A stretch of 64,000 bases of DNA from Sporosarcina ureilytica (GTDB taxonomy: Bacteria > Bacillota > Bacilli > Bacillales_A > Planococcaceae), in contig NZ_CP017560.1 in assembly GCF_001753205.1 (NCBI RefSeq), positions 310,001-374,000 on the forward strand. Direction: 5' to 3'. Under the pieces are notes generated by a model that saw only the letters and a list, made by a program, of their open reading frames with translations, was not told the origin of the DNA and did no database searches. Position 1 is the stretch's first letter; the number at the start of each line of letters is the position of its first letter. The translations under genes and the position numbers were made by a program. Below are positions 1 to 64,000 of this stretch, one piece after another.

Positions 1-1
1 T

Positions 2-751
2 AGTTCGTTAGGGATGATATTCCAAGACCCATTAACGGCTTTAAACCCATTAATGATTATTGGTCAACAAATCGATGAAGTTCTTTATTTACATAATCGA
101 TCAATGTCGCCTGCGAAGCGAAAAGAAAAGGTATTGTCTCTACTAGAAGAGGTAGGGATTCTTTATCCCGAAAGAACATATGAACAATTTCCACATGAAT
201 TATCGGGTGGTATGAGACAAAGAATTATTATAGCGATTGCAATCGCGAATAATCCTGGCCTTTTAATCGCGGATGAACCGACAACAGCGTTGGACGCAAC
301 AATACAATCACAAATTTTAGATTTAATTAATCAATTAAAAGAAAATATGAAAGCTGGGATTGTGTTAATTACGCATGACCTAGGTGTCGTAGCTGAAATC
401 GCTGACAGGGTCGCGGTTATGTATGCGGGTCAAATTGTTGAAATTGCAGATGTGCATACTTTGTTTGAAAATCCATTACATCCTTATACGAAATCATTAT
501 TAAACTCAATTCCATCATCAGTTGCACCGAAGTCAGAGTTGCATGTCATTCAAGGGATTGTACCATCTTTGCAAAACTTGCCTAGAAAGGGTTGCCGTTT
601 TAGTGCAAGAATCCCATGGATAGACGAATCAAAACATGCAGAAAACCCTACTTTAAATGAAGTAGAACCAGGACACTTTGTTCGATGTACATGCTATAAA
701 GATTTTTATTTACCAAGTGAAAGGGAGGATGGACATCATGGCATATCTTGA
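2..751 (+). CDS. Peptide ABC transporter ATP-binding protein (OppD/DppD type), 5' truncated by window edge
   Basis: Energises uptake of oligopeptides or dipeptides across the membrane. The frame is open from base 2, so the start codon and the Walker A loop lie outside the window. Visible parts are the Q-loop (MIFQDP), the signature LSGGMRQR, Walker [13 protein letters not shown], the H-loop THD, and the OppD/F C-terminal region with a CRF..C cysteine pattern. Its stop overlaps the next ATPase by 14 nt, so the genes are translationally coupled. Substrate class is inferred from the family and the operon (two ATPases, two permeases, one binding lipoprotein). Confidence 0.93.
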   Translation, partial: SSLGMIFQDPLTALNPLMIIGQQIDEVLYLHNRSMSPAKRKEKVLSLLEEVGILYPERTYEQFPHELSGGMRQRIIIAIAIANNPGLLIADEPTTALDATIQSQILDLINQLKENMKAGIVLITHDLGVVAEIADRVAVMYAGQIVEIADVHTLFENPLHPYTKSLLNSIPSSVAPKSELHVIQGIVPSLQNLPRKGCRFSARIPWIDESKHAENPTLNEVEPGHFVRCTCYKDFYLPSEREDGHHGIS

Positions 752-1673
752 GGTAAATGATTTAAAGGTCCATTTTCCAATTAAGGGCGGTATTCTAGGA
801 AGAACAGTTGACCATGTTAAAGCGGTAGATGGTGTTTCACTACGTATTGAAAAAGGAATGACTTATGGATTAGTCGGAGAATCAGGGTCAGGTAAGTCGA
901 CGACTGGTCGCGCGATTATGGGCTTAAACCAAATCACAGAAGGTAATATTATTTTAAATGGGAAAGACGTAACAAATGAAAGAGGAACAAGAGAAACATT
1001 CCGAAAAGAAGTACAAATGATTTTTCAGGACCCTTACTCGTCTTTGAATCCTCGCAAACGCGTTTATGACATATTGGCAGAACCGTTACGTAATTTTCAA
1101 AAATTATCGAAAGAGGAAGAGAATAAAAGAATCCATGAATTATTAAAAACAGTTGGGCTCAGTCCAGAAAGTATACATAAATATCCGCACCAATTTTCTG
1201 GTGGGCAAAGACAAAGGATTGGGATTGCACGTGCAGTGGCATTACAACCGAAACTAATTATTGCCGACGAACCAGTCTCTGCACTGGATGTATCTGTACA
1301 AGCACAGGTTCTTAACTTTATGCAAGAGATTCAAAAAGAGTACGGATTAACCTATATTTTTATTGGACATGATTTAGGTGTCATTAGACATGTTTGTGAC
1401 CGAATTGGGATTATGTATAAAGGTAGATTTGTGGAAGAAGGAAATACTGATGAAATTTTTAATAATCCACAACATATCTACACAAAGCGATTGGTATCAG
1501 CGATTCCTGATATTAATCCTAGAAATCGTCAAAGACAAATTGACCTTCGTGCACAAGTTAAAAAAGAGTATGAAGAATCGTATGATAAATATTTTGATGA
1601 AGATGGATCTGTTTATCCATTACAACGAATTTCAGACACGCATTTAGTCGCGTTACCAAGGCGGGGTGAGTAA
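738..1673 (+). CDS. Peptide ABC transporter ATP-binding protein (OppF/DppF type)
   Basis: Second ATPase of the first peptide importer, 311 aa. The start chosen is ATG 738, behind GGGAGG at 723-728; an upstream in-frame ATG at 678 lies inside the previous gene and lacks a ribosome site. Visible: Walker A GESGSGKST, Q-loop IFQDP, signature FSGGQRQR, Walker B LIIADEPVSALD and H-loop GHD. The C-terminus is acidic and short and lacks the usual cysteine-bearing OppF tail, an oddity. The permease gene follows after 2 nt. Confidence 0.93.
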   Translation: MAYLEVNDLKVHFPIKGGILGRTVDHVKAVDGVSLRIEKGMTYGLVGESGSGKSTTGRAIMGLNQITEGNIILNGKDVTNERGTRETFRKEVQMIFQDPYSSLNPRKRVYDILAEPLRNFQKLSKEEENKRIHELLKTVGLSPESIHKYPHQFSGGQRQRIGIARAVALQPKLIIADEPVSALDVSVQAQVLNFMQEIQKEYGLTYIFIGHDLGVIRHVCDRIGIMYKGRFVEEGNTDEIFNNPQHIYTKRLVSAIPDINPRNRQRQIDLRAQVKKEYEESYDKYFDEDGSVYPLQRISDTHLVALPRRGE

Positions 1674-1675
1674 TT

Positions 1676-2638
1676 ATGTGGAAGTTTATTGTAAGGCGTG
1701 TACTCATCATGATTCCGCAATTAATTTTATTGAGTATCTTAATCTTTTTTCTAGCAAGTATGATGCCAGGAGATGCATTATCTGGGCAGATTGACCCTAG
1801 TTTAGACTATCAAACAATCGAAAAGAAACGTGAAGAACTGGGTTTTAACGATCCATGGTATCAACAATACGGCCGGTGGGTGTCTGGTGTCGTTCAAGGC
1901 GATTTTGGCATGTCATTCAGACATAAGGTGGAAGTAACGGAATTACTATCAGAACGGATGACGAATACTTTATGGTTATCGCTACTTTCGTTAATCATTA
2001 CCTATCTCATTGCGATTCCACTCGGAATTATTAGTGGCCGATATAATGATCGCTTAGCAGATCAACTTATTACTGGCTATACATATATTGGATTCGCAAC
2101 GCCGTTATTCATTTTTGCATTATTAATGGTTTGGTTTTTTGGTTTCCATTTGGATTGGTTTCCGACAGGCGGAAGTGTAAAACCAGGAACAGAACCAGGA
2201 TCACTTGCTTACATTATCAGTAAACTACACCATATGTTACTGCCTGCTCTGTCAATGGCATTAATTGCAACAGTAGGAACTGTTCAATATTTACGAAGTG
2301 AAATTATCGATACGAAACAAAAAGATTTCATTCTCACTGCAAGAGCAAAGGGAGCGTCGGAGTCTAGAATCTATAATCGTCATATTTTCAGAAATGCATT
2401 ACTACCAATTGCTGCATTTTTCGGTTATGAAATGGCAGGGTTAATTGGCGGCTCGATTTTCGTTGAGACGATTTTTAGTTACCCAGGAATGGGACAACTA
2501 TTTTTAGACTCTATTAATCTACGAGACTATTCTGTAGTTACAGCGACGGTATTACTCTTCGGCTTAGCTGCAATTCTTGGGTCATTAATTTCAGATATTG
2601 TATTAAGTCTTGTAGACCCTCGAATTCGGATTAAATAA
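1676..2638 (+). CDS. Peptide ABC transporter permease (OppB/DppB type)
   Basis: Integral membrane channel subunit, 320 aa, of the first peptide importer. An N-terminal membrane helix (about residues 9-30) is followed by a periplasmic-type loop with the family pattern (PGD, LGF.DPWY.QYGRW) and then five further hydrophobic segments. The cytoplasmic EAA coupling loop is visible as ILTARAKGASESRI, which docks to the ATPases. The start ATG follows the oppF-like stop by 2 nt and uses the GGGGTGA ribosome site inside it. Confidence 0.93.
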   Translation: MWKFIVRRVLIMIPQLILLSILIFFLASMMPGDALSGQIDPSLDYQTIEKKREELGFNDPWYQQYGRWVSGVVQGDFGMSFRHKVEVTELLSERMTNTLWLSLLSLIITYLIAIPLGIISGRYNDRLADQLITGYTYIGFATPLFIFALLMVWFFGFHLDWFPTGGSVKPGTEPGSLAYIISKLHHMLLPALSMALIATVGTVQYLRSEIIDTKQKDFILTARAKGASESRIYNRHIFRNALLPIAAFFGYEMAGLIGGSIFVETIFSYPGMGQLFLDSINLRDYSVVTATVLLFGLAAILGSLISDIVLSLVDPRIRIK

Positions 2639-2665
2639 TACATGCTCAAAAAGAGGTGAAATGAA

Positions 2666-3577
2666 ATGGAAACAAATCAATCAAGTGTAAATATAGAGGC
2701 TAAAGAAGAACTTGAAGAAAGTCCAAGTGGTTTAAGAGTCATTTGGCGTGAATTATTGAAAGATAAATTGGCATTGACATCGTTAGTGCTTTTAATTTTA
2801 ATCGCGGCATTTGTTTATGGGATTTCACTCTTTTTAAACCAAGATGAAATTGTAAAGGTAGACTTGTTTGCAATTAATGAAGCGCCTTCAAGTGAATATT
2901 GGCTTGGAACAGATTACGGTGGACGTGATGTATTTGGACAATTAATTATCGGTACGAAAAACTCATTGACCATTGGGATTTTAGTCACGTTAATGAGTGG
3001 TTTTATCGGCATTGTTGTCGGAATTATTTCAGGTTACTTCGGTGGCACGGTCGATAATATTATGATGCGCGTTGTTGACTTTTTCATGGTATTGCCATTT
3101 TTAATGATTGTTATCGTTTTTGTTGCGATTGTTCCAAAGTATAGCATTATGTCTTTTTCATTAATTATGACGTTGTTTTTATGGATGGGAATTACCCGGC
3201 TTATTCGATCTAGAGCCTTACAAGAAGCCGAGTTAGATTATATTCAAGCGTCTAAAACATTAGGCTCATCACATATTAAGATTATGTTTACGCAACTATT
3301 GCCAAACTTAAGTTCTTTAATTATTGTGACGATGACTTTGAATTTAGCAGCGAATATTGGGATTGAATCCGGCCTATCGTTTTTAGGTTTTGGATTTCCT
3401 GAATCTACGCCGAGTTTAGGGACGTTATTAAGTTATGCGCGAAATCCACAAGTATTGGAACATAGATGGTGGATTTGGTTACCGGCAGCGCTGCTCATTT
3501 TGGTTTTAATGTTAGCAGTGCGAAATGTTGGAGAAGCGATGAAACGAGCAACAGATGCAAGGCAAAGAAGAGGTTAA
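2666..3577 (+). CDS. Peptide ABC transporter permease (OppC/DppC type)
   Basis: Second channel subunit, 303 aa. A cytoplasmic N-terminus of about 35 residues precedes the first helix, as usual for OppC. The family motif WLGTDYGGRDVFGQL is present (about residues 78-92), as is the EAA loop IQASKTLGSSHIKIM. The ribosome site AAAGAGGTGAA ends a few bases before ATG 2666. It follows the OppB-type gene by 27 nt in the same operon. Confidence 0.93.
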   Translation: METNQSSVNIEAKEELEESPSGLRVIWRELLKDKLALTSLVLLILIAAFVYGISLFLNQDEIVKVDLFAINEAPSSEYWLGTDYGGRDVFGQLIIGTKNSLTIGILVTLMSGFIGIVVGIISGYFGGTVDNIMMRVVDFFMVLPFLMIVIVFVAIVPKYSIMSFSLIMTLFLWMGITRLIRSRALQEAELDYIQASKTLGSSHIKIMFTQLLPNLSSLIIVTMTLNLAANIGIESGLSFLGFGFPESTPSLGTLLSYARNPQVLEHRWWIWLPAALLILVLMLAVRNVGEAMKRATDARQRRG

Positions 3578-3700
3578 TCGTGACATTCAATAGAGGGGCA
3601 AAATCATAACTTTGAGGAGGTGATGCACTAGAGCTGAAACATAGCTGTAGAGCATTGGTAAACGAATCAAGGTAAAATCATAAGAAGGGGGAGTTCATAA

Positions 3701-5530
3701 ATGAAGAATTTTAGTAAAGCGTTATTAGCGCTAATGTTAGTGCTGGTATTGGCGTTAGCTGCATGTAGCGGCGGCGATGATAAGAAAGACGCGGGGAAAG
3801 AGAAGGAAGAAGATAAAACAGAACAAAAAGAAGGCGCAGGAGAAGAAGCTGGCGAAGAGGCAGTAGCTGATTCACCAATTTCCGCTTTCGACACGCGTTC
3901 GGAAACTGGAGAAGTTGAAGAAGGTGGAACGTTAAACTTTGGTCTAGTATCTGATACACCATTTGAAGGTACGCTAAACTTTAACTTCTATGCTGGTGCA
4001 CCGGATGCGGAAGTAATCGAGTGGTTTGATGAAAGTTTACTAAGTATTGATGAGGACTTCCAATATACACAAGATGGAGCAGCAACTTTTGAGCACTCAG
4101 AGGATTACAAAGTATTTACGTTCAAAATTGGTGATAATGTAAACTGGCATGACGGAGAGCCTGTTAAAGCAGAAGACTGGGCATTTTCATATGAAGTAAT
4201 TGGACATGCTGACTATGATGGCCCACGTTATGGTTCTGATTTCACGGTAATTGAAGGCATGGAAGCATACAATGCGGGTGAAGCTGATGAGATTTCAGGA
4301 ATTAAAGTTGTAGATGAAAAGACTTTAGAAATCACATATACAAATCCAACACCATCATTACTTGCGGGCGGAATTTGGACATACGCAATGCCAAAGCATA
4401 TTTTTAAAGATATTGCGGTAGCAGATATGTCATCTTCTGATGAAGTTCGTAAAAATCCTATTGGAATGGGACCATTCAAAGTGGAAAGCATTGTACCAGG
4501 TGAGTCAGTCGTTTATTCTAAAAACGAAGATTACTGGCAAGGTGCACCAAAACTTGATGAAGTTATTCTAAAAGTAGTCGATCCATCAGTTGTTGCAAAT
4601 GAACTTGCTTCTGGAAAAATCGATGTTGTCGATGCATTCCCAGCAGATCAGTATGAAACGAACAAAGACATGGAAGGTGTAAAATTCCTTGGCGATGTCG
4701 ATAACGCATATACTTATATTGGATTTAAATTTGGTACATGGGATAAAGAAAATGCCCAAGTTGTTTACAAACCTGAAGAATCAAAAGTAAGTGACGTTGC
4801 GTTACGTAAAGCAATGTGGTATGCGGTGGATAATGATGCAGTAGGAGAAAACTTCTACCAAGGATTACGTTGGGCGGGTACAACACTTATCGCACCATCT
4901 CATGCGAACTTCCACGATGCAACAATTGAAACACCGAAGTACGATAAAGAAAAAGCAATTGAAATCTTAACTGAAGCAGGATATGTAGATACAGACGATG
5001 ATGGATTTGTAGAAGATCCAGACGGCAATGAATTGAAATTGAATTTCGCTTCAATGTCGGGTGGAGAAGTTGCGGAGCCAATCGCAAACTATTATATCCA
5101 ATCATGGAGAGATATCGGACTTGACATTGAGTTATTAGACGGACGTTTACAAGAATTTAATACATTCTATGACCGCGTTGGTAACGGTGGAAATGATGAT
5201 CCTGAAGTAGACGTGTATATGGGTGCTTGGTCAGTAGGATCAGACGTTGACCCTACAGGATTATATGGACCAAAAGCAATGTTTAACTTCCCACGTTATG
5301 TGAACGATAAAAACACTGAACTACTAGAAAAAGGTGTTTCCGATGAAGCATTTGACGTAGAATACCGTCAAAACGTGTATAAAGAGTGGCAACAATTAAT
5401 GGTGGAAGAAATTCCAGTGTTCCCTACATTATACCGTGCTGTACTAGTACCAGTGAATGAAAATCTATTAAATTACACAATCGATCGTGAAGACAATTTC
5501 TATAGACATGAAATTGGTTTTAAAAAGTAA
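3701..5530 (+). CDS. Peptide-binding lipoprotein (OppA/DppA family, SBP_bac_5)
   Basis: Extracellular solute-binding protein, 609 aa, that delivers peptides to the importer encoded upstream. Residues 1-21 form a lipoprotein signal peptide and the lipobox LAAC puts the lipidated cysteine at residue 22. It is followed by a very charged K/E/D linker (about residues 25-55) and a family 5 binding domain with the motif FKIGDNVNWHDGEPVKAEDW. The ribosome site is AAGGGGGAG. The 123-nt gap before it holds a second strong ribosome site (GAGGAGGTGATG, 3615-3626) that leads only to a two-codon reading frame. Confidence 0.93.
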   Translation: MKNFSKALLALMLVLVLALAACSGGDDKKDAGKEKEEDKTEQKEGAGEEAGEEAVADSPISAFDTRSETGEVEEGGTLNFGLVSDTPFEGTLNFNFYAGAPDAEVIEWFDESLLSIDEDFQYTQDGAATFEHSEDYKVFTFKIGDNVNWHDGEPVKAEDWAFSYEVIGHADYDGPRYGSDFTVIEGMEAYNAGEADEISGIKVVDEKTLEITYTNPTPSLLAGGIWTYAMPKHIFKDIAVADMSSSDEVRKNPIGMGPFKVESIVPGESVVYSKNEDYWQGAPKLDEVILKVVDPSVVANELASGKIDVVDAFPADQYETNKDMEGVKFLGDVDNAYTYIGFKFGTWDKENAQVVYKPEESKVSDVALRKAMWYAVDNDAVGENFYQGLRWAGTTLIAPSHANFHDATIETPKYDKEKAIEILTEAGYVDTDDDGFVEDPDGNELKLNFASMSGGEVAEPIANYYIQSWRDIGLDIELLDGRLQEFNTFYDRVGNGGNDDPEVDVYMGAWSVGSDVDPTGLYGPKAMFNFPRYVNDKNTELLEKGVSDEAFDVEYRQNVYKEWQQLMVEEIPVFPTLYRAVLVPVNENLLNYTIDREDNFYRHEIGFKK

Positions 5531-5545
5531 GAAGTAATTAATTAA

Positions 5546-5604
5546 GTCGTAATATGCGAGTTGGCTACGTGCTGACTTGTGTGTTACGACTTTTTCGTCG
5601 TAAC
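5546..5604 (+). other. Competing hairpins behind the first peptide operon
   Basis: GTCGTAA at 5546-5552 can pair with TTACGAC at 5584-5590. The same right arm, extended to GTTACGAC (5583-5590), is also perfectly complementary to GTCGTAAC at 5597-5604 across a T-rich loop. The two pairings exclude each other. This may be a weak terminator or simply a degenerate duplicated stem. Confidence 0.5.
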
Positions 5605-5638
5605 TGAAAACACCTAGTAGTAGAATCATCTTGTTGAG

Positions 5639-5674
5639 ACCGTTATCCGATTTTTTTCGGTAACGGTTTTTTCT
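5639..5674 (+). terminator. Rho-independent terminator of the first peptide operon
   Basis: A stem ACCGTTA(T)CCGA / TCGGTAACGGT with one bulged base surrounds a T-rich loop and is followed by six T. It ends transcription about 110 nt after the binding-protein gene. The remaining part of the 367-nt gap to the next operon holds a direct repeat GTTATAGGTTG (twice near 5825-5845) and no recognisable gene. Confidence 0.85.
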
Positions 5675-5897
5675 AACTTTCCGTAAAGTTATGCATGCGA
5701 ATTCCTCTCTCGTCCATTTGAATTCCGCCTCCACCGTTTCTACAAACTCCCTCTACCAACCAAGCGATGCTTCTAATTGCATAAAACTAACTACGTTCAC
5801 ATAGGCTATGTCCTATGAGAGAGTTATAGGTTGTTATAGGTTGGTTGTAAGCATTTAACAGATGTTCAAAATGCATGAATGAAGAGGGGATCGCTAA

Positions 5898-6833
5898 ATG
5901 GTATTGTACATACTTAAACGCTTTTTTATGATGATTGTTACAATCCTTATCATTGCAACATTGACATTCTTTTTAATGCATAAAATTCCAGGTTCACCGT
6001 TTGACGAGGAGCGAACTTCGAATCCAGCTATCCAGGAAAACTTAGAACGATTTTATAAATTAGACCAGCCAGTCTCTGTGCAATATGTACATTACTTAAA
6101 ATCGATTGCAACGTTTGATTTTGGTCCTTCTATTAAAAAACCAAATGAGACAGTGAATAGTTTACTTGCGCGGGGGTTTCCAATTTCATTGGAGCTTGGG
6201 CTCGTGACCATTCTCGTTGCAATTATTTCCGGGGTAATACTAGGGACATTTGCTGCACTGCGGCATAATGGCATCATCGATTATCTAGCAATGACCTTTG
6301 CTGTCATTGGGATTTCTGTCCCGAACTTTGTCCTTGCAACGTTGTTAATTCAAAAGGTTGCGGTCGATTGGCAATTGCTCCCCCCCGCTACGTGGAGTAG
6401 TCCATTGCATATGATTTTACCGACCTTTGCCCTAGCAACAGGACCGACAGCCATTATCGCACGTTTAACGAGGTCTAGTATGTTGGAAGTGTTAACCCAA
6501 GATTATATTAAAATGGCACGTGCAAAAGGGCTTTCACCGTTTCGAATTGTAACTAGACATGCCTTACGAAATGCGTTAATGCCTGTCGTGACAATTATGG
6601 GAACGATGCTTGCAGGGATTTTAACAGGAACGTTTGTGATCGAGAAAATCTTTGCAATTCCGGGGATGGGAAAGTATTTCGTAGACAGTATTAATAATCG
6701 TGATTATCCAGTGATTATGGGAACGACTGTGTTTTATAGTGCTTTTCTTGTTTTTATGCTATTCCTTGTTGACATTGTTTATGGTTTTCTTGATCCGCGA
6801 ATTAAATTGCATAAGAAGGAGGGGGATGTGTAA
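5898..6833 (+). CDS. Peptide ABC transporter permease (DppB/OppB type), second operon
   Basis: First gene of a second, independent peptide importer, 311 aa. One N-terminal helix, the loop motif LDQPVSVQYVHYL, then five more hydrophobic segments; the EAA loop reads KMARAKGLSPFRIV. The ribosome site GAGGGG lies 8 nt before ATG 5898. It overlaps the next permease by one base (TAATG). It is only distantly similar to the permease at 1676, so the two operons are not a recent duplication. Confidence 0.93.
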   Translation: MVLYILKRFFMMIVTILIIATLTFFLMHKIPGSPFDEERTSNPAIQENLERFYKLDQPVSVQYVHYLKSIATFDFGPSIKKPNETVNSLLARGFPISLELGLVTILVAIISGVILGTFAALRHNGIIDYLAMTFAVIGISVPNFVLATLLIQKVAVDWQLLPPATWSSPLHMILPTFALATGPTAIIARLTRSSMLEVLTQDYIKMARAKGLSPFRIVTRHALRNALMPVVTIMGTMLAGILTGTFVIEKIFAIPGMGKYFVDSINNRDYPVIMGTTVFYSAFLVFMLFLVDIVYGFLDPRIKLHKKEGDV

Positions 6834-7783
6834 TGACCAAAAGTGGACAAGAGCTTGGAACACGTAAAAGTGTTCAAGACGAATGGTTTAAACCACTTAA
6901 AAAAGAGGTTCATCAAGCCGAGTCGGTTGTTCGTCCCTCTATCTCCTATTGGCGAGATGCATGGCAACGACTGCAGAAAAATAAGCTTGCGATGACGGGA
7001 TTATTCTTCCTTTCCTTGTTGACGCTTTTTGCAGTGTTGGGTCCTATTTTATCGCCCCACTCCGTTACGGAAATGAACTTACCGAACCAAAATTTGCCTC
7101 CGTCAGCGACCCATTGGTTTGGGACCGATGAAATGGGGAGAGATGTTTTTACACGGACCTGGTACGGGGCAAGGATCTCGTTGTTTGTGGGCGTTATGGC
7201 AGCGTTAATCGATTTTTTTATTGGTATCATTTACGGCGGCATTAGCGGCTATAAAGGTGGATTGACCGATACGATTATGATGCGGATTATTGAAGTGTTA
7301 TATGGGCTTCCACACTTACTCGTTGTCATTTTATTGTTAGTCGTGATGGGGCCAAGCCTAACGACAATCATTATTGCCTTAACGATTACAGGTTGGGTTG
7401 GCATGGCGCGTATTGTAAGGGGACAGGTTTTGCAAATTAAAAACTATGAGTTTATCACAGCAACGAAGTCGTACGGTGCAACCACACCTAGAATTATTCG
7501 AAAACACCTACTTCCAAATACAATGGGACCGATTATCGTTCAAATGACATTAACAGTCCCGAGTGCTATTTTTGCGGAAGCATTTTTAAGTTTTCTTGGA
7601 CTAGGGATACAAGCCCCCTTTGCCAGTTGGGGAGTGATGGCCAATGACGCCTTGCCTGTCATTTTGTCAGGGCATTGGTGGCGTTTATTTTTCCCGGCAT
7701 TTTTCATCTCAATGACGATGTTTGCGTTTAATGTGCTCGGAGATGGCATGCAAGATGCACTGGATCCGAAATTAAGGAGGTGA
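6833..7783 (+). CDS. Peptide ABC transporter permease (DppC/OppC type), second operon
   Basis: Channel subunit of 316 aa with a long cytoplasmic N-terminus (about 50 residues) before the first helix. The motif HWFGTDEMGRDVFTR (about residues 93-107) and the EAA loop ITATKSYGATTPRII identify it as OppC-type. It starts in the TAATG junction with the upstream permease and its last codons contain the ribosome site of the next gene. Confidence 0.93.
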   Translation: MTKSGQELGTRKSVQDEWFKPLKKEVHQAESVVRPSISYWRDAWQRLQKNKLAMTGLFFLSLLTLFAVLGPILSPHSVTEMNLPNQNLPPSATHWFGTDEMGRDVFTRTWYGARISLFVGVMAALIDFFIGIIYGGISGYKGGLTDTIMMRIIEVLYGLPHLLVVILLLVVMGPSLTTIIIALTITGWVGMARIVRGQVLQIKNYEFITATKSYGATTPRIIRKHLLPNTMGPIIVQMTLTVPSAIFAEAFLSFLGLGIQAPFASWGVMANDALPVILSGHWWRLFFPAFFISMTMFAFNVLGDGMQDALDPKLRR

Positions 7784-7788
7784 GCCTG

Positions 7789-8811
7789 TTGGCTAAGCGA
7801 GTCAAACACATGGATAGGGAAGATGAGAAGATGCTTTCCGTTCAGAATTTGCACGTTGCATTCACAACATTTGGTGGGGAAGTTCAAGCAGTGCGTGGTG
7901 TCACGTTTGAGTTGAATAAAGGAGAAACGCTTGCAATCGTTGGGGAGTCAGGATGCGGAAAAAGTGTAACGGCGAACGCAATTATGGGATTAATTCCTGA
8001 ACCGGCCGGAAAAATTAAAGCGGGCCAAGTCCTTTTCCAAGAACATGATATGACAAAGTTAAATAAAGCTCAATTAAGGAAGGTTCAAGGGGTAGACATC
8101 TCGATGATTTTTCAGGACCCGATGACTGCACTGAATCCGACTTTGAAAATAGGAGAGCAGTTGATTGAAGGGGTGCGCACTCATTATAAAATATCCAAAT
8201 CGGCTGCGAAGAAAAAAGCGATGGATATGTTAGAACTTGTAGGCATTCCTGGTGCTGAAGAAAGATTAAATCAGTATCCGCATCAGTTTTCAGGGGGGAT
8301 GCGTCAAAGAATTGTGATAGCCATTGCGTTAATTTGTGAGCCGAAATTGCTTATTGCAGATGAACCGACAACGGCACTCGATGTGACAATCCAGGCACAA
8401 ATCTTGGAGCTATTTGAAGAAATTCAAGAAAAGACGGGTGTTTCAATTATATTAATCACGCATGATCTTGGTGTCGTTGCAAAAATTGCCGACCGAATTG
8501 CCGTGATGTATGCGGGGAGAATCATTGAGATTGGATTGAAGCGAGAAATTTTTTATCATCCGCAACATCCTTATACGAAGGGCCTATTAAACTCTGTACC
8601 TCGCTTAGATTTAAAAGATGAGGAGCTTGAGCCAATAGAAGGTACGCCGCCGGATTTATTTTCGCCGCCAAGTGGGTGTTCATTCACAGCTAGATGTCCG
8701 TTTGCAATGGAAGTGTGTGACTTAGTGTATCCGGCAGACACGCATTTGACGAAAGACCACATAGTAAACTGTTGGCTTCAAGATGAACGAGCCATTCAGC
8801 TGCAAGGATAA
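7789..8811 (+). CDS. Peptide ABC transporter ATP-binding protein (DppD/OppD type), second operon
   Basis: ATPase of 340 aa. The start chosen is TTG 7789, eight bases after the near-perfect ribosome site AAGGAGG (7774-7780); an in-frame GTG at 7780 lies inside that site. Walker [11 protein letters not shown]-loop [12 protein letters not shown], signature FSGGMRQR, Walker [13 protein letters not shown] and H-loop THD are all present. The C-terminal region has the OppD cysteines ([14 protein letters not shown]), which in some family members carry an Fe-S cluster. It overlaps nothing and leads to the lipoprotein gene after 51 nt. Confidence 0.93.
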
Positions 8812-8862
8812 TTAGGTACGCCGCATGAAAGTGCTGTTTATAAATAAAAGGGGGAGTTTGTG

Positions 8863-10515
8863 TTGAAGAAATGGTGGATGTTGCTCATTGTTGCTTTGAT
8901 GGCAATCGCACTCGTCGCTTGTACGGCGAATGAAGATGCTGGAAAGGAGCCGCAAAAGGAAGAAGAGGAAACAGAAGGGGCTGAAGAGGCAACCGAAGAA
9001 AAGACAAATAAAAAGGTTCTTTATTTGAATAACGGAGATGAACCGACATCGTTTGATCCGTCAGTTGGGTTTAATGCTGTTTCGTGGAGTCCATTAAACA
9101 ATTTAATGGAAGGGTTGACGCGCCTTTCTGAGGACCATTTAGCAGAAGAGGCAACGGCAGAGAAAATTGAGATTTCCGATGATGGATTGACGTATACATT
9201 TACAATCCGTGAAGATGCGAAGTGGTCAAATGGCGACCCGGTCGTTGCGGGTGATTTTGTCTACGGTTGGCTCCATATGTTAAATCCTGAAACGGCTTCT
9301 CCGGCCGCATTTTTAGCTTATTTTATCGAAGGGGCAGAGGCGTATAATAATGGGGAAGGCGCCGTAGAAGATGTGGCGGTGAAAGCAGTTGATGAACGTA
9401 CCTTTGAAGTTGTTTTGACAGCACCAACGGAGTCATTCCTCAATATTATTACGAACCCAAGCTTTTTCCCGGTGAATGAAAAAGTAGCAACTGACAATCC
9501 AAAATGGCATACAGAAGCGGATACATTTGTCGGAAATGGTCCTTTCAAACTTGTCGAATGGGACCATGATGTGAGCTTTGCTTTTGAGAAAAATGAACAT
9601 TACTGGGATGCTGACGTTGTGAATCTAGACCGTATTGAATGGGCAATGGTCATTGATTCAACGACGGAATATCAAATGTATGAAGCAGGAGAATTAGACG
9701 TGTCGGGCGTACCTGCTGAACTAGCCGAACAACTGGCAGATAGCAATGAGCTTCGAATCGATGACCAAGCGGGACTTTATTTCTTCCGATTTAATACATC
9801 GATGGAGCCATTTACGAATAAAAAAATAAGAAAAGCATTCGGACTATCGGTCAATCAAGAAGAAATTGTTGAGTACATTACAAAAAACAATGAAAAGCCA
9901 GCACATGGTTTTGTGCCCTATGGATTCATCGGACCAGATGGAAAAGAGTTTAGGGACACAGCAGGAAAGCTTGTAGAGTTCTCGCCAGACGAAGCGAAAA
10001 AATTGTTAGCGGAGGGAATGGAGGAAGAGGGGTATGATGAACTTCCGACAGTTACGCTAACGTATTCAACAAGTGAGTCTCACCAGAATATTGCGGTGGC
10101 GCTTCAAGCTAAATTTAAAGAAGTGCTTGGCGTCGAAGTTGAGCTTCAAAATGTGGAAGGGTCTGTATTTTTGGCAGAACAGAAAGAGCATAAATATCAG
10201 TTTTCGCGTTCTTCATTTTTACAAGACTATGCGGATCCAGTCAACGCGCTTGAAAGTTTCATCACCGATTCGCCAATGAACCGGACGACTTGGTCTAATG
10301 CGGCGTATGACGAATTAATTCAAAAAGCGAAAAATGAAGTGGACGAAGAAAAGAGATGGGATTTACTTGTTCAAGCTGATCGATTATTAATGGAAGAAAT
10401 GCCAGTCTTCCCGCTGTACTACTACAATGCGGTGACGCTTGAAAAGCCAGGTGTAGTAAATATTTTGCGCCACCCAGTTGGGTATATTGATTTGAAGAAA
10501 GCAGATAAAAAGTAA
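8863..10515 (+). CDS. Peptide-binding lipoprotein (OppA/DppA family), second operon
   Basis: Solute-binding lipoprotein of about 550 aa. TTG 8863 is preferred because it lies 6 nt after AAAGGGGGAG; GTG 8860 is only 3 nt away. The signal peptide ends at lipobox LVAC (Cys20), followed by an E/K-rich linker. The family motif TYTFTIREDAKWSNGDPV is present. Compared with the protein at 3701 it resembles the OppA/MppA branch (PTSFDPSVGFN near the N-terminus). Located in an operon with an LD-carboxypeptidase, it may bind cell-wall peptides (inference). Confidence 0.92.
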   Translation: MKKWWMLLIVALMAIALVACTANEDAGKEPQKEEEETEGAEEATEEKTNKKVLYLNNGDEPTSFDPSVGFNAVSWSPLNNLMEGLTRLSEDHLAEEATAEKIEISDDGLTYTFTIREDAKWSNGDPVVAGDFVYGWLHMLNPETASPAAFLAYFIEGAEAYNNGEGAVEDVAVKAVDERTFEVVLTAPTESFLNIITNPSFFPVNEKVATDNPKWHTEADTFVGNGPFKLVEWDHDVSFAFEKNEHYWDADVVNLDRIEWAMVIDSTTEYQMYEAGELDVSGVPAELAEQLADSNELRIDDQAGLYFFRFNTSMEPFTNKKIRKAFGLSVNQEEIVEYITKNNEKPAHGFVPYGFIGPDGKEFRDTAGKLVEFSPDEAKKLLAEGMEEEGYDELPTVTLTYSTSESHQNIAVALQAKFKEVLGVEVELQNVEGSVFLAEQKEHKYQFSRSSFLQDYADPVNALESFITDSPMNRTTWSNAAYDELIQKAKNEVDEEKRWDLLVQADRLLMEEMPVFPLYYYNAVTLEKPGVVNILRHPVGYIDLKKADKK

Positions 10516-10674
10516 GACGGGGAATATAAACGGGGGGCGGCGACTAGCGGCCTCCTTTAAAGTATATCTTTTTACGTTCATTTTCTTTTCATTCAAGGAA
10601 TCAACGCGCAAGTTGTCGTAATGATATGGTAGATTGAATGTAGAGCAAATGATAGGAAGGAAAGTGAATAGTTG

Positions 10675-11595
10675 ATGAGAATTCGTCCGAAACGTTTACA
10701 AAGAGGAGATACAATTGGCATCGTGTCGCCGTCTAGTCCACCAGGGAGAGAAGAATTAGTAAAGTCACTACTGTTTCTTGAAGAGTTGGGGCTAAAATGG
10801 AAGTTTGGAAAGCATGCTAAAAATATTAATGGTTATTTGGCGGGAACTGACGAGGAGCGTCTCGAAGATTTAGAGACGTTGTTTCAAGATCCAGAAGTGA
10901 ATGGCATTATTTGTTCAAGTGGCGGGTACGGAGCGGGGCGAATTGTGGATCAAATTGATTTGCAAATTATGAAAGAACATCCAAAAGTGTTTTGGGGATT
11001 TAGCGACATTACATTTCTCCATACAGCGATGGGCTTATATTCAAACTTAGTGACATTCCACGGGCCAATGCTTGGGCCAAATATCGGGAAAGACACATTT
11101 GAAGACCTATCGAAAAAAATGTTCCAACAATTATTTGAACCGATGGAATTGCATTATACAGAAGATATTTCTCCGTTAGAAACAATCACTTCCGGCGTAG
11201 CACGTGGAGAGTTAATTGGTGGAAATTTATCTTTGCTTGCTCGGACGATTGGGACGAAATTTGAAGTGGATACGGCTGGAAAGCTGTTGTTGATTGAAGA
11301 TATCGGAGAAGAACCTGCACGTGTCGACGGCTTGTTGAATCATTTACGCATGGCGGGCAAGTTTAAGGATGTTGCGGGTGTCGTGGTAGGTGATTTTGCA
11401 AGGACGGAAACGGAGAAAAAGTGGACACTGACGTTAGATGAAGTGCTCGACCATTATTTTAGTCCGCTTCAAGTGCCTGTTGTAAAAGGATTCAAAATTG
11501 GTCACTGCGAACCTCATTTTGCTGTTCCGCTTGGCGTAGAAGCTAAGCTAGATGCGAATGAAAAAACATTGACGATATTACCTGGGGTTGAATAA
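10675..11595 (+). CDS. LD-carboxypeptidase, peptidase family S66 (LdcA/MccF/YkfA-like)
   Basis: Serine peptidase of 306 aa that cleaves the bond before a terminal D-residue in muramyl tetrapeptides or microcin-like conjugates. The family triad is readable: Ser110 in GFSDIT, Glu208 in LLIED and His277 in IGHCEP; the motif SSGGYGAGR precedes the nucleophile. There is no signal peptide, so it is cytoplasmic. ATG 10675 was chosen over TTG 10672; the ribosome site AGGAAGG is weak. It sits between the binding protein and the second ATPase of a peptide importer, as ykfA sits with dpp genes in Bacillus subtilis, which suggests murein peptide recycling. Confidence 0.9.
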   Translation: MRIRPKRLQRGDTIGIVSPSSPPGREELVKSLLFLEELGLKWKFGKHAKNINGYLAGTDEERLEDLETLFQDPEVNGIICSSGGYGAGRIVDQIDLQIMKEHPKVFWGFSDITFLHTAMGLYSNLVTFHGPMLGPNIGKDTFEDLSKKMFQQLFEPMELHYTEDISPLETITSGVARGELIGGNLSLLARTIGTKFEVDTAGKLLLIEDIGEEPARVDGLLNHLRMAGKFKDVAGVVVGDFARTETEKKWTLTLDEVLDHYFSPLQVPVVKGFKIGHCEPHFAVPLGVEAKLDANEKTLTILPGVE

Positions 11596-11692
11596 AAAGA
11601 AATATATTTATTCCACATTTTCAATTGCCACTGCTTGAACATCACCAGATTCAGCCCTGGAAATTGAAGGGTTGAAATAAAGGAGACAGGGT

Positions 11693-12709
11693 ATGGAACA
11701 ATCGGTGTTGCTTTCTGTGCAAAATTTAAAGCGTTACTTTGATGTCGGCCGAGGTGTTCAATTAAAAGCGGTTGACGGGATTTCTTTCGATATTTATAAA
11801 GGGGAGACATTTGGTCTTGTGGGTGAGTCAGGGTGTGGAAAATCGACAGCAGGAAGAACCATCTTAGGTTTATATAATAAAACGGGCGGCAATGTTTTAT
11901 ATGAAGATAAAAATATCCATGAGATGAATGAAAAAGACCGTCAAATATTTTTGAGAAAAATGCAGATGATTTTTCAAGATCCGTATGCGTCTTTAAATCC
12001 ACGTTTAACGGTTCTTGAAATTATTGCAGAACCCATGATTGTTCATAAGATGTTAAATTCGAAAAAAGAAATAGAAGAGCGCGTTATTGAGTTGTTGGAA
12101 GATGTCGGATTGAACCGAGACCATGCGAACCGCTATCCACACGAATTTTCGGGCGGCCAGCGCCAACGAATTGGCATTGCCCGCGCGCTGGCACTAAACC
12201 CGGATTTCATTATTGCAGATGAACCTATTTCAGCACTGGATGTATCCGTTCAAGCACAAGTGGTGAAGTTATTGCAACGTCTGCAGCGAGAAAAAGGATT
12301 AACCTATCTATTTATCGCGCATGATTTGTCGATGGTTAAGTATATTTCAGATCGAATTGCGGTCATGTACCTCGGTCATATTGTCGAATTAACGACGAGT
12401 GAAGCGTTGTATGAGCAACCTTTACATCCTTATACAGAAGCTTTACTGTCAGCAATTCCAATTCCAGACCCTGACGTTGAAGAGACGCGTGAGCGAATTT
12501 TGTTAGAAGGCGAATTGCCGAGTCCAACCGATCCACCGTCTGGGTGTGTGTTTAGAACAAGGTGTGCTTATGCAATGCCTGTTTGTACGAAGATAAAACC
12601 GAAGTGGATTGAAAAAACGAAAGGTCACTCGGTCGCTTGCCATTTATATGATGAAGAATTGATGCAAAAAGAAAATAGAGCACCGGTTCAGAAGCAGTTA
12701 TTCTTGTAG
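11693..12709 (+). CDS. Peptide ABC transporter ATP-binding protein (DppF/OppF type), second operon
   Basis: Last gene of the second peptide operon, 338 aa. Walker [12 protein letters not shown]-loop [12 protein letters not shown], signature FSGGQRQR, Walker [14 protein letters not shown]-loop HDLS and the C-terminal cysteines of [14 protein letters not shown] are present. The ribosome site AAAGGAGA lies 6 nt before ATG 11693. The gene is separated from the other transporter genes by the LD-carboxypeptidase, an unusual order that supports a functional link between the two. No clear terminator is seen before the repeat array. Confidence 0.92.
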
Positions 12710-12763
12710 AATAGCTGCTTTTTGGGTTGGAAATAATTGTTTTTGAGGGTATGGGTTGTAGGT

Positions 12764-13290
12764 GTTGCGAGGTTTGGAGAGAGTGTTGCATAGTTTTGAT
12801 GTAACGTTGCATAGTTTGTCAAAAACGTTGTGTAGTTTCGTGAGCGTTGCGAAGTTTCTTGGAAGTGTTGCAAAGTTTTGATGTATCGTTGCATTGTTTG
12901 TCAAAAACGTTGTGAAGTTTCGCGAGCGTTGCATTGTTTATTGAAGGTGTTGCAAAGTTTTGATGTAACGTTGCATAGTTTGTCAAAAACGTTGTGTAGT
13001 TTCGTGAGCGTTGCGAAGTTTCTTGGAGGCGTTGCAAAGTTTTGATGTAACGTTGCATAGTTTGTCAAAAACGTTGTGAAGTTTCGCGAGCGTTGCGAAG
13101 TTTCTTGGAGGCGTTGCAAAGTTTTGATGTAACGTTGCATAGTTTGTCAAAAACGTTGTGTAGTTTCGTGAGCGTTGCGAAGTTTCTTGGAGGCGTTGCA
13201 AAGTTTCGCTGTATCGTTGCATTGTTTGTCTAAAACGTTATCAAGTTTCGTGAACGTTGCATAGTTTCTCGAAAACGTTGCAAACTTTCA
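12764..13290. repeat. Tandem array: ~20.5-bp units in an 82-bp higher-order repeat
   Basis: About 26 units begin with GTTG and share the core GTTGC(A/G)(A/T)AGTTT. Unit starts at 12785, 12806, 12827, 12846, 12867, 12888, 12909, 12928, 12949 and 12970 show spacings 21-21-19-21, that is an 82-bp period. Central copies are nearly identical and both ends are degenerate. It fills the 660-nt gap between a transporter ATPase gene and the thioesterase gene. The minus strand is open in several frames through it, but only as a consequence of the repeat. Confidence 0.93.
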
Positions 13291-13369
13291 CGTGGACATT
13301 GAAAAAATTCAGCAGCGGATCAAAATAAGTGTATACTTGTAAATACCGTTAATTAAAGGAGTAAAAAAT

Positions 13370-13849
13370 ATGTTGAAATCACGAAAAATGAGCGAATCAC
13401 GTACGATTCAGACAAAACTTGTTTTGCCACCGGACACAAATCATTTAGAGACGATCTTTGGCGGAAATGTACTCGCATATATTGATGAAATTGCAGCAAT
13501 TACGGCAATGAAACATTCTAATCGTGCTGTTGTAACGGCTTCGATTGATAAAGTGGATTTTGTTTCGTCTGCGAAAGTAGGAGACGTATTGGAATTAGAG
13601 GCGGTCATTAGCTCAACAGGGCGAACTTCAATGGAAGTGTATGTGACGGTTCATTCGATTAATCCACTTAAAGAAAGCGTAAGAAAATTAACGACCGAAT
13701 CTTTCTTAACGATGGTGGCGATGGATGATGATAACCAACCAGTTCCCGTTCCAGCAATTCAACCTGAGACTGGAGAAGAAAAAGCTTTATTCGAAATGGG
13801 ACCAGCACGTTTGGCGCATCGTAAAGAACGTTTTAAAACGAAGCATTGA
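13370..13849 (+). CDS. Acyl-CoA thioesterase, hotdog fold (YkhA/BACH-like)
   Basis: Predicted to hydrolyse acyl-CoA thioesters in the cytoplasm; 159 aa, the usual single-domain length. The hotdog motif NHLETIFGGNVLAYIDEIAA is visible (about residues 25-44), with the catalytic-type Asp in YIDE. The ribosome site AAAGGAG lies 7 nt before ATG 13370; a TATACT hexamer at 13332-13337 could be its -10 element. A strong terminator follows directly, so it is monocistronic. Confidence 0.88.
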   Translation: MLKSRKMSESRTIQTKLVLPPDTNHLETIFGGNVLAYIDEIAAITAMKHSNRAVVTASIDKVDFVSSAKVGDVLELEAVISSTGRTSMEVYVTVHSINPLKESVRKLTTESFLTMVAMDDDNQPVPVPAIQPETGEEKALFEMGPARLAHRKERFKTKH

Positions 13850-13857
13850 TCAACATG

Positions 13858-13883
13858 AAAAGTCTGCCCCGGCAGACTTTTTT
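13858..13883 (+). terminator. Rho-independent terminator of the thioesterase gene
   Basis: Stem GTCTGCC / GGCAGAC with a CCCG tetraloop-sized turn, A-rich on the left and followed by six T. Confidence 0.92.
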
Positions 13884-13927
13884 AAATTAAATTCATCAAC
13901 AACCAAAAGAATGATATCAAGACTAAG

Positions 13928-14014
13928 TGTGGATAAATACATTTCGACTAATTTTTCATTTAGATATACACATGTGGATAACCTCGTTTTCTGTCGAATG
14001 AACAATTATACACA
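13928..14014. promoter_or_regulatory. Cluster of three DnaA-box-like sites
   Basis: TGTGGATAA occurs at 13928-13936 and again at 13973-13981 (both are perfect TTATCCACA boxes on the minus strand), and TTATACACA, one mismatch from the consensus, occurs at 14006-14014 on the plus strand. All lie within 87 nt of gene-free sequence upstream of the coiled-coil gene. Binding of DnaA is inference. Confidence 0.55.
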
Positions 14015-14109
14015 TACAACGATTCATGGAAATAATCATCCCTACCTTATTGCGGAAAATTGAAACGATTCCCGTTTATTTTCGTATATAAGAAAAGGGG
14101 GTACATCCG

Positions 14110-15060
14110 ATGAAAAAAGATATATATGATAAACAAATTGAGTTATCGATGATTCGAAATGAAAGAAATCGTGTAAAACGACGACTAGAAGGTGCGGAAG
14201 TTAACTTGCGGGAGGCACGTGAAATTCGTAATCGACTGCATAAGCAATTGACGAAAGAACAACAAGACGTTGTGAAGCTTGGTAAATTTTCAATCATGAA
14301 TAAAATTAATGAGTGGACCGGGAAATGGGACGAACAAATGGAAAAGGAAATGGCTGAAGTGGCAGAAGCAGAACTGCGCTATAACGAAGCTGAAAAAAAT
14401 GTCATTGATTTGGAAGCTGAAGTGAATAGGCTTCAGAAAGAAATGAAAAATCCTGATTTTACTTATATTGATGAGGACTGGGCGGCGTTTCTGCAAGAAA
14501 AAGAAACTTGGATTCGCCGTTATGATTCAGAGGCAAATGCTTTATTGCATAAGATTGCAGACGAGCGTGTGTCGATTGGCTCAATTTTACGTGAAGTGAC
14601 GGAGGCAGAGGAGGCGGGTCGAATCGCCATTCGTGCGCTAGATCATGCGCTCGACAAACTTGGTTCTGCGGAAGGCATGTCCATGTGGGATACGTTTTTA
14701 GGCGGCGGAATGATTGTCTCTGCCTTGAAGTACTCCGAAATTAATCAATCAGACGACCATATTCACCGAGCTGAGCGCGCTTTACGACATTTTGAAACAG
14801 AACTTATGGATGTGCAAGATATTACCGCAGAGTCGCTTACTGTCAATAAAAGAGATATTTTTACCTTTACAGATCTCTTCTTTGATAATATATTCTCCGA
14901 TTTTATGGTTCATTCGCGAATTACAGATACAAAAAGCAAGCTGAATACGATATCGAGTGAGGTTCGACGTGTACTTGACCAGCTTGCAAGGAAGCGCGAT
15001 GAGATGAATGCCGCGCTTGAACGTTTGGATCAGGAAGAGCGTATGGTAATTGAGCGTTAA
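14110..15060 (+). CDS. Coiled-coil protein of unknown function
   Basis: I do not recognise the family. The 316-aa product is highly charged and has no signal peptide. Two long coiled-coil stretches (about residues 5-115 and 265-316) flank a central part with a Gly-rich segment, WDTFLGGGMIVSALKYSEI (about residues 195-213), the only region with hydrophobic character. The ribosome site AAAAGGGGG lies 8 nt before ATG 14110. The gene stands alone, behind the DnaA-box-like cluster. Confidence 0.8.
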   Translation: MKKDIYDKQIELSMIRNERNRVKRRLEGAEVNLREAREIRNRLHKQLTKEQQDVVKLGKFSIMNKINEWTGKWDEQMEKEMAEVAEAELRYNEAEKNVIDLEAEVNRLQKEMKNPDFTYIDEDWAAFLQEKETWIRRYDSEANALLHKIADERVSIGSILREVTEAEEAGRIAIRALDHALDKLGSAEGMSMWDTFLGGGMIVSALKYSEINQSDDHIHRAERALRHFETELMDVQDITAESLTVNKRDIFTFTDLFFDNIFSDFMVHSRITDTKSKLNTISSEVRRVLDQLARKRDEMNAALERLDQEERMVIER

Positions 15061-15099
15061 TATTTGTAGAAAATCTTTTTTACGACATATTCTTGTAGT

Positions 15100-15468
15100 T
15101 TATTCAAATTCTAAAAACTCAATCCGATTGCCGAATGGATCATTTGTGAAAAAGCGAGAACGTCCATCAATGGGCGGTTCTTCATGAATCGCATTGCCTG
15201 CTTCTTGCAATCGAAGTTTTAGTTCCTCAAGCGCATTTACGGTAAACCCGGGATGCGCTTTTTTGGCTGCGACGAAATCTTGTTGAATGCCGACATGTAC
15301 TTCTTGAGAACCGCAAATGAACCAACAACCTCCGCGGCCTTGCAAATTTTCGGGTTTTGGGATTTCTTCCATGCCGAGTAATTCCCCGTAAAACTTTCTA
15401 GCTGCATCCTCGGAATCTGGTGGGCTAGCGATTTGAATATGATCAATACCTGTAAGAAATGTGCTCAT
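15100..15468 (-). CDS. VOC-superfamily protein (glyoxalase/dioxygenase fold)
   Basis: Small single VOC-domain protein of 122 aa. ATG at 15468 is preferred because it lies 9 nt after AAGGAG; the in-frame TTG two codons upstream is too close. Family pattern: IDHIQIASP near the N-terminus (metal-ligand His), FYGELLGM, and NDPFGNRIEFLEFE at the end with the C-terminal Glu ligand. Substrate cannot be told from sequence. Confidence 0.85.
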   Translation of the reverse strand: MSTFLTGIDHIQIASPPDSEDAARKFYGELLGMEEIPKPENLQGRGGCWFICGSQEVHVGIQQDFVAAKKAHPGFTVNALEELKLRLQEAGNAIHEEPPIDGRSRFFTNDPFGNRIEFLEFE

Positions 15469-15659
15469 CGTCAATCACTCCTTAAACTTACTATCTTTAG
15501 TATAGCCTTCTAGTAATTAATACACTATTCGTTTATTCTAATCCCCTAAGATAAGAAAAAGTTATTGAGTTGTTTATTTAGCATCCATTTTACTAATTGA
15601 GTAAGTTGAGTTTTAGTTTACCAATAATGAATATTCGGATGAATCACATTGCAGTCTCT

Positions 15660-15691
15660 TTGCATATAGTGTACTATGTAACTAATACACT
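15660..15691 (+). promoter_or_regulatory. SigmaA promoter with overlapping YtrA-type operator
   Basis: TTGCAT (15660-15665), a 17-nt spacer and TAATAC (15683-15688) form a promoter for the ABC operon. An inverted repeat AGTGTA (15668-15673) / TACACT (15686-15691) with a 12-nt spacer overlaps it. The half-sites match those known for the GntR-family repressor YtrA of Bacillus subtilis. The operon encodes a YtrA-like protein at 17307, so autorepression is likely. Confidence 0.7.
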
Positions 15692-15713
15692 GGTGTGGAA
15701 GGGAGTTGATCAT

Positions 15714-16505
15714 ATGAACAGATGGAAAGGGTTATTTAAGAAAGAATGGTTGTTGATGAATGGTTGGTTTTACGCAACAATGATAGCCACGGTTTTATTA
15801 GCATTTATTTTTCCGGTTTTAGCAACGCTTTATTTAGATACTTCATCGAATTTATTAAGCGAAGGTTTTATATTTTTGGCTCCGATTTGGTTGATATTGA
15901 ATGTGTTCATTCCGACGATTATTTTAATGGTTAGTTTGGGGAAAGAATCTAGAAGACCAGATATTTGGCTTCATTCGCCAGCGTCTGTTTTCCAATTATT
16001 TAGTGCGAAACTATTTTTTTCGATGATGACTGGAGCTGTTAACTTTCTCATTTCCTTGATACTTATAACTGCTTTATTTAGTTTCCGGATTCAACCAATT
16101 CAATTCGTGTTTGACAATCATACACAAGATTTTTGGATACTGTTTCTGAGTGTCATGTTTTTTGCATCAATTATGCTACTGTTTATCGGATTATTTTTCC
16201 ATGTCCTATATCTGGTACTTCTCCCATATACAAAAAAATTCACGACTGCGATAACGTTTGGAATCCTTATTTTATTTGTGTGGCTTGAGAAAATAGTGAC
16301 AGCCTTACCGGTATATCAAAAGACTTCTACATTCGGAAAGTTTTGGAGCGTATCGGAAAGTCGTTTTCATCTTGTGGAAGACGCCACTTACTTTAGGGTG
16401 GATGAGTCGTTTTTGTATGTTGGAGAAATATTATTAAGCGTTACATTTGCCGGGATTCTATTCGTTGTTGCTTCAGTTTTATTTGAAAAGAAAGTGAGGT
16501 TATGA
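15714..16505 (+). CDS. Membrane protein of Ytr-like ABC operon (permease subunit)
   Basis: Predicted 263-aa integral membrane protein with about six hydrophobic segments. The start ATG 15714 follows GGAAGGGAG; the reading frame extends further upstream but without a ribosome site and through the promoter. The N-terminus RWKGLFKKEWLLM and C-terminus FEKKVRL are nearly repeated in the next gene, so the two are tandem paralogues, like YtrC/YtrD. It probably works with the ATPase at 17668. Transported molecule unknown. Confidence 0.8.
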   Translation: MNRWKGLFKKEWLLMNGWFYATMIATVLLAFIFPVLATLYLDTSSNLLSEGFIFLAPIWLILNVFIPTIILMVSLGKESRRPDIWLHSPASVFQLFSAKLFFSMMTGAVNFLISLILITALFSFRIQPIQFVFDNHTQDFWILFLSVMFFASIMLLFIGLFFHVLYLVLLPYTKKFTTAITFGILILFVWLEKIVTALPVYQKTSTFGKFWSVSESRFHLVEDATYFRVDESFLYVGEILLSVTFAGILFVVASVLFEKKVRL

Positions 16506-16506
16506 A

Positions 16507-17304
16507 ATGAAAGCAACAAGATGGAAAGGTTTATTAAAAAAAGAATGGGTATTAATGAAATCAGGAATTCTGATTTATACATTGATCACCATGATTGTTG
16601 TTTTAGCAGGTCCTACTTTTGTTCATTACTTGTTCGGCGTTCCAATCAATTTTTTCGAAAATACTATGGTGATTGCTGGGTTGTGGCTAGTGTTTGGTAC
16701 GCTAATGAATTGTGGCATCATCTTTTCGAGTTTAGGAAAAGAAATGAAGCAACCTCATATATGGCTTCATTCACCCGTATCCATGTTGGAATTTGTCACA
16801 GTTAAGGCTGTTTTTTCAACGTTGGTGACAATATGTTTAACTGCTTGGTGCCAAATCTTAATCGTTGTACAATTTTTCTTTTCTGATGCTACTTTAGCTG
16901 TTACTTATTTTGATGCGTTTCTTACGCTGGTCAGTGTCTTAATCGCCATTGTGTTGAACTCGATTTTTATTATGTCGATTGCATTTTTCTTCTGGTCTGT
17001 TTATCAAGTTTGTCGTTCACGAATTGGAGGCATTGCTATTTTAGTAGCGATAGGGTTTTTCTTTGTCGCTTCCTACGTCTGGGAAAAATTTAGAGTGGCT
17101 GGTCTCTTCCATGCAGTACGTGAAATTGGACCAATTAAATTAACAAAGACAACTTTTTACAACGAATCGACTAGTTACTTTTTTACAGGAATTGTTCCCG
17201 AAGGTGTCATTACTTCCGTTGGCAGTCTTGTATTTTATGGTTTTATCACACTAGCATTACTTTGGTTAGGCACGCTGTTGTTTGAAAAGAAAGTGAGGTT
17301 ATAG
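16507..17304 (+). CDS. Membrane protein of Ytr-like ABC operon, paralogue of upstream gene
   Basis: 265-aa membrane protein with about six helices. It starts 1 nt after the stop of its paralogue at 15714. Shared elements are the N-terminal RWKGLLKKEWVLMKS, a central SLGKEMKQPHIWLHSPVS-type segment, and the C-terminal FEKKVRL encoded by almost the same bases in both genes. The GntR regulator follows after 2 nt. Confidence 0.8.
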   Translation: MKATRWKGLLKKEWVLMKSGILIYTLITMIVVLAGPTFVHYLFGVPINFFENTMVIAGLWLVFGTLMNCGIIFSSLGKEMKQPHIWLHSPVSMLEFVTVKAVFSTLVTICLTAWCQILIVVQFFFSDATLAVTYFDAFLTLVSVLIAIVLNSIFIMSIAFFFWSVYQVCRSRIGGIAILVAIGFFFVASYVWEKFRVAGLFHAVREIGPIKLTKTTFYNESTSYFFTGIVPEGVITSVGSLVFYGFITLALLWLGTLLFEKKVRL

Positions 17305-17306
17305 CG

Positions 17307-17675
17307 ATGAGCATAGATTTTTTACCAGATAAGCCAATTTACCAACAGCTCATCGAACGTATTACGGGAGATATTATTCGGGGAACGCTTGGGCCCGGTG
17401 AAAAATTACCGTCTGTACGGGATTATGCAGTTCAAGTTGGCGTGAATGCAAATACGATGCAGCGCGTCTTCAAGGAGTTGGAGCAAATGGAAATTACGGA
17501 AACGAAAAGGGGGCAAGGTTCATTCGTTACGGAAAATGTCGATAGAATTGCCCAGGTCCGCCAAGAAATGAAAGAGGATTTAACAACCTCATTCCTTCAA
17601 AGTGTTGAAGCACTCGGTTTTACTGCGAATGAAATGATTGCACATATAAAGAAGCGGAGTGAAGAAATTGATTGA
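17307..17675 (+). CDS. GntR-family transcriptional regulator, YtrA subfamily
   Basis: DNA-binding repressor of 122 aa. The winged-helix domain fills residues 10-75 (PIYQQLIERITGDIIRGTL, then LPSVRDYAVQVGVNANTMQR), followed by only a short helical tail, as expected for YtrA-type regulators that lack a large ligand domain. Its 3' end overlaps the ATPase gene by 8 nt. It is expected to bind the operator at 15668-15691 and repress its own operon; YtrA relatives respond to cell-wall antibiotics (known of the family, not shown here). Confidence 0.9.
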   Translation: MSIDFLPDKPIYQQLIERITGDIIRGTLGPGEKLPSVRDYAVQVGVNANTMQRVFKELEQMEITETKRGQGSFVTENVDRIAQVRQEMKEDLTTSFLQSVEALGFTANEMIAHIKKRSEEID

Positions 17676-18366
17676 ACTTTCACAGGTGTCCAAGAAATAT
17701 GGACGTCGAAAAGCATTGACAGATGTGACGTTGACATTGCCTATCGGAAAAGTCATTGGTCTTATCGGTGAAAATGGAAGTGGAAAGACGACACTTCTGA
17801 AGTTGATTGCAGGCTTACTTACGCCAAATAGCGGGCAAGCGACTTTTAATGGGCAACCGATTTCTCGAAGAATCGCGAAAGATATTGCGTATATGCCAGA
17901 CGCAGATCTTTTCTATCCATATTTCACGGTTCGTCAGCTATTTGATTTTTACGATTCACAATTTGAGGATTTCGATATTGTGAAGGCGAAGGAAATTGCG
18001 CAGTATTTAAATCTCTCGCTTGATTCGAAAATAAAGCACCTGTCGAAAGGGAATCGGGGTAGGGTGAAAATTGCGGCAACCCTTGGCCGGGAAGCGAAGG
18101 TTTATTTATTGGATGAACCGTTCTCAGGGCTGGATCCAATGGTACGGGAAGATATTGCTAAGGGGTTAATTCAATTTACGGATATCGAGCGTCAAATGAT
18201 ATTGATGTCTACGCATGAAATAAAAGAAATGGAACCTTTGCTTGATGAAGTCGTAGTACTAAGAGGGGGGCAAGTAATTGCTCATGAATTGGTAGACGAC
18301 ATTCGAGAGTTGCACGGCATAGATACGACGACTTGGATGGTGTCTTTATTTAAGGGGGAGAAGTAA
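17668..18366 (+). CDS. ABC transporter ATP-binding protein (YtrB-like)
   Basis: ATPase of 232 aa. TTG 17668 is chosen, 6 nt after GGAGTG inside the GntR gene; GTG 17659 lies on that ribosome site. Walker A GENGSGKTT, signature LSKGNRGRV (a variant without the usual Gly-Gly), Walker B VYLLDEPFSGLD and H-loop THE are visible. The variant signature is typical of YtrB-type subunits. It probably partners the paralogous membrane proteins encoded upstream. Confidence 0.88.
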   Translation: MIELSQVSKKYGRRKALTDVTLTLPIGKVIGLIGENGSGKTTLLKLIAGLLTPNSGQATFNGQPISRRIAKDIAYMPDADLFYPYFTVRQLFDFYDSQFEDFDIVKAKEIAQYLNLSLDSKIKHLSKGNRGRVKIAATLGREAKVYLLDEPFSGLDPMVREDIAKGLIQFTDIERQMILMSTHEIKEMEPLLDEVVVLRGGQVIAHELVDDIRELHGIDTTTWMVSLFKGEK

Positions 18367-18367
18367 T

Positions 18368-19291
18368 ATGGCTGAAAAACCAGTAGTAGAGCTACGCGGT
18401 TTATCGAAAACAATTGGGAAGAAGAAAATTATTGATAACTTAAATTTGTCTTTGTATCCTGGACAAATTACGGGGTTTTTAGGGCCGAATGGGGCGGGGA
18501 AAACGACGACGATTCGGATGATGGTTGGACTAATGAAACCGACGAGTGGGGACGTACTCATAGACGGCGTTGCGCTTCGTGAGAATTTTGAAGAAGGTCT
18601 TTCAAAAGTAGGGGTTATCGTTGAAAATCCTGAAATGTATAAATATATGTCTGGGTATAAAAATTTGGTGCACTTTGCGAGAATGCATCCGAATGTGACG
18701 AAAGCGCGTATTGACGAAGTTGTCCAACAAGTTGGGATGCAAAACAGGATTCATGAAAAGGTTGCTTCTTATTCACTTGGTATGCGGCAACGGCTAGGAC
18801 TTGCACAAGCACTGCTTCATCGACCAAAATTTTTGATATTAGATGAACCAACAAATGGTCTGGATCCTGCGGGAATTCGGGAGTTCCGAATGTACTTAAG
18901 AAGTATTGCGGAAAAAGAAGGCGTCTCGGTATTTGTATCGAGTCATATGCTTTCGGAAATTGAATTGATGTGTGACCGGATTGCGGTGATTCAAAACGGA
19001 AAACTATTAAACATTGAAGAGATGTCCGATGCAAAGGAATCACACTATTACATCGAAGCATCTCCGTTAGAAAGAGTAGAGCAAATTGTGACGGCAGAAG
19101 GAAAAACAGCTGAGTGGTTTAAAGATGGACTGCTTCTTCAAATTGAAAAAGAAGAGATTCCTAGTCTTGTAGGTCGATTGGTAGCTGAAAATATTCAACT
19201 CTACGCGATTCAACCTCATGTGATAACACTAGAAGATCAGTTCTTAGAATTGACAGGAGGTGGCCAAATTGCTGAAGCTCATACAAAATGA
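18368..19291 (+). CDS. ABC transporter ATP-binding protein (BcrA-like)
   Basis: Second ATPase of the operon, 307 aa, of the drug/bacitracin-export type. Walker A GPNGAGKTT, Q-loop region VIVENPEMY, signature YSLGMRQRL, Walker B LILDEPTNGLDPAG and H-loop SSH are present, plus a C-terminal extension of about 80 residues as in BcrA. Its last 23 nt overlap the permease gene that follows. Partner: the ABC-2 permeases at 19269 and 20334. Confidence 0.92.
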   Translation: MAEKPVVELRGLSKTIGKKKIIDNLNLSLYPGQITGFLGPNGAGKTTTIRMMVGLMKPTSGDVLIDGVALRENFEEGLSKVGVIVENPEMYKYMSGYKNLVHFARMHPNVTKARIDEVVQQVGMQNRIHEKVASYSLGMRQRLGLAQALLHRPKFLILDEPTNGLDPAGIREFRMYLRSIAEKEGVSVFVSSHMLSEIELMCDRIAVIQNGKLLNIEEMSDAKESHYYIEASPLERVEQIVTAEGKTAEWFKDGLLLQIEKEEIPSLVGRLVAENIQLYAIQPHVITLEDQFLELTGGGQIAEAHTK

Positions 19292-20264
19292 GTGGATGAA
19301 GTTATGGCAGAAAAAATCCACATGGGTCATGGTTTTGCTTCTGTTTTTAATCGTTCCAGGAATGATGGGCTTGATGAAATGGCTTCACGGGTTAGATGAC
19401 AGGGTTGATTCGCAGACTCAAAATGGCGTGATAGAAATTCAAGTGGAGTCGGAAGAAGCAAGTTATGATTGGAAAGTAGTGGTGGAAAATGAATTAGCCT
19501 ATATTCAGGAAAGACTGAACGCCAAGGACCTTTCAAAAGTAGAACTTCAGGAATTGGAAGGAAAAGAAAAGATACTTGAATATCGCCTTGCAAATTCAAT
19601 TGAACCCTTGGAAACCCCAAGTCGCGAAAGTATGATGACGGATACATCAGGATTTACTTCGATTGTTCTACTGTTTACAGTCGTTGTAGCTGCAGGAATT
19701 GTCGCAGCAGAGTTTTCGCAAGGAACAATTAAAATGTTGCTTTCCCGCCCTGTTAGAAGATGGAAAATTTTAACGTCTAAGTTTGTCACAGTCAATATGT
19801 TTAGTGCTTTACTCATCCTAATTGGGTATCTACTTTCAGTTTCATTTTCTTATTTATTATTCCAGACTGGTGACGGACAGCTATTGTCTTGGAATGGGCA
19901 AGAGGTTGTCGAGACATCGATTTTAGGGAAAAGTGTCTACATGTTAGCCCTTTCATTCGGAAGTGTCTTTGTTACTTCGACATTTGCATTTATGATTGGG
20001 GTTGTATTCCGTTCTAGCTCAATGGCGATTGGTTTATCAATTTTTCTGTACTTTACAGGGACATCAATCGTCTTGATGCTTGAAAGATTTTCGATTACAA
20101 AATACCTTGTTTTCACACATATGGATTTAACGCAATATGGAACGGGATATAAAATAATAGAAGATATCTCAATGCCTTTCTCCTTGATGGTTCTATCTGT
20201 CTACATTGTTGTATTTCTAGTGACAAGTTATTGGACATTTATTCAGAGAGACGTGAAAGCATAA
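19269..20264 (+). CDS. ABC-2 type permease, first of a tandem pair
   Basis: 331-aa membrane protein with one N-terminal helix, a large soluble loop with coiled-coil character (about residues 45-110) and five more helices. TTG 19269 is chosen, 8 nt after AGGAGG. It contains the family segment EFSQGTIKMLLSRPV (about residues 150-165). The downstream gene is a paralogue. It probably forms an exporter with the BcrA-like ATPase; substrate unknown. Confidence 0.87.
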   Translation: MLKLIQNEWMKLWQKKSTWVMVLLLFLIVPGMMGLMKWLHGLDDRVDSQTQNGVIEIQVESEEASYDWKVVVENELAYIQERLNAKDLSKVELQELEGKEKILEYRLANSIEPLETPSRESMMTDTSGFTSIVLLFTVVVAAGIVAAEFSQGTIKMLLSRPVRRWKILTSKFVTVNMFSALLILIGYLLSVSFSYLLFQTGDGQLLSWNGQEVVETSILGKSVYMLALSFGSVFVTSTFAFMIGVVFRSSSMAIGLSIFLYFTGTSIVLMLERFSITKYLVFTHMDLTQYGTGYKIIEDISMPFSLMVLSVYIVVFLVTSYWTFIQRDVKA

Positions 20265-20333
20265 AGGACTTAGTTTGATGTAGATAAAAGAGTATTCTCG
20301 CTTATGTAATTCTATTGACAGGAGGTGGCCAAA

Positions 20334-21269
20334 TTGCTGAAGCTCATACAAAATGAATGGATGAAATTATGGCAGAAAAAAGGTACTTGGGCGATGATGA
20401 TTTTGCTGGCGGCAATTATTATTGGATTTTCAGGGCTGGCGAAAATATCTGAGCGAATGTACGATAACACAGAATGGACCCAGTCAATGCAGACCGAATT
20501 GGCCGACGTTGAAAAAGAGTTAGCCTCACCGGATTTAGATGAAGAGTCTAAAGTTGTTTTATTGCAGCGACAAGAAGAACTTCAGGCTGACATTGCTTTT
20601 GGTATTGAAAGTATTAAACCGCAAACACGTGAGTCGATTATTTTGGACACGTTTGGACTCATGTCAATGGTGACGCTAGTTTCAATCATTGTCTCTTCAA
20701 GTTTAGTGTCAGCTGAGTTTTCTCAAGGGACAATTAAGATGTTGTTATCACGGCCAGTGAATCGTTGGAAAATCTTGACGTCTAAATATGTGACGGTCAT
20801 TTTGTTTAGTGTATTGGCCATGGTCGTGATGTTTGTAGCGAGCGTGATTGGGGCGTTTATTTTCTTCCCAGGTGCAACAGAAAGCACGCTATCTTTTTAC
20901 AACACAGAAATTGCTACGTCCGCCGTTTGGGGGAAGTCCTTGTATCTAATGTTTTTAGCGTTGATTAATACACTTGTTATGTCGACGTTGGCATTTATGA
21001 TAGGCACGGTTTTCCGCTCTACGTCGCTCGCGATTGGGATCTCTATTTTCCTTTATTTCACAGGCAATATGATTGTGTTCTTTTTGGAAAAATATAAGTT
21101 TGCGAAGTTTATTTTATTTGCAAATTCGAATTTAACGCAGTATGAAATTGGATATCCGATGTTGAACAATACAACGATGGCCTTTTCGGCGGTAGTTATT
21201 GTTGTTTACGTTGTGATTTTCCTAGTTTTGAGTTTCCTTTCATTTACAAAACGTGATGTAACTGCTTAA
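20334..21269 (+). CDS. ABC-2 type permease, second of a tandem pair
   Basis: 311-aa paralogue of the preceding permease, with the same start context: 20314-20381 repeats 19249-19316 with few differences, including ribosome site, TTG start and first codons. The duplicated piece includes the last codons of the upstream ATPase gene, now non-functional here, which marks the duplication joint. EFSQGTIKMLLSRPVNRWKIL is conserved in both copies. A strong terminator follows. Confidence 0.87.
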   Translation: MLKLIQNEWMKLWQKKGTWAMMILLAAIIIGFSGLAKISERMYDNTEWTQSMQTELADVEKELASPDLDEESKVVLLQRQEELQADIAFGIESIKPQTRESIILDTFGLMSMVTLVSIIVSSSLVSAEFSQGTIKMLLSRPVNRWKILTSKYVTVILFSVLAMVVMFVASVIGAFIFFPGATESTLSFYNTEIATSAVWGKSLYLMFLALINTLVMSTLAFMIGTVFRSTSLAIGISIFLYFTGNMIVFFLEKYKFAKFILFANSNLTQYEIGYPMLNNTTMAFSAVVIVVYVVIFLVLSFLSFTKRDVTA

Positions 21270-21294
21270 AAAAATAGGCGTTGCCATAATACGG

Positions 21295-21335
21295 AGCCGG
21301 CGTAGAAATCATTGATTGTTTCTTCGCCGGTTTTA
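21295..21335 (+). terminator. Rho-independent terminator of the Ytr-like operon
   Basis: Stem CCGGCGtAGAAA / TTTCTtCGCCGG (12 positions, one mismatch) with an 8-nt loop and a TTTTATTTT tail. Confidence 0.9.
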
Positions 21336-21412
21336 TTTTAATGATTAATCAATAGAGGATTTCAAGAATGATCTCGCGAAGAGGATACTTGTATTTAAAG
21401 GAGGAGTTAATT

Positions 21413-23473
21413 ATGAAACCACCAGTAGCAAAACGAATTCCGCATCCCCATGAATTACATGGTGATGTACGTGAGGACGACTATTATTGGCTGAAGGATA
21501 AAGAAAATCCGGAGGTCATTCAGTATTTGGAGGAAGAAAATCGATATTATGACGAAATCATGCGCCCACTTGAAGAACGAACTGAACAGATTTATCAAAG
21601 CATGATTGACCGCGTTCCTGATTCGGAAGCGGATGTACCCGTGCAACATGGGCCCTATTTCTACTATTCTCGTATGGATAAAAGTAAGCAATATCCGATT
21701 TATGCACGAAAGCGAGCGGAAAATAGGGGGGATTTATCTGAAGCGCAGGAAGAAATAGTGTTAGATCTAAATGAATTAGCTAATGAAGATGCGTATTTAA
21801 GTGTGACCGAGCAGCGAATTAACACGGATCAAACCCGCCTCGCTTATTTAGAGAACCGGGATGGAACGGATCGGTATACGATTTTTATTAAAGACTTGGA
21901 AACAGGGAAACGATTGGCGGACCAGATTCCAGACGTCTTTTTATTTGGGAGTATGGAATGGAGTCGTTGTGGCGAATACATTTTTTACATTACTGTGGAT
22001 GAACATCAACGCCCATACCAGTTATGGCGGCATCGTTTAGGAACTGATACGGATCAGGATGAAATGATTTATGAAGAAAAAGATTCGACATTTACAGTAT
22101 TTATCGCTAAATCGCAAAGTGGGAAATTTATTTTTGTCGAATCGTTTTCAAAAACGACGAGTGAGGTTCGTTTACTAGATGCAGATTCCCCGCTAGCCCC
22201 TTTACAGCTAATAGATGAGCGGTGCGATGGAATCGAATATTCCGTTGAGCATTGGGGCGATGATTTACTGATCTTAACAAATGAAGGCGCGCAGAATTTC
22301 CAGTTGCTTCGCTGTCCACTTGACGACCTGAATTCGAGGGAAAACGTTGTTGCGTACAAGGAGGAGCAATATCTTTTAGCGGTACATCCTTTTCGTGATG
22401 CTTTGCTTGTCGCAGGCAGAGAAAATGGTCTAACGCAAATTTGGATGCTCCGAGATGGTGCGTTGGAGCGAATGGAATGGGAAGACCCGCTTTATACAGT
22501 GTCCGTTCTGTCTAATCAAAGTTATGAGGCGAATGAAGTGTTAGTTGAGTATGAATCGTTCCTGACGCCAACAACAACGTATGCGCTGAATTTGCAAACG
22601 GGTGAACGACAGTGCTTACAAGTGGCGCCTGTTAGCGGGGAATACGATCCCTCGAATTATCGTCAAGATCATTTGTGGGCGGTTGCTGAAGACGGTGTCA
22701 AAATACCGATGACGATGGTTTATCAGAAAGATGCGTTTACTCAAGGCCCTGCGCCGTTGATTTTACATGGATATGGATCGTACGGAGCGAATAGCGATCC
22801 ACATTTCAGTCCTTATCGTCTTCCAGCGCTGGACAATGGCATTGTATTCGTCACGGCTCAAGTGCGTGGTGGTTCTGAAATGGGGCGCAGTTGGTATGAA
22901 GATGGAAAAATGCAGCATAAGCGGAATACGTTCACTGATTTTATTGCCGCAGCAAAACATCTGATTGAACATAAGTACACAACGCCAAGTCAAATGGCCG
23001 CTCGCGGAGGAAGTGCTGGTGGGCTGCTTGTTGGGGGCGTCGCGAACATGGGCGGTGAACTGTTCCAAGTAATTGTTCCAGAAGTTCCGTTTGTCGACCT
23101 CGTAACGACCATGCTCGATACGACGATTCCGCTCACTACCTTGGAGTGGGATGAATGGGGCGACCCTCGAGAGCGGGAAGATTATTTCTATATGAAGTCG
23201 TACAGCCCCTATGACAATGTGGAGGCGAAAGATTATCCGCATATGTATATTACAACCGGTCTAAATGATCCGCGCGTCGGCTATTGGGAACCGGCCAAGT
23301 GGGTCGCGCGGCTAAGAGCTTTAAAAACGGATGATCATACACTCGTGCTCAAAACGAATATGGGGGCCGGTCATTTCGGAAAATCGGGTCGTTTTAATCA
23401 TTTAAGAGAAGCAGCGGAATGTTATGCGTTTATTCTAGATAAGATTGGCGTTACGCAGGAATTAAAAATTTAA
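21413..23473 (+). CDS. ptrB: Oligopeptidase B, prolyl oligopeptidase family S9A
   Basis: Cytoplasmic serine peptidase of 686 aa that cuts short peptides after basic residues. Start ATG 21413 follows AAAGGAGGAG; the frame is open further upstream without a ribosome site. An N-terminal beta-propeller (about residues 70-400) precedes the alpha/beta-hydrolase domain. The catalytic triad is readable: Ser534 in GGSAGG, Asp619 in GLNDPRV and His654 in GAGHFG, in line with the Escherichia coli enzyme. YWEPAKWVARLR is typical of oligopeptidase B rather than prolyl oligopeptidase. Monocistronic. Confidence 0.92.
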   Translation: MKPPVAKRIPHPHELHGDVREDDYYWLKDKENPEVIQYLEEENRYYDEIMRPLEERTEQIYQSMIDRVPDSEADVPVQHGPYFYYSRMDKSKQYPIYARKRAENRGDLSEAQEEIVLDLNELANEDAYLSVTEQRINTDQTRLAYLENRDGTDRYTIFIKDLETGKRLADQIPDVFLFGSMEWSRCGEYIFYITVDEHQRPYQLWRHRLGTDTDQDEMIYEEKDSTFTVFIAKSQSGKFIFVESFSKTTSEVRLLDADSPLAPLQLIDERCDGIEYSVEHWGDDLLILTNEGAQNFQLLRCPLDDLNSRENVVAYKEEQYLLAVHPFRDALLVAGRENGLTQIWMLRDGALERMEWEDPLYTVSVLSNQSYEANEVLVEYESFLTPTTTYALNLQTGERQCLQVAPVSGEYDPSNYRQDHLWAVAEDGVKIPMTMVYQKDAFTQGPAPLILHGYGSYGANSDPHFSPYRLPALDNGIVFVTAQVRGGSEMGRSWYEDGKMQHKRNTFTDFIAAAKHLIEHKYTTPSQMAARGGSAGGLLVGGVANMGGELFQVIVPEVPFVDLVTTMLDTTIPLTTLEWDEWGDPREREDYFYMKSYSPYDNVEAKDYPHMYITTGLNDPRVGYWEPAKWVARLRALKTDDHTLVLKTNMGAGHFGKSGRFNHLREAAECYAFILDKIGVTQELKI

Positions 23474-23483
23474 CGACAATGAA

Positions 23484-23518
23484 AAAACAGGTGGAGAAAG
23501 GATTCTCCGCCTGTTTTA
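23484..23518 (+). terminator. Rho-independent terminator of ptrB
   Basis: Stem AAACAGGtGGAGAA / TTCTCCgCCTGTTTT with an AGGA loop and a T-rich tail. Being symmetric (A-rich left side) it may also stop the small minus-strand gene at 23552-23650. Confidence 0.9.
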
Positions 23519-23551
23519 TTTTAGCGTTTTTAAAAATGACTTGTGAATTAA

Positions 23552-23650
23552 TTACTGGTTGCCGTCGCTGCTGAACGTACGAACTAAACCAGCGATTGTA
23601 CCGATACCAACGAATGCAAATAGTGTAAACATAATGTATAAGAACCACAT
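23552..23650 (-). CDS. Small membrane peptide, 32 aa, unknown function
   Basis: The reading frame encodes MWFLYIMFTLFAFVGIGTIA followed by GLVRTFSSDGNQ: one transmembrane helix (residues 2-22) and a short polar C-terminus. GGGAGTG lies 8 nt before the ATG, and a good sigmaA promoter lies upstream (see 23692-23720). It is bounded by a terminator. I do not recognise a family. Coding potential rests on the promoter, ribosome site and clean helix, not on homology. Confidence 0.72.
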   Translation of the reverse strand: MWFLYIMFTLFAFVGIGTIAGLVRTFSSDGNQ

Positions 23651-23691
23651 GAAGCCTTCACTCCCTTTTATCGATCACTCACTTTGCATCT

Positions 23692-23720
23692 ATTATATCA
23701 CTTTAAGAAATTTCGGGCAA
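23692..23720 (-). promoter_or_regulatory. SigmaA promoter of the 32-aa membrane peptide gene
   Basis: On the minus strand TTGCCC (23720-23715), a 17-nt spacer and a perfect TATAAT (23697-23692) lie about 40 nt upstream of the start codon at 23650. Confidence 0.7.
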
Positions 23721-23774
23721 TGTCATAACGCGGAAGATTGTGGCAATACAGAGAATGTTATTCATCCGATTACT

Positions 23775-23904
23775 GTTGATTTCCGTTCCGGGCGGACGCT
23801 TTCCGTGGGGCGGGCGGTAAGCCTCCTCAGTCGCTTACGCTCCTTCGGGGGTCTTACCTGTCCCGCTAATCCCACAGGAGTCGCCGCCCTCCACTACAAT
23901 CAAC
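23775..23904 (-). repeat. Dispersed ~130-bp structured repeat, copy A
   Basis: Inverse-orientation copy of the element also found at 40452-40576 and 58628-58754. Terminal inverted repeat GTTGATT / AATCAAC, then GC-rich interior with several stems. Such elements are common between genes in Bacillaceae and Planococcaceae. It is not coding: reading frames across it are incidental. Confidence 0.85.
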
Positions 23905-24204
23905 GAAGATAACATTAAACTAATGAACCTTCGCATATGAACCACGTTTAAGAATTCTTATCTATTATATTAAGCATTTATCGTAAGATGGCTAACAAAA
24001 TAAGCGTTAAAAATAAAAGCAACGTCCTTTTCAATTAGGCTCATCAATTACTATATTTTATATCTTTTAATTATACCTGAAGTTTATAAGGCATATACCA
24101 ACCAACAAGATGAATAGACTAGTTATTGTTTGAAAATATAAAGTATTCTATGCAGATTCTTTCGTAAAACGAATAGATTGCTATAATGGTAAAAGGGGGA
24201 GGTT
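23905..24204. other. AT-rich intergenic stretch without recognisable gene
   Basis: About 300 nt between the dispersed repeat and tldD. I see no convincing reading frame with a ribosome site and no stable terminator. A TATAAT hexamer at 24182-24187 is too near the start codon to leave room for the ribosome site downstream of a transcription start. Confidence 0.5.
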
Positions 24205-24210
24205 GTGACG

Positions 24211-25599
24211 ATGATTAAACAGTCAATCATTGAAAATGTACTTGAAGCCGCGCTTTCAACGGGCGGGGATTTTTCTGAAGTGTTTATTGAAGATCGTTAT
24301 GCGAATTCGATTGGACTTCAGGATGGAAAGATTGAGCAAAGTATTTCAGGCCGAGATTTTGGGATAGGGATTCGTATCTTCTCGGGACTTCAAAATGTGT
24401 ATACGTATACGACAGATTTCTCTGAGGAAGGTTTAGTTAAGGCGGCCAAAAGAGCGGCGCTTGCCATAAAAGGCGGCGGGAATGGGACGATTCATCCGCT
24501 TCAAAAAGAAATCATCCAGCCGATTCATCATATTGAAAAATGGCCTAGAACCGTTGCACATACACAAAGAGTGGCGGTTATGAAACAAGCCGATATCATA
24601 GCGAGAAATTATGATGAACGAATTCATCAAGTCGGCATTCGTTATATCGATGAAGAACAAAACGTACTCATCGCAAACTCGGAAGGTAAGTTTGTCGAAG
24701 ATACGCGCGTACGAAGTAGGATGGCAATGCAGGCGACAGCTTCGGATGGTAAGGAGATGCAAACTGGATTTTATGGACCAGGTGCTTATGCAGGATTTGA
24801 GTTTATTGAGAACTTAAATTTACATCATTACGCAGGGGAAGCGGCGCGTATTGCAGTGACAATGCTTGAAGCAGATGAATGTCCAAGTGGGAGGTTCCCG
24901 GTCATTATTGATAATGAATTTGGCGGCGTAATTTTCCATGAAGCTTGCGGACATGGGCTTGAGGCGACATCGGTTGCGAAAAACAACTCAGTTTTTGCGA
25001 ATCGAATCGGTGAGCGAGTTGCGCCGGATATTGTCACATATATTGATGACGGTACGATTCCGAATGAATGGGGTTCCCTGAATATTGACGATGAAGGGGA
25101 AAAAACGCGTAAAAATGTATTAATTGAAAACGGAATTTTAAAAGGGTACTTAATTGATAAATTTAACGCACGTAGGATGAATGCTGAGGCAACCGGTTCT
25201 TCACGTAGACAATCGTATCGATACAATCCGACATCTCGGATGACAAATACGTATATTGCACCTGGACAATCGACGCCGGATGAAATTATTGCGGCTACAG
25301 AAAACGGCATTTATGCAAAATATATGGGCGGCGGTTCTGTAAATCCAGCAACCGGTGATTATAACTTCGCGGTTTCGGAAGCGTATCTTGTAAAAGATGG
25401 GAAAATAGATAGACCTGTACGTGGTGCAACGCTTATCGGAAACGGTGCAAAAACATTACAAAAAGTTGATATGGTCGGGAATAATTTAGGACATGGCGCG
25501 GGAATGTGTGGCTCACTCAGTGGTAGTTTACCGGTTAACGTCGGACAGCCGATGATTCGCGTAAGTGAAATAACAGTCGGCGGAACGAAGGGGGACTAA
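24211..25599 (+). CDS. tldD: Metalloprotease TldD
   Basis: Catalytic subunit of the TldD/TldE protease, 462 aa, which degrades unfolded or modified peptides and matures some ribosomal peptides. ATG 24211 is chosen, 8 nt after AAAGGGGGAGG; GTG 24205 is too near. The zinc motif HEACGHGLEA is present in the middle of the protein, with the third ligand expected near the C-terminus (GMCGSLSGSLPVNVG). The next gene starts immediately after the stop, so the two subunits are coexpressed. Confidence 0.93.
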   Translation: MIKQSIIENVLEAALSTGGDFSEVFIEDRYANSIGLQDGKIEQSISGRDFGIGIRIFSGLQNVYTYTTDFSEEGLVKAAKRAALAIKGGGNGTIHPLQKEIIQPIHHIEKWPRTVAHTQRVAVMKQADIIARNYDERIHQVGIRYIDEEQNVLIANSEGKFVEDTRVRSRMAMQATASDGKEMQTGFYGPGAYAGFEFIENLNLHHYAGEAARIAVTMLEADECPSGRFPVIIDNEFGGVIFHEACGHGLEATSVAKNNSVFANRIGERVAPDIVTYIDDGTIPNEWGSLNIDDEGEKTRKNVLIENGILKGYLIDKFNARRMNAEATGSSRRQSYRYNPTSRMTNTYIAPGQSTPDEIIAATENGIYAKYMGGGSVNPATGDYNFAVSEAYLVKDGKIDRPVRGATLIGNGAKTLQKVDMVGNNLGHGAGMCGSLSGSLPVNVGQPMIRVSEITVGGTKGD

Positions 25600-26949
25600 A
25601 TGTTGAAAAACAATGAATTTCAATCCAAATTATTAGCTGAAGCGAAGAATGCGGGTTTCTCGGAAGCCGAAGTCTATTATGAAAGATCTGCTTCTTTTCA
25701 CTGTACAATTTTTGAAGGCGCAATCGATAGTTACGAAACTTCCGAAGAGGGCGGAATCGGCTTTCGCGGTTTGTATAACGGGAAAATGGGGTACGCCTAT
25801 ACTGAAAAAGTTGACGACGATTCTATTGGTTTTTTAATTCATCAAGCAAAAGAAAATGCAACGATTCTTGACGAGGATGACGGAACGACAATTTTCGAAG
25901 GAAGCGAGGAGTACAATACGCATTCTTTTTATAATGAAGCATTAGCAAATGTGCCAAACGAAGAAAAGATTGCCCTCATTCAGTCGATTGAAAAGAAAGT
26001 GCTTGCGTATGACCCAAGGATTGTCACGCTGAATTACTGTGTGATTCAAGATTTCTCTACAGAACGTGCGATAGCAAATGATAAAGGGTTATCGATAGAT
26101 GAAAAGCAAAATGGGCTTGTCGTTTTCGTTTCGGCTGTTGCGAAAGATGGAGAAGAGATGAAAACGGGCAGTGCTGTTAAAATGACACGCGATTTCGATT
26201 CCATTGATGCGGATGCATTTGCAAAAGAGGTAGCTGAAGAGGCATTGTCACACCTCGGAGAGCAATCGATTCCGACAAAAAAGTATCCGGTCATTATGCG
26301 CCATGATGCTTCAGCGTCTTTACTCTCAACATTCTCATCTATTTTTTCAGCGGAAAATACACAAAAAGACCAATCATTATTAAAAGGAAAAGTTGGCGAA
26401 ACAATTGCTTCATCAGCATATACACTAGTGGACGACCCAAGTCACCCAGATTCCTTACGGGGAACAAACTTTGACGGTGAAGGGGTCGCAACGAAAAAGC
26501 AGACAATCGTGTTAGAAGGAAAGTTGGAAACACTTTTCCATAACCGTAAAACCGCAAAAAAAGACGGCGTTGAAACGACGGGGCATGCTCGAAAGTCCTC
26601 TTATAAAGGAACGCTATCCGTAGCGCCGATTAACTTGTATATTGCACCAGGGACGAAAAGCAAAGATGAATTAGTCGCTTCTATTCAAGACGGCGTGTTT
26701 ATTACAGATTTAGCTGGTCTACATTCAGGAGCCAATACCATTTCTGGAGACTTTTCAGTGGCAGCAACAGGATTCCATATTCAAGATGGCAAAATTGCTT
26801 CTCCTTTAAAGCAGATGACGATTGCGGGGAATTATTTTGATTATCTGAAACAAATCGAAGAAGTAGGTTCAGATTTGGAGTTCGCGTCAGGCGGCTATGG
26901 TTCGCCATCTTTATTAGTCAAGGAACTTTCTGTCACAGTTGATCATTAA
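25600..26949 (+). CDS. tldE: TldE/PmbA, non-catalytic partner of TldD
   Basis: 449-aa homologue of TldD that lacks the HExxxH zinc motif, as TldE normally does, and forms the heterodimeric protease with it. Conserved blocks include SEEGGIGFRGLYNGKMGYAY near the N-terminus and GLHSGANTISGDFSVAATGF near the C-terminus. ATG directly follows the tldD stop codon. A strong terminator follows. Confidence 0.93.
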   Translation: MLKNNEFQSKLLAEAKNAGFSEAEVYYERSASFHCTIFEGAIDSYETSEEGGIGFRGLYNGKMGYAYTEKVDDDSIGFLIHQAKENATILDEDDGTTIFEGSEEYNTHSFYNEALANVPNEEKIALIQSIEKKVLAYDPRIVTLNYCVIQDFSTERAIANDKGLSIDEKQNGLVVFVSAVAKDGEEMKTGSAVKMTRDFDSIDADAFAKEVAEEALSHLGEQSIPTKKYPVIMRHDASASLLSTFSSIFSAENTQKDQSLLKGKVGETIASSAYTLVDDPSHPDSLRGTNFDGEGVATKKQTIVLEGKLETLFHNRKTAKKDGVETTGHARKSSYKGTLSVAPINLYIAPGTKSKDELVASIQDGVFITDLAGLHSGANTISGDFSVAATGFHIQDGKIASPLKQMTIAGNYFDYLKQIEEVGSDLEFASGGYGSPSLLVKELSVTVDH

Positions 26950-26950
26950 A

Positions 26951-26986
26951 AAGAAAACAGGGCATGTTAGATGCCCTGTTTTCTTT
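26951..26986. terminator. Bidirectional terminator between tldE and mscL
   Basis: Stem AAGAAAACAGGGCAT / ATGCCCTGTTTTCTT with a 5-nt loop; perfect and flanked by A and T runs, so it can serve both convergent genes. Confidence 0.93.
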
Positions 26987-26991
26987 AAACC

Positions 26992-27381
26992 TTACTTAGT
27001 TGCGTTTTGTTCTTTTAATAAATCACGGATTTCTGTCAGTAATGCTTCTTGTGCATCAATTGTTTCTTCTTCTTCTACTTCGACAACTTCTTCTTTGCGT
27101 TTAAATTTGGATAGTAAACGAATGAATAAAAAGATGACGAATGCAACGATTAAGAAATCGAGGACAGATTGTAAAAATACACCGTATGTAATATCCACGC
27201 CTCTTATTTTTTGATTGAGGCCGGTTAAGTCAATGCCGCCTGTTAGAGCGCCAACAATCGGCATAATAATATTTTCGACGAGAGAGGAAACAATTTTTCC
27301 AAACGCTGCGCCAATGACGACAGCGACCGCTAAGTCCAACACATTTCCTTTAAAGGCAAATTCTTTAAAGTCTTTCCACAT
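26992..27381 (-). CDS. mscL: Large-conductance mechanosensitive channel MscL
   Basis: Pore-forming membrane protein, 129 aa, that opens under osmotic downshock. N-terminal [20 protein letters not shown], first helix with the pore-lining [14 protein letters not shown], second helix [18 protein letters not shown] and a charged C-terminal coil are all typical. ATG at 27381 is chosen because the family begins at MWK; an ATG five codons upstream has no ribosome site. Confidence 0.95.
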
Positions 27382-27494
27382 ATGATTCAGCCCCATATCT
27401 ATTGTTATGTATACGATGCTTCATCCCCGGAATTTATAGGAATGAAACCTTTATTATTCTAAAAAAGTTCTTTGCCTTTGTAAAGCCCCTGCTC

Positions 27495-27788
27495 TTAGAA
27501 TTTCCATTGGTATTTAGATAAATCAATTTTTCCGTGCAATGAAAATTCAATGCCCTCCATTTCAAGCATTTCTCGTTGTTCACTTGCAGTAAGCGAAATT
27601 TCTCCTTTTGAATTAATGACCCGATGCCACGGTAATTGATATTTTTCGCTCGCTGAATGAAGAATCCAGGAGACTTGCCTCGCAGCACGTGCACTTCCTG
27701 CTGCTTTCGCAATTTGGCCGTACGTTGCGACTCGACCGTATGGAATCGATTGAATTAGTGCAATGACGTTTTTTGTGAATGGTTTCAT
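27495..27788 (-). CDS. Alkyltransferase-like protein (ATL), MGMT fold without active cysteine
   Basis: 97-aa protein with the DNA-binding domain of O6-alkylguanine-DNA alkyltransferases. The active-site PCHR is replaced by PWHR (in LPWHRVINSKG), so it cannot accept the alkyl group; ATL proteins instead flag O6-alkylguanine for nucleotide excision repair. The arginine-finger region GRVATYGQIA and the RQVSWIL helix are present. AAGGAG lies 7 nt before the ATG. Stands alone. Confidence 0.9.
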   Translation of the reverse strand: MKPFTKNVIALIQSIPYGRVATYGQIAKAAGSARAARQVSWILHSASEKYQLPWHRVINSKGEISLTASEQREMLEMEGIEFSLHGKIDLSKYQWKF

Positions 27789-27877
27789 AGGTATGCTCCT
27801 TATCGATTAAATTCTTATATCGTTCGTATACTGAATCGTAAAGTGACAGACAACCAAACAGAAGGAGGGGGCCAGTT

Positions 27878-28267
27878 GTGTCCGACCAAAAAATTATCCC
27901 GTTATTAATGTTCAATGGGGAAGCAGAAGAAGCGATGAAGTTTTATACGTCCATTTTTGAGGATGCTGCAATTGAAAGCATTTTACATCAAGAAAATGGG
28001 GGAGTACGGCACGGGACATTCTCAATTAATGGACAAGTTTTCATGACAGTGGATAACAGTAAGGAGAAAATAGTGGATTGTACACCGGCAATGTCATTAT
28101 TTGTCACTTGTAAGAGAGAAAGCGAGGTCGATTACGTTTTTCAAAGGTTGTCGGAAGATGGAACGATTGTCATTGACTTAGCGGAAACTCCGTTTGCTGT
28201 AAAATTTGCTTGGATTATTGACAGGTTTGGCGTTTCCTGGCAATTGCAGCTTGAGAAGAATGGATAA
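27878..28267 (+). CDS. PhnB-like VOC protein (3-dmu-9_3-mt / YjdN family)
   Basis: 129-aa protein starting at GTG 27878 behind AAGGAGGG. The pattern PLLMFNGEAEEAMKFYTSIF and the C-terminal FGVSWQL are typical of the PhnB subgroup of the VOC fold, whose biochemical roles are mostly unknown. Divergent from the ATL gene. A modest hairpin follows. Confidence 0.87.
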   Translation: MSDQKIIPLLMFNGEAEEAMKFYTSIFEDAAIESILHQENGGVRHGTFSINGQVFMTVDNSKEKIVDCTPAMSLFVTCKRESEVDYVFQRLSEDGTIVIDLAETPFAVKFAWIIDRFGVSWQLQLEKNG

Positions 28268-28276
28268 ACAGTTCAT

Positions 28277-28316
28277 GAGACAGAACCTTCTCTACGAAGA
28301 TTCTGTCTCGTTGTTT
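28277..28316. terminator. Terminator-like hairpin between convergent genes
   Basis: GAGACAGAA / TTCTGTCTC with a 15-nt loop and a weak T tail (GTTGTTTT). It overlaps the last codons of the minus-strand PAP2 gene. Confidence 0.6.
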
Positions 28317-28954
28317 TCGCGTGGATGTTGGCAAGCGCTGTAAATGACGATGCTAATGGTCACACATATTGTGCTTGCTGCGATTCCACCAACAATATCA
28401 CTTGGATAATGAACACCTAGATAAATCCGGCTAGTGGCAATCATAAAGGCCATAAACGAAGCAAATGAAAGGAGAGTAACACGACCTCCTACCGTTTTAA
28501 TATGGCGCCATGCAATATAGGTAATCATTCCGTATAAACTAAAGGCCATCATCGTATGACCGCTCGGGAAACTAAACCCACCGGCATCCATAATTCGATA
28601 TATTTCAGGGCGTGCTCTTTTAAAATGACCTTTCAGCAATTCATTTAAAGCAATCGTTCCAACAATTGAAAAGGCGAATACAAATGCCTGCTGGTGATGT
28701 TTATAAACGAAAAATAAAAGAAAGCAGACCATTATTGTGATTGGAACGACGACTTTGGCTGAACCAATCCAAGTGAATGTTTTAAAAAGGACCGTTAGCC
28801 AAGGCGCCTCTAGTCCTTGGACAAATCGAATGATCGGTAAATCAAAGCTTTCAATTTTTCCGCTACTAACGAGGTTGGCCATGGTCATAAATAAACTCCC
28901 ACTCACAACAATAATTACGAGTACAATTAAAATGTTTTTTGATAGTCCTTTCAT
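28292..28954 (-). CDS. PAP2-family membrane phosphatase
   Basis: 220-aa integral membrane lipid phosphatase with about six helices. The three family motifs are intact: K108..R115-P116 (KGHFKRARP), PSGH at 130-133, and SR..H..D (S175, R176, H182, D186). Probable substrates are undecaprenyl pyrophosphate or phosphatidylglycerol phosphate; the sequence does not decide between them. Monocistronic. Confidence 0.9.
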   Translation of the reverse strand: MKGLSKNILIVLVIIVVSGSLFMTMANLVSSGKIESFDLPIIRFVQGLEAPWLTVLFKTFTWIGSAKVVVPITIMVCFLLFFVYKHHQQAFVFAFSIVGTIALNELLKGHFKRARPEIYRIMDAGGFSFPSGHTMMAFSLYGMITYIAWRHIKTVGGRVTLLSFASFMAFMIATSRIYLGVHYPSDIVGGIAASTICVTISIVIYSACQHPRENNETESS

Positions 28955-29092
28955 CGTTACCCTCCATTTTATTCGATTGTATACTATTTTTAAAATAAGT
29001 GTTAAAGATAACTGATGAGCGCTTCAACTCGTAATTAAAAGCATCTTTGCTATAATAAAAATAGAAATCAAAGATAAAGGGAGCTGACCACC

Positions 29093-29425
29093 ATGAAAGA
29101 ATTAGTAACTGTTGAAGAGTGGAAAGAAGTGTTAGAAAAATCTAAGGACAAGCCAATCCTACTATTAAAACATAGTACGACGTGCCCGATTAGTACGCAT
29201 GCCTATAACCGTTTTGAAGCGTATGAAACGGACATGCCGAAATATTGGTTAAAAGTTAGAGAAAGTCGCCCAGTTTCCAACGAGATTGAAAGTGATTTAG
29301 GCGTTACCCACCAATCCCCACAAGCATTTATTTTAAATAAAGGTGAACAAGTTTGGAACGCATCTCATACAGTCATTATGGAAAGTGAAATTAATCGAGG
29401 GCTAGAAGCAGCTAATTTAAAATAA
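29093..29425 (+). CDS. brxC: Monothiol bacilliredoxin BrxC (YtxJ)
   Basis: 110-aa thioredoxin-fold protein that removes bacillithiol from oxidised proteins. The active-site cysteine is Cys31 in TTCPIS, the single-Cys motif of YtxJ/BrxC. A TATAAT hexamer at 29051-29056 is a likely -10 element, without a convincing -35. AAAGGGAG precedes ATG 29093. Its presence suggests that the organism makes bacillithiol, as Bacillales do. Confidence 0.9.
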   Translation: MKELVTVEEWKEVLEKSKDKPILLLKHSTTCPISTHAYNRFEAYETDMPKYWLKVRESRPVSNEIESDLGVTHQSPQAFILNKGEQVWNASHTVIMESEINRGLEAANLK

Positions 29426-29427
29426 TT

Positions 29428-29461
29428 CAAAAGGCACTCCAACAAAATGGAGTGCCTTTTG
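29428..29461 (+). terminator. Rho-independent terminator of brxC
   Basis: Perfect stem CAAAAGGCACTCCA / TGGAGTGCCTTTTG with a 6-nt loop. Confidence 0.93.
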
Positions 29462-29647
29462 TTATTTCTGATAAACCTTATTTCCATCAATATAAGTTGC
29501 TTCCACGGTCGAACGAAGATTAAACGGGTCCCCGTTCCAAATAACAAAGTCCGCGTCTTTCCCGACTTCAATTGAGCTGACTCTGTCTTCCACGCCGATG
29601 TTAAAAAATCGCGCACGTTTGTTACAATATGGAGCAGAAAATGCCAT
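29462..29647 (-). pseudogene. 3' remnant of an amidohydrolase gene
   Basis: About 45 codons encode ARFFNIGVEDRV, SIEVGKDADFVIWNGDP and EATYIDGNKVY, the C-terminal end of imidazolonepropionase-like metal-dependent amidohydrolases. No N-terminal or metal-binding part exists upstream, and the preceding codons (TNV, in another frame) indicate a frameshift as well. The remnant is cut off by the anti-sigma gene region at 29659. Probably not functional. Confidence 0.75.
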
Positions 29648-29658
29648 CCTATAACCAA

Positions 29659-30600
29659 CTAATAATTATCTATCACTCCTCCCAGAGAAGCAGCTTTAAT
29701 GAAAGGTTTTTCGATAATATCCGCAATTTCGTCCGCTGTACCATAAATGACTATCCCAAGTATGTCAATATTATCTACCTTTATATCTTTGACAGTGTTA
29801 TAGGCGTTTCGGTGTTCCTGAGATAAGCTAGTTTTTAAAAGACTAAGAAAATCATTATATTCATATTCCAAACTAACAGTTGAGAAAATAGTTGAAGTTG
29901 TAGAAAAACCTAGGGCTTCTTTCTCGCTAATAAAAGTTGAAGTCCAGTCATGTTCTTCTGCCTCAGTTTTGAATGTCTTTATTTGTTTATCACTATAGGT
30001 ATTTATCCAAAACCAAGTCGTTTCAGGTAGTTCGAAAATGGGTAGTTCGTTCTGTTTATAGGGCTTATCAAATGAAAGAGCTACTTCGTATATTCTGTCT
30101 CCTTCCATCTGGTTAATCAGATGACCATCATTTTTGTATTTTTTATAAGTAATATTCGGATGAAAGAACATCAAATCTCGCCAACCATTTTCCTTATATG
30201 TAACTTGCCAGTCCTCTCCCGTTATCCCGATATTGCCACCAGCTCCTCTTGATATCGAAAATGAAGGATTCAAACCAAATTGGTATTGCTTTTTTTCAAT
30301 AACAATTGACTTTATCTTCATATCCTTAGAGACCTTATATTGGCTCTCTCCACCTAAAATCCCCTTCGTATCCACTGTTTCACTAATATAGCCATTCGGC
30401 GTACTAAGTCGGACGTAAGCATCCCATTGTTTAAATGCCTTCTGGCTGAAATAGGTATATGCCGCAAAATTGACTACGTTGAGAACAAAAAATACAATGA
30501 CAGACACGATGACAATGGTTATGATTGTCTTTCTTTTGCCCTTTTTAATCGCCTTTTTTATTTTATTCTCGTCAAAAATATCCTCTGTAATTTCATTCAT
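29659..30600 (-). CDS. Membrane anti-sigma factor (sigma factor regulator, Sigma_reg_N/C)
   Basis: 313-aa single-pass membrane protein: cytoplasmic basic N-terminus (residues 1-24), one helix (about 25-47) and a large extracellular domain. The architecture and the phrases ETTWFWINTY and ILGIVIYGTADEI resemble the sigma-factor-regulator family. It overlaps the upstream ECF sigma gene by 8 nt, so the two are translationally coupled. It is expected to hold that sigma factor inactive until an envelope signal arrives. Confidence 0.85.
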   Translation of the reverse strand: MNEITEDIFDENKIKKAIKKGKRKTIITIVIVSVIVFFVLNVVNFAAYTYFSQKAFKQWDAYVRLSTPNGYISETVDTKGILGGESQYKVSKDMKIKSIVIEKKQYQFGLNPSFSISRGAGGNIGITGEDWQVTYKENGWRDLMFFHPNITYKKYKNDGHLINQMEGDRIYEVALSFDKPYKQNELPIFELPETTWFWINTYSDKQIKTFKTEAEEHDWTSTFISEKEALGFSTTSTIFSTVSLEYEYNDFLSLLKTSLSQEHRNAYNTVKDIKVDNIDILGIVIYGTADEIADIIEKPFIKAASLGGVIDNY

Positions 30601-31099
30601 ATAAATTCCTCCATGTTTCTTGAAATTCTTTTCTTGCCCGAAATAAATAGGTTCTAACTGTTTCTATCTTCATTCCTAGTAACAGAGAAATCTCTTTATA
30701 ACTGAGCTCTAGTTCATATTTCAGTACTAGCAGCTGCTTATAAACTTCCTTAATGTGGCTTAAGGCAATAGTAATTTCATGCCTCATTTCATGATTTAAG
30801 ACCATGGACTCAGTGTCTGAGTCACTCGTAAAATTATCCCAGAAATGATAATCATCAATTATTAACGTTTGTTCTTTTCCCTTTTTCTTCAACACCTTTT
30901 TAAATTCATTCATAGCGATGGTAAAAATATATGAGAGCGCTTTGTTGGATGAGACACCACTACTATAGGTGATGTATTTCATATAACTTTCCTGAACAAT
31001 ATCTTCCGCATCTTCATGGCTACAACCATTCTTTTTCAAATAAAAATAAATCATTTTTGCCTGTTTATTATATATTTCCAACAAAAACTGTGAATTCAT
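30593..31099 (-). CDS. ECF-type RNA polymerase sigma factor
   Basis: 168-aa sigma70-family protein with region 2 (AEDIVQESYMKYI) and region 4 (YKEISLLLGMKIETVRTYLFRARK) and no region 1 or 3. GGAGGAG precedes the start. Its partner is the overlapping anti-sigma gene. ECF factors usually autoregulate, but I could not identify an ECF-type promoter upstream. Confidence 0.9.
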   Translation of the reverse strand: MNSQFLLEIYNKQAKMIYFYLKKNGCSHEDAEDIVQESYMKYITYSSGVSSNKALSYIFTIAMNEFKKVLKKKGKEQTLIIDDYHFWDNFTSDSDTESMVLNHEMRHEITIALSHIKEVYKQLLVLKYELELSYKEISLLLGMKIETVRTYLFRARKEFQETWRNLYE

Positions 31100-31274
31100 A
31101 GCTCCTCCTCTCTAAGACCCTTCATTAGTAAAGAGTAAATTTCCTTAAAAAAGTATACAACAAAATGAAAAGAAATTTTTTTGGATTAATTCAAACAATA
31201 GTAGTCGTGCTGGAAAAGCATGCGCCTGGAACGGAAATCAATTTTATTCTGATTACTCGTACATGATCACACCC

Positions 31275-31340
31275 ATGACACTTGTCATATAAAACTCATG
31301 ACAAACATGTCTTCAATGAAATGAACATTCCATTTATCAT
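31275..31340 (+). promoter_or_regulatory. des promoter with two DesR-like boxes
   Basis: Palindromes ATGACA-CT-TGTCAT (31275-31288) and ATGACA-AA-CATGTC (31298-31311) lie 23 nt apart, on the same helix face. They are followed by TTCAAT (31312-31317), a 17-nt spacer and TATCAT (31335-31340). The boxes centre near -66 and -43, the region where DesR binds in Bacillus subtilis. DesR is encoded at 33710. Confidence 0.65.
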
Positions 31341-31391
31341 AAAGATAAGAAGTAATTGAATATAAAAAATAGTTTTGACAGGGAGGATAAC

Positions 31392-32444
31392 ATGAGTAAA
31401 GAAAAGACGAGAAGGTTGCATAAAGACGTGGCACCTTTTGCAAAGTCAGACACAAAGAAAAGTGTGATCCAATTAGTAAACACGATTCCCCCATTTTTCC
31501 TACTATGGTATTTGGCTTATGAAAGCTTAAAAATTTCAGTTTGGTTAATGATTCCTTTTGCAATGTTGGCAGCGGGATTTGTTGTCCGGATGTTTATTAT
31601 TTTCCATGATTGTACACATGGATCATTTATGAGAAGCAAGAAAACCAACGATGTCATTGGAACGATAACAGGTGTCCTCACATTATTTGCCTATGAAAAA
31701 TGGAAACGTGAACATGCGATTCACCATGCATCCAGCTCAAATCTTGATAAGCGAGGCGTTGGTGATATTTGGGTGATGACAATTGACGAGTACCTAGAGG
31801 CGTCTAAATGGGAACGCTTTAGCTATCGACTTTACCGCAACCCTTTCGTCATGTTCGTGCTCGGACCACTTTACTTAGTCCTAATTTCCAGTCGTTTTAA
31901 CCGGAAAGATGCGAGACAGAAAGAAAAGAACAATACGTATTTAACGAATCTAATTCTTGTCGCCTTATATACGGGGATGATTTTACTCGTAGGCTGGCAA
32001 GCGTTTATCATAGTTCAAGGAACGACGATGTTTGTTGCAGGTGCACTCGGCATATGGTTGTTTTATATCCAGCATACATTTGAAGATTCCTATTTCGAAG
32101 AGGAGTCCGAGTGGGATTATGTGAAAGCGGCTGTTGAAGGAAGCTCTTATTACAAGTTGCCACGTGTGCTTCAATGGGTGACAGGAAATATCGGTTTCCA
32201 TCACGTCCACCACTTATCTCCAAGAGTGCCAAATTACAACTTGGAAGAAGCGCATAACTCAACGCCACCCCTCCATAGGGCAACAACAATTACACTTAAA
32301 TCAAGCCTAGAATCATTAAAGTACAAATTATATGCACCAGAAAAGAAAAACTTCGTAACCTTTGGTGAAATTAAACACCTCCTTCAAGAAGTAAGTGCTA
32401 AGGTAGATTTGGAACCGAAAAAGACTAGTTTTGAAGGCAAGTAA
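31392..32444 (+). CDS. des: Acyl-lipid fatty acid desaturase Des
   Basis: 350-aa membrane di-iron enzyme that desaturates phospholipid acyl chains after a cold shift. The three histidine boxes are HDCTH (72-76), HAIHH (108-112) and HHVHH (270-274). Four hydrophobic segments flank them. ATG 31392 follows GGGAGG; 12 upstream in-frame codons lack a ribosome site. It is followed by desK and desR, the arrangement of the Bacillus subtilis cold-response module. Confidence 0.93.
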   Translation: MSKEKTRRLHKDVAPFAKSDTKKSVIQLVNTIPPFFLLWYLAYESLKISVWLMIPFAMLAAGFVVRMFIIFHDCTHGSFMRSKKTNDVIGTITGVLTLFAYEKWKREHAIHHASSSNLDKRGVGDIWVMTIDEYLEASKWERFSYRLYRNPFVMFVLGPLYLVLISSRFNRKDARQKEKNNTYLTNLILVALYTGMILLVGWQAFIIVQGTTMFVAGALGIWLFYIQHTFEDSYFEEESEWDYVKAAVEGSSYYKLPRVLQWVTGNIGFHHVHHLSPRVPNYNLEEAHNSTPPLHRATTITLKSSLESLKYKLYAPEKKNFVTFGEIKHLLQEVSAKVDLEPKKTSFEGK

Positions 32445-32463
32445 TAAATCATACCGTAAGTTA

Positions 32464-32500
32464 ATGCAGAAGGGGATTTTTACATCTCTTCTGCTTTTTT
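32464..32500 (+). terminator. Rho-independent terminator behind des
   Basis: Stem GCAGAAG / CTTCTGC with additional inner pairs and a T6 tail. It separates des from desKR, allowing unequal expression. Confidence 0.88.
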
Positions 32501-32577
32501 CTATTTCTACCATAACGCATATAACTTTGTTTGAAAATTTGGTACAATGAGTACAATTAAGGGCGGTGACACTAGAG

Positions 32578-33708
32578 ATGCAGCATTGGTTTAGTTTATT
32601 TCCAAAAAATCCATGGCTAAGTATTTACGCATGGGCCGTTTTTTGTTTATTACCTTTCTTTTTCATCTTTCGTTCATCTTCACCAATCGAAATAGCGATT
32701 GGGATTACATTATTGTTGTTGTTTTTCTTGTCTTATCGATTTTCATACAGCTCTAAAACAGGCCTTGTGTATATGTGGGTCAGTTTCGAAATGGTCATTA
32801 ATATTGCGATGACGCTGTTATTCGGTTATGTCTATTTATCTATTTTTATCGCGTTCTTTATCGGAAACATTCGTCATCCCGTTGGCTTTTTCATTATTTA
32901 TGGATTACATATTGCACTGACAATCGGTGCCATTGTGACAGGATTCTTCATTGAGATTGAATTGTTTTTACCACAATTTCACTTCATTTTAATATCGGTC
33001 ATTGGCACAGTGCTGCTGCCATTTAATTTATACAATCGTAACAAGCGCGAAAAGTTGGAAGGGCAGCTGGAGCATGCCCGAGAACGAATTGCAGAGCTTA
33101 TTATCTTGGAAGAACGTGAACGGATTGCGCGTGATTTACACGATATTCTAGGGCAAAAGTTATCGCTTATTGGTCTGAAGAGTGATCTTGCCGCTCGATT
33201 AGTTTCTAAAAATACAGAAGCTGCCGAAAAAGAATTAATGGATATTCGACAAACGGCTAGTGCAGCGCTCAAAGAAGTTCGTGATTTAGTAGATGACATA
33301 CGGATGATAAAATTAGCAGAGGAGCTCATTCGTGTACGACAAGTGTTGAAAGCGGCGGAGATGACTTTCACAGTAAAAGGGGATCCGCAATTCACAAACA
33401 TTCCGCCATTGGTTGAAAATGTGCTAAGTATGTGTTTAAAAGAAGCGGTGACCAATGTGGTCAAGCATAGTTATGCGTCAGCTTGTCATATTAGATTTGA
33501 ACAATTGCCTGAGGAATTCAGCATTCGTATACAAGATGATGGCATTGGCATTCCTGCGAAAGGTTGGAATCTCCCTGGTAACGGGTTAAAAGGAATTCGT
33601 GAGCGACTTGAGTTTGTCAATGGTCAACTAGAGATTCATAGCGAAAAGGGAACGGAATTACTGATCCGCGTCCCAGTAATACTTAAACAAAGTAAGGGAG
33701 GGGATTAA
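32578..33708 (+). CDS. desK: Membrane-fluidity sensor histidine kinase DesK
   Basis: 376-aa kinase with about five N-terminal transmembrane helices (residues 15-150), a coiled-coil linker and a HisKA_3/HATPase catalytic core. The phosphorylated histidine is His188 in ARDLHDILGQ, the same number as in Bacillus subtilis DesK. The ATP lid shows DDGIGIP and GNGLKGIRER. ATG 32578 is chosen, 8 nt after GGTGA. It is coupled to desR with a 1-nt gap. Confidence 0.93.
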   Translation: MQHWFSLFPKNPWLSIYAWAVFCLLPFFFIFRSSSPIEIAIGITLLLLFFLSYRFSYSSKTGLVYMWVSFEMVINIAMTLLFGYVYLSIFIAFFIGNIRHPVGFFIIYGLHIALTIGAIVTGFFIEIELFLPQFHFILISVIGTVLLPFNLYNRNKREKLEGQLEHARERIAELIILEERERIARDLHDILGQKLSLIGLKSDLAARLVSKNTEAAEKELMDIRQTASAALKEVRDLVDDIRMIKLAEELIRVRQVLKAAEMTFTVKGDPQFTNIPPLVENVLSMCLKEAVTNVVKHSYASACHIRFEQLPEEFSIRIQDDGIGIPAKGWNLPGNGLKGIRERLEFVNGQLEIHSEKGTELLIRVPVILKQSKGGD

Positions 33709-33709
33709 G

Positions 33710-34315
33710 GTGATTCGCATTGTCATCGCAGAAGACCAAGGGATGATGTTAGGCGCCTTAGGGTCATTGATTGGAATGGAAGAAGATATGGAAGTTGTTG
33801 GGATGGCTAAAAATGGGGAAGAGGCCGTCACACTCGTCAAGGAGCAAAATCCTGATGTTTGTATTATGGATATCGAAATGCCAGTGAAGACGGGATTAGA
33901 TGCGGCAGAGGCATTGAATGGTTTCCCGTGTAAAATCATCATGTTAACGACTTTTGCACGTTCGGGGTATTTTGAACGTGCACGAAAAGCAGGCGTTCGC
34001 GGCTATTTATTGAAGGATAGTCCAATCGAAGAGTTGGTCACATCCATTAGACTAATTATGGATGGGAGACGCATTTACGCACCAGAACTTGTCGATATTG
34101 CTTTTGAGGACCATGGGGAAAATCCATTAACGAATCGGGAGAATGAAGTGTTAAGACTTGTGGCTAAAGGAAGAACAACAAAAGAAATTGCGAATGAACT
34201 ATTTTTAACGGCGGGAACGGTACGAAATTATATTTCTACGATTTTTGAGAAGTTAGAAGTGAGCAATCGAATTGAAGCCATCTCTCGGTATAAGGAAAAG
34301 GGTTGGTTTAAGTAA
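33710..34315 (+). CDS. desR: Response regulator DesR (NarL/LuxR family)
   Basis: 201-aa activator of des. Receiver domain with Asp54 (CIMDIEMP) as phosphorylation site, and a LuxR-type HTH at the C-terminus (LTNRENEVLRLVAKGRTTKE). The start is GTG 33710 behind AAGGGAGGGG. Partner kinase is DesK; predicted targets are the boxes at 31275-31311. The kynurenine operon begins 42 nt downstream with no evident terminator, so some read-through is possible. Confidence 0.93.
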   Translation: MIRIVIAEDQGMMLGALGSLIGMEEDMEVVGMAKNGEEAVTLVKEQNPDVCIMDIEMPVKTGLDAAEALNGFPCKIIMLTTFARSGYFERARKAGVRGYLLKDSPIEELVTSIRLIMDGRRIYAPELVDIAFEDHGENPLTNRENEVLRLVAKGRTTKEIANELFLTAGTVRNYISTIFEKLEVSNRIEAISRYKEKGWFK

Positions 34316-34357
34316 TTTATTCAACATGATATCCATAGAACATAGGGGGAATGGGAA

Positions 34358-35629
34358 ATGGAGAAAACAACGGTCGAGTATGCGCAACATTTGGATGAAA
34401 AAGATGTGTTGGCGCATTTCAGGGAAGAGTTCTATCTTCTGGAAGACAAAATCTATATGGATGGGAATTCGCTCGGTTTATTGTCAAAACGAGCTGAAAA
34501 GGTCTTGTTAGAATTGTTGCATTCGTGGAAAAGTCTAGGGATTGACGGGTGGACAGATGGAGCGCATCCATGGTTTTATTTGTCTGAATTTGTCGGGAAG
34601 AAAATGGCGCCACTTGTCGGGGGACAATCGAATGAAGTGATCGCGACCGGCTCAACAACGACGAACCTACATCAGCTAGTGGCAACATTTTATAAACCGT
34701 CTGGAAAACGAACGAAAATTCTTGCTGATGAACTGAATTTCCCATCAGATATTTATGCACTTCAAAGTCAGTTGAAATTGAAAGGGTACAATCCAGAAGA
34801 ACATCTTGTTCGTGTGAAAAGTCGGGATGGTCGATTTTTAAAAGAAGCGGATATTGTAGACGCCATGACCGAAGAAGTAGCGCTGATTGTTTTGCCGGCA
34901 GTGCTTTATCGAAGCGGGCAAGTGTTGGACCTGTCTTATTTAACACAGGAAGCTAAGAAACGAGGCATTCCAATTGGTTTTGACTTATGTCATTCAATTG
35001 GCACGATTGAGCATCGTTTACATAAACAAGAAGTAGATTTTGCTTTTTGGTGTACGTATAAATATTTAAACGGAGGCCCCGGTTCCGTAGGCGGTTTATT
35101 TGTCCATGAAAAACATTTTGGAACGATGCCAGGACTTACTGGTTGGTTTGGTTCTGATAAAGCTGTCCAATTTGATATGTCACATACGATGACACCTGCA
35201 CAAGATGCAAGTGCTTTTCAAATTGGCACGCCGCATGTCTTAAGTTTAGCGCCTGTTGTTGGCGCATTAGCGCTTTTTGAAGAAGCAACCATACAGCGGA
35301 TTAGAAAGAAGTCTTTACGTTTAACGGAGTATTTTTTAATGCTCATCGACGTGGAGTTGAAAGGGTATGGGTTTACAATCGGCAATCCAATGGATGAGAC
35401 CCGTGGCGGTCATATTTTATTGGAACATCAAGAGGCTGCACGAATTTGTAAGGCTTTAAAAGCGGAAGGTGTCATCCCGGATTTCCGTGCACCGAATGGG
35501 GTAAGACTTGCGCCTGTTGCCTTGTACAATACATTTGAAGATATATGGCAAACGGTGCAAATTTTAAAACGGATACTAGATGAAAAGCGATATGAACGAT
35601 TCGAAAATAAAAGGGGCGTTGTCGCATGA
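34358..35629 (+). CDS. kynU: Kynureninase KynU
   Basis: PLP enzyme of 423 aa that cleaves kynurenine to anthranilate and alanine. The PLP lysine is expected at Lys235 in [21 protein letters not shown] holds the cofactor-binding Asp. First gene of kynU-kynB-kynA: its stop overlaps kynB by 4 nt (ATGA). Confidence 0.95.
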
Positions 35630-36264
35630 CCAGTGAATGGATAGATATTTCACAACCGCTTCAAAATGGGATTGCCGAGTGGCCTGGAGACACACCTTTT
35701 TCTTATGAAGTTGCTTTTAAAAAGGCAGATACAGGATCCGTTAATATTGGAAAATTAACGACGAGCACTCATATGGGTACACATATCGATGCCCCTTTTC
35801 ATTTTGCAGATGACGGTGAAAAAGTGCATGAACTGCCGATTGAACTGTATATTGGTCGAGCGCGTGTCATAGACTTGTCGGGGGCTACGAGTATTGGTCG
35901 ACAAGAGTTGGAGGCACTTGACTTTGGCGGTGCTGAACGGATTTTATTGAAAACAGGCTGTCGTAAGGACTTCACTATTTTTCCTGAACCTTTTATTTAT
36001 TTGCGTGCAGACATTGCGCCGTTACTAAAAGAACGTGGGGTTCGATTAGTTGGTATCGATACACCATCTGTTGACCCAGAACAAAGTAAGACGCTAGATG
36101 CACATCATGCATTATATGAACAGCACATTATGATTTTAGAAAATATTGTTCTGGATGACGTAGTGCCGGGAGATTATGAGTTGATTGCTTTGCCGTTACC
36201 ACTTCATGGGGCTGATGGAAGTCCGGTTCGTGCTGTCATTCGGGCAATGAAAGAGGTGGACTGA
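35626..36264 (+). CDS. kynB: Kynurenine formamidase KynB
   Basis: Metal-dependent cyclase-type formamidase of 212 aa that hydrolyses N-formylkynurenine. The metal motif [14 protein letters not shown] (about residues 45-58) is intact, as is the second conserved block [13 protein letters not shown]. It overlaps kynU by 4 nt and kynA begins directly after its stop. Confidence 0.94.
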
Positions 36265-37083
36265 ATGGACGATAAAGGGATTTATACGGATTTTAAAGAG
36301 CAGATGACGTACGGGGAATATCTCAATCTTGACCAAATCCTATCAAGCCAAACGCGTTTATCTGGCCATCACGATGAAATGTTGTTTATTATTATCCATC
36401 AAGTGAGCGAATTATGGATGAAACTCATTTTACATGAAATCACATCGGCCATTACAGCGATTCAACGGGATGAATTGCCTGAAGCATTTAAAATGTTGGC
36501 ACGGGTTTCCCGTGTGCAAACGCAAATTATTCAAGCGTGGGATGTGTTATCAACGTTAACGCCTGCAGAATATATGGAATTTCGAGATCATCTTGGGCGG
36601 GCATCTGGATTTCAATCTTATCAAAATCGTCAAATTGAATTTGCGTTAGGTTATAAGCAACCACATATTTTAAAGATTTATGAAAAGGATCAAGCACTTG
36701 CTGCGAAATTAAAAAGATCTTATGAAGCACCAAGTATTTACGACGTATCGATCAAAGCATTGGCGAAAGCGGGTTTTCCAATCAACGAATCACTATTACA
36801 AAGGGACTTCTCAATGACATATAGCGGAGATGATTCCGTTGCAGATGCCTGGCTGAAGGTTTACCAAGACGTTGACACGTATTGGGATTTATATCAACTT
36901 GCCGAAAAGCTTGTCGATATAGAAGATAGCCACCAACAATGGCGTTTTCGTCACATGAAGACAGTCGAAAGAATTATTGGGAATAAAACAGGTACAGGCG
37001 GTTCTTCGGGGGTTGCTTATTTAAAGACTGTGCTGAACCACCGATTTTTTCCAGAACTTTGGGATGTACGTACCAAACTATAA
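36265..37083 (+). CDS. kynA: Tryptophan 2,3-dioxygenase KynA
   Basis: Haem enzyme of 272 aa that opens the indole ring of tryptophan and starts the pathway to anthranilate. Typical blocks are [34 protein letters not shown] and the C-terminal haem-ligand region [20 protein letters not shown]. Last gene of the operon, followed by a strong terminator. Confidence 0.95.
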
Positions 37084-37086
37084 ACG

Positions 37087-37120
37087 GAAAAACGCTACCT
37101 AATAAATAGGTAGCGTTTTG
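37087..37120 (+). terminator. Rho-independent terminator of the kyn operon
   Basis: Stem AAAACGCTACCT / AGGTAGCGTTTT with a 7-nt loop and T-rich tail. Confidence 0.93.
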
Positions 37121-37291
37121 TATTTTGTTTATTCATTTCATCGTCAATAAAGTCGGTAGTATTTCGTACTGCACGACCTTTTCCATCACCTTCCTACTCA
37201 CTCATCTATCCTCTTGCCAGTCTAGCTAAGCAGTTGGCGCGTAACAAATCATCCTTTTATCCGATGCCGGCTGAACATCCCATGCATACAT

Positions 37292-37402
37292 TTATGCATT
37301 TGTTGCAAAGAACTTTGCAATCAACCTTGTCGAATTGATTTTCCGTCGCCTGTAGGAACGCCTCCTCGAACCGTTAGGGGTCATCGCAAGTCCTTCAAAC
37401 AA
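37292..37402 (-). CDS. Candidate small basic protein, 36 aa (uncertain)
   Basis: Within a 655-nt gap the minus strand carries AAGGAGG (about 11 nt before TTG 37402) and a frame encoding MFEGLAMTPNGSRRRSYRRR and then KINSTRLIAKFFATNA. ATG at 37384 would give 30 aa. It is strongly basic. Spacing is long, no clear promoter is seen and I know no family, so this could be a relic or chance. Confidence 0.25.
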   Translation of the reverse strand: MFEGLAMTPNGSRRRSYRRRKINSTRLIAKFFATNA

Positions 37403-37578
37403 ATAATTCGCGACCTCCTTTCTTAAAAATAGGCCAGCAAATCTCGTTATTCATAGAGGTGAAACATCGTCTTGATGATTTGTTACCTTATTCTATTCGA
37501 AGGGATAGCAGACGGTGTGTGCGACTGGATTAGTAAGGATTAATTTATCACTCCTTCTAATTAATCTATTATATGAAG

Positions 37579-37623
37579 AGGAGGTGGCGGATTATGAGTC
37601 CATCTGAGATTATTCTAAATTAA
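37579..37623 (+). other. Aborted reading frame behind a strong ribosome site
   Basis: GAGGAGGTGG is followed by an ATG at 37594 that encodes only MSPSEIILN before a stop. The peptide resembles the first residues of TatA-type proteins, so this may be a truncated gene start. Evidence is thin. Confidence 0.25.
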
Positions 37624-37738
37624 TTGAATATTTACTGCGCATTGATAAAAAATAAGCATTCATATTGTACGATTGAACAGTGAGAATAACCATATGTTAT
37701 ACTCTTCAGTAAATACTTAGAAAAGGTGTGGCGCATAT

Positions 37739-39052
37739 ATGATGGAACAACATAGATTAGCGGAGTTGAAAGAGAAGCATCCACTTATTGAGAAAGTGAT
37801 GAACCGGGAAGAAGTACTTTGGGTAAATCCTTTAGTGGAAAATACCGTTGACGGGCTATCTAAATTAACGGTAAATGAAAAAGAAGTAAAAGACGCATCT
37901 GCACGATTACACCGTTTTGCGCCTTATCTAGAACAGGTATTTCCCGAAACAAACGTGTCAAATGGCATTATCGAGTCGCCAGTGACGAAGATATCGTCGA
38001 TGAAGAAAGTACTGGAACAGCGATACTCGATTGAAATTCCAGGAGAACTGTTGCTAAAACAAGACAATGCGTTGCCCATTTCGGGATCCATTAAAGCGCG
38101 TGGCGGTATTTACGAAGTGTTAAAACATGCTGAAAAGCTAGCACTAGAACATGGACTGATTACAGAGGAAGAAGATTATAGCAAGTTTGCGGACGATGCG
38201 TTTCGAGAACTATTCTCCAAGCATAAAATTGCGGTTGGTTCGACGGGGAATTTAGGACTCAGTATAGGAATTATGAGTGCTCAATTAGGGTTTGAAGTGA
38301 CTGTACATATGTCAGCCGATGCGAAACAGTGGAAAAAGGATATGCTTCGTGAAAAAGGCGTGATCGTTGTTGAATACGAAGATGACTATAGTAAAGCGGT
38401 CGAAGAAGGTCGTCGTCAGGCGGAAGCGGATCCACTTTGCCACTTTGTAGATGATGAGAACTCCTTAGATTTGTTTTTCGGCTACGCAGTCGCCGGGGAA
38501 CGATTGGCTGCACAATTAGCTGAACGTGGCACAATTGTCGATGAAGATCATCCTCTATTTGTCTACTTACCATGTGGTGTAGGTGGGGGACCGGGCGGGG
38601 TTGCCTACGGACTAAAACTAGCATTCGGTGACCATGTGCATTGCTTTTTCGCGGAGCCAACCGATTCACCGTGTATGTTACTCGGGATGATGACGGGTCT
38701 ACACGATACAGTTTCTGTCCACGATTTTGGGCTAGACAATGAAACTGCAGCAGACGGACTTGCGGTCGGAACGGCTTCCGGTTTTGTCGGAAAAACGATG
38801 GAACCATTATTGTCCGGCTGTTACACAATTGCCGATGAAACGATGTTTAAGTTACTTACCCAATTGACAGACTCGGAAGGCATCCGCTTAGAACCATCCG
38901 CATTGGCTGGGATGACTGGCCCTATCCATACAATTCAAGCATCAATGAAAAACGCTGCTTCAAAAAATGCAACACATCTTGTATGGGCAACGGGCGGAAG
39001 TATGGTGCCGGAAGATGAAATGAATTTGTATTATGAACAAGGCAGGAAGTAA
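37739..39052 (+). CDS. dsdA: D-serine ammonia-lyase DsdA
   Basis: PLP enzyme of 437 aa that converts D-serine to pyruvate and ammonia. The PLP lysine is Lys119 in [11 protein letters not shown]; the glycine-rich phosphate loop is STGNLGLS, and [11 protein letters not shown] is also typical. ATG 37739 follows AAAAGGTG; ATG 37742 is equally possible. TTGAAC (37673) and TATACT (37698) may form its promoter, though the spacer is long at 19 nt. Confidence 0.94.
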
Positions 39053-39063
39053 ATTATGACCAA

Positions 39064-39116
39064 CAGGGAAAGATGAAGTTCAATCTTTCCTAGTTGGCCC
39101 AACCAATCGGGCTTTT
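39064..39116 (+). terminator. Stem-loops behind dsdA
   Basis: A long near-perfect stem CCAACaGGGAAAGAT / ATCTTTCCtaGTTGG is followed at once by GCCC-N8-GGGC-TTTT. The second is terminator-like. The two share no arm but abut. Confidence 0.6.
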
Positions 39117-39188
39117 ACGGGCAGTTAATCTCCCACTTATCCTTAGCGTTTTTGACTTAAGTATTGAAGTAGGAGTCTTACTGCCCGT
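39117..39188. repeat. Imperfect 22-bp inverted repeat
   Basis: Arms 39117-39138 and 39167-39188 begin and end with ACGGGCAGT / ACTGCCCGT and match at about 18 of 22 positions around a 28-nt loop. It looks like a palindromic intergenic element rather than a terminator, because no T tract follows. Confidence 0.6.
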
Positions 39189-39210
39189 TAATTCGGTTTA
39201 TTTCCTGGGA

Positions 39211-39257
39211 AATCGACAGAAACCTCATGTATCGTTTGAGGCATTCTGTCGATTTTT
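39211..39257 (+). terminator. Rho-independent terminator
   Basis: AATCGACAGAA.CCTCA / TGAGG..TTCTGTCGAT with T5; the last of several stems between dsdA and the dioxygenase gene. Confidence 0.88.
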
Positions 39258-39305
39258 GTTATAGCGTTATTTTGTGTGGAAGAATCAATACGAAAAGCAG
39301 TGAGA

Positions 39306-39354
39306 TTGACTTTGTAAAATGAATTCTATATAATTATCTTGAATTCGAGATAAT
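39306..39354 (+). promoter_or_regulatory. SigmaA promoter with MhqR-type operator
   Basis: TTGACT (39306-39311), a 17-nt spacer and a perfect TATAAT (39329-39334) are followed by the palindrome ATTATCTTGAATTCGAGATAAT's arms (39333-39340 and 39347-39354) across the expected transcription start. It matches the MhqR operator type TATCTcgaAtTCgAGATA of Bacillus subtilis. Quinone-induced derepression is therefore predicted. Confidence 0.8.
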
Positions 39355-39401
39355 GTATACGGCATTTAAATATATCAAATCATTTTACTGGAGGAATTAA
39401 T

Positions 39402-40379
39402 ATGAATCATTTAAAAGGCGTACATCATGTTACAGCGATTACAAGTAGTGCAGAAGAAAACTATAAATTCTTTACGTATGTATTAGGCATGCGTCTTGTG
39501 AAAAAGACGGTCAACCAAGATGATATCCAAACGTACCATTTGTTTTTTGCAGATGATGTCGGAAGTGCAGGCACAGATATGACGTTTTTTGACTTCCCAG
39601 GAATTCCAAAAGGTGTTCACGGAACGAACGAAATTCATAGAACAGCATTTCGTGTCCCGTCAGATGAAGCACTGACCTACTGGGAGAAACGTTTTGACCG
39701 TTTGAACGTAAAACACGAAGGGATTCAGGAACAGTTCGGTGTCAAAGTACTGTCCTTCGTTGATTTCGATGACCAACAATATCAACTCATTTCCGATGCG
39801 CACAATAAAGGCGTAGCATCTGGAACACCTTGGCAAAAAGGGCCGATTCCTTTAGAGTATGCCATTACCGGATTAGGGCCCGTGCATATCCGCATCGCGC
39901 AATTTGACTATATGAAAGAAGTGTTGGAAAAGGTCCTTTTATTTAAGGAAATTGCGCAAGATGGTGATTTTCATTTATTTGAAGTAGGAGAAGGTGGGAA
40001 CGGTGCGCAAGTGATTATTGAGAAAAACACGACGTTGCCAGTTGGACAACAAGGTTATGGAACCGTGCACCATGTGGCATTTCGTGTAGACGACCGTTCT
40101 GTTTTAGATGAATGGACAGAACGACTTGAACAATTTGGTTTTCAAACGTCAGGGCATGTGGATCGGTTCTTCTTTGAATCACTGTACGCAAGAGTGGCAC
40201 CGGGGATTTTATTTGAATTTGCAACGGATGGTCCAGGATTTATGGGCGATGAACCATACGAAACGCTTGGCGAAAAGCTTTCATTACCACCTTTCTTGGA
40301 GCCAAAACGTGAGCAAATTGAAAAACTAGTGCGTCCAATCGACACGGTTAGAAGCACGATTGACTTTGTCAAAGAATGA
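39402..40379 (+). CDS. Ring-cleaving dioxygenase, VOC family (MhqO/MhqA-like)
   Basis: 325-aa protein with two VOC modules (about residues 1-130 and 150-290) that together make an Fe-dependent extradiol-type dioxygenase thought to break down hydroquinones and catechols. Metal-ligand histidines are expected in GVHHVTAI (N-terminal) and TVHHVAFRV (second module), and the Glu in ILFEFATDGPGF. Regulation by MhqR is suggested by the operator at 39333-39354. The repressor gene itself is not in the window. Confidence 0.9.
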   Translation: MNHLKGVHHVTAITSSAEENYKFFTYVLGMRLVKKTVNQDDIQTYHLFFADDVGSAGTDMTFFDFPGIPKGVHGTNEIHRTAFRVPSDEALTYWEKRFDRLNVKHEGIQEQFGVKVLSFVDFDDQQYQLISDAHNKGVASGTPWQKGPIPLEYAITGLGPVHIRIAQFDYMKEVLEKVLLFKEIAQDGDFHLFEVGEGGNGAQVIIEKNTTLPVGQQGYGTVHHVAFRVDDRSVLDEWTERLEQFGFQTSGHVDRFFFESLYARVAPGILFEFATDGPGFMGDEPYETLGEKLSLPPFLEPKREQIEKLVRPIDTVRSTIDFVKE

Positions 40380-40451
40380 TAAGGGGCTGTCTAAGTAAGT
40401 CTACTGGGAATTAAAATAGAAAATATGATGTTTTTTTCCCGTTAAGTTCTA

Positions 40452-40576
40452 GTTGCTTGGAGTGGAAACCGGCGACTCCAGCGGGAACAGCGCGAGCTGA
40501 AAGCCCCGCAGGAACGCAGTGACGAGGAGATTGAAGCCGTGCCCGCGGAAAGCGTCCGGTTGGAACGGAAAGCAAC
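40452..40576 (+). repeat. Dispersed ~130-bp structured repeat, copy B (diverged)
   Basis: Terminal arms GTTGCTT / AAGCAAC; the interior follows the other copies (GGAGTGGAA, GGCGACTCC, GCAGTGACGAGGAG, GGAAAGCGTCCGG) but is diverged. Compared with copies at 23775 and 58628 (GTTGATT / AATCAAC), the terminal stem shows a compensatory base change. Confidence 0.85.
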
Positions 40577-40601
40577 GGGGAATAGAATGATTTCCATATA
40601 G

Positions 40602-40650
40602 AAGGAGTTGTCGCAGAAAATGATTTTCTGGACGGCTCCTTTATTTTTTT
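40602..40650 (+). terminator. Long imperfect terminator hairpin
   Basis: AAGGAGttGTCgcAGAAAAT / ATTTTCTggACGGCTCCTT, about 20 bp with few mismatches, and a TTTATTTTTTT tail, immediately upstream of the clpE promoter. Confidence 0.8.
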
Positions 40651-40661
40651 AAGCAAAGAGG

Positions 40662-40717
40662 TTGAAAGTCAAAAAAGGTCAATGTATAATAAAATCAGTA
40701 AGTCAAAGATAGTCAAA
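40662..40717 (+). promoter_or_regulatory. clpE promoter with two CtsR boxes
   Basis: TTGAAA (40662-40667), 17-nt spacer, TATAAT (40685-40690). CtsR heptad pairs are AGTCAAA-AAA-GGTCAAT (40667-40683), filling the spacer, and AGTCAAA-GAT-AGTCAAA (40701-40717), just downstream of the start, followed by a further partial heptad. They match the known CtsR consensus (A/G)GTCAAANAN(A/G)GTCAAA, so heat-shock control is well supported. Confidence 0.9.
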
Positions 40718-40763
40718 GTCAAGATTCGATATATATTTAATTCACTAAAGGAGGAAACCCAAT

Positions 40764-42887
40764 ATGAATTGTCAACATTGTGGTAAAAACAAAGCGACGG
40801 TCAATCTGAGATTACATGTTAATAATCAAAGCATGCAAATGCGTATGTGTCATGCTTGTTTTCAAGAAATACAAGGACAAATGAATGCTGGAAACTTCTC
40901 TCCATTTAATAGTCAAGAAAATAATTTTTTCCAACAAAACGGTGGGCAAAAAGCAAGAGCGCAAACAATCCAAGCCCAAGAACAACAAAACAATGGTTTA
41001 TTAGACCAGCTTGGTAAAAACCTTTCAAATGATGCGAGAGAAGGACTGATTGACCCAGTCATTGGACGTGATCAAGAAGTAAAACGCGTCATTGAAACAT
41101 TAAATAGAAGAAATAAAAACAACCCTGTTCTCATTGGTGAACCAGGTGTCGGTAAAACGGCGATTGCTGAAGGGTTGGCAGTTAAAATCCATGAAGGTGA
41201 TGTTCCCGTTAAACTGTTGAATAAAGAAGTGTATGTGCTCGATGTCGCATCACTCGTCACGAACACGGGCATTCGCGGACAATTCGAAGAGCGCATGAAA
41301 GAACTGATTGAGGAATTACAAGCTCGACCAGACGTGATTTTATTTATCGATGAAATTCACTTACTCGTCGGTGCGGGATCAACAGAAGGTTCTCAAATGG
41401 ATGCAGGGAATATTTTGAAACCTGCGCTCGCACGCGGTACTTTACAATTAATCGGCGCAACAACCTTGAAAGAATATCGTCAAATTGAAAAAGATGCTGC
41501 CCTTGAACGTCGTTTCCAACCAATTATTGTAAATGAACCTTCAACTGAAGATACCATTAAAATTTTGAATGGCATTAAAGATCGCTATGAAGCGTTCCAC
41601 GAAGTTCATTATCCTGAAGAAGCCATTCATGCTTTCGTAACGTTGTCAGAGCGGTATATTCAAGACCGTTTCTTACCAGACAAAGCAATTGATTTAATGG
41701 ATGAGGTCGGCGCGCGCTTGAACTTAGCGCATGGAACCGTAGACCCAGCATCACTACAAGTACGTCTAGATGAAGTTATTCAGGAAAAAGAACGTGCAGC
41801 TGAGGCGGAAGACTATGAAAAAGCCGCATATATGCGCACAGAAGAAATCCAGCTTCGTAAGCAGTTAGATGAAGCGAATCAAAATGAAAATACTGTGGCA
41901 ATAGAAGTAACTGTCGCGGATATTGAGTTAATTGTTGAAGAGAAAACAGGTATCCCTGTTACAAAACTTCAAGCAGCTGAACAAGAGAAAATGAAAGATA
42001 TGGCGGATAACCTGCGTGCGAAAGTGATTGGTCAAGAAGAAGCAGTCGATAAAGTGGCCAAAGCGATCCGTCGTAGCCGCGCGGGACTAAAATCTAAAAC
42101 GCGTCCAATCGGTTCATTCCTATTTGTCGGTCCAACTGGCGTCGGTAAAACCGAAATCACGAAAGTGCTTGCGGAAGAACTATTTGGTTCACGTGACACG
42201 TTAATTCGCCTCGATATGAGTGAATACATGGAGAAACACGCCGTTTCTAAAATTATCGGTTCACCTCCAGGGTATGTGGGGCACGAAGAAGCTGGACAAT
42301 TAACAGAACAAATCCGACGCAAACCGTATTCAATCCTTTTGTTGGATGAAATTGAAAAAGCGCATCCAGACGTTCAACACATGTTCTTGCAAATTATGGA
42401 GGACGGTCGATTAACGGATTCACACGGTCGAACAGTAAGTTTCAAAGATACAGTCATTATTATGACAAGTAACGCAGGAACAGGCGTTAAAGAAGTAAGT
42501 GTCGGCTTTAACCGTCCTGAACATGACGCGGTAACGACATTAGAATCGTTGAGCGATTACTTTAAACCAGAATTCCTCAACCGTTTTGATGCAATCGTTC
42601 AATTTAACGAATTAACAGAAGAAAACCTTCTTGAAATCGTGGACTTGATGCTCATTGATTTACAAGAAACAATTGAAGAAAACGATATTGACATTACGAT
42701 TACAGACGAAGCAAAACAAGCGCTTGTTTCACTTGGCTATGACAAACGATTCGGGGCAAGACCACTGAGAAGAGTCATCCAAGACAAAATCGAAGACCCA
42801 TTAACGGACTTGATCTTAGAAGAAGATGTTGTTGAAAAAGTTCATGTTGACGTAGTGGATGAAGAGATTGTTGTGACAAAAGCATAA
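40764..42887 (+). CDS. clpE: ATP-dependent Clp protease ATP-binding subunit ClpE
   Basis: 707-aa HSP100 unfoldase that feeds ClpP. The N-terminal zinc finger (Cys3-Cys6 and Cys29-Cys32) replaces the ClpC N domain and identifies ClpE. Two AAA+ modules follow, with Walker [10 protein letters not shown] and GPTGVGKTE, Walker B IDEIHLL and [10 protein letters not shown], and a UVR-type coiled segment between them (about residues 335-370). Control by CtsR is indicated by two boxes upstream. Monocistronic with its own terminator. Confidence 0.96.
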
Positions 42888-42896
42888 GTATTTTAA

Positions 42897-42929
42897 AATC
42901 CCGCTGAATGATCCGGCGGGATTTTTTCT
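42897..42929 (+). terminator. Rho-independent terminator of clpE
   Basis: Stem AAATCCCGC / GCGGGATTT with 11-nt loop and T tail. Confidence 0.92.
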
Positions 42930-43040
42930 TGGTAACAGGTGGAAGGTTAAGTTATAAAAGAAAGAAAAATAACTTAAGATTATATTTATGGTGTAGTTGA
43001 GATATAATGATTATATAAATTACTTACGAGGAGGGGCGAC

Positions 43041-44141
43041 ATGAAAACACCGTATAACTTACCTATCTTACCTATTGAATTCGAAGAAAAAACAGAGTTA
43101 GCTTTTTATAAAAAAGTAGTAATAGCATCAACTAAGTTAGAAAAATTGAAAGAAAAGCTGCATTACTCCCTTGTGAATAAATCATTCATGGAGTTAATCA
43201 CTCTACTTGAATCGGTTCAATCAACTAGAATTGAAGGAACGCAAGTGACTTTCGGTGATATGTTGAAAGATGAGCTAGAGGATACTCACGGATGGGAGGA
43301 ACAGGAGGTCCGTAATTATCAGAATGCGCTCCGACTTGGTTTTCAGGAAATAAAAATAGGCTACCCGTTAAGAGAGCGTTTAATTCGTAATATGCATAAA
43401 GAGCTTATGAAAAATGCACGACTTTCAAGTAGTGCAGCGGGTGAGTATAGAAAAATACAAAACTTTATTGGGCCTACAAATAATATAAAAGATGCTTCTT
43501 ATATTCCGCCGGAACCCCAAACAATGGCGTCATATATGGCAAACCTTGAAAAGTATATAAATGGGAATCCGTATGAGGAGGAGATTGATGAACTACATCC
43601 GCTAATAAAGTGTGCAATTATTCATGCACAGTTTGAATCGATTCATCCCTTTTTAGATGGGAATGGTCGAATGGGGCGTATCCTCATTGTGCTATATCTA
43701 CTGCAATCAGAGCTCATTGAATTACCGTTTTTCTTTTTAAGTGAAGAACTAGAAGCTGAAAAATATAAATACTATGCACTGCTTAATGGTGTGAGGGGAA
43801 TTGGAAAAGATAAAATTGATTGGGAAAGTTGGATTCATTTCTTCTTAGATGCGACAATTCGGATGGCAGATCGTCAATACGATAAGCTTAACGCGGCCGA
43901 AAAGCTGTTTGAAAGAGGAAGAAGTCAGCTTTCTACAATGTCAGAAGTAACTGTTTGGTCAGCAATGTTTGCCCATCCAATCACAAATGTGCCACAGCTA
44001 GTTAGAGAAACAGAACTTTCACCCGCAACAATTCGGAAAAACCTTAATCGGTTAATTGAATTAAATCTCATATTTGGCGACGATCGAAAACGCAATCGAC
44101 GATACTATTTCTATGATTTAATTAGTATTATTCAAGACTAA
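43041..44141 (+). CDS. Fic-family protein with N-terminal inhibitory motif
   Basis: 366-aa probable AMP-transferase. The Fic motif HPFLDGNGRMGR covers residues 202-213, with catalytic His202. Residues 61-66 (STRIEG) match the inhibitory motif (S/T)xxxE(G/N), so it is a self-inhibited class II Fic protein with Glu65 as the blocking residue. A C-terminal winged-helix region (LVRETELSPATIRKNLNRL) suggests DNA binding. GAGGAGGGGC precedes ATG 43041. Stands alone; target unknown. Confidence 0.92.
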   Translation: MKTPYNLPILPIEFEEKTELAFYKKVVIASTKLEKLKEKLHYSLVNKSFMELITLLESVQSTRIEGTQVTFGDMLKDELEDTHGWEEQEVRNYQNALRLGFQEIKIGYPLRERLIRNMHKELMKNARLSSSAAGEYRKIQNFIGPTNNIKDASYIPPEPQTMASYMANLEKYINGNPYEEEIDELHPLIKCAIIHAQFESIHPFLDGNGRMGRILIVLYLLQSELIELPFFFLSEELEAEKYKYYALLNGVRGIGKDKIDWESWIHFFLDATIRMADRQYDKLNAAEKLFERGRSQLSTMSEVTVWSAMFAHPITNVPQLVRETELSPATIRKNLNRLIELNLIFGDDRKRNRRYYFYDLISIIQD

Positions 44142-44183
44142 ATATAGTAAGAACAGTCATCCAAGCGACGAATAGATATTGCA

Positions 44184-44218
44184 AAGCTCCCGCTGATTAT
44201 CATTCAGCGGGAGTTTTA
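44184..44218 (+). terminator. Rho-independent terminator of the Fic gene
   Basis: Stem CTCCCGCTGA / TCAGCGGGAG with 7-nt loop and TTTT. Similar stems (CCCGCTGA) end clpE-like and dacA-like genes here. Confidence 0.9.
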
Positions 44219-44354
44219 GCTGTTTTTTAGGTTCCAGTCATCCAAACAATTTAGTTCGCATGAAAAAATTAAGAAATTCTTCATGAATAAGATAGCTATT
44301 TCTACACTTTTGCCCACTATACTTATTTTATGAACTTATAAAGGGGTGAATGGC

Positions 44355-45242
44355 ATGAAGAAGCTTGTATTTATTGTGCTAATCACTGTTCTCGGGGCTA
44401 CGTTCGTATTAAAGGATAAACCTTCCTTTACGGAAAGTGTAGACTTGAACGTGGACGCGAAAGCGATGATTTTAATAGATGCGGAAAATGGAAAAGTATT
44501 GTACGAAAAAAATAGTAAAGAAGCATTGCCGATTGCGAGTATGTCTAAAATGATGACGCAGTATATTGTGCTTAACGCAATTAAAAATGGGACGCTCACT
44601 TGGGAAAGTACTTATGAACCGAGCGAATATGTTCAACAAATGACGGCACAATCAGGGGCAGTTAACTTGAGGATGACGCCTGGAAATTTTTATACAGTGA
44701 AAGAACTTTTTACGGCGATGACGGTGAATTCCTCAAATGATGCGGCAGTGGCACTTGCTGAAATGGTGGGTGGATCAGAAGAGGCTTTTGTAGCGTTGAT
44801 GAACCAACAGGCAAAAAGTATCGGCTTGAAGAAAACAAGTTTTTATAATGCGAGTGGACTTGATGGTGATTATATTGGCAAAAGTGCTACTGAAACGAAT
44901 ATGGCTTCAGCAAGAGACGTTGCTAGGATTGCCCAAAAGCTAATAGAGAAGCACCCAGAAGTTCTTGAATTTACAAAAATGACGGATTTTAGGACGAGTG
45001 CAGGAATCCAGTTATGGTCCACAAACTTAATGTTACCTGGAATGCCACTAGCTTTGGCAGGAATTGACGGGTTGAAAACAGGCTATACGGATTTGGCAGG
45101 TTCTTGTTTTGCTAGCACAGGCCTCTTTAATGGCAAGCGTGTGATTAGCGTCGTGATGGATGTTGATGAAAAAGACGGAGATACAACGAACCCAAGATTT
45201 CAATTGACGGAAGAGTTAATTGAACGCTTTGTATTAAAATAA
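44355..45242 (+). CDS. D-alanyl-D-alanine carboxypeptidase, family S11, short form
   Basis: 295-aa penicillin-binding protein acting outside the membrane on peptidoglycan stem peptides. Motifs: SMSK (Ser62-Lys65), SSN (126-128) and KTG (241-243). One N-terminal hydrophobic segment acts as signal or anchor. Compared with DacA or DacF (about 390-440 aa) it lacks the C-terminal beta domain and amphipathic anchor. ATG 44355 lies 6 nt after AAAGGGGTGA. Confidence 0.92.
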   Translation: MKKLVFIVLITVLGATFVLKDKPSFTESVDLNVDAKAMILIDAENGKVLYEKNSKEALPIASMSKMMTQYIVLNAIKNGTLTWESTYEPSEYVQQMTAQSGAVNLRMTPGNFYTVKELFTAMTVNSSNDAAVALAEMVGGSEEAFVALMNQQAKSIGLKKTSFYNASGLDGDYIGKSATETNMASARDVARIAQKLIEKHPEVLEFTKMTDFRTSAGIQLWSTNLMLPGMPLALAGIDGLKTGYTDLAGSCFASTGLFNGKRVISVVMDVDEKDGDTTNPRFQLTEELIERFVLK

Positions 45243-45257
45243 ATAATGAATAGATAC

Positions 45258-45290
45258 AAAAATCCCGCTGATCATTCAGCGGGATTTTTA
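45258..45290. terminator. Bidirectional terminator between convergent genes
   Basis: AAAATCCCGCTGA / TCAGCGGGATTTTT with a tiny loop; serves the carboxypeptidase gene and the minus-strand transporter. Confidence 0.9.
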
Positions 45291-45295
45291 GACGT

Positions 45296-46282
45296 TTAAT
45301 GTTTTTGCAACAAGGATAAAACCTCGCGCAATCTTTTTCTCAACATCGGTGCTGTACCTCTCTGAGACATTCTTACAAAAATATTATTCGAAACTAATGC
45401 AAATATAATGAAAGCTGTACCGATAAAATCGTATATTGTAAGTTGACTCCCTTGGAAATAGGAAACAACTAGTGTTGTAATTGGAACAAAGTTAATAAAC
45501 AATAGTGCGTTTAACGGTGACAGAATCCCGACGCCAATGTTCCATCCTAGTAAGGCGATCAACCCAGGGAATATGGCCATAAATGCAATATGCGGGCTAA
45601 CAATTTTAATTGTTTCCATCGTCGGCAAGGTCACGTATCCAGTAAATGTAACGATTACCGTAACAGCCGTTGCAGTAAGTGTTCCTAGTAAACAACTTAG
45701 CGTTGAAAATCGGAGTGCAGACCAGCCAGCTTCGCTAAACTTACTACCGCTCATCGTATAGACGACCCATCCGACAACAGCAATAAAGATAAGTAATGAA
45801 GGCACAATATCACTCGTCGCGGTTAGAAACGACCCGAAATCCCCTTTTGTGATGACCAGTGTTACGCCGACAAACGCAGTAAATACAAAGAACAATGTAA
45901 CCCCATGTGGTCGGTTTCTACTGATTAACCAAACGATCACAATCGATATCATCGGCATTAAAGCCTCGTTAATCGATGCAATCATAACGCCTGGCTCGCC
46001 CAGTAAGTCTTGTCCCCAAAAAATTAGTAAATTATAAACGGTAAAGGCCATTGTCCCGAAGAACCATAACGACAGTCCTTTTCCATCAAAACGAAAAGCC
46101 TTTTTACCTTCTTTCCAAAGAAGCAAAACTATTAAAATCACAGTTACGGATAGGTAGCGAAAAATCGTAAAATAAAACGGGTCAATATAATTAAATGCGT
46201 GATTTGCTACCGGAAACATTGCCCCCCAAGATACACTTGCAATGAAACATAGAAATGCACCCAACAAAATATTATTTTTCAA
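45296..46282 (-). CDS. EamA/DMT-family transporter
   Basis: 328-aa membrane protein with ten hydrophobic segments in two EamA repeats (about residues 5-140 and 155-300), typical of metabolite exporters. The start is TTG 46282 behind AAGGGAGA. It is divergent from a LysR-family gene, a usual arrangement for an exporter and its regulator. Substrate not deducible. Confidence 0.9.
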   Translation of the reverse strand: MKNNILLGAFLCFIASVSWGAMFPVANHAFNYIDPFYFTIFRYLSVTVILIVLLLWKEGKKAFRFDGKGLSLWFFGTMAFTVYNLLIFWGQDLLGEPGVMIASINEALMPMISIVIVWLISRNRPHGVTLFFVFTAFVGVTLVITKGDFGSFLTATSDIVPSLLIFIAVVGWVVYTMSGSKFSEAGWSALRFSTLSCLLGTLTATAVTVIVTFTGYVTLPTMETIKIVSPHIAFMAIFPGLIALLGWNIGVGILSPLNALLFINFVPITTLVVSYFQGSQLTIYDFIGTAFIIFALVSNNIFVRMSQRGTAPMLRKRLREVLSLLQKH

Positions 46283-46356
46283 TGACGCCCAGTCTCCCTT
46301 TTCTCTTTCTCTATATTCAATTCAACACTAAAATAGACATCAAGTAAAACGAACGT

Positions 46357-46377
46357 TAATGATGATAGCCATCATTA
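46357..46377. promoter_or_regulatory. Perfect 8-5-8 palindrome, candidate LysR operator
   Basis: TAATGATG-ATAGC-CATCATTA lies in the 137-nt space between the divergent transporter and LysR genes. Size, symmetry and position fit a LysR-type recognition site; that it is bound is inference. Confidence 0.55.
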
Positions 46378-46419
46378 TTCGTGATATCATAAAAGGGAGA
46401 TGGATGGGGAGATGAGAGT

Positions 46420-47286
46420 ATGGAATTTAAAGATTTAGAGATTTTTCAAGTCGTCGCAAAGAAGGGGACAATCTCCGCTGCGGCAAGAGAGTTGAATTAC
46501 GTACAATCAAACGTCACCGCAAGAATTCAAAAGCTCGAAAAAGAGCTAAATTCACCATTATTTAATCGGCATAGCCGTGGAATGAATTTAACGCCAGAAG
46601 GAAAAAAACTATTAGTCTATAGTGATAAAATATTAGCATTAACAAATGAAATGAAAAAAGTCATTCAAAGCAGAGAAGAACCAGCGGGAAAATTAGAAAT
46701 TGGCACAGTCGAAACGGTGATTCAACTACCGTATATTCTCTCTGCTTACAATAAAAAATATAAAGAAGTAGACCTAACCTTAGTATCAGGCGTTACCGAA
46801 AAATTACAGGAAGATGTCTTAAATCATAAATTGGACGGCGCCTTCGTTACGGAAACAAAACTACATCCAGACCTTGTCGCGCACGATGTTTTCCAAGAGG
46901 AATTGGTGTTAATTTCAGACACAAAAGCAACCTCACTCGAACAATTAAAAAATGAACCGTTCTTATGTTTTAGTGAAGGGTGTGGGTACCGGGCAAGACT
47001 CGAAAGATGGTATAAAGACCAAAATAGTAAACCTCAAAAAATCATGGAATTTGGGACGTTAGAAACAATCTTAAGTAGTGTAACAGTAGGTCTTGGCGTT
47101 ACATTTGTTCCTAGGAAAGCTGTTTTCCACCTAGTGAAAAAAGGGCTTGTCCACTGTCATACACTTCCTGAAAAATACAGTAAAATTAATACAATATTTA
47201 TTAGACGCACCGATTCCTATTTAACGGCCACCATTGAAAAATTTATTGAAACGATCGAGGAGTTTAATAGTGAATTGATATCATAA
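46420..47286 (+). CDS. LysR-family transcriptional regulator
   Basis: 288-aa regulator. N-terminal winged HTH (ISAAARELNYVQSNVTARIQ, about residues 18-37) and a periplasmic-binding-like effector domain from about residue 90. It probably controls the divergent EamA transporter through the palindrome at 46357-46377. Effector unknown. Its 3' end abuts a palindromic repeat. Confidence 0.92.
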   Translation: MEFKDLEIFQVVAKKGTISAAARELNYVQSNVTARIQKLEKELNSPLFNRHSRGMNLTPEGKKLLVYSDKILALTNEMKKVIQSREEPAGKLEIGTVETVIQLPYILSAYNKKYKEVDLTLVSGVTEKLQEDVLNHKLDGAFVTETKLHPDLVAHDVFQEELVLISDTKATSLEQLKNEPFLCFSEGCGYRARLERWYKDQNSKPQKIMEFGTLETILSSVTVGLGVTFVPRKAVFHLVKKGLVHCHTLPEKYSKINTIFIRRTDSYLTATIEKFIETIEEFNSELIS

Positions 47287-47303
47287 ATTCGGTACCATAA
47301 ATG

Positions 47304-47391
47304 GGTGCCAGTCACTCAAACAATCGTGAATGCTTAAACATTCACGATTGTTTCAATTAACGTCATTGTTTCAGTGACTGGTACTATCTTT
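47304..47391. repeat. Palindromic intergenic repeat, copy 1
   Basis: Outer arms GGTGCCAGTCAC / GTGACTGGTACT enclose a near-perfect inner hairpin AAACAATCGTGAATG / CATTCACGATTGTTT. A related shorter copy is at 50283-50352. The right arm runs into the YqcI/YcgG gene and supplies its last codons and stop. Confidence 0.8.
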
Positions 47392-48108
47392 ATGCACAAA
47401 CGGACACTTACCTACAATCGGTTCTGCATCATCTCCGATAAAAAACTGTTTCCACTCATTGTGCGTTGGATCGCCGTAGTGGCTAATGTCCGGATGCTTC
47501 GGCAACTGATCCCATACCTCAACCCGTTGACGGACTTTTTCGCGAGACATGATGCCGCCTTTTTCTGTTCCTTTTAATCCTTCAAATATTTTACGAGGTT
47601 GAAAGCCGAGCACCATCGCATTTCCTAAATCGCGTGTTTTTCGTTGCTTATAGGCAGGTGCATTCCCGAATACAAAAATGGGTTCACCGTGGAATCGAAA
47701 ATCCCATAGGTAATGCGCTGGGTCACGGGGACTGTCAGCAGGCCATTCAATGTCATCTACTTCATGGAGATACTGTAAAATCTCCCAAAATTGTTTTCTA
47801 TAATCTTCTAGTGCACCTTCTACCTCAAAGGGTTCCACAAACACAAAAAGTCCATGCCTTTTATGATTCGGATCATTAAAAAGTGCTAAAAATGATGTTA
47901 ATGCTTTCGGTAAATTAGACCAGTCGTTTTGCGTAATGTAGGCGTACCGAAGCTCACCTCTAAGTTCGCCGCCCATGCCAAAATAGCAAGGAAATGTTTT
48001 ATCCGTCACCGTTTCGTGGAAAGTTTGGTATTCATTTATCAACCAGTCAGGTAAGTCATTTCGTTTCTTGAAATCTTCTTTCACGAGCAATTCTTTACTT
48101 GTTTGCAC
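47371..48108 (-). CDS. YqcI/YcgG-family protein
   Basis: 245-aa cytoplasmic protein of the YqcI/YcgG family, one member of which (GntA) is a haem-dependent N-hydroxylase. Recognisable blocks are FPCYFGMGG, RHGLFVFVEPF, FGNAPAYKQRKTRDLGNAMV and a C-terminal KCPFVH, the likely metal or haem region. Start GTG 48108 follows GGAGTGA. The last residues (DSTSH) are encoded by the palindromic repeat at 47304-47391. Substrate unknown. Confidence 0.85.
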   Translation of the reverse strand: MQTSKELLVKEDFKKRNDLPDWLINEYQTFHETVTDKTFPCYFGMGGELRGELRYAYITQNDWSNLPKALTSFLALFNDPNHKRHGLFVFVEPFEVEGALEDYRKQFWEILQYLHEVDDIEWPADSPRDPAHYLWDFRFHGEPIFVFGNAPAYKQRKTRDLGNAMVLGFQPRKIFEGLKGTEKGGIMSREKVRQRVEVWDQLPKHPDISHYGDPTHNEWKQFFIGDDAEPIVGKCPFVHKDSTSH

Positions 48109-48274
48109 AAAATCACTCCAATCTCATTCATCTCATCGTAGAAAGTATATGCATCAGACATCACTCTTCTTCCCGGTTATAAACAACTAAAACAAATACA
48201 CATTGTTGGCGTTTGAAAATGAAGCAATGGGGCATTGATAAGGGTAATCAAATATTGTCAATTGGAGGAAGGCA

Positions 48275-49135
48275 ATGAAATCCCGATTAGAGCAAGACCT
48301 TGAAACAGGATGTTGGAGTGAATATGATACATTACACCGCGTCATCGTTTGTGAACCGACCTATATGGAAATCCAAGAAGTGATTAACGATGTTCAGAAA
48401 GAGTATGAAGATGAGAATATTAATAAACGAATTGCACAGGAACAACATGAGGAATTTGTAAAGAAACTCGAGGAACATGGGGTGGAAGTGATTCGTTTAC
48501 CTGCTTCCGAACAATTCCCGGAACAAGTTTTTACACGAGATATTGGATTCACGCTTGGCGAAGATATTTTTGTCGCTGAAATGGCAAGGGAAATTCGTGA
48601 AGGTGAAGAGGATGCATTGGAGCAATGGTTAATATCGTCCAATACACTATTTCAGAAGTTGCGTGCGAATAAAATCGAAGGCGGCGACGTCATCATCGAC
48701 CGCAACACCGTATTCGCGGGGGTCAGTAGCCGAACGAGCAAAGAAGCGATTCAAGAATTGGATACGAAACTTCCATACCATCAAGTGATCCCAATCCCAT
48801 TCGATGAAAAGTACCTGCATTTGGATTGTGTATTTAATATTCTTTCACCTAAAATCGGCCTGGTTTTTCCGCAAGCACTCGATAAAGAGACAGTAGACAT
48901 GTTAGAAAAGAAATACACACTTATTGAAGTATCTGAAGAAGAACAATTTACATTAGGCACAAACGTCCTTTCCATTGGAAATAAAAAAGTGTTTAGCTTA
49001 CCGCAAAATACCGAAGTGAATCAACAAATGCGCAATCATGGCTTCAATGTCATCGAAGTCGACTTCTCGGAAATTATCAAATCAGGCGGTTCTTTTAGGT
49101 GTTGTTCAATGCCAGTAGAGAGAGCGTCCCGTTAA
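48275..49135 (+). CDS. Dimethylarginine dimethylaminohydrolase / arginine deiminase-fold enzyme
   Basis: 286-aa amidinotransferase-superfamily hydrolase, probably acting on arginine or N-methylated arginines. Active-site blocks: FTRDIGF (Asp), KIEGGDVI (Glu/Asp), HLDCVFNIL (catalytic His) and the C-terminal GGSFRCCSMP with the nucleophilic Cys. The doubled cysteine is slightly unusual. GGAGGAAGG precedes ATG 48275. Confidence 0.88.
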   Translation: MKSRLEQDLETGCWSEYDTLHRVIVCEPTYMEIQEVINDVQKEYEDENINKRIAQEQHEEFVKKLEEHGVEVIRLPASEQFPEQVFTRDIGFTLGEDIFVAEMAREIREGEEDALEQWLISSNTLFQKLRANKIEGGDVIIDRNTVFAGVSSRTSKEAIQELDTKLPYHQVIPIPFDEKYLHLDCVFNILSPKIGLVFPQALDKETVDMLEKKYTLIEVSEEEQFTLGTNVLSIGNKKVFSLPQNTEVNQQMRNHGFNVIEVDFSEIIKSGGSFRCCSMPVERASR

Positions 49136-49164
49136 TGTCCCGTCCAAAACGGTCCAGACATATA

Positions 49165-49205
49165 GAAATAACCGTCAGACCTTGTCATGGGGGACGGTTA
49201 TTTCA
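49165..49205. terminator. Bidirectional terminator
   Basis: GAAATAACCGTC / GACGGTTATTTC with a 16-nt loop between the convergent DDAH-like and asparaginase genes. Confidence 0.88.
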
Positions 49206-49226
49206 CTTTCATTAAAACGGTACGGA

Positions 49227-50213
49227 TTAGTAAGTATCGAATACCTTTTGTATTTCAGCATAATCCTCATATTTGAGCAGCGCTAACATGAGTAAAATCC
49301 GCGCTTTCTGCGTCGATAAATTATCTGCCGTTGGAGCTTCCAAGTACTTGTATTGTTCGATTGACACAACTCTTCCGCTTCCAACTCTACTGCCCATGAC
49401 AACTTGAATGCCTTTCTTACGCGCCTTTTGTAATGCAATTTCTTCAGCATCTGAACAACGACCTGCACCAGTTCCTGCCATGACGATACCGTCTACATTG
49501 GCATTAATTAAGGCCTCGATCATTGTGCCGGTTGCACCAGCGTAGGAGTAAACAATATCAACAGTAGGAAGCTTATCGATTTTAAGTGTGGAGAACTCCG
49601 ACTTATTTGTATGTTTTCGAATCGGTGCCCGATAAAATTGGACTGTCTGATCTGGGTCTATAAATCCTAGGTACCCAAGCTCACCAGATTGGAATGTTTC
49701 CAACCGGTATGTATTTGTTTTTGAAACATCGCGTGCACAACTGATTTGGTCATTTAATACGACAAGTACACCTTTTCCGCACGATATGTCTGCACTCGCA
49801 ACCCTAACTGCATTAAGTAAATTTAAATCAACATCAGAGCTAAGGCCCGAAAACGGTCTTTGTGCGCCTGTTAATATAATCGGCTTTGTTGTGTTTACCG
49901 TTAAATGAAGAAAGTAAGCCGTTTCTTCTAATGTATTTGTCCCGTGGGTAATGACAATGCCATCATAATCCTCATCATTTAGGCTTTTCTCAATGTTTTC
50001 TTTTAGCGCTAACCAATGCGTTGAATTAATCAAAGTACTACTGACATTCGATAGTTGTTCAATCGTCACATTGGCTACTTCCTGAATTTCAGGGATCGCT
50101 TGTACAAGATCCTCCCCCGTATAATGGCCAGATACATAGTTTCTCAAATCAGTACGATTATCGTGATGAGCGGAGATTGTCCCGCCCATTGCTAAAACTT
50201 TGATCTTTTTCAT
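49227..50213 (-). CDS. L-asparaginase (type II-like sequence, no signal peptide)
   Basis: 328-aa hydrolase that converts asparagine to aspartate. Both catalytic threonine blocks are intact: MGGTIS at the N-terminus and ITHGTNTLEETA in the middle, with the LTGAQRP block between. It lacks a signal peptide, so is cytoplasmic despite its type II-like sequence. GGAGG lies 4 nt before the ATG. Confidence 0.92.
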   Translation of the reverse strand: MKKIKVLAMGGTISAHHDNRTDLRNYVSGHYTGEDLVQAIPEIQEVANVTIEQLSNVSSTLINSTHWLALKENIEKSLNDEDYDGIVITHGTNTLEETAYFLHLTVNTTKPIILTGAQRPFSGLSSDVDLNLLNAVRVASADISCGKGVLVVLNDQISCARDVSKTNTYRLETFQSGELGYLGFIDPDQTVQFYRAPIRKHTNKSEFSTLKIDKLPTVDIVYSYAGATGTMIEALINANVDGIVMAGTGAGRCSDAEEIALQKARKKGIQVVMGSRVGSGRVVSIEQYKYLEAPTADNLSTQKARILLMLALLKYEDYAEIQKVFDTY

Positions 50214-50282
50214 AATGCCTCCATGCCTCCTATCCAGTACTCTTTATGATTTCAATTATACGAATAATCGACCTGTAAAATC

Positions 50283-50352
50283 GGTACCAGTCACCAAAGA
50301 AATCGTGAGTACTTAAACATTCACGATTGTTTCAATGACAGGCACTATCTTT
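50283..50352. repeat. Palindromic intergenic repeat, copy 2
   Basis: GGTACCAGTCAC, an inner hairpin around ATCGTGAGTACTTAAACATTCACGAT, and the closing CTATCTTT match the element at 47304-47391 but with about 18 bases deleted from the right part. Again it lies directly at the 3' end of a minus-strand gene. Confidence 0.78.
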
Positions 50353-50354
50353 AA

Positions 50355-50930
50355 TTAGTCCCCAATTAGTCTCAATGGGAATTTCCAAACATATCTACTG
50401 TTATTTTGTGAATCTTTTTCAACGACCTGATATGGTTGGTAAGCTAATCTAACTTTCCCCATGTAAGTGTATTCATTTGGTTTAAGGACTTCGAATAGAT
50501 GTATATCGATATTATTGGTATTTGATTCAAATAAAGTAATGTTTTGATTCCCTTTAAGCTTTTGATCTCCTATTTGGCCCATACCAGTATAATGTAAAAT
50601 ATCGTTCTCCCATCTATCTATGTATACTTCATTTGTCGGCTTTGCTATTAAAACTAAGGTATTGGTTTTGTGTGATCTTCTCATGCCCCCTTGGGTGGAG
50701 CATTTAAAAGTCTTAGCCAATGTGTTATTATTTATTTTCATTCCGGTCTTTAGCATGTCTATCTCTTTTTGCTGACTTGCCATCCAAGCATCCACTTCGG
50801 ATTTTGGAAAATACCTAACCTTCCCCGACTTATAATGCGGCAGCCCCTCTTTTACTAATTCCGCTAGTCCATAGGAAGTCAGATTATATTTGCTTATCAT
50901 TTGTTTTCTATTTAAAAATTTGTCCCCCAC
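50355..50930 (-). CDS. HTH protein with SRA-like (ScoMcrA-type) domain, no nuclease
   Basis: 191 aa. Residues 4-50 form an excisionase/MerR-type helix-turn-helix (RKQMISKYNL..., ending in FPKSEVDAWM). Residues 70-189 resemble the SRA-like domain found in front of HNH nucleases of ScoMcrA type (STQGGMRRSHKTNTLVL, DILHYTGMGQIGDQKL, HLFEV, VWKFPLRL), which reads modified DNA. No HNH nuclease follows, so either it is truncated or it acts as a sensor or regulator. GTG start behind a run of eight G. Family assignment is from memory of motif patterns. Confidence 0.7.
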   Translation of the reverse strand: MGDKFLNRKQMISKYNLTSYGLAELVKEGLPHYKSGKVRYFPKSEVDAWMASQQKEIDMLKTGMKINNNTLAKTFKCSTQGGMRRSHKTNTLVLIAKPTNEVYIDRWENDILHYTGMGQIGDQKLKGNQNITLFESNTNNIDIHLFEVLKPNEYTYMGKVRLAYQPYQVVEKDSQNNSRYVWKFPLRLIGD

Positions 50931-51185
50931 ACGATTCCCCCCCCTTATGTCGAATATTTTATTATAATATTATTGTATCAAACTAAGCAGGTGAAGCCGA
51001 ACGTGTAATTCATTCTTAAAGGAGCATATACTAATTAGTTTTTTAACGAATACTAGTTCATTTAATAGCTTTTTAAGGATGAGTTGCGTGAATAATGATA
51101 TAATTCTGGAGGGGTAATTTACAGATAGCTTTTAATAAATTTACTTTTGTAATAAATATTAAGAGAAGTAGAGGGAGATTTTAAG

Positions 51186-51560
51186 TTGAAAATAAATCTT
51201 GAAGAAACAGAAATCCAGTTGCTAGACGACAATGGGGATGTTTTTCTGGAAAAAGGTATATTAATAGAAGGCGATGGTCTTTGCGCTATCTATTCGAATG
51301 GATCATTTGATTTTGTATGTACCGCAGGATACGAACTAGATCATATTCTTACTTCTCAAAATCTCACCTTACAAGAATTAACCGAGGAACGATTATGTTC
51401 TCATTGCAAGAGTCCAATGCAAGAAGGGTTTTACTTTGAATCGGATGGAACCCAGTATTGTAGTAAAGAATGCTTGACTAAGGTGATTTCCTGGGGAGAG
51501 TATTTGGATATTTACGACAACGGAGATGGGAATGCTTATTGGACGGCTTGGGAGGATTAA
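51186..51560 (+). CDS. Small protein with Cys-pair (zinc-like) motif, unknown
   Basis: 124-aa acidic protein that starts at TTG 51186, 8 nt after GAGGGAG. It contains CSHCKSP and CSKEC, a likely four-Cys metal site (about residues 71-97), and ends in a tryptophan- and aspartate-rich tail (NGDGNAYWTAWED). Similar tails occur in proteins from mobile elements. Lies 41 nt upstream of the NUDIX gene and probably shares its transcript. Confidence 0.65.
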   Translation: MKINLEETEIQLLDDNGDVFLEKGILIEGDGLCAIYSNGSFDFVCTAGYELDHILTSQNLTLQELTEERLCSHCKSPMQEGFYFESDGTQYCSKECLTKVISWGEYLDIYDNGDGNAYWTAWED

Positions 51561-51601
51561 CTAAACAATATATACCCTGAAAAAGCTATTAACAGAGGAA
51601 G

Positions 51602-52006
51602 GTGAGATTAATTAAAAAGCTAGTACATGTTGTTGCTGCAGTAATTAAAAATGAAAATGGAGAAATACTTTGTGCATTAAGAGGACCAGAGATGGAGCTG
51701 CCGAACTATTGGGAATTCCCCGGAGGTAAAATTGAAAAAGGTGAATCAAAAGTAGAGGCTTTAGAAAGAGAAATTTTAGAAGAATTAGGTTGTCAAATAG
51801 AGGTGTTTGAGGGTGTAGACGATACTACATACGAGTATCAAAAAGTAATTGTGAGACTGGAAACGTTCAAAGCTAAAATTGTAAAAGGGATTCCAAGGGC
51901 GTCGGAACATGCTGAACTGAAATGGGTTCCTACAATTAGGCTGCCGGAACTTCATTGGGCTCCTGCAGATATTCCAACAGTTAGGAGGCTAGTAAACAAT
52001 GCATGA
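51602..52006 (+). CDS. NUDIX (deoxy)nucleoside triphosphate pyrophosphohydrolase
   Basis: 134-aa MutT/CTP-pyrophosphohydrolase-like protein. A complete NUDIX box spans residues 42-64 (GKIEKGE...REILEELG). The start is ambiguous: GTG 51602 lies within the AGGAAGGTGA ribosome site, while the homologous start would fall at ATT 51611, a rare start codon. The 3' end overlaps the helicase gene by 8 nt, so the two products are made together. Role probably linked to the helicase rather than to pool cleaning alone (inference). Confidence 0.88.
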   Translation: MRLIKKLVHVVAAVIKNENGEILCALRGPEMELPNYWEFPGGKIEKGESKVEALEREILEELGCQIEVFEGVDDTTYEYQKVIVRLETFKAKIVKGIPRASEHAELKWVPTIRLPELHWAPADIPTVRRLVNNA

Positions 52007-55000
52007 GGGGATTTACGAACAATTAATCAATGAAAAAGTACGTTCTAATTTGGATAATCTTTCACCAGACTTATATTCGATAAGTACTGAAAATATTGAT
52101 GTTGAAGAGGCAAAAGCTTATCTGTCCGCTTATATTTCGGAAGTGACTCGTATTGCGCTTGCTGTTATTAGAGAAGACGAAAAGACTCCGAGTGAGGCTA
52201 TTATTCAACAAGTCAGGACTTGTAATGACATAATTCATATACTAAGTGAAAAGTTACATGACAAGGAGTTTACAGAACTCAAGCTTGAAGAAAGCGGCGA
52301 AATATTAACTTCAGTATATAGCAAGTTGAATACTGTCCGTTCTCTTAAGCAAATAAAATCTGAACGGCCAGTAACTTCTATTTCTCAAAGTTCTTTATTT
52401 ACAGGATCGTATCATGAACCGAATATGCTTGAAGAATTAAAGAAAGAAATTGCTTCGTCAGACGAAATAGAATGGCTAGTATCATTTATTAAATGGTCTG
52501 GTCTTCGAATTATTGTAGAAGATCTGCGTGAATTTACAAAACGTGGTGGGTTATTACGGATTATTACAACTTCGTATATGGAAGCGACTGATTATAAAGC
52601 ACTCGAAGAATTGAGTAAATTACCAAATACAGAAATAAGGGTATCTCTGGATAAAAAGAGAACGCGCCTACATGCGAAAGCCTATTTATTTAAAAGGAAA
52701 ACAGGTTTCAGTACAGCGTATATTGGTTCCTCAAACTTATCAAATCCAGCTTTGACTTCAGGCCTTGAGTGGAATATGAAAGTGACGGAGAAAGAATCAT
52801 TTGATATTATTCGTAAATTTGAGGCGACATTTGAAAGTTATTGGAACGATGAGGAATTTAAATCGCTATCCATTGACGAGGCTGAGAATTGGCAATTACT
52901 ACGTCAATCGCTTACGAAGGAAGTGATTGAAGAAGAAAAAGCCCAATACTTTTTTGATATTAGACCTTATCATTACCAACGAGAGATTTTGGATGAACTT
53001 GAGGCGGAGCGGGTTATCTATAAACGGACGAAAAACCTAGTTGTTGCGGCAACAGGTGTAGGGAAGACTGTCATTTCAGCATTTGATTTTAAGCGTTATT
53101 TACGTCAAAATCCAGATGCTAAACTATTGTTTATTGCACATCGTGAAGAAATCTTGCAACAGAGTTTAATGACTTTTCGAATGATTTTAAAGGATGCTAA
53201 CTTTGGAGAATTATTTGTCGGAAGACACACACCAAATGCTTTAAACGATTTATTTATGAGTATTCAGAGTTGGAACAGTAGAAAGATGGACGGTAAGACA
53301 ACAGAAGAATTTTATGATTTTATCATTGTGGATGAGTTTCATCATGCCGCAGCCCCAACATATCAAAGACTACTAGAATTTTATAAACCTAAAATATTAC
53401 TAGGACTGACTGCTACTCCCGACCGAATGGACAATCAAAGCATTTTAACTTATTTTGATGACGTTATTGCATCGGAAATGAGGTTGACGGAAGCGATAGA
53501 TAGAAAGCTTCTAAGTCCATTTCATTATTTTTGTGTAACAGACAATGTAGATTTGACTGGGATTAAGTGGTCAAGAAGAGGCTATGATATTGGAGAGTTA
53601 ACCAATGTTTATACGGCAAATCATAGACGAAGCGACCTCGTTATTCGTAGTATAAAAAAGTATGTGACATCTTTAGATGATGTAAAAGGTCTTGGCTTTT
53701 GTGTTTCGGTGGAACATGCGTTATACATGGCTTCATATTTTAATCAAAAAAACATCCCATCCATTGCGCTTCACGGTGATTCATCGGATGAAGAAAGACA
53801 ATCGGCTCAAAGAAGATTGGTGCAAGGCGAAGTGAAGTTTATTTTCGTAGTCGATTTATATAATGAAGGTGTTGATATTCCAGAAGTGAACACTGTCTTA
53901 TTCTTGCGTCCTACTGAGAGTTTGACGGTTTTTTTACAACAACTTGGTCGGGGATTACGTCTTGCCGATGATAAGGAATGTTTAACAGTACTAGATTTTG
54001 TTGGCCAGGCACATAAAGATTATCCATTTGAAGAGAAATTTCGTGCACTGGTAGGGAGGTCTAAACACTCGATTCGGCACTATGTAGAGAATGGATTTTA
54101 TCACTTACCGAAGGGCTCAGTTATTCAAATGGAGAAGCAGGCGAAGGAGTATATTTTAAGAAATATTAAAGTTGCTAAGAATACAAAAGCAAATCTAACT
54201 TCTAAACTTAAATATTTCAAAGAGGATTCGGGAAAACCTTTAACGTTATATAACTTTCTTCGCTTCCATCATCTAACCCTTGCCGAATTTTATGGGGCAA
54301 GTAGAAACCGTTCATTCGAACGCATGAAAGTTGAGGCAGGGGTCGCTGAAGATTTCTCGACAGAAAATGAAGAGTTATTTATGAAGCAAATTCATAAATT
54401 GTTTCACCTGGACTCCTTGGATTTACTAAACTTTTACATGAGATATATTGAGGATGGTGTAATTAAAACAGGAGAGGAATATAGAAAGTTAGGAATGCTC
54501 TATTATTCTTTTTATAATGCACCACCTAAGAACATAGGGTTCGATTCAATGGATGCAGGTATTAAACATCTATTGGAAGAAGAGAGACTTAAGCAAGAAA
54601 TTAAAGAGGTATTGGAGGTTTGCATAAAAAACCTTCATTTTCTTGAAAAGGATACACGATTTAATTTTGTTTCTCCACTTCGTGTTCATGCACATTATAC
54701 AACGGATCAAGTGATGGCTGCATTTGGCTATTACAACGAGGAGAAAAAGCCCGCATTCCGAGAAGGTGTAAAATACTTTGCAGAAGAAAAAACAGATGTC
54801 TTTTTTGTAACCTTAAACAAATCAGAAAAAGACTTTTCACCTTCAACTCAATACGAGGATTATGCGATTAATGACACACTATTCCATTGGCAATCGCAAA
54901 GTCGAACATCTGATACAAGCCCAACGGCAAAGCGCTATATTAACCATAGGAAAACTAATAATAAAGTGGCCTTATTTGTTAGGGAATATACGAGAAAGGA

Positions 55001-55142
55001 TGGATTTACTTCTCCTTTTATCTTTTTAGGAACTGTCGATTATGTAAGTCACTCTGGAAGTAAACCGGTTAGTATTGTATGGAGATTACACGAGCAAATG
55101 CCAGCTAATTTAGTGACCCAAGCCAATAAAAACATTTTATGA
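51999..55142 (+). CDS. PLD-domain SF2 helicase with DUF3427 C-terminus
   Basis: 1047-aa multidomain protein. A helical N-terminus (1-125) precedes a phospholipase D-like nuclease module with one HKD motif (HAK 225-227, GSSNLSN 243-249). An SF2 helicase follows: Walker A ATGVGKT 351-357, DEFH box 445-448, TATP 471-474 and motif VI QQLGRGLR. The C-terminal third is DUF3427-like (YAINDTLFHWQSQS, FLGTVDYVSHSGSKPVSIVW). A single HKD suggests dimerisation for cleavage. Together with the overlapping NUDIX gene it looks like an anti-mobile-DNA module. Confidence 0.9.
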   Translation: MHEGIYEQLINEKVRSNLDNLSPDLYSISTENIDVEEAKAYLSAYISEVTRIALAVIREDEKTPSEAIIQQVRTCNDIIHILSEKLHDKEFTELKLEESGEILTSVYSKLNTVRSLKQIKSERPVTSISQSSLFTGSYHEPNMLEELKKEIASSDEIEWLVSFIKWSGLRIIVEDLREFTKRGGLLRIITTSYMEATDYKALEELSKLPNTEIRVSLDKKRTRLHAKAYLFKRKTGFSTAYIGSSNLSNPALTSGLEWNMKVTEKESFDIIRKFEATFESYWNDEEFKSLSIDEAENWQLLRQSLTKEVIEEEKAQYFFDIRPYHYQREILDELEAERVIYKRTKNLVVAATGVGKTVISAFDFKRYLRQNPDAKLLFIAHREEILQQSLMTFRMILKDANFGELFVGRHTPNALNDLFMSIQSWNSRKMDGKTTEEFYDFIIVDEFHHAAAPTYQRLLEFYKPKILLGLTATPDRMDNQSILTYFDDVIASEMRLTEAIDRKLLSPFHYFCVTDNVDLTGIKWSRRGYDIGELTNVYTANHRRSDLVIRSIKKYVTSLDDVKGLGFCVSVEHALYMASYFNQKNIPSIALHGDSSDEERQSAQRRLVQGEVKFIFVVDLYNEGVDIPEVNTVLFLRPTESLTVFLQQLGRGLRLADDKECLTVLDFVGQAHKDYPFEEKFRALVGRSKHSIRHYVENGFYHLPKGSVIQMEKQAKEYILRNIKVAKNTKANLTSKLKYFKEDSGKPLTLYNFLRFHHLTLAEFYGASRNRSFERMKVEAGVAEDFSTENEELFMKQIHKLFHLDSLDLLNFYMRYIEDGVIKTGEEYRKLGMLYYSFYNAPPKNIGFDSMDAGIKHLLEEERLKQEIKEVLEVCIKNLHFLEKDTRFNFVSPLRVHAHYTTDQVMAAFGYYNEEKKPAFREGVKYFAEEKTDVFFVTLNKSEKDFSPSTQYEDYAINDTLFHWQSQSRTSDTSPTAKRYINHRKTNNKVALFVREYTRKDGFTSPFIFLGTVDYVSHSGSKPVSIVWRLHEQMPANLVTQANKNIL

Positions 55143-55254
55143 ATATCGAGTAATTGTTTTTACTTTTAAGTTTTAATTAGTTTATCGCTAGTGTGTTGCC
55201 TATCGCAATTTGCTTCTTTGGTATTTTGTTCAAATATAAGAGGGAAGTGATCTC

Positions 55255-55734
55255 ATGGGAAGCATGTCAAGATTTTCCGCAATCGAAAAAGTGGTCGATG
55301 CTTTTGAATCAGAAATCTTAACTTTCTTTAATGATTTGGTTGGAATGACGGTGGGACAGCTTAATGAAGAAGATCTCGATGTTGAATATTGGATCGGTGC
55401 TTATGTTCCGTTGAGCGGATCGTCGAACTGGGAGGGGATTGATGTCCATTTTAGATGGGCTACTGAAGAGGAGTTTTATTCGGGTGAAGTAAAGGATGAG
55501 GATATCATTTCCGATTTTAACGAGTCTTTTGCAGGGAATAAAATCACCTCAATTTCAGTTGGCGGACATGATAGAGATGATGAGGTTTATCTATATGCCA
55601 ATATTGACGAGTATTCTTCCATTGAGATCCCTCTAGGTTTTAATCCGGAAACATTGGAGTTTTATGGTTTTATGGAAGATATTTTGGCAGAAGCAAAGCG
55701 AAGAACATTTGTGGGAAATTATTATAGTCACTGA
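55255..55734 (+). CDS. Very acidic protein, unknown function
   Basis: 159 aa with about 33 Asp/Glu against about 9 Lys/Arg. No signal peptide, helix or known motif is visible. GGGAAGTGA precedes ATG 55255 (ATG 55264 is possible). It lies 112 nt downstream of the helicase gene and ends at a strong terminator, so it may be the last gene of that transcript. Its charge recalls DNA-mimic proteins, but this is speculation. Confidence 0.7.
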   Translation: MGSMSRFSAIEKVVDAFESEILTFFNDLVGMTVGQLNEEDLDVEYWIGAYVPLSGSSNWEGIDVHFRWATEEEFYSGEVKDEDIISDFNESFAGNKITSISVGGHDRDDEVYLYANIDEYSSIEIPLGFNPETLEFYGFMEDILAEAKRRTFVGNYYSH

Positions 55735-55742
55735 AAACGAAT

Positions 55743-55788
55743 AAAACAAGCTGACACAGGCTAAAAAAGCCTCCGTCAGCTTGTTTTC
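55743..55788. terminator. Bidirectional terminator
   Basis: AAAACAAGCTGAC / GTCAGCTTGTTTT with an inner GGCT/AGCC pair. Confidence 0.93.
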
Positions 55789-55850
55789 ATATTAAAAGGT
55801 ATAGTATTACTTGCTCGTCTTCGTAAGAAAGCTCATATACTTTTACATTC

Positions 55851-56384
55851 TCACTTAAAAAACGGTAACTTCTTCAACACAACACACGCTGGAATTGCCA
55901 CACCGATTCCGATGACAATTTGAACAATGTCACCCGGAATGGAGGCGGCTGGGATAAGCCAACTTTTAAAGATAATGGCTTCTCCGACGTAATAGCCTGC
56001 AATCATGAATGGTGCTGAAATAATTGTAGCTAACAGGTTGAAACCTAAACTATTCCCATCGCGGCCATTTGACCAAGCGATTTTTCCGACGATATAACCT
56101 TGTATACCGCGAGAGATGAAAGTAATAGGCGCCCATAAAGTCCAACCGGCGACTAAGTCAAATAATCCCATGCCGACAGCGCCAGCGATGGCGCCTTTTC
56201 TAGGGCCAAAAAGGATGGAAACGATAAAGAGCATCCCTGTGCCAAGGTGGACCAATCCGCCATTTGCTGCGATTGGTAGTTTGATGTTTAGTAACATCGT
56301 AGCAACGAATACGAGTGCAATTAACATCGATGTGATGATTAAATTATAAGTGCGTGCGCTTGAATAAGTTGTTGTTTTTTGCAT
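55851..56384 (-). CDS. ECF transporter S component
   Basis: 177-aa membrane protein with about six helices, the substrate-capturing subunit of an energy-coupling-factor vitamin transporter. The block GGLVHLGTGMLFIVSILFGP and the following GAIAGAVGMGLFDL are typical. ATG at 56384 follows GGAGGG; 16 upstream codons lack a ribosome site. The energising EcfAAT genes are elsewhere. Vitamin specificity cannot be told and no riboswitch is evident upstream. Confidence 0.85.
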   Translation of the reverse strand: MQKTTTYSSARTYNLIITSMLIALVFVATMLLNIKLPIAANGGLVHLGTGMLFIVSILFGPRKGAIAGAVGMGLFDLVAGWTLWAPITFISRGIQGYIVGKIAWSNGRDGNSLGFNLLATIISAPFMIAGYYVGEAIIFKSWLIPAASIPGDIVQIVIGIGVAIPACVVLKKLPFFK

Positions 56385-56533
56385 TGCCTGTCCCTCCAAT
56401 GATTTAATGTGTTCAAAAGTTGTTATTTGCATTGTCTGATAACTTTACCAAATGATTGGTCTCTTTGTAAGTGTCAACTTTCGATAAATGTTAGGGGTCA
56501 GTTTGAATCGTCATACTGTGTCACGTGCCTGAT

Positions 56534-57316
56534 TTAAGGCTCACCCTTGCTAAAATCTAATTCGAATTCTTGTGGTAAATTAATTTTCGGTGAACGTTCA
56601 TTTTCGCTCCTGTATGTTTCCAAATAGTTTTCAAAATTTGTTGCATTGAATAACGTTGAAGGTCGTAAATATTTTCGCCAATGTGCATCGGTTAGCCATT
56701 CGTCTACCTTCGTGTCAATGACATGTCGGAAATCATCCAGTTCGTAACCTTCCTGAAAACGAGCATTCACTAATCGCGTTGTTGCAATCGATGTTGTCTT
56801 GAAATTTTTACCGGTTTTCTCATTTAAATAATCAATGACAGACACAACGTCGGGATGCTTCCCGACAATATCTTTTTTAATACTTTTAATCTCTTTGGTT
56901 ATTGCTAGGGGCATTTTGCTATCATCACACGGTGCAATTTGCATTTCCCCTTCAGATGATCTTGCTTCCATGATGGGGGCATTTTGCTCCATCAAGCGTT
57001 GAAGGGCCACATACTCAATCCGGTACCATTTCGTCTTGTCCATTTTCATCCGATTATACGATGCCGTCGAAACAATTAACCCTTTATTCTCTAGCCTGCG
57101 AATCGTACGTTTAATCGTATCGACAGACCAGAATGGGAATTCTTCACGTTGCCACTCTTCGTATGTCCGATAAACCCACTTATGCCCACCCCGATCGTTT
57201 CTTGAGATGAGCAGTCTGTAGTGTAGTTGTTGGATTAAAATTGCATCGTTTAATCCAAGGAGCATTGCTAATGATGGGAGCACTTGCAGTGGTGATTCGT
57301 TAATTAATAATTTCAT
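56534..57316 (-). CDS. Phage replication-type protein (helix-turn-helix plus Phg_2220_C-like domain)
   Basis: 260 aa. The N-terminal half is a winged-helix with WSVDTIKRTIRRLENKGLI (about residues 63-81), a linker follows, and residues 150-245 match the conserved C-terminal domain of phage replisome organisers (VIDYLNEKTGKNFKTTS, ARFQEGYELDDFRHVID, YLRPSTLF). No other phage gene is nearby, so it is probably a prophage or integrative-element relic kept by the host. GGAGGG precedes the ATG. Confidence 0.85.
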   Translation of the reverse strand: MKLLINESPLQVLPSLAMLLGLNDAILIQQLHYRLLISRNDRGGHKWVYRTYEEWQREEFPFWSVDTIKRTIRRLENKGLIVSTASYNRMKMDKTKWYRIEYVALQRLMEQNAPIMEARSSEGEMQIAPCDDSKMPLAITKEIKSIKKDIVGKHPDVVSVIDYLNEKTGKNFKTTSIATTRLVNARFQEGYELDDFRHVIDTKVDEWLTDAHWRKYLRPSTLFNATNFENYLETYRSENERSPKINLPQEFELDFSKGEP

Positions 57317-57519
57317 CTTAATATCCCTCCAATTAAATACTTTTCTGGTTACAAATAGAACTTGTCATTTTTTATATAGAAAGTTTATTTGGAAAAGGAT
57401 ACAAAAAGCGTATAATTTATTTTTCATGAATGGGTATGCGTGACACGGAAAGAAGGATTTCGACAGGGGAACAGTGAATAGTAATAATAGAACTGTTTGA
57501 TTAAAAGGAGACGACTTCA

Positions 57520-58074
57520 ATGCCATTTAAAATAATTGAAGATGACATTACAAATCTCGACGTCGATGTCATTGTGAATGCTGCGAATAAAGAACTGCAA
57601 CAAGGCGGGGGTGTTAGTGGTGCAATTTTTAATGCCGCTGGGGCAGCCGAGTTGCAGGCGGCTTGCGATGAAATTGGTGAGTGTCCGGTAGGGGAAGCGG
57701 TGATGACGGATGGTTTTCAACTGCCTGCGAAGAAAATTATTCATACAGTTGGACCGATTTGGCAAGGTGGGCATGCAAATGAAGCAACACAATTAAAAAA
57801 TTGTTATCAAAACGCATTAACGCTTGCGCATGCAAATGATTTGCAATCCATTGCCTTTCCGCTCATTTCTTCAGGCATTTACGGATATCCGATTGAAGAA
57901 GCTTTCCGCATTGCGGGTTCCACCATTCGCGAATTTTTGCAAGAACATGAAATGCTTGTGTATCTTGTCATATTCGATAGGAAAATACTTCGTGTCAATG
58001 AACATTTAATTACGTCCATTTCAAAATACCTTGATGAACATTTAGAAGAAGAACAGGTTTATTTGCAAAGCTAA
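57520..58074 (+). CDS. Macrodomain protein (ADP-ribose hydrolase, YmdB-like)
   Basis: 184-aa single macrodomain predicted to remove ADP-ribose or O-acetyl-ADP-ribose. Conserved: DITNLDVDVIVNAAN, GGGVSGAIFNAAG, and PLISSGIYGYP, which binds the phosphates. AAAGGAGACG precedes ATG 57520. The next gene starts directly after its stop codon, indicating a two-gene unit. Confidence 0.92.
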   Translation: MPFKIIEDDITNLDVDVIVNAANKELQQGGGVSGAIFNAAGAAELQAACDEIGECPVGEAVMTDGFQLPAKKIIHTVGPIWQGGHANEATQLKNCYQNALTLAHANDLQSIAFPLISSGIYGYPIEEAFRIAGSTIREFLQEHEMLVYLVIFDRKILRVNEHLITSISKYLDEHLEEEQVYLQS

Positions 58075-58476
58075 ATGGAAGATTTCATTTTGGAAAAATC
58101 TATCGAAAGTAGTTTGGAAAGTGTGCTAGAACGATTAGATGAGTCGTTTTCTGAAAGGTTACTTCGTTTAATTGATGAAAAAGGAATGACGGACGTTGAA
58201 ACGTATAAGAAGGCGAATATTGACCGTCGATTGTTTTCGAAAATCCGTAATTCGGATACGTATAATCCACATAAGAAAACGGTCATTGCGTTTGCAATTG
58301 CGCTGGAATTAACAATCGAGGAGGCGCTCGATCTATTGGCAAAAGCGGGCTATACATTATCGCGAAGTAGTAAATTTGATGTGATTATCGAATACTTTAT
58401 CGCAGAACAAAATTATAATATCCATGAAATTAACGAAGCGTTGTTTAATTTTGACCAAATTTTATTAGGCGCATAA
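58075..58476 (+). CDS. XRE-like HTH protein paired with the macrodomain gene
   Basis: 133-aa protein. The middle (about residues 24-90) has the layout of a phage-repressor HTH ([31 protein letters not shown]) followed by [20 protein letters not shown]; the C-terminus ends in LLGA, typical of this family. Its ATG follows the macrodomain stop with no gap. Function of the pair is unknown; a regulatory or toxin/antidote-like role in ADP-ribose metabolism is possible. Confidence 0.8.
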
Positions 58477-58627
58477 ATGTCGCTTTCGAAGCGACCAAAT
58501 CGCAAGGTTGAATTGTTATCCTTAATGTAATAAATGAGTCAATTTCATAATTACTTATTTACGTAATTAATTCGAACGTAATTATCTAGTCGTCCTTTTA
58601 ATGTTCATCATTGTTGTGGACGCGTTC

Positions 58628-58754
58628 GTTGATTGGAGTGGAAGGCGGCGACTCCTGTGGGATTAGCGGGACAGGTGAGACCCCACAGGAGCGAAGTGAC
58701 GAGGAGGCTCACCGCCCGCCCCACGGAAAGCGTCCGCCTGAAACGGAAATCAAC
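58628..58754 (+). repeat. Dispersed ~130-bp structured repeat, copy C
   Basis: Terminal arms GTTGATT / AATCAAC; interior stem CTCCTGTGGG / CCCACAGGAG is perfect, with GGTGAG / CTCACC and GGCGG / CCGCC pairs beyond. It shares most bases with the inverted copy at 23775-23904. It fills most of the gap before the VWA gene; a reading frame across it is incidental. Confidence 0.88.
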
Positions 58755-58823
58755 CTAGTTCGGAATATACTGCAGTTCAAGTTAATTATGAAATTGATTA
58801 AAATAGCAAAAGAGGGATAACAA

Positions 58824-59444
58824 ATGAGTAAAAACACAACAGAATTGGTTTTTATTTTGGATAAGAGTGGTTCAATGAGCGGGCTAGAGGCAGATACAAT
58901 TGGCGGCTATAATGCGATGCTTCAAAAGCAAAAGGAAGAAAATGGGGAAGCAACGATCACGACGGTATTATTTAGTGACGCGTATGAATTGTTGCATGAT
59001 GCCGTCCCAATCGACCAAGTGGACATCATAACGGAACGGGATTACCAAGTTGGCGGCATGACTGCTTTGCTGGATGCAATTGGATTTTCCATTCAAAAAG
59101 CTAGTCGTAAAGAAGCTGAGAACAAGGTGCTGTTCGTAATCACAACGGATGGAATGGAAAATGCGAGTCGGGAATATGAATTCGAAAAGATCAAGACAAT
59201 GATTGAACGTAAAAAGGCTGATCATGGTTGGGAATTCATCTTCCTTGGGGCAAATATCGATGCCATTGCTACTGCTGAAAAATTTGGCATACATGAGGAC
59301 TTTGCCGTAAATTATCATGCGGATAGTGAAGGCGTACAAGTGAGTTACAATGCAATCAATGAAGCGGTCGCCTCGTTTCGAATGGAAGAAAAAATAGACC
59401 ATACGTGGAAAGACGCTATTGAAAAAGATTACAATCAACGATAA
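58824..59444 (+). CDS. VWA-domain protein
   Basis: 206-aa cytoplasmic protein consisting of one von Willebrand A domain. The metal-ion-dependent adhesion site is intact: DKSGSMS near the N-terminus, GGMTALLDA (Thr) and ITTDGMENAS (Asp). Such stand-alone VWA proteins act in protein complexes. A 13-nt gap separates it from the HhH gene, so both are probably cotranscribed. Confidence 0.85.
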   Translation: MSKNTTELVFILDKSGSMSGLEADTIGGYNAMLQKQKEENGEATITTVLFSDAYELLHDAVPIDQVDIITERDYQVGGMTALLDAIGFSIQKASRKEAENKVLFVITTDGMENASREYEFEKIKTMIERKKADHGWEFIFLGANIDAIATAEKFGIHEDFAVNYHADSEGVQVSYNAINEAVASFRMEEKIDHTWKDAIEKDYNQR

Positions 59445-59457
59445 TTAGGAGGACTCA

Positions 59458-59655
59458 ATGACACACGAACAAAAGGACTTACCAAAATTAGCCAAACCGG
59501 CACTGCGCGCATTAGCGGGGGCTGGTATTTCAAAATTGGATGACTTAGCGAAGTATCGAGAAGAAGAAGTGATGGAACTTCACGGAATGGGCCCGAAAGC
59601 GATGGCTGTACTTCAACAAGCAATGGAAGAGAACAGTGTTCCTTTTCTGAAGTGA
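59458..59655 (+). CDS. Small helix-hairpin-helix protein (RNA polymerase alpha CTD-like)
   Basis: 65-aa protein with one HhH/SAM-like fold: ALRALAGAGISKLDDLAKY and the second hairpin LHGMGPKAMAVLQQ. Sequences of this type resemble the C-terminal domain of the RNA polymerase alpha subunit and probably bind DNA. GGAGGA precedes ATG 59458. Its 3' end and terminator are duplicated at 60336-60529, downstream of arr. Confidence 0.85.
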   Translation: MTHEQKDLPKLAKPALRALAGAGISKLDDLAKYREEEVMELHGMGPKAMAVLQQAMEENSVPFLK

Positions 59656-59686
59656 TTTAAGCATGTACCATTTTTGTTGGCATAAT

Positions 59687-59724
59687 AAAAGCCTAAGTCC
59701 TTATAAATAGGAATTAGGCTTTTC
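59687..59724 (+). terminator. Rho-independent terminator of the HhH gene
   Basis: AAAAGCCTAA(g)TCC / GGA(a)TTAGGCTTTT with an 8-nt loop. A diverged copy is at 60489-60529. Confidence 0.9.
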
Positions 59725-59893
59725 AGTAATTCAAAATGTTGATTGTTAAATATAACGTAAAAGATAAGTAATGATCGTTCGATGTCTTTCTTTCTAATTA
59801 TATTATACCATTATTTATGACTGATTTTCAGTCTGTTTTTTAAAAAACTTTGCACTATAATGAAATACAAATCTGAATAAGAGGTGTATCCGT

Positions 59894-60310
59894 ATGAATA
59901 ATAAAAAAGATGTCTTAGATAATGGTCCATTTTTCCATGGTACGAAAGCAGAACTGGAAATTGGAGATTTCTTAGAACCACAACACTTATCAAATTACCA
60001 AGATAAAAAATCCAATTATATCTACTTTACTGCGACATTAGATGCGGCTAAATGGGGTGCTGAGTTGGCAACATCCAAAGCAAAGGAAAGAATCTATATT
60101 GTCGAACCACTGGGGGATTTTGAAAATGACCCGAACTTAACCGACAAAAGATTTCCTGGAAACCCAACACGTTCGTATAGATCAAAATCTCCTTTGAAAA
60201 TAATAGCCGAATTAGGTTCATGGGAAAGACATTCCGATGATGAAATCAATCATATGCTGACATCATTACAAAAGTTGCGTGAACAAGGAATAGCTATCAT
60301 ATACGATTAA
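59894..60310 (+). CDS. arr: NAD+-rifampin ADP-ribosyltransferase Arr
   Basis: 138-aa enzyme that ADP-ribosylates rifamycins and inactivates them, giving resistance. Conserved parts: GPFFHGTKAEL (His), SNYIYFTATLDAAKWGAELA (Tyr), and TRSYRSKSPLKI with the Arg/Lys and Asp-rich surroundings of Arr. GAGGTG precedes ATG 59894 and a TATAAT lies at 59856-59861. It is flanked on both sides by duplicated host sequence (59598-59724 and 60336-60529), so it may have arrived by duplication-associated insertion. Confidence 0.93.
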   Translation: MNNKKDVLDNGPFFHGTKAELEIGDFLEPQHLSNYQDKKSNYIYFTATLDAAKWGAELATSKAKERIYIVEPLGDFENDPNLTDKRFPGNPTRSYRSKSPLKIIAELGSWERHSDDEINHMLTSLQKLREQGIAIIYD

Positions 60311-60335
60311 TCCTTAATAGGGGAGGGGTCCGATA

Positions 60336-60392
60336 GTGATGGTCGTACTTCAACAAGTAACGGAAGAGAATGCTATTTCGCATCTTAAGTGA
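60336..60392 (+). pseudogene. Duplicated 3' end of the HhH gene
   Basis: Eighteen codons (VMVVLQQVTEENAISHLK) align with the last codons of the gene at 59458 (MAVLQQAMEENSVPFLK). Downstream bases GCATGTACCATTTT are shared as well. A ribosome-site-like GGGGAGGGG precedes it. The N-terminal part is absent, so it is a remnant. Confidence 0.8.
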
Positions 60393-60488
60393 TTACGGTA
60401 CAAGCATGTACCATTTTCGCAGTCGATATTTACCGGTAATCCCCATAGGATTTACCGTTTGCCACTAACGCATTTGTTGGGGATAATA

Positions 60489-60529
60489 AAATCCCAATTC
60501 CTCTTTTTGATGAAGAATTAGGATTTTTA
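60489..60529 (+). terminator. Terminator, diverged copy of the one at 59687
   Basis: AAAATCC(c)AATTCC and GAATT(a)GGATTTTT form the stem; the pre-sequence GTTGG..ATAATAAAA is shared with the first copy. Confidence 0.8.
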
Positions 60530-60583
60530 TTCTGTAACAATCGCATCTGTTAGCTACATAGTCTCTAAATATATCATGCAAAA

Positions 60584-61033
60584 TCATCCTCCTGCAGGAG
60601 CTACACAAATAACTTGGACCTTACACTTTTTTATATTTAGTTTTCTTAGTATCTCGACTTTTCCGCCGTTACATGGTGCAATGCGAACAATAATGGGATG
60701 CCCATTCTCATCTCTGCTCCAAACTAATGTCGGGCATTTTTTTACATTGCCATCATCATCAATATATGTGAACCGATGAGCAAGTAGTTCCAGTTCGCTA
60801 ATAGTAGCGATACGGAAAGGCTCCCCTAGACTCTGACAATATTCAACAGCTTGACAAAAGTATCTGTTTATTTGAGTGTAATTATAAACTATATTAGTTT
60901 GAGCATCATAACCCTCTGAAGCAATCCAATTTCTATATTGTTGACATTGACTTCCTTCGCACGGGGTTAATTGTTGTGGACACTTCTTTTTATATTTACA
61001 ACTACAACAACCTGTTTTTTTCTTTTTGGACAT
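60584..61033 (-). CDS. Cysteine-rich protein with weak DUF1566-like pattern
   Basis: 149 aa. The N-terminus is basic and Cys-rich (GCCSCKYKKKCP, then CEGSQC), with 11 or so cysteines overall. The segment AVEYCQSLGEPFRIATISELELL...LVWSRDENGHPIIVRI...VICV has the spacing of DUF1566-type modules, a weak match made by eye. GGAGGTG lies 7 nt before the ATG. No signal peptide. Function unknown; the gene stands alone. Confidence 0.75.
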   Translation of the reverse strand: MSKKKKTGCCSCKYKKKCPQQLTPCEGSQCQQYRNWIASEGYDAQTNIVYNYTQINRYFCQAVEYCQSLGEPFRIATISELELLAHRFTYIDDDGNVKKCPTLVWSRDENGHPIIVRIAPCNGGKVEILRKLNIKKCKVQVICVAPAGG

Positions 61034-61373
61034 ACAATTTCACCTCCCTACAATTACTATATTGCTAAAGGTAGACAAGGGATTATGTGTATGTCTGACA
61101 AAATGCAAATTAAAGCACTTGTACAATGGTTAATTATGGGTTATCGAACAATCTGACAGGATTGCTTTATATGCTAATTTTAATCCTGTACTTTGACTTT
61201 ATTTTGTACGAAATCTTTTTATACTAATCAATGAATAGTTAATAAGTAACCCGGTTGTTCTGGATAATAGCCCAATCGTTTAATGGCGTTGGCTTTAAGT
61301 CTTCCTCTTCGACTTTAAACAATCTATTCAACAATCACACCAGATAATTGAAGACTCATTCATGCATGATTGA
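61034..61373. other. AT-rich intergenic stretch
   Basis: 340 nt without a supported gene. A short hairpin TTTAAGTC / GACTTTAAA lies near 61291-61318. A 23-codon frame on the plus strand (near 61086-61156) has no good ribosome site. Confidence 0.5.
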
Positions 61374-62087
61374 CTAACTGATATCATTTATAGTTTTCTT
61401 TTCCAGCAAAATGCCATAAAGCTCTTCAAGTTTTTGAATCTCATAGGTAGGAACAATATTTGTGTCATTGGGCTTCTTTTCAAGGTTAAACCAACATGTG
61501 TCTAGTCCGGCTAGTTGTCCACCTTGAATATCCGCACTTATAGAATCTCCGATGATTAATGCTTGGTTTACATCAAAATTAGCAATCCTTTCAAATACAT
61601 AATCAAAATACGCCTTCATGGGCTTCTGGGAGCCTGTGTCTTCTGACACAAAAATATCTTTAAATAATGGAAATAATCCTGAAGCACGTAATCGCTTATC
61701 CTGAGTCTTGGAAACACCGTTGGTAACAATATATAAGTCATATTGATCTTGCAGGTCTGTTATCAATTCAAGCGCCCCATGAACTAGTTGTTTGCCTTCT
61801 TCCAAATAGTTGCGATAGCTCTTCTCAAGGATTGCGCCATCGACTTCTCGATGATAGGCCTTAAATAAAATTGAGAAGCGAGTATTCACAACCTCATCGC
61901 GATCTATTTCTCCTTTTTCAAAGGACCTCCAGAGATCTTGATTGATTCTTTTATAGTTTGCTTCGATTTCGGGGGTCAAGGGAATGTTTTGTTCCTTAAA
62001 TAATAAGCGTAAAGCTTCCTTTTCTGCGGCGCCAAAATCCAATAGTGTATTATCTACATCAAATAATAAAGTTCGATACTTTTTCAA
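61374..62087 (-). CDS. HAD hydrolase, YjjG-family noncanonical pyrimidine nucleotidase
   Basis: 237-aa phosphatase. HAD motif I is LLFDVDNTLLDF (nucleophile Asp10, acid/base Asp12), motif II is IVTNG, motif III includes the Lys of GSQKP, and motif IV is IGDSISADIQGG. The cap domain is helical (about residues 18-95). The YjjG group dephosphorylates noncanonical pyrimidine nucleotides. A NUDIX gene lies 106 nt upstream, another nucleotide-cleaning enzyme. Confidence 0.9.
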   Translation of the reverse strand: MKKYRTLLFDVDNTLLDFGAAEKEALRLLFKEQNIPLTPEIEANYKRINQDLWRSFEKGEIDRDEVVNTRFSILFKAYHREVDGAILEKSYRNYLEEGKQLVHGALELITDLQDQYDLYIVTNGVSKTQDKRLRASGLFPLFKDIFVSEDTGSQKPMKAYFDYVFERIANFDVNQALIIGDSISADIQGGQLAGLDTCWFNLEKKPNDTNIVPTYEIQKLEELYGILLEKKTINDIS

Positions 62088-62145
62088 GATGATTTCTCCA
62101 TTTCCTGCATTTGTTAATATGTAGTATAGTCAGCCTAATTAAGAA

Positions 62146-62178
62146 TAGGCGCTAATCCTTATTAAGGAATTGCGCCCG
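62146..62178. repeat. Inverted repeat between NUDIX and HAD genes
   Basis: GGCGC-TAATCCTTATTAAGGAATT-GCGCC forms an almost perfect stem with internal CTT/AAG pairs. It lacks a T tract and looks like a small palindromic intergenic element. Confidence 0.6.
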
Positions 62179-62193
62179 AGTCTAGAATATGGG

Positions 62194-62634
62194 TCAGCGA
62201 ATAAATGCCGCTTCCTTTTTTGATAGAGCATCCTCTAACCATTGAGGGTGCATCGTTAACAAATCTTCTGGTAAGTTGTCTTGATCAAAAAACTTAATTT
62301 CAAGCGATTCGTCTGAATTACATGTAAGTTCCCCGCCTGTGATTTCAGCAAGAAAACAAGTTGTTATAAAATGCACTGCCTTGCCATTTGGATACTTGAA
62401 AACTTGTGAATCAGGATCAGAATAAACACCAATCAGCTTTTCAATTCTTACATCTAAATTAGTCTCTTCTTTTACCTCTCTGATGACTGCCTCAGAAACT
62501 GTTTCACCAATTTCCACATGTCCTGAAGGGATTCCCCACAAGCCCACATCAGCTCTTTTTTGCAAGAGAACTTGTTTCTCTTTGTTCAAAATAATTACAG
62601 CAACGCCAGCTTTTAAATCATCAATTTTTTTCAA
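62194..62634 (-). CDS. NUDIX hydrolase
   Basis: 146-aa protein with an intact NUDIX box (GHVEIGE...REVKEETNLD, about residues 38-60) and the N-terminal GVAVIILNKEKQVLLQKR. It probably hydrolyses a nucleoside diphosphate derivative. It is not closely similar to the NUDIX protein at 51602. Start ATG 62634. Confidence 0.9.
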   Translation of the reverse strand: MKKIDDLKAGVAVIILNKEKQVLLQKRADVGLWGIPSGHVEIGETVSEAVIREVKEETNLDVRIEKLIGVYSDPDSQVFKYPNGKAVHFITTCFLAEITGGELTCNSDESLEIKFFDQDNLPEDLLTMHPQWLEDALSKKEAAFIR

Positions 62635-62797
62635 ATCAAAACACCTTTCTATAAGAAAATGAACGGTTTTTTGAATTCAAAACCTTTTTAAATGAATTTG
62701 GTTCGTGCAACAAGTATAGCATTGATGTTTAAGTGTATGTATTCGTTTTTAAGTTGAATTACCCAGAAGACGCGAGGGGGATTCCAGGTAGAACATT

Positions 62798-62826
62798 AAA
62801 AAAGACCAGGCATCCTCTGCCCGGTC
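62798..62826 (-). terminator. Rho-independent terminator of the YitT-family gene
   Basis: Read on the minus strand: GACC(g)GGCA / TGCC(t)GGTC around GAGGA, followed by TTTTTT. Confidence 0.85.
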
Positions 62827-62834
62827 ACATCAAT

Positions 62835-63644
62835 CTAATTATTAATGGAAAACTTTCCATCGACTTCAATAGTCTCATACATATTAATAAATGCATCTTC
62901 ATCATGTTTTCGTACAACATTTTTGACGTGCAACGTTTCGTAACGAGTTAACACCATCATTAAAATATCTTTCTTTTCTTGTGTGTAGCCTCCGTAGCCT
63001 TCCGTGATCGTAATGCCGCGGTAAATCGATTCAAGCAGTTCGTTTCTAATCGCATCGCCTTCTGTCGTAACAATTTGCATCGTTAATTTGAGGTGGTCCG
63101 TAAAGACTGTGTCAATCATTTTCCCTGTAATATAAATCGACAAAAGTGTGTACAGGGCAATTTCCCAGTCAAAGACAAATCCTGAAATGAGCACGATGAC
63201 CCCATTCATGCCTGTTAACAGTAAACCAACGCTGAAAGAACTGGCCCGCGCGATGATGATGGCGATGATATCTAATCCGCCAGACGTTCCAGCAAATTTT
63301 AAGATAAGACCTACACCAAGCCCGCCAATGCCTCCACCAAAAACGGTAGATAATAGCATATTGTCCGTGATGGCGACAGCTGGGATTAAAAATAAGAATA
63401 GAGAGAGTGAGAACACGCATACGAGTGTGTTAATCGTAATTGTTCTGCCAAGTTTAAAATAACCTAAGATGAGCAAAGGGACGTTTAATAGAAAGTTATA
63501 AAGACCCGTATCGAAGGGGGTAAGTATTCCGAGTAAAATCGCAAGACCGCTAATTCCACTGCTTAAAATTTCGTGAGGAACAAGAAAACAATTAAAAGCA
63601 AATGCAACAATGAGTGAACCTAGAACGACAACTAAATTTTTCAT
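62835..63644 (-). CDS. YitT-family membrane protein (DUF161/DUF2179)
   Basis: 269-aa protein with five to six helices in the first 190 residues (start MKNLVVVLGSLIVAFAFNCF, GTSGGLDIIAII in the middle) and a C-terminal soluble DUF2179-like domain (about residues 190-265, YGGYTQEKKDILMMVLTRYE). Function of the family is not settled. AAAGGGAG precedes the ATG. A T-box leader lies directly upstream, so expression should rise when a particular tRNA is uncharged; a role in amino acid transport is therefore plausible. Confidence 0.9.
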   Translation of the reverse strand: MKNLVVVLGSLIVAFAFNCFLVPHEILSSGISGLAILLGILTPFDTGLYNFLLNVPLLILGYFKLGRTITINTLVCVFSLSLFLFLIPAVAITDNMLLSTVFGGGIGGLGVGLILKFAGTSGGLDIIAIIIARASSFSVGLLLTGMNGVIVLISGFVFDWEIALYTLLSIYITGKMIDTVFTDHLKLTMQIVTTEGDAIRNELLESIYRGITITEGYGGYTQEKKDILMMVLTRYETLHVKNVVRKHDEDAFINMYETIEVDGKFSINN

Positions 63645-63725
63645 AAAACAAATCTCCCTTTTTCACAAAATTTAGAGATAGCAATGTGGAACAGAGTCTT
63701 TGAAGGGATATTTTGGATAAAATAA

Positions 63726-63985
63726 AAAACCCGCCCATGCAAAGGGACGAGTTTATACTCGCGATACCACCCAAATTCCGCAACAGTCAATATGCGGCGC
63801 TCAGTCAACGTACTATCATACGTGCTCTTTGATAACGGTAGAGACCCCGGCCTCACTTACAAGATTTCAGTGAGGCATCTTAGAGATGATTTCCGGATAA
63901 GCGCTGCCCATCGACTTTCACCATCTGTCGACTCTCTGCAGAACAGGTTGCAAATCGTACTTTTTCTCATCATAGATTTTTGTAT
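63726..63985 (-). ncRNA. T-box riboswitch leader
   Basis: Minus-strand order is complete. Stem I has AGAGAG (AG-rich bulge), GATGGTGAAAGTCGA (distal loop) and a specifier region GGAAATCATCTC. The T-box sequence GGGTGGTATCGCG follows, then the terminator pair CTCGTCCCTTTGCATGGGCGGG with T6. By alignment with the glyQS layout the specifier is AUC (Ile) followed by A. UGGU in the antiterminator bulge fits a tRNA with discriminator A. The regulated gene is the YitT-family gene at 62835-63644. Confidence 0.88.
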
Positions 63986-64000
63986 TACTAGCTAATTTAG

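Follow-up and report, generated by a model that had tools for sequence, protein, structure and literature searches.

A NUDIX gene beside a SauUSI-type restriction enzyme gene in Sporosarcina ureilytica: a recurrent pairing with a possible role in nucleotide-pool self-protection

According to PMC7913695, the type IV restriction enzyme SauUSI is one of the major obstacles that gene transfer meets in Staphylococcus aureus, and the roles of its HxK motif and base-pocket residues are taken from there; the terms MutT and NUDIX do not occur in the main text of that paper. In Streptococcus, MutT homologues lie beside SauUSI homologues, an adjacency noted in the legend to Fig. 9 of PMC7641849. The section concerned does not discuss the function or breadth of these pairs or a MazG substitute, and MazG does not occur in the main text. 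Among NUDIX enzymes, Escherichia coli NudG acts on 5-methyl-dCTP with a kcat/Km of 3e5 /M/s, as given in PMC3744803, and the title of another paper adds dCTP and CTP as substrates. The MazG-like human protein DCTPP1 is tied to 5-methyl-dCTP metabolism in PMC4491611.

If most canonical relatives of SauUSI carry an NTP pyrophosphatase, the pair becomes the unit of study, and it becomes testable how a cell that lacks a cognate methylase escapes cutting once the target base has entered its DNA through salvage or decay. Having two enzyme types in one slot allows a concrete and inexpensive biochemical test, and the NUDIX protein beside SauUSI already has a solved structure, 5x1x.

The locus and its proteins

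The locus lies in the window, a 64,000-nucleotide stretch of S. ureilytica DNA, and consists of five open reading frames, all of which were found where the earlier note had placed them. The largest (51999-55142, + strand) encodes a 1047-aa protein with the Pfam domains PLDc_2 (5e-13), ResIII (9e-34), Helicase_C (3e-14), and DUF3427 (1e-31), ResIII and Helicase_C providing the SF2 helicase-like ATPase of the SauUSI type. The protein matches the PADLOC profile mREase_IV PDLC03659 at 3e-227 and, over residues 144-1019, the SauUSI structure PDB 7clg (E 4e-90). Residue mapping showed that the PLD HxK pair is present (H225 and K227, aligning with SauUSI H119 and K121) and that the SRA base pocket is kept (Y926, F936, V937, which is I in SauUSI, D954, and W964); SauUSI E126 is replaced by K, at a position that is variable across the family. 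By homology, this gene is predicted to encode a SauUSI-type, type IV (modified-cytosine-dependent) restriction enzyme. The helicase protein itself would read the modified base, since DUF3427 is what serves SauUSI as its SRA reader domain, and a separate sensor would therefore be unnecessary. The earlier suggestion that the locus senses or degrades modified DNA holds insofar as the locus looks like one for modified-DNA restriction. In a phylogenetic tree, the window enzyme falls in a subfamily apart from the canonical SauUSI type (branch support 98). A third subfamily, the 806-aa enzymes, forms one clade of 15 (support 100) in the tree rooted on the window enzyme; under an arbitrary root these sequences were not one clade, and the tree was rerooted on the window for the clade test.

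The NUDIX gene (51602-52006, + strand, GTG start) overlaps the start of the 1047-aa helicase gene by 8 nt, ATGCATGA, bearing out what had previously been read from the sequence. Its product is NudG/MutT-like and is a predicted dNTP pyrophosphatase (Pfam NUDIX, 3e-15). It matches the PADLOC profile PDLC04899 (E 2.7e-49) of PDC-S07, which is a candidate defense system only, such that the match does not prove a system. It also matches the structure PDB 5x1x (“Mutator mutT protein”; 6e-33). Against NCBIfam PRK10546 the protein scored 92 bits (2.5e-26), below the cut-off of 156 and thus short of the NudG equivalog level, and we liken it to NudG only in the way it may work. At the position of NudG Asp118, 156 of 157 NUDIX partners carry Asp. 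MutT, the 8-oxo-dGTP diphosphatase, has a functional Asn there, at position 119, which these 156 partners lack; the window protein also falls below the MutT cut-off (78.7 versus 97.9), and both results count against its being a MutT. Asp118 was also considered as a signature of partnership and discarded, since all 18 unpaired strong NUDIX matches fetched carry it too (a nineteenth, L333, was set aside because it adjoins an enzyme-family ORF); Asp118 is therefore a mark of the family.

Upstream of the NUDIX gene is a gene for a small protein with four Cys residues (CxxC...CxxxC; 51186-51560, + strand, TTG start), a possible zinc-binding accessory. Of 61 genomes of the genus, 16 have it, some of them as tandem paralogues, and in 12 it stands beside a SauUSI-family gene; we regard it as a genus-level accessory. 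A divergent intergenic region (50931-51185), recognized by reading the sequence, separates the operon of Cys, NUDIX, and restriction genes from a gene on the minus strand (50355-50930) whose product matches Pfam HTH_17 and, weakly, RE_AspBHI_N (E 0.033). The SRA-like domain previously assigned to this protein is thus faint by Pfam alone but is upheld by relatives of the SRA-HNH and HTH-SRA-HNH types (the latter in L343 and L350). The window protein ends where HNH starts in these relatives, and its orthologue in genome G058 likewise has no HNH; HTH-SRA is a nuclease-less relative of the HTH-SRA-HNH proteins. It is possible that HTH-SRA regulates the divergent operon. Promoter and terminator scans of the locus gave scores at the level of shuffled sequence, those of 50931-51185 for promoters being no better than shuffles, and when this divergent region was set against its counterpart in locus L080, no common palindrome stood out. 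Single-sequence structure prediction gave a mean pLDDT of 38 for HTH-SRA and 39 for the Cys protein. Viral scans yielded no relatives of either protein, and a phage collection yielded none of HTH-SRA. Among 17 proteins encoded between 45.3 and 60.3 kb, the five locus proteins included, Pfam revealed no cognate methylase.

HTH-SRA in its window form occurs in 2 of the 61 genus genomes. In the second, G058, a 58% identical gene holds the same position, and the order is that of the window (HTH-SRA on the minus strand, Cys, Cys, NUDIX, enzyme) with one opposite-strand ORF in between. The downstream gene for an acidic protein with no Pfam match (55255-55734, + strand) is likewise found in 2 of 61 genomes; the second, G015, has Cys, NUDIX, enzyme, and acidic genes in the same chromosomal slot, and the acidic protein is linked to that slot. 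Co-occurrence of the flanking genes with the helicase gene, as the earlier note had envisaged it, is therefore weak.

Association of NUDIX genes with SauUSI-type enzymes

Among 134 canonical SauUSI-type genes from bacteria and archaea, 116 have a NUDIX gene within 400 bp, upstream or downstream and on either strand; setting aside genes that had neither a partner nor 500 bp of flanking room gives 116 of 129. These 134 genes are a nonrandom sample: 80 are the best-scoring 80 of 584 loci (68 of them with a NUDIX partner) and 28 come from the window's genus. When canonical genes of an evenly drawn phylum sample are taken alone, 11 of 14 have the partner; in that sample, 19 of 43 family-bearing genomes, the window's own counted, have a NUDIX neighbor. 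The window's subfamily has the partner beside 18 of 39 genes, patchily outside the genus (6 of 26). For the whole SauUSI family as examined, also a nonrandom sample, the figure is 134 of 188. In the window's genus, NUDIX stands beside 39 of the 41 non-806 genes fetched (a 127-aa remnant left out), and in Staphylococcus it abuts the enzyme gene in 30 of 30 loci. One of the latter, L298, is a 100% match to a 289-residue SauUSI fragment and to a 127-residue stretch of 5x1x; its enzyme start lies one base past the stop of the NUDIX gene directly upstream. All counts come from stop-to-stop ORF scans, which retain overlapping NUDIX genes, and L234, where NUDIX adjoins a broken second copy rather than the main gene, was not scored as paired. 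From the density of genes of this NUDIX type in 348 genomes, chance would place about 2e-4 of them in the 400-bp surroundings of a 3-kb gene (calculated with a rounded 150 hits; the underlying table totals 138). The association thus extends far beyond the genus, and core-genome synteny does not account for it, the pair sitting in varying neighborhoods.

The NUDIX gene is upstream on the same strand in 85 cases, downstream on the same strand in 33, and downstream on the opposite strand in 17, and the pair is therefore not one frozen operon. In a NUDIX tree, partners were recruited several times, and the window's NUDIX falls among those of canonical enzymes, a pattern that favors a diffusible role over that of a tailored subunit. 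In 401 loci, neither NUDIX nor MazG was seen fused to the enzyme. There is no NUDIX within 400 bp of 18 of the 134 canonical genes and 21 of the 39 genes of the window's subfamily, nor at 7 of 11 plasmid loci inspected. Reading the neighbors of 24 such genes by eye revealed no obvious substitute NTPase, and the partner is therefore not obligatory. Overall, NUDIX is a real partner of SauUSI-type enzymes.

In the 806-aa subfamily, a MazG-like gene abuts or overlaps the enzyme gene in 16 of 16 cases. One product, L099, scores 23.0 against PF01503 (cut-off 21.3), and L095, L141, and L039 fall below the cut-off; two tested had no NCBIfam match and one tested had none in PADLOC. E44, E47, E60, and D63 are invariant in an alignment of seven of these proteins and resemble what we take to be the MazG motif, EExxE...ExxD. 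The MazG-like protein is predicted to be a different type of NTP pyrophosphatase that takes the NUDIX slot in this third subfamily.

What the partner may do

The pairing is conserved, has been recruited repeatedly, and in another subfamily has a MazG-like replacement. Since it is so widespread, NUDIX probably prevents the modified base from entering the host's DNA. We give about even chances to a two-gene type IV restriction unit in which SauUSI-like shredding is combined with NUDIX removal of modified dCTP, shielding the host genome. By homology, the SRA domain would flip out 5-methyl- or 5-hydroxymethylcytosine, base flipping would switch on the SF2 motor, and a dimeric PLD nuclease would then shred the DNA. 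NUDIX would hydrolyze 5-methyl- or 5-hydroxymethyl-dCTP, one possible source of which is the recycling of DNA that has been shredded, and so keep the host polymerase from placing the target base in the chromosome. It would thus be an antidote acting on the nucleotide pool, as opposed to the cognate methylase of an ordinary restriction system. Were such self-protection general, McrBC, another m5C-dependent system, and SRA-HNH enzymes should carry NUDIX as well. McrBC had its own NUDIX partner in 0 of 30 loci, the single NUDIX nearby belonging to a SauUSI-type neighbor, and SRA-HNH enzymes had one in 1 of 13. On these controls, a general rule that pool-cleaning partners accompany all type IV enzymes was rejected; McrBC needs two sites, which may excuse the absence. 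More tentatively, SauUSI-type enzymes as a class might be toxin-antidote pairs in which NUDIX or a MazG-like protein destroys modified dNTPs before the host incorporates them; in two species of the window's genus, the nuclease-less HTH-SRA would then supply the module with a transcriptional sensor that responds to modified DNA.

The same predicted class of substrate would serve an attack, in which NUDIX, in cells infected by modified-DNA phages, destroys hydroxymethyl-dCTP or the dCTP pool and thereby starves replication, and the SauUSI-like enzyme cuts the DNA already made. NUDIX does match a defense candidate of its own, PDC-S07, which is entered as a one-ORF system in an S. thermophilus table of PMC11514479, but phage DNA would be harder for the nuclease to recognize once modified dCTP had been cleared, so that the two arms would partly cancel, and many genomes that lack the enzyme have NUDIX relatives; we consider this unlikely. 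That NUDIX acts on the enzyme itself rather than on modified dNTPs, by binding it, by setting its dosage via the overlapping start, or through a nucleotide signal that controls it, would fit the many loci with overlapping or abutting genes. However, partners have been swapped between subfamilies ~34% identical, some lie downstream or on the opposite strand, and a MazG-like protein replaces NUDIX in one subfamily; all this argues against a tailored interface and makes the reading rather improbable.

A general mutation-avoidance gene (8-oxo-dGTP type) merely traveling with defense genes would fit membership in the MutT/NudG family, which also turns up apart from the enzyme (a match in 128 of 348 genomes, compared with 43 for PF11907), and 5x1x was deposited as a MutT; adjacency across phyla, independent recruitment, and the lack of such a NUDIX at the 30 McrBC loci, save the one beside a SauUSI-type neighbor, render it very unlikely. 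Equally doubtful is a single defense system of all five genes, in which HTH-SRA would do the sensing, NUDIX and helicase would make up the core, and the Cys and acidic proteins would be the effectors. The gene orders in G058 and G015 agree with it, yet HTH-SRA and the acidic gene each recur in a different second genome, and the Cys gene is beside the enzyme in 12 of 45 genomes with a relative. Of the defense module proposed earlier, modified-DNA restriction and the NUDIX-helicase pair therefore survive, and five genes as a fixed module do not.

Comparison with known systems

The window's HTH protein has its SRA-like domain in common with the SRA-HNH modification-dependent endonucleases, which are TagI-like, but lacks their HNH nuclease domain. 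Both NUDIX and enzyme match PADLOC entries, PDC-S07 and mREase_IV, which in PADLOC are two separate profiles. The 5-methyl-dCTP/CTP pyrophosphatase NudG (Orf135) of E. coli shares its family, Nudix box, and Asp118 position with the window NUDIX, which nevertheless lies below the equivalog cut-off (92 versus 156 bits). The window enzyme differs from SauUSI in about 100 additional N-terminal residues and in its separate subfamily (branch support 98), but the two share the same PLD-SF2-coupler-SRA order, HxK pair, and base-pocket residues, and in L298 a NUDIX gene lies directly upstream of an identical SauUSI sequence, as in the window.

The large protein and its modified-base reader

The five genes described in the earlier note are all present: a divergent HTH-SRA gene (50355-50930, minus strand) and, on the plus strand, a small Cys-motif gene (51186-51560), a NUDIX gene (51602-52006), the gene for the 1047-aa PLD-SF2 protein (51999-55142) and an acidic gene (55255-55734). 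The start of the large gene overlaps the NUDIX stop in the sequence ATGCATGA. The large protein carries the Pfam domains PLDc_2, ResIII, Helicase_C and DUF3427 and is assigned by PADLOC to mREase_IV (PDLC03659, 3e-227), and its best solved relative is 7clg, the PDB entry for SauUSI (PMC7913695). A link between DUF3427 and SauUSI is already in print (PMC7159879). The C-terminal domain of SauUSI has an SRA fold, for which flipping of 5-methylcytosine has been modeled; the base is surrounded by Y831, F841, I842, D858, and W868, and the PLD pair is H119/K121 (PMC7913695). Residue mapping gave the window counterparts Y926, F936, V937, D954, and W964 for the pocket and H225 and K227 for the PLD pair. 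Judged from these pocket counterparts, the protein that had been read as a helicase itself contains a predicted modified-base reader.

Association of NUDIX genes with SauUSI-type enzymes

PADLOC assigned the window NUDIX protein to PDC-S07, which already appears in published papers (e.g., PMC11514479), and in Streptococcus, according to a figure legend in PMC7641849, MutT homologues lie next to homologues of SauUSI. Relatives of the large protein were found in 45 of 61 genus genomes (E up to 1e-60), and a NUDIX gene lies in the immediate neighborhood of 39 of the 41 genes fetched from the genus that fall outside the ~806-aa subfamily, a count that omits the 127-aa remnant L052; the exceptions are L091 and the broken copy L044. 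In Staphylococcus, the enzyme occurs in 30 of 61 genomes, two copies being broken (L312 and L313), and a NUDIX gene abuts it in 30/30. One of these loci, L298, matches a 289-residue SauUSI fragment at 100%, a 127-residue stretch of PDB 5x1x, a structure with the deposited name "Mutator mutT protein," is matched by its NUDIX protein, again at 100%, and one base separates the NUDIX stop from the enzyme start codon. A named S. aureus record has the same neighbor, annotated "(deoxy)nucleoside triphosphate pyrophosphohydrolase," and the enzyme there reads in pieces.

In the phylum sample, PF11907 was found in 43 of 348 evenly drawn genomes, and a NUDIX gene lies within 400 bp in 19 of these 43, the window's included. 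Among the best-scoring 80 of 584 relatives in bacteria and archaea, 68 named loci have a NUDIX gene within 300 bp, including L256, where a contig end cuts the NUDIX gene. As for the other 12, the NUDIX gene lies at 382 bp in L183 and 1,048 bp in L233, four loci (L188, L218, L225, and L235) sit at contig ends, and a nearby NUDIX gene is absent at L186, L222, L234 (main enzyme copy, hence not among the 68), L249, L254, and L257. In an enzyme tree of 188 sequences, the canonical, SauUSI-like group has a NUDIX gene within 400 bp in 116/134 cases (116/129 where at least 500 bp of room is available or a partner was found), a proportion that is not an unbiased estimate because 80 of its rows are the named loci, while the window's genus contributes 28, the phylum sample 14 (NUDIX gene present in 11), Staphylococcus 10 of its 30 loci, and plasmids 2. 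The window's own ~1,050-aa group has a NUDIX gene in 18/39 (12/13 in the genus and 6/26 elsewhere).

As a control, 30 McrBC loci were taken from 59 genomes with a match, and a NUDIX gene within 1.5 kb was found at one, where it belongs to a neighboring SauUSI-type gene. SRA-HNH enzymes have an adjoining NUDIX gene in 1 of 13 full-length loci, namely L352 (G041:C24), where a type IV-like enzyme is likewise accompanied by a NUDIX gene, about 12 bp upstream. Twenty plasmid records had a match; NUDIX genes were present in 4 of the 11 loci inspected and absent in 7. The partnership is therefore a facultative trait of SauUSI-type enzymes, seen mainly in the canonical group and the ~806-aa group.

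Neighboring genes in the window

Among 61 genus genomes, 16 gave hits to the Cys protein, in 12 cases beside a SauUSI-family gene (degenerate in G003), and some loci carry tandem second forms with a different Cys motif. Hits away from the enzyme are a full gene in G006, a remnant close to a gene for a C5-cytosine methylase in G005 (L088; no enzyme match at 1e-60 in that genome), and two weak hits (G038 and G055). For the HTH-SRA protein, a single close relative was found, in G058, again divergent from Cys-NUDIX-enzyme; the SRA part alone occurs in three further genus genomes. Wider relatives carry an HNH nuclease, which the window and G058 proteins lack, and our guess is that the HTH-SRA protein may be a regulator reading modified DNA. 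The acidic gene was found only in the window and in G015 among the 61 genus genomes.

Farther along lie a gene with a conserved phage C-terminal domain (56534-57316; Phg_2220_C/TIGR02220), with no phage-like genes among its examined neighbors; a macro-domain gene followed directly by one for a small HTH-like protein (57520-58476); a 65-aa protein resembling the RNA polymerase alpha C-terminal domain (59458-59655; below the Pfam cutoff); and a rifampin ADP-ribosyltransferase-like gene (59894-60310; Arr-ms, E 1.1e-46).

Exchange of partners and a possible role

NUDIX genes lie upstream of the enzyme on the same strand in 85 cases, downstream on the same strand in 33, and downstream on the opposite strand in 17. 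NUDIX partners were recruited independently on several occasions. In the NUDIX tree, the window protein falls among the partners that accompany canonical enzymes (SH-aLRT 97), ten partners from its genus-mates form a separate clade (SH-aLRT 95), and phylum-sample partners of the window's enzyme subfamily fall in several places, mostly among unpaired NudG-like enzymes. The same chromosomal slot in G015 holds the Cys (67% over 63 residues), NUDIX (69%), acidic (47%), and ECF transporter (80%) genes together with a different enzyme (34% versus that of the window). Exchange of this kind among distant enzymes suggests a task for which no tailored contact with the enzyme would be needed.

Asp at the NudG 118 position is present in 156/157 partners and also in 18/18 unpaired strong NUDIX hits fetched (the nineteenth, L333 [G140:C38], has an enzyme-family ORF 117 bp away); being common to unpaired hits, it supports a NudG-like rather than a dedicated partner. 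Trp at the MutT 115 position occurs in 149/157 partners versus 4 of 26 rows used for comparison; among these 26 are three weak paralogues and five that sit close to an enzyme, and the contrast partly reflects kinship.

A MazG-like gene takes the partner's place in the ~806-aa group, in 15/15 tree rows, and abuts or overlaps the enzyme start in 16/16 loci (15 from the window's genus and one from another family); L342/L359 is an additional case in the window's family, L359 being an SRA-HNH locus with this MazG-like gene. The member tested for DUF3427 lacks it. The C-terminal domain of the one member searched gave no significant match, so we infer modified-DNA reading by this group from the rest of the protein. 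A Lactiplantibacillus plasmid carries a SauUSI-type enzyme flanked by a NUDIX gene as well as by a MazG-like one (PF12643, above the cutoff). In L042, L095, and L141, the ~806-aa enzyme and its MazG-like gene form double modules with a NUDIX-SauUSI pair, placed either back to back or side by side. MazG-like genes also adjoin the NUDIX-enzyme pair in L037 (7946-8344) and L039 (3686-4060); no ~806-aa enzyme was detected in the stretches fetched, and these genes may be what is left of a double module.

Enzymes related to each of the two partner types act on the nucleotide that carries the base attacked by the nuclease. E. coli NudG hydrolyzes 5-methyl-dCTP with a kcat/Km of 3e5 /M/s, MutT is weakly active on it (PMC3744803), the NudG structure is listed as a 5-methyl-dCTP pyrophosphatase (PMC5389931), and the MazG-like enzyme DCTPP1 has been tied to the same nucleotide (PMC4491611). 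This kinship is the core of a pool-antidote model, in which the NUDIX or MazG-like partner may remove the modified dCTP, so that host DNA would not gain the base that the nuclease attacks. MutT, NUDIX, and operon do not occur in the main text of the SauUSI paper (PMC7913695), and in the open-access journal literature searched, the relevant passages of PMC7641849 and PMC7159879 suggest no function for this gene pair. McrBC needs two sites. SauUSI cuts at a single site (PMC7913695), a difference that could explain why the two differ in partner.
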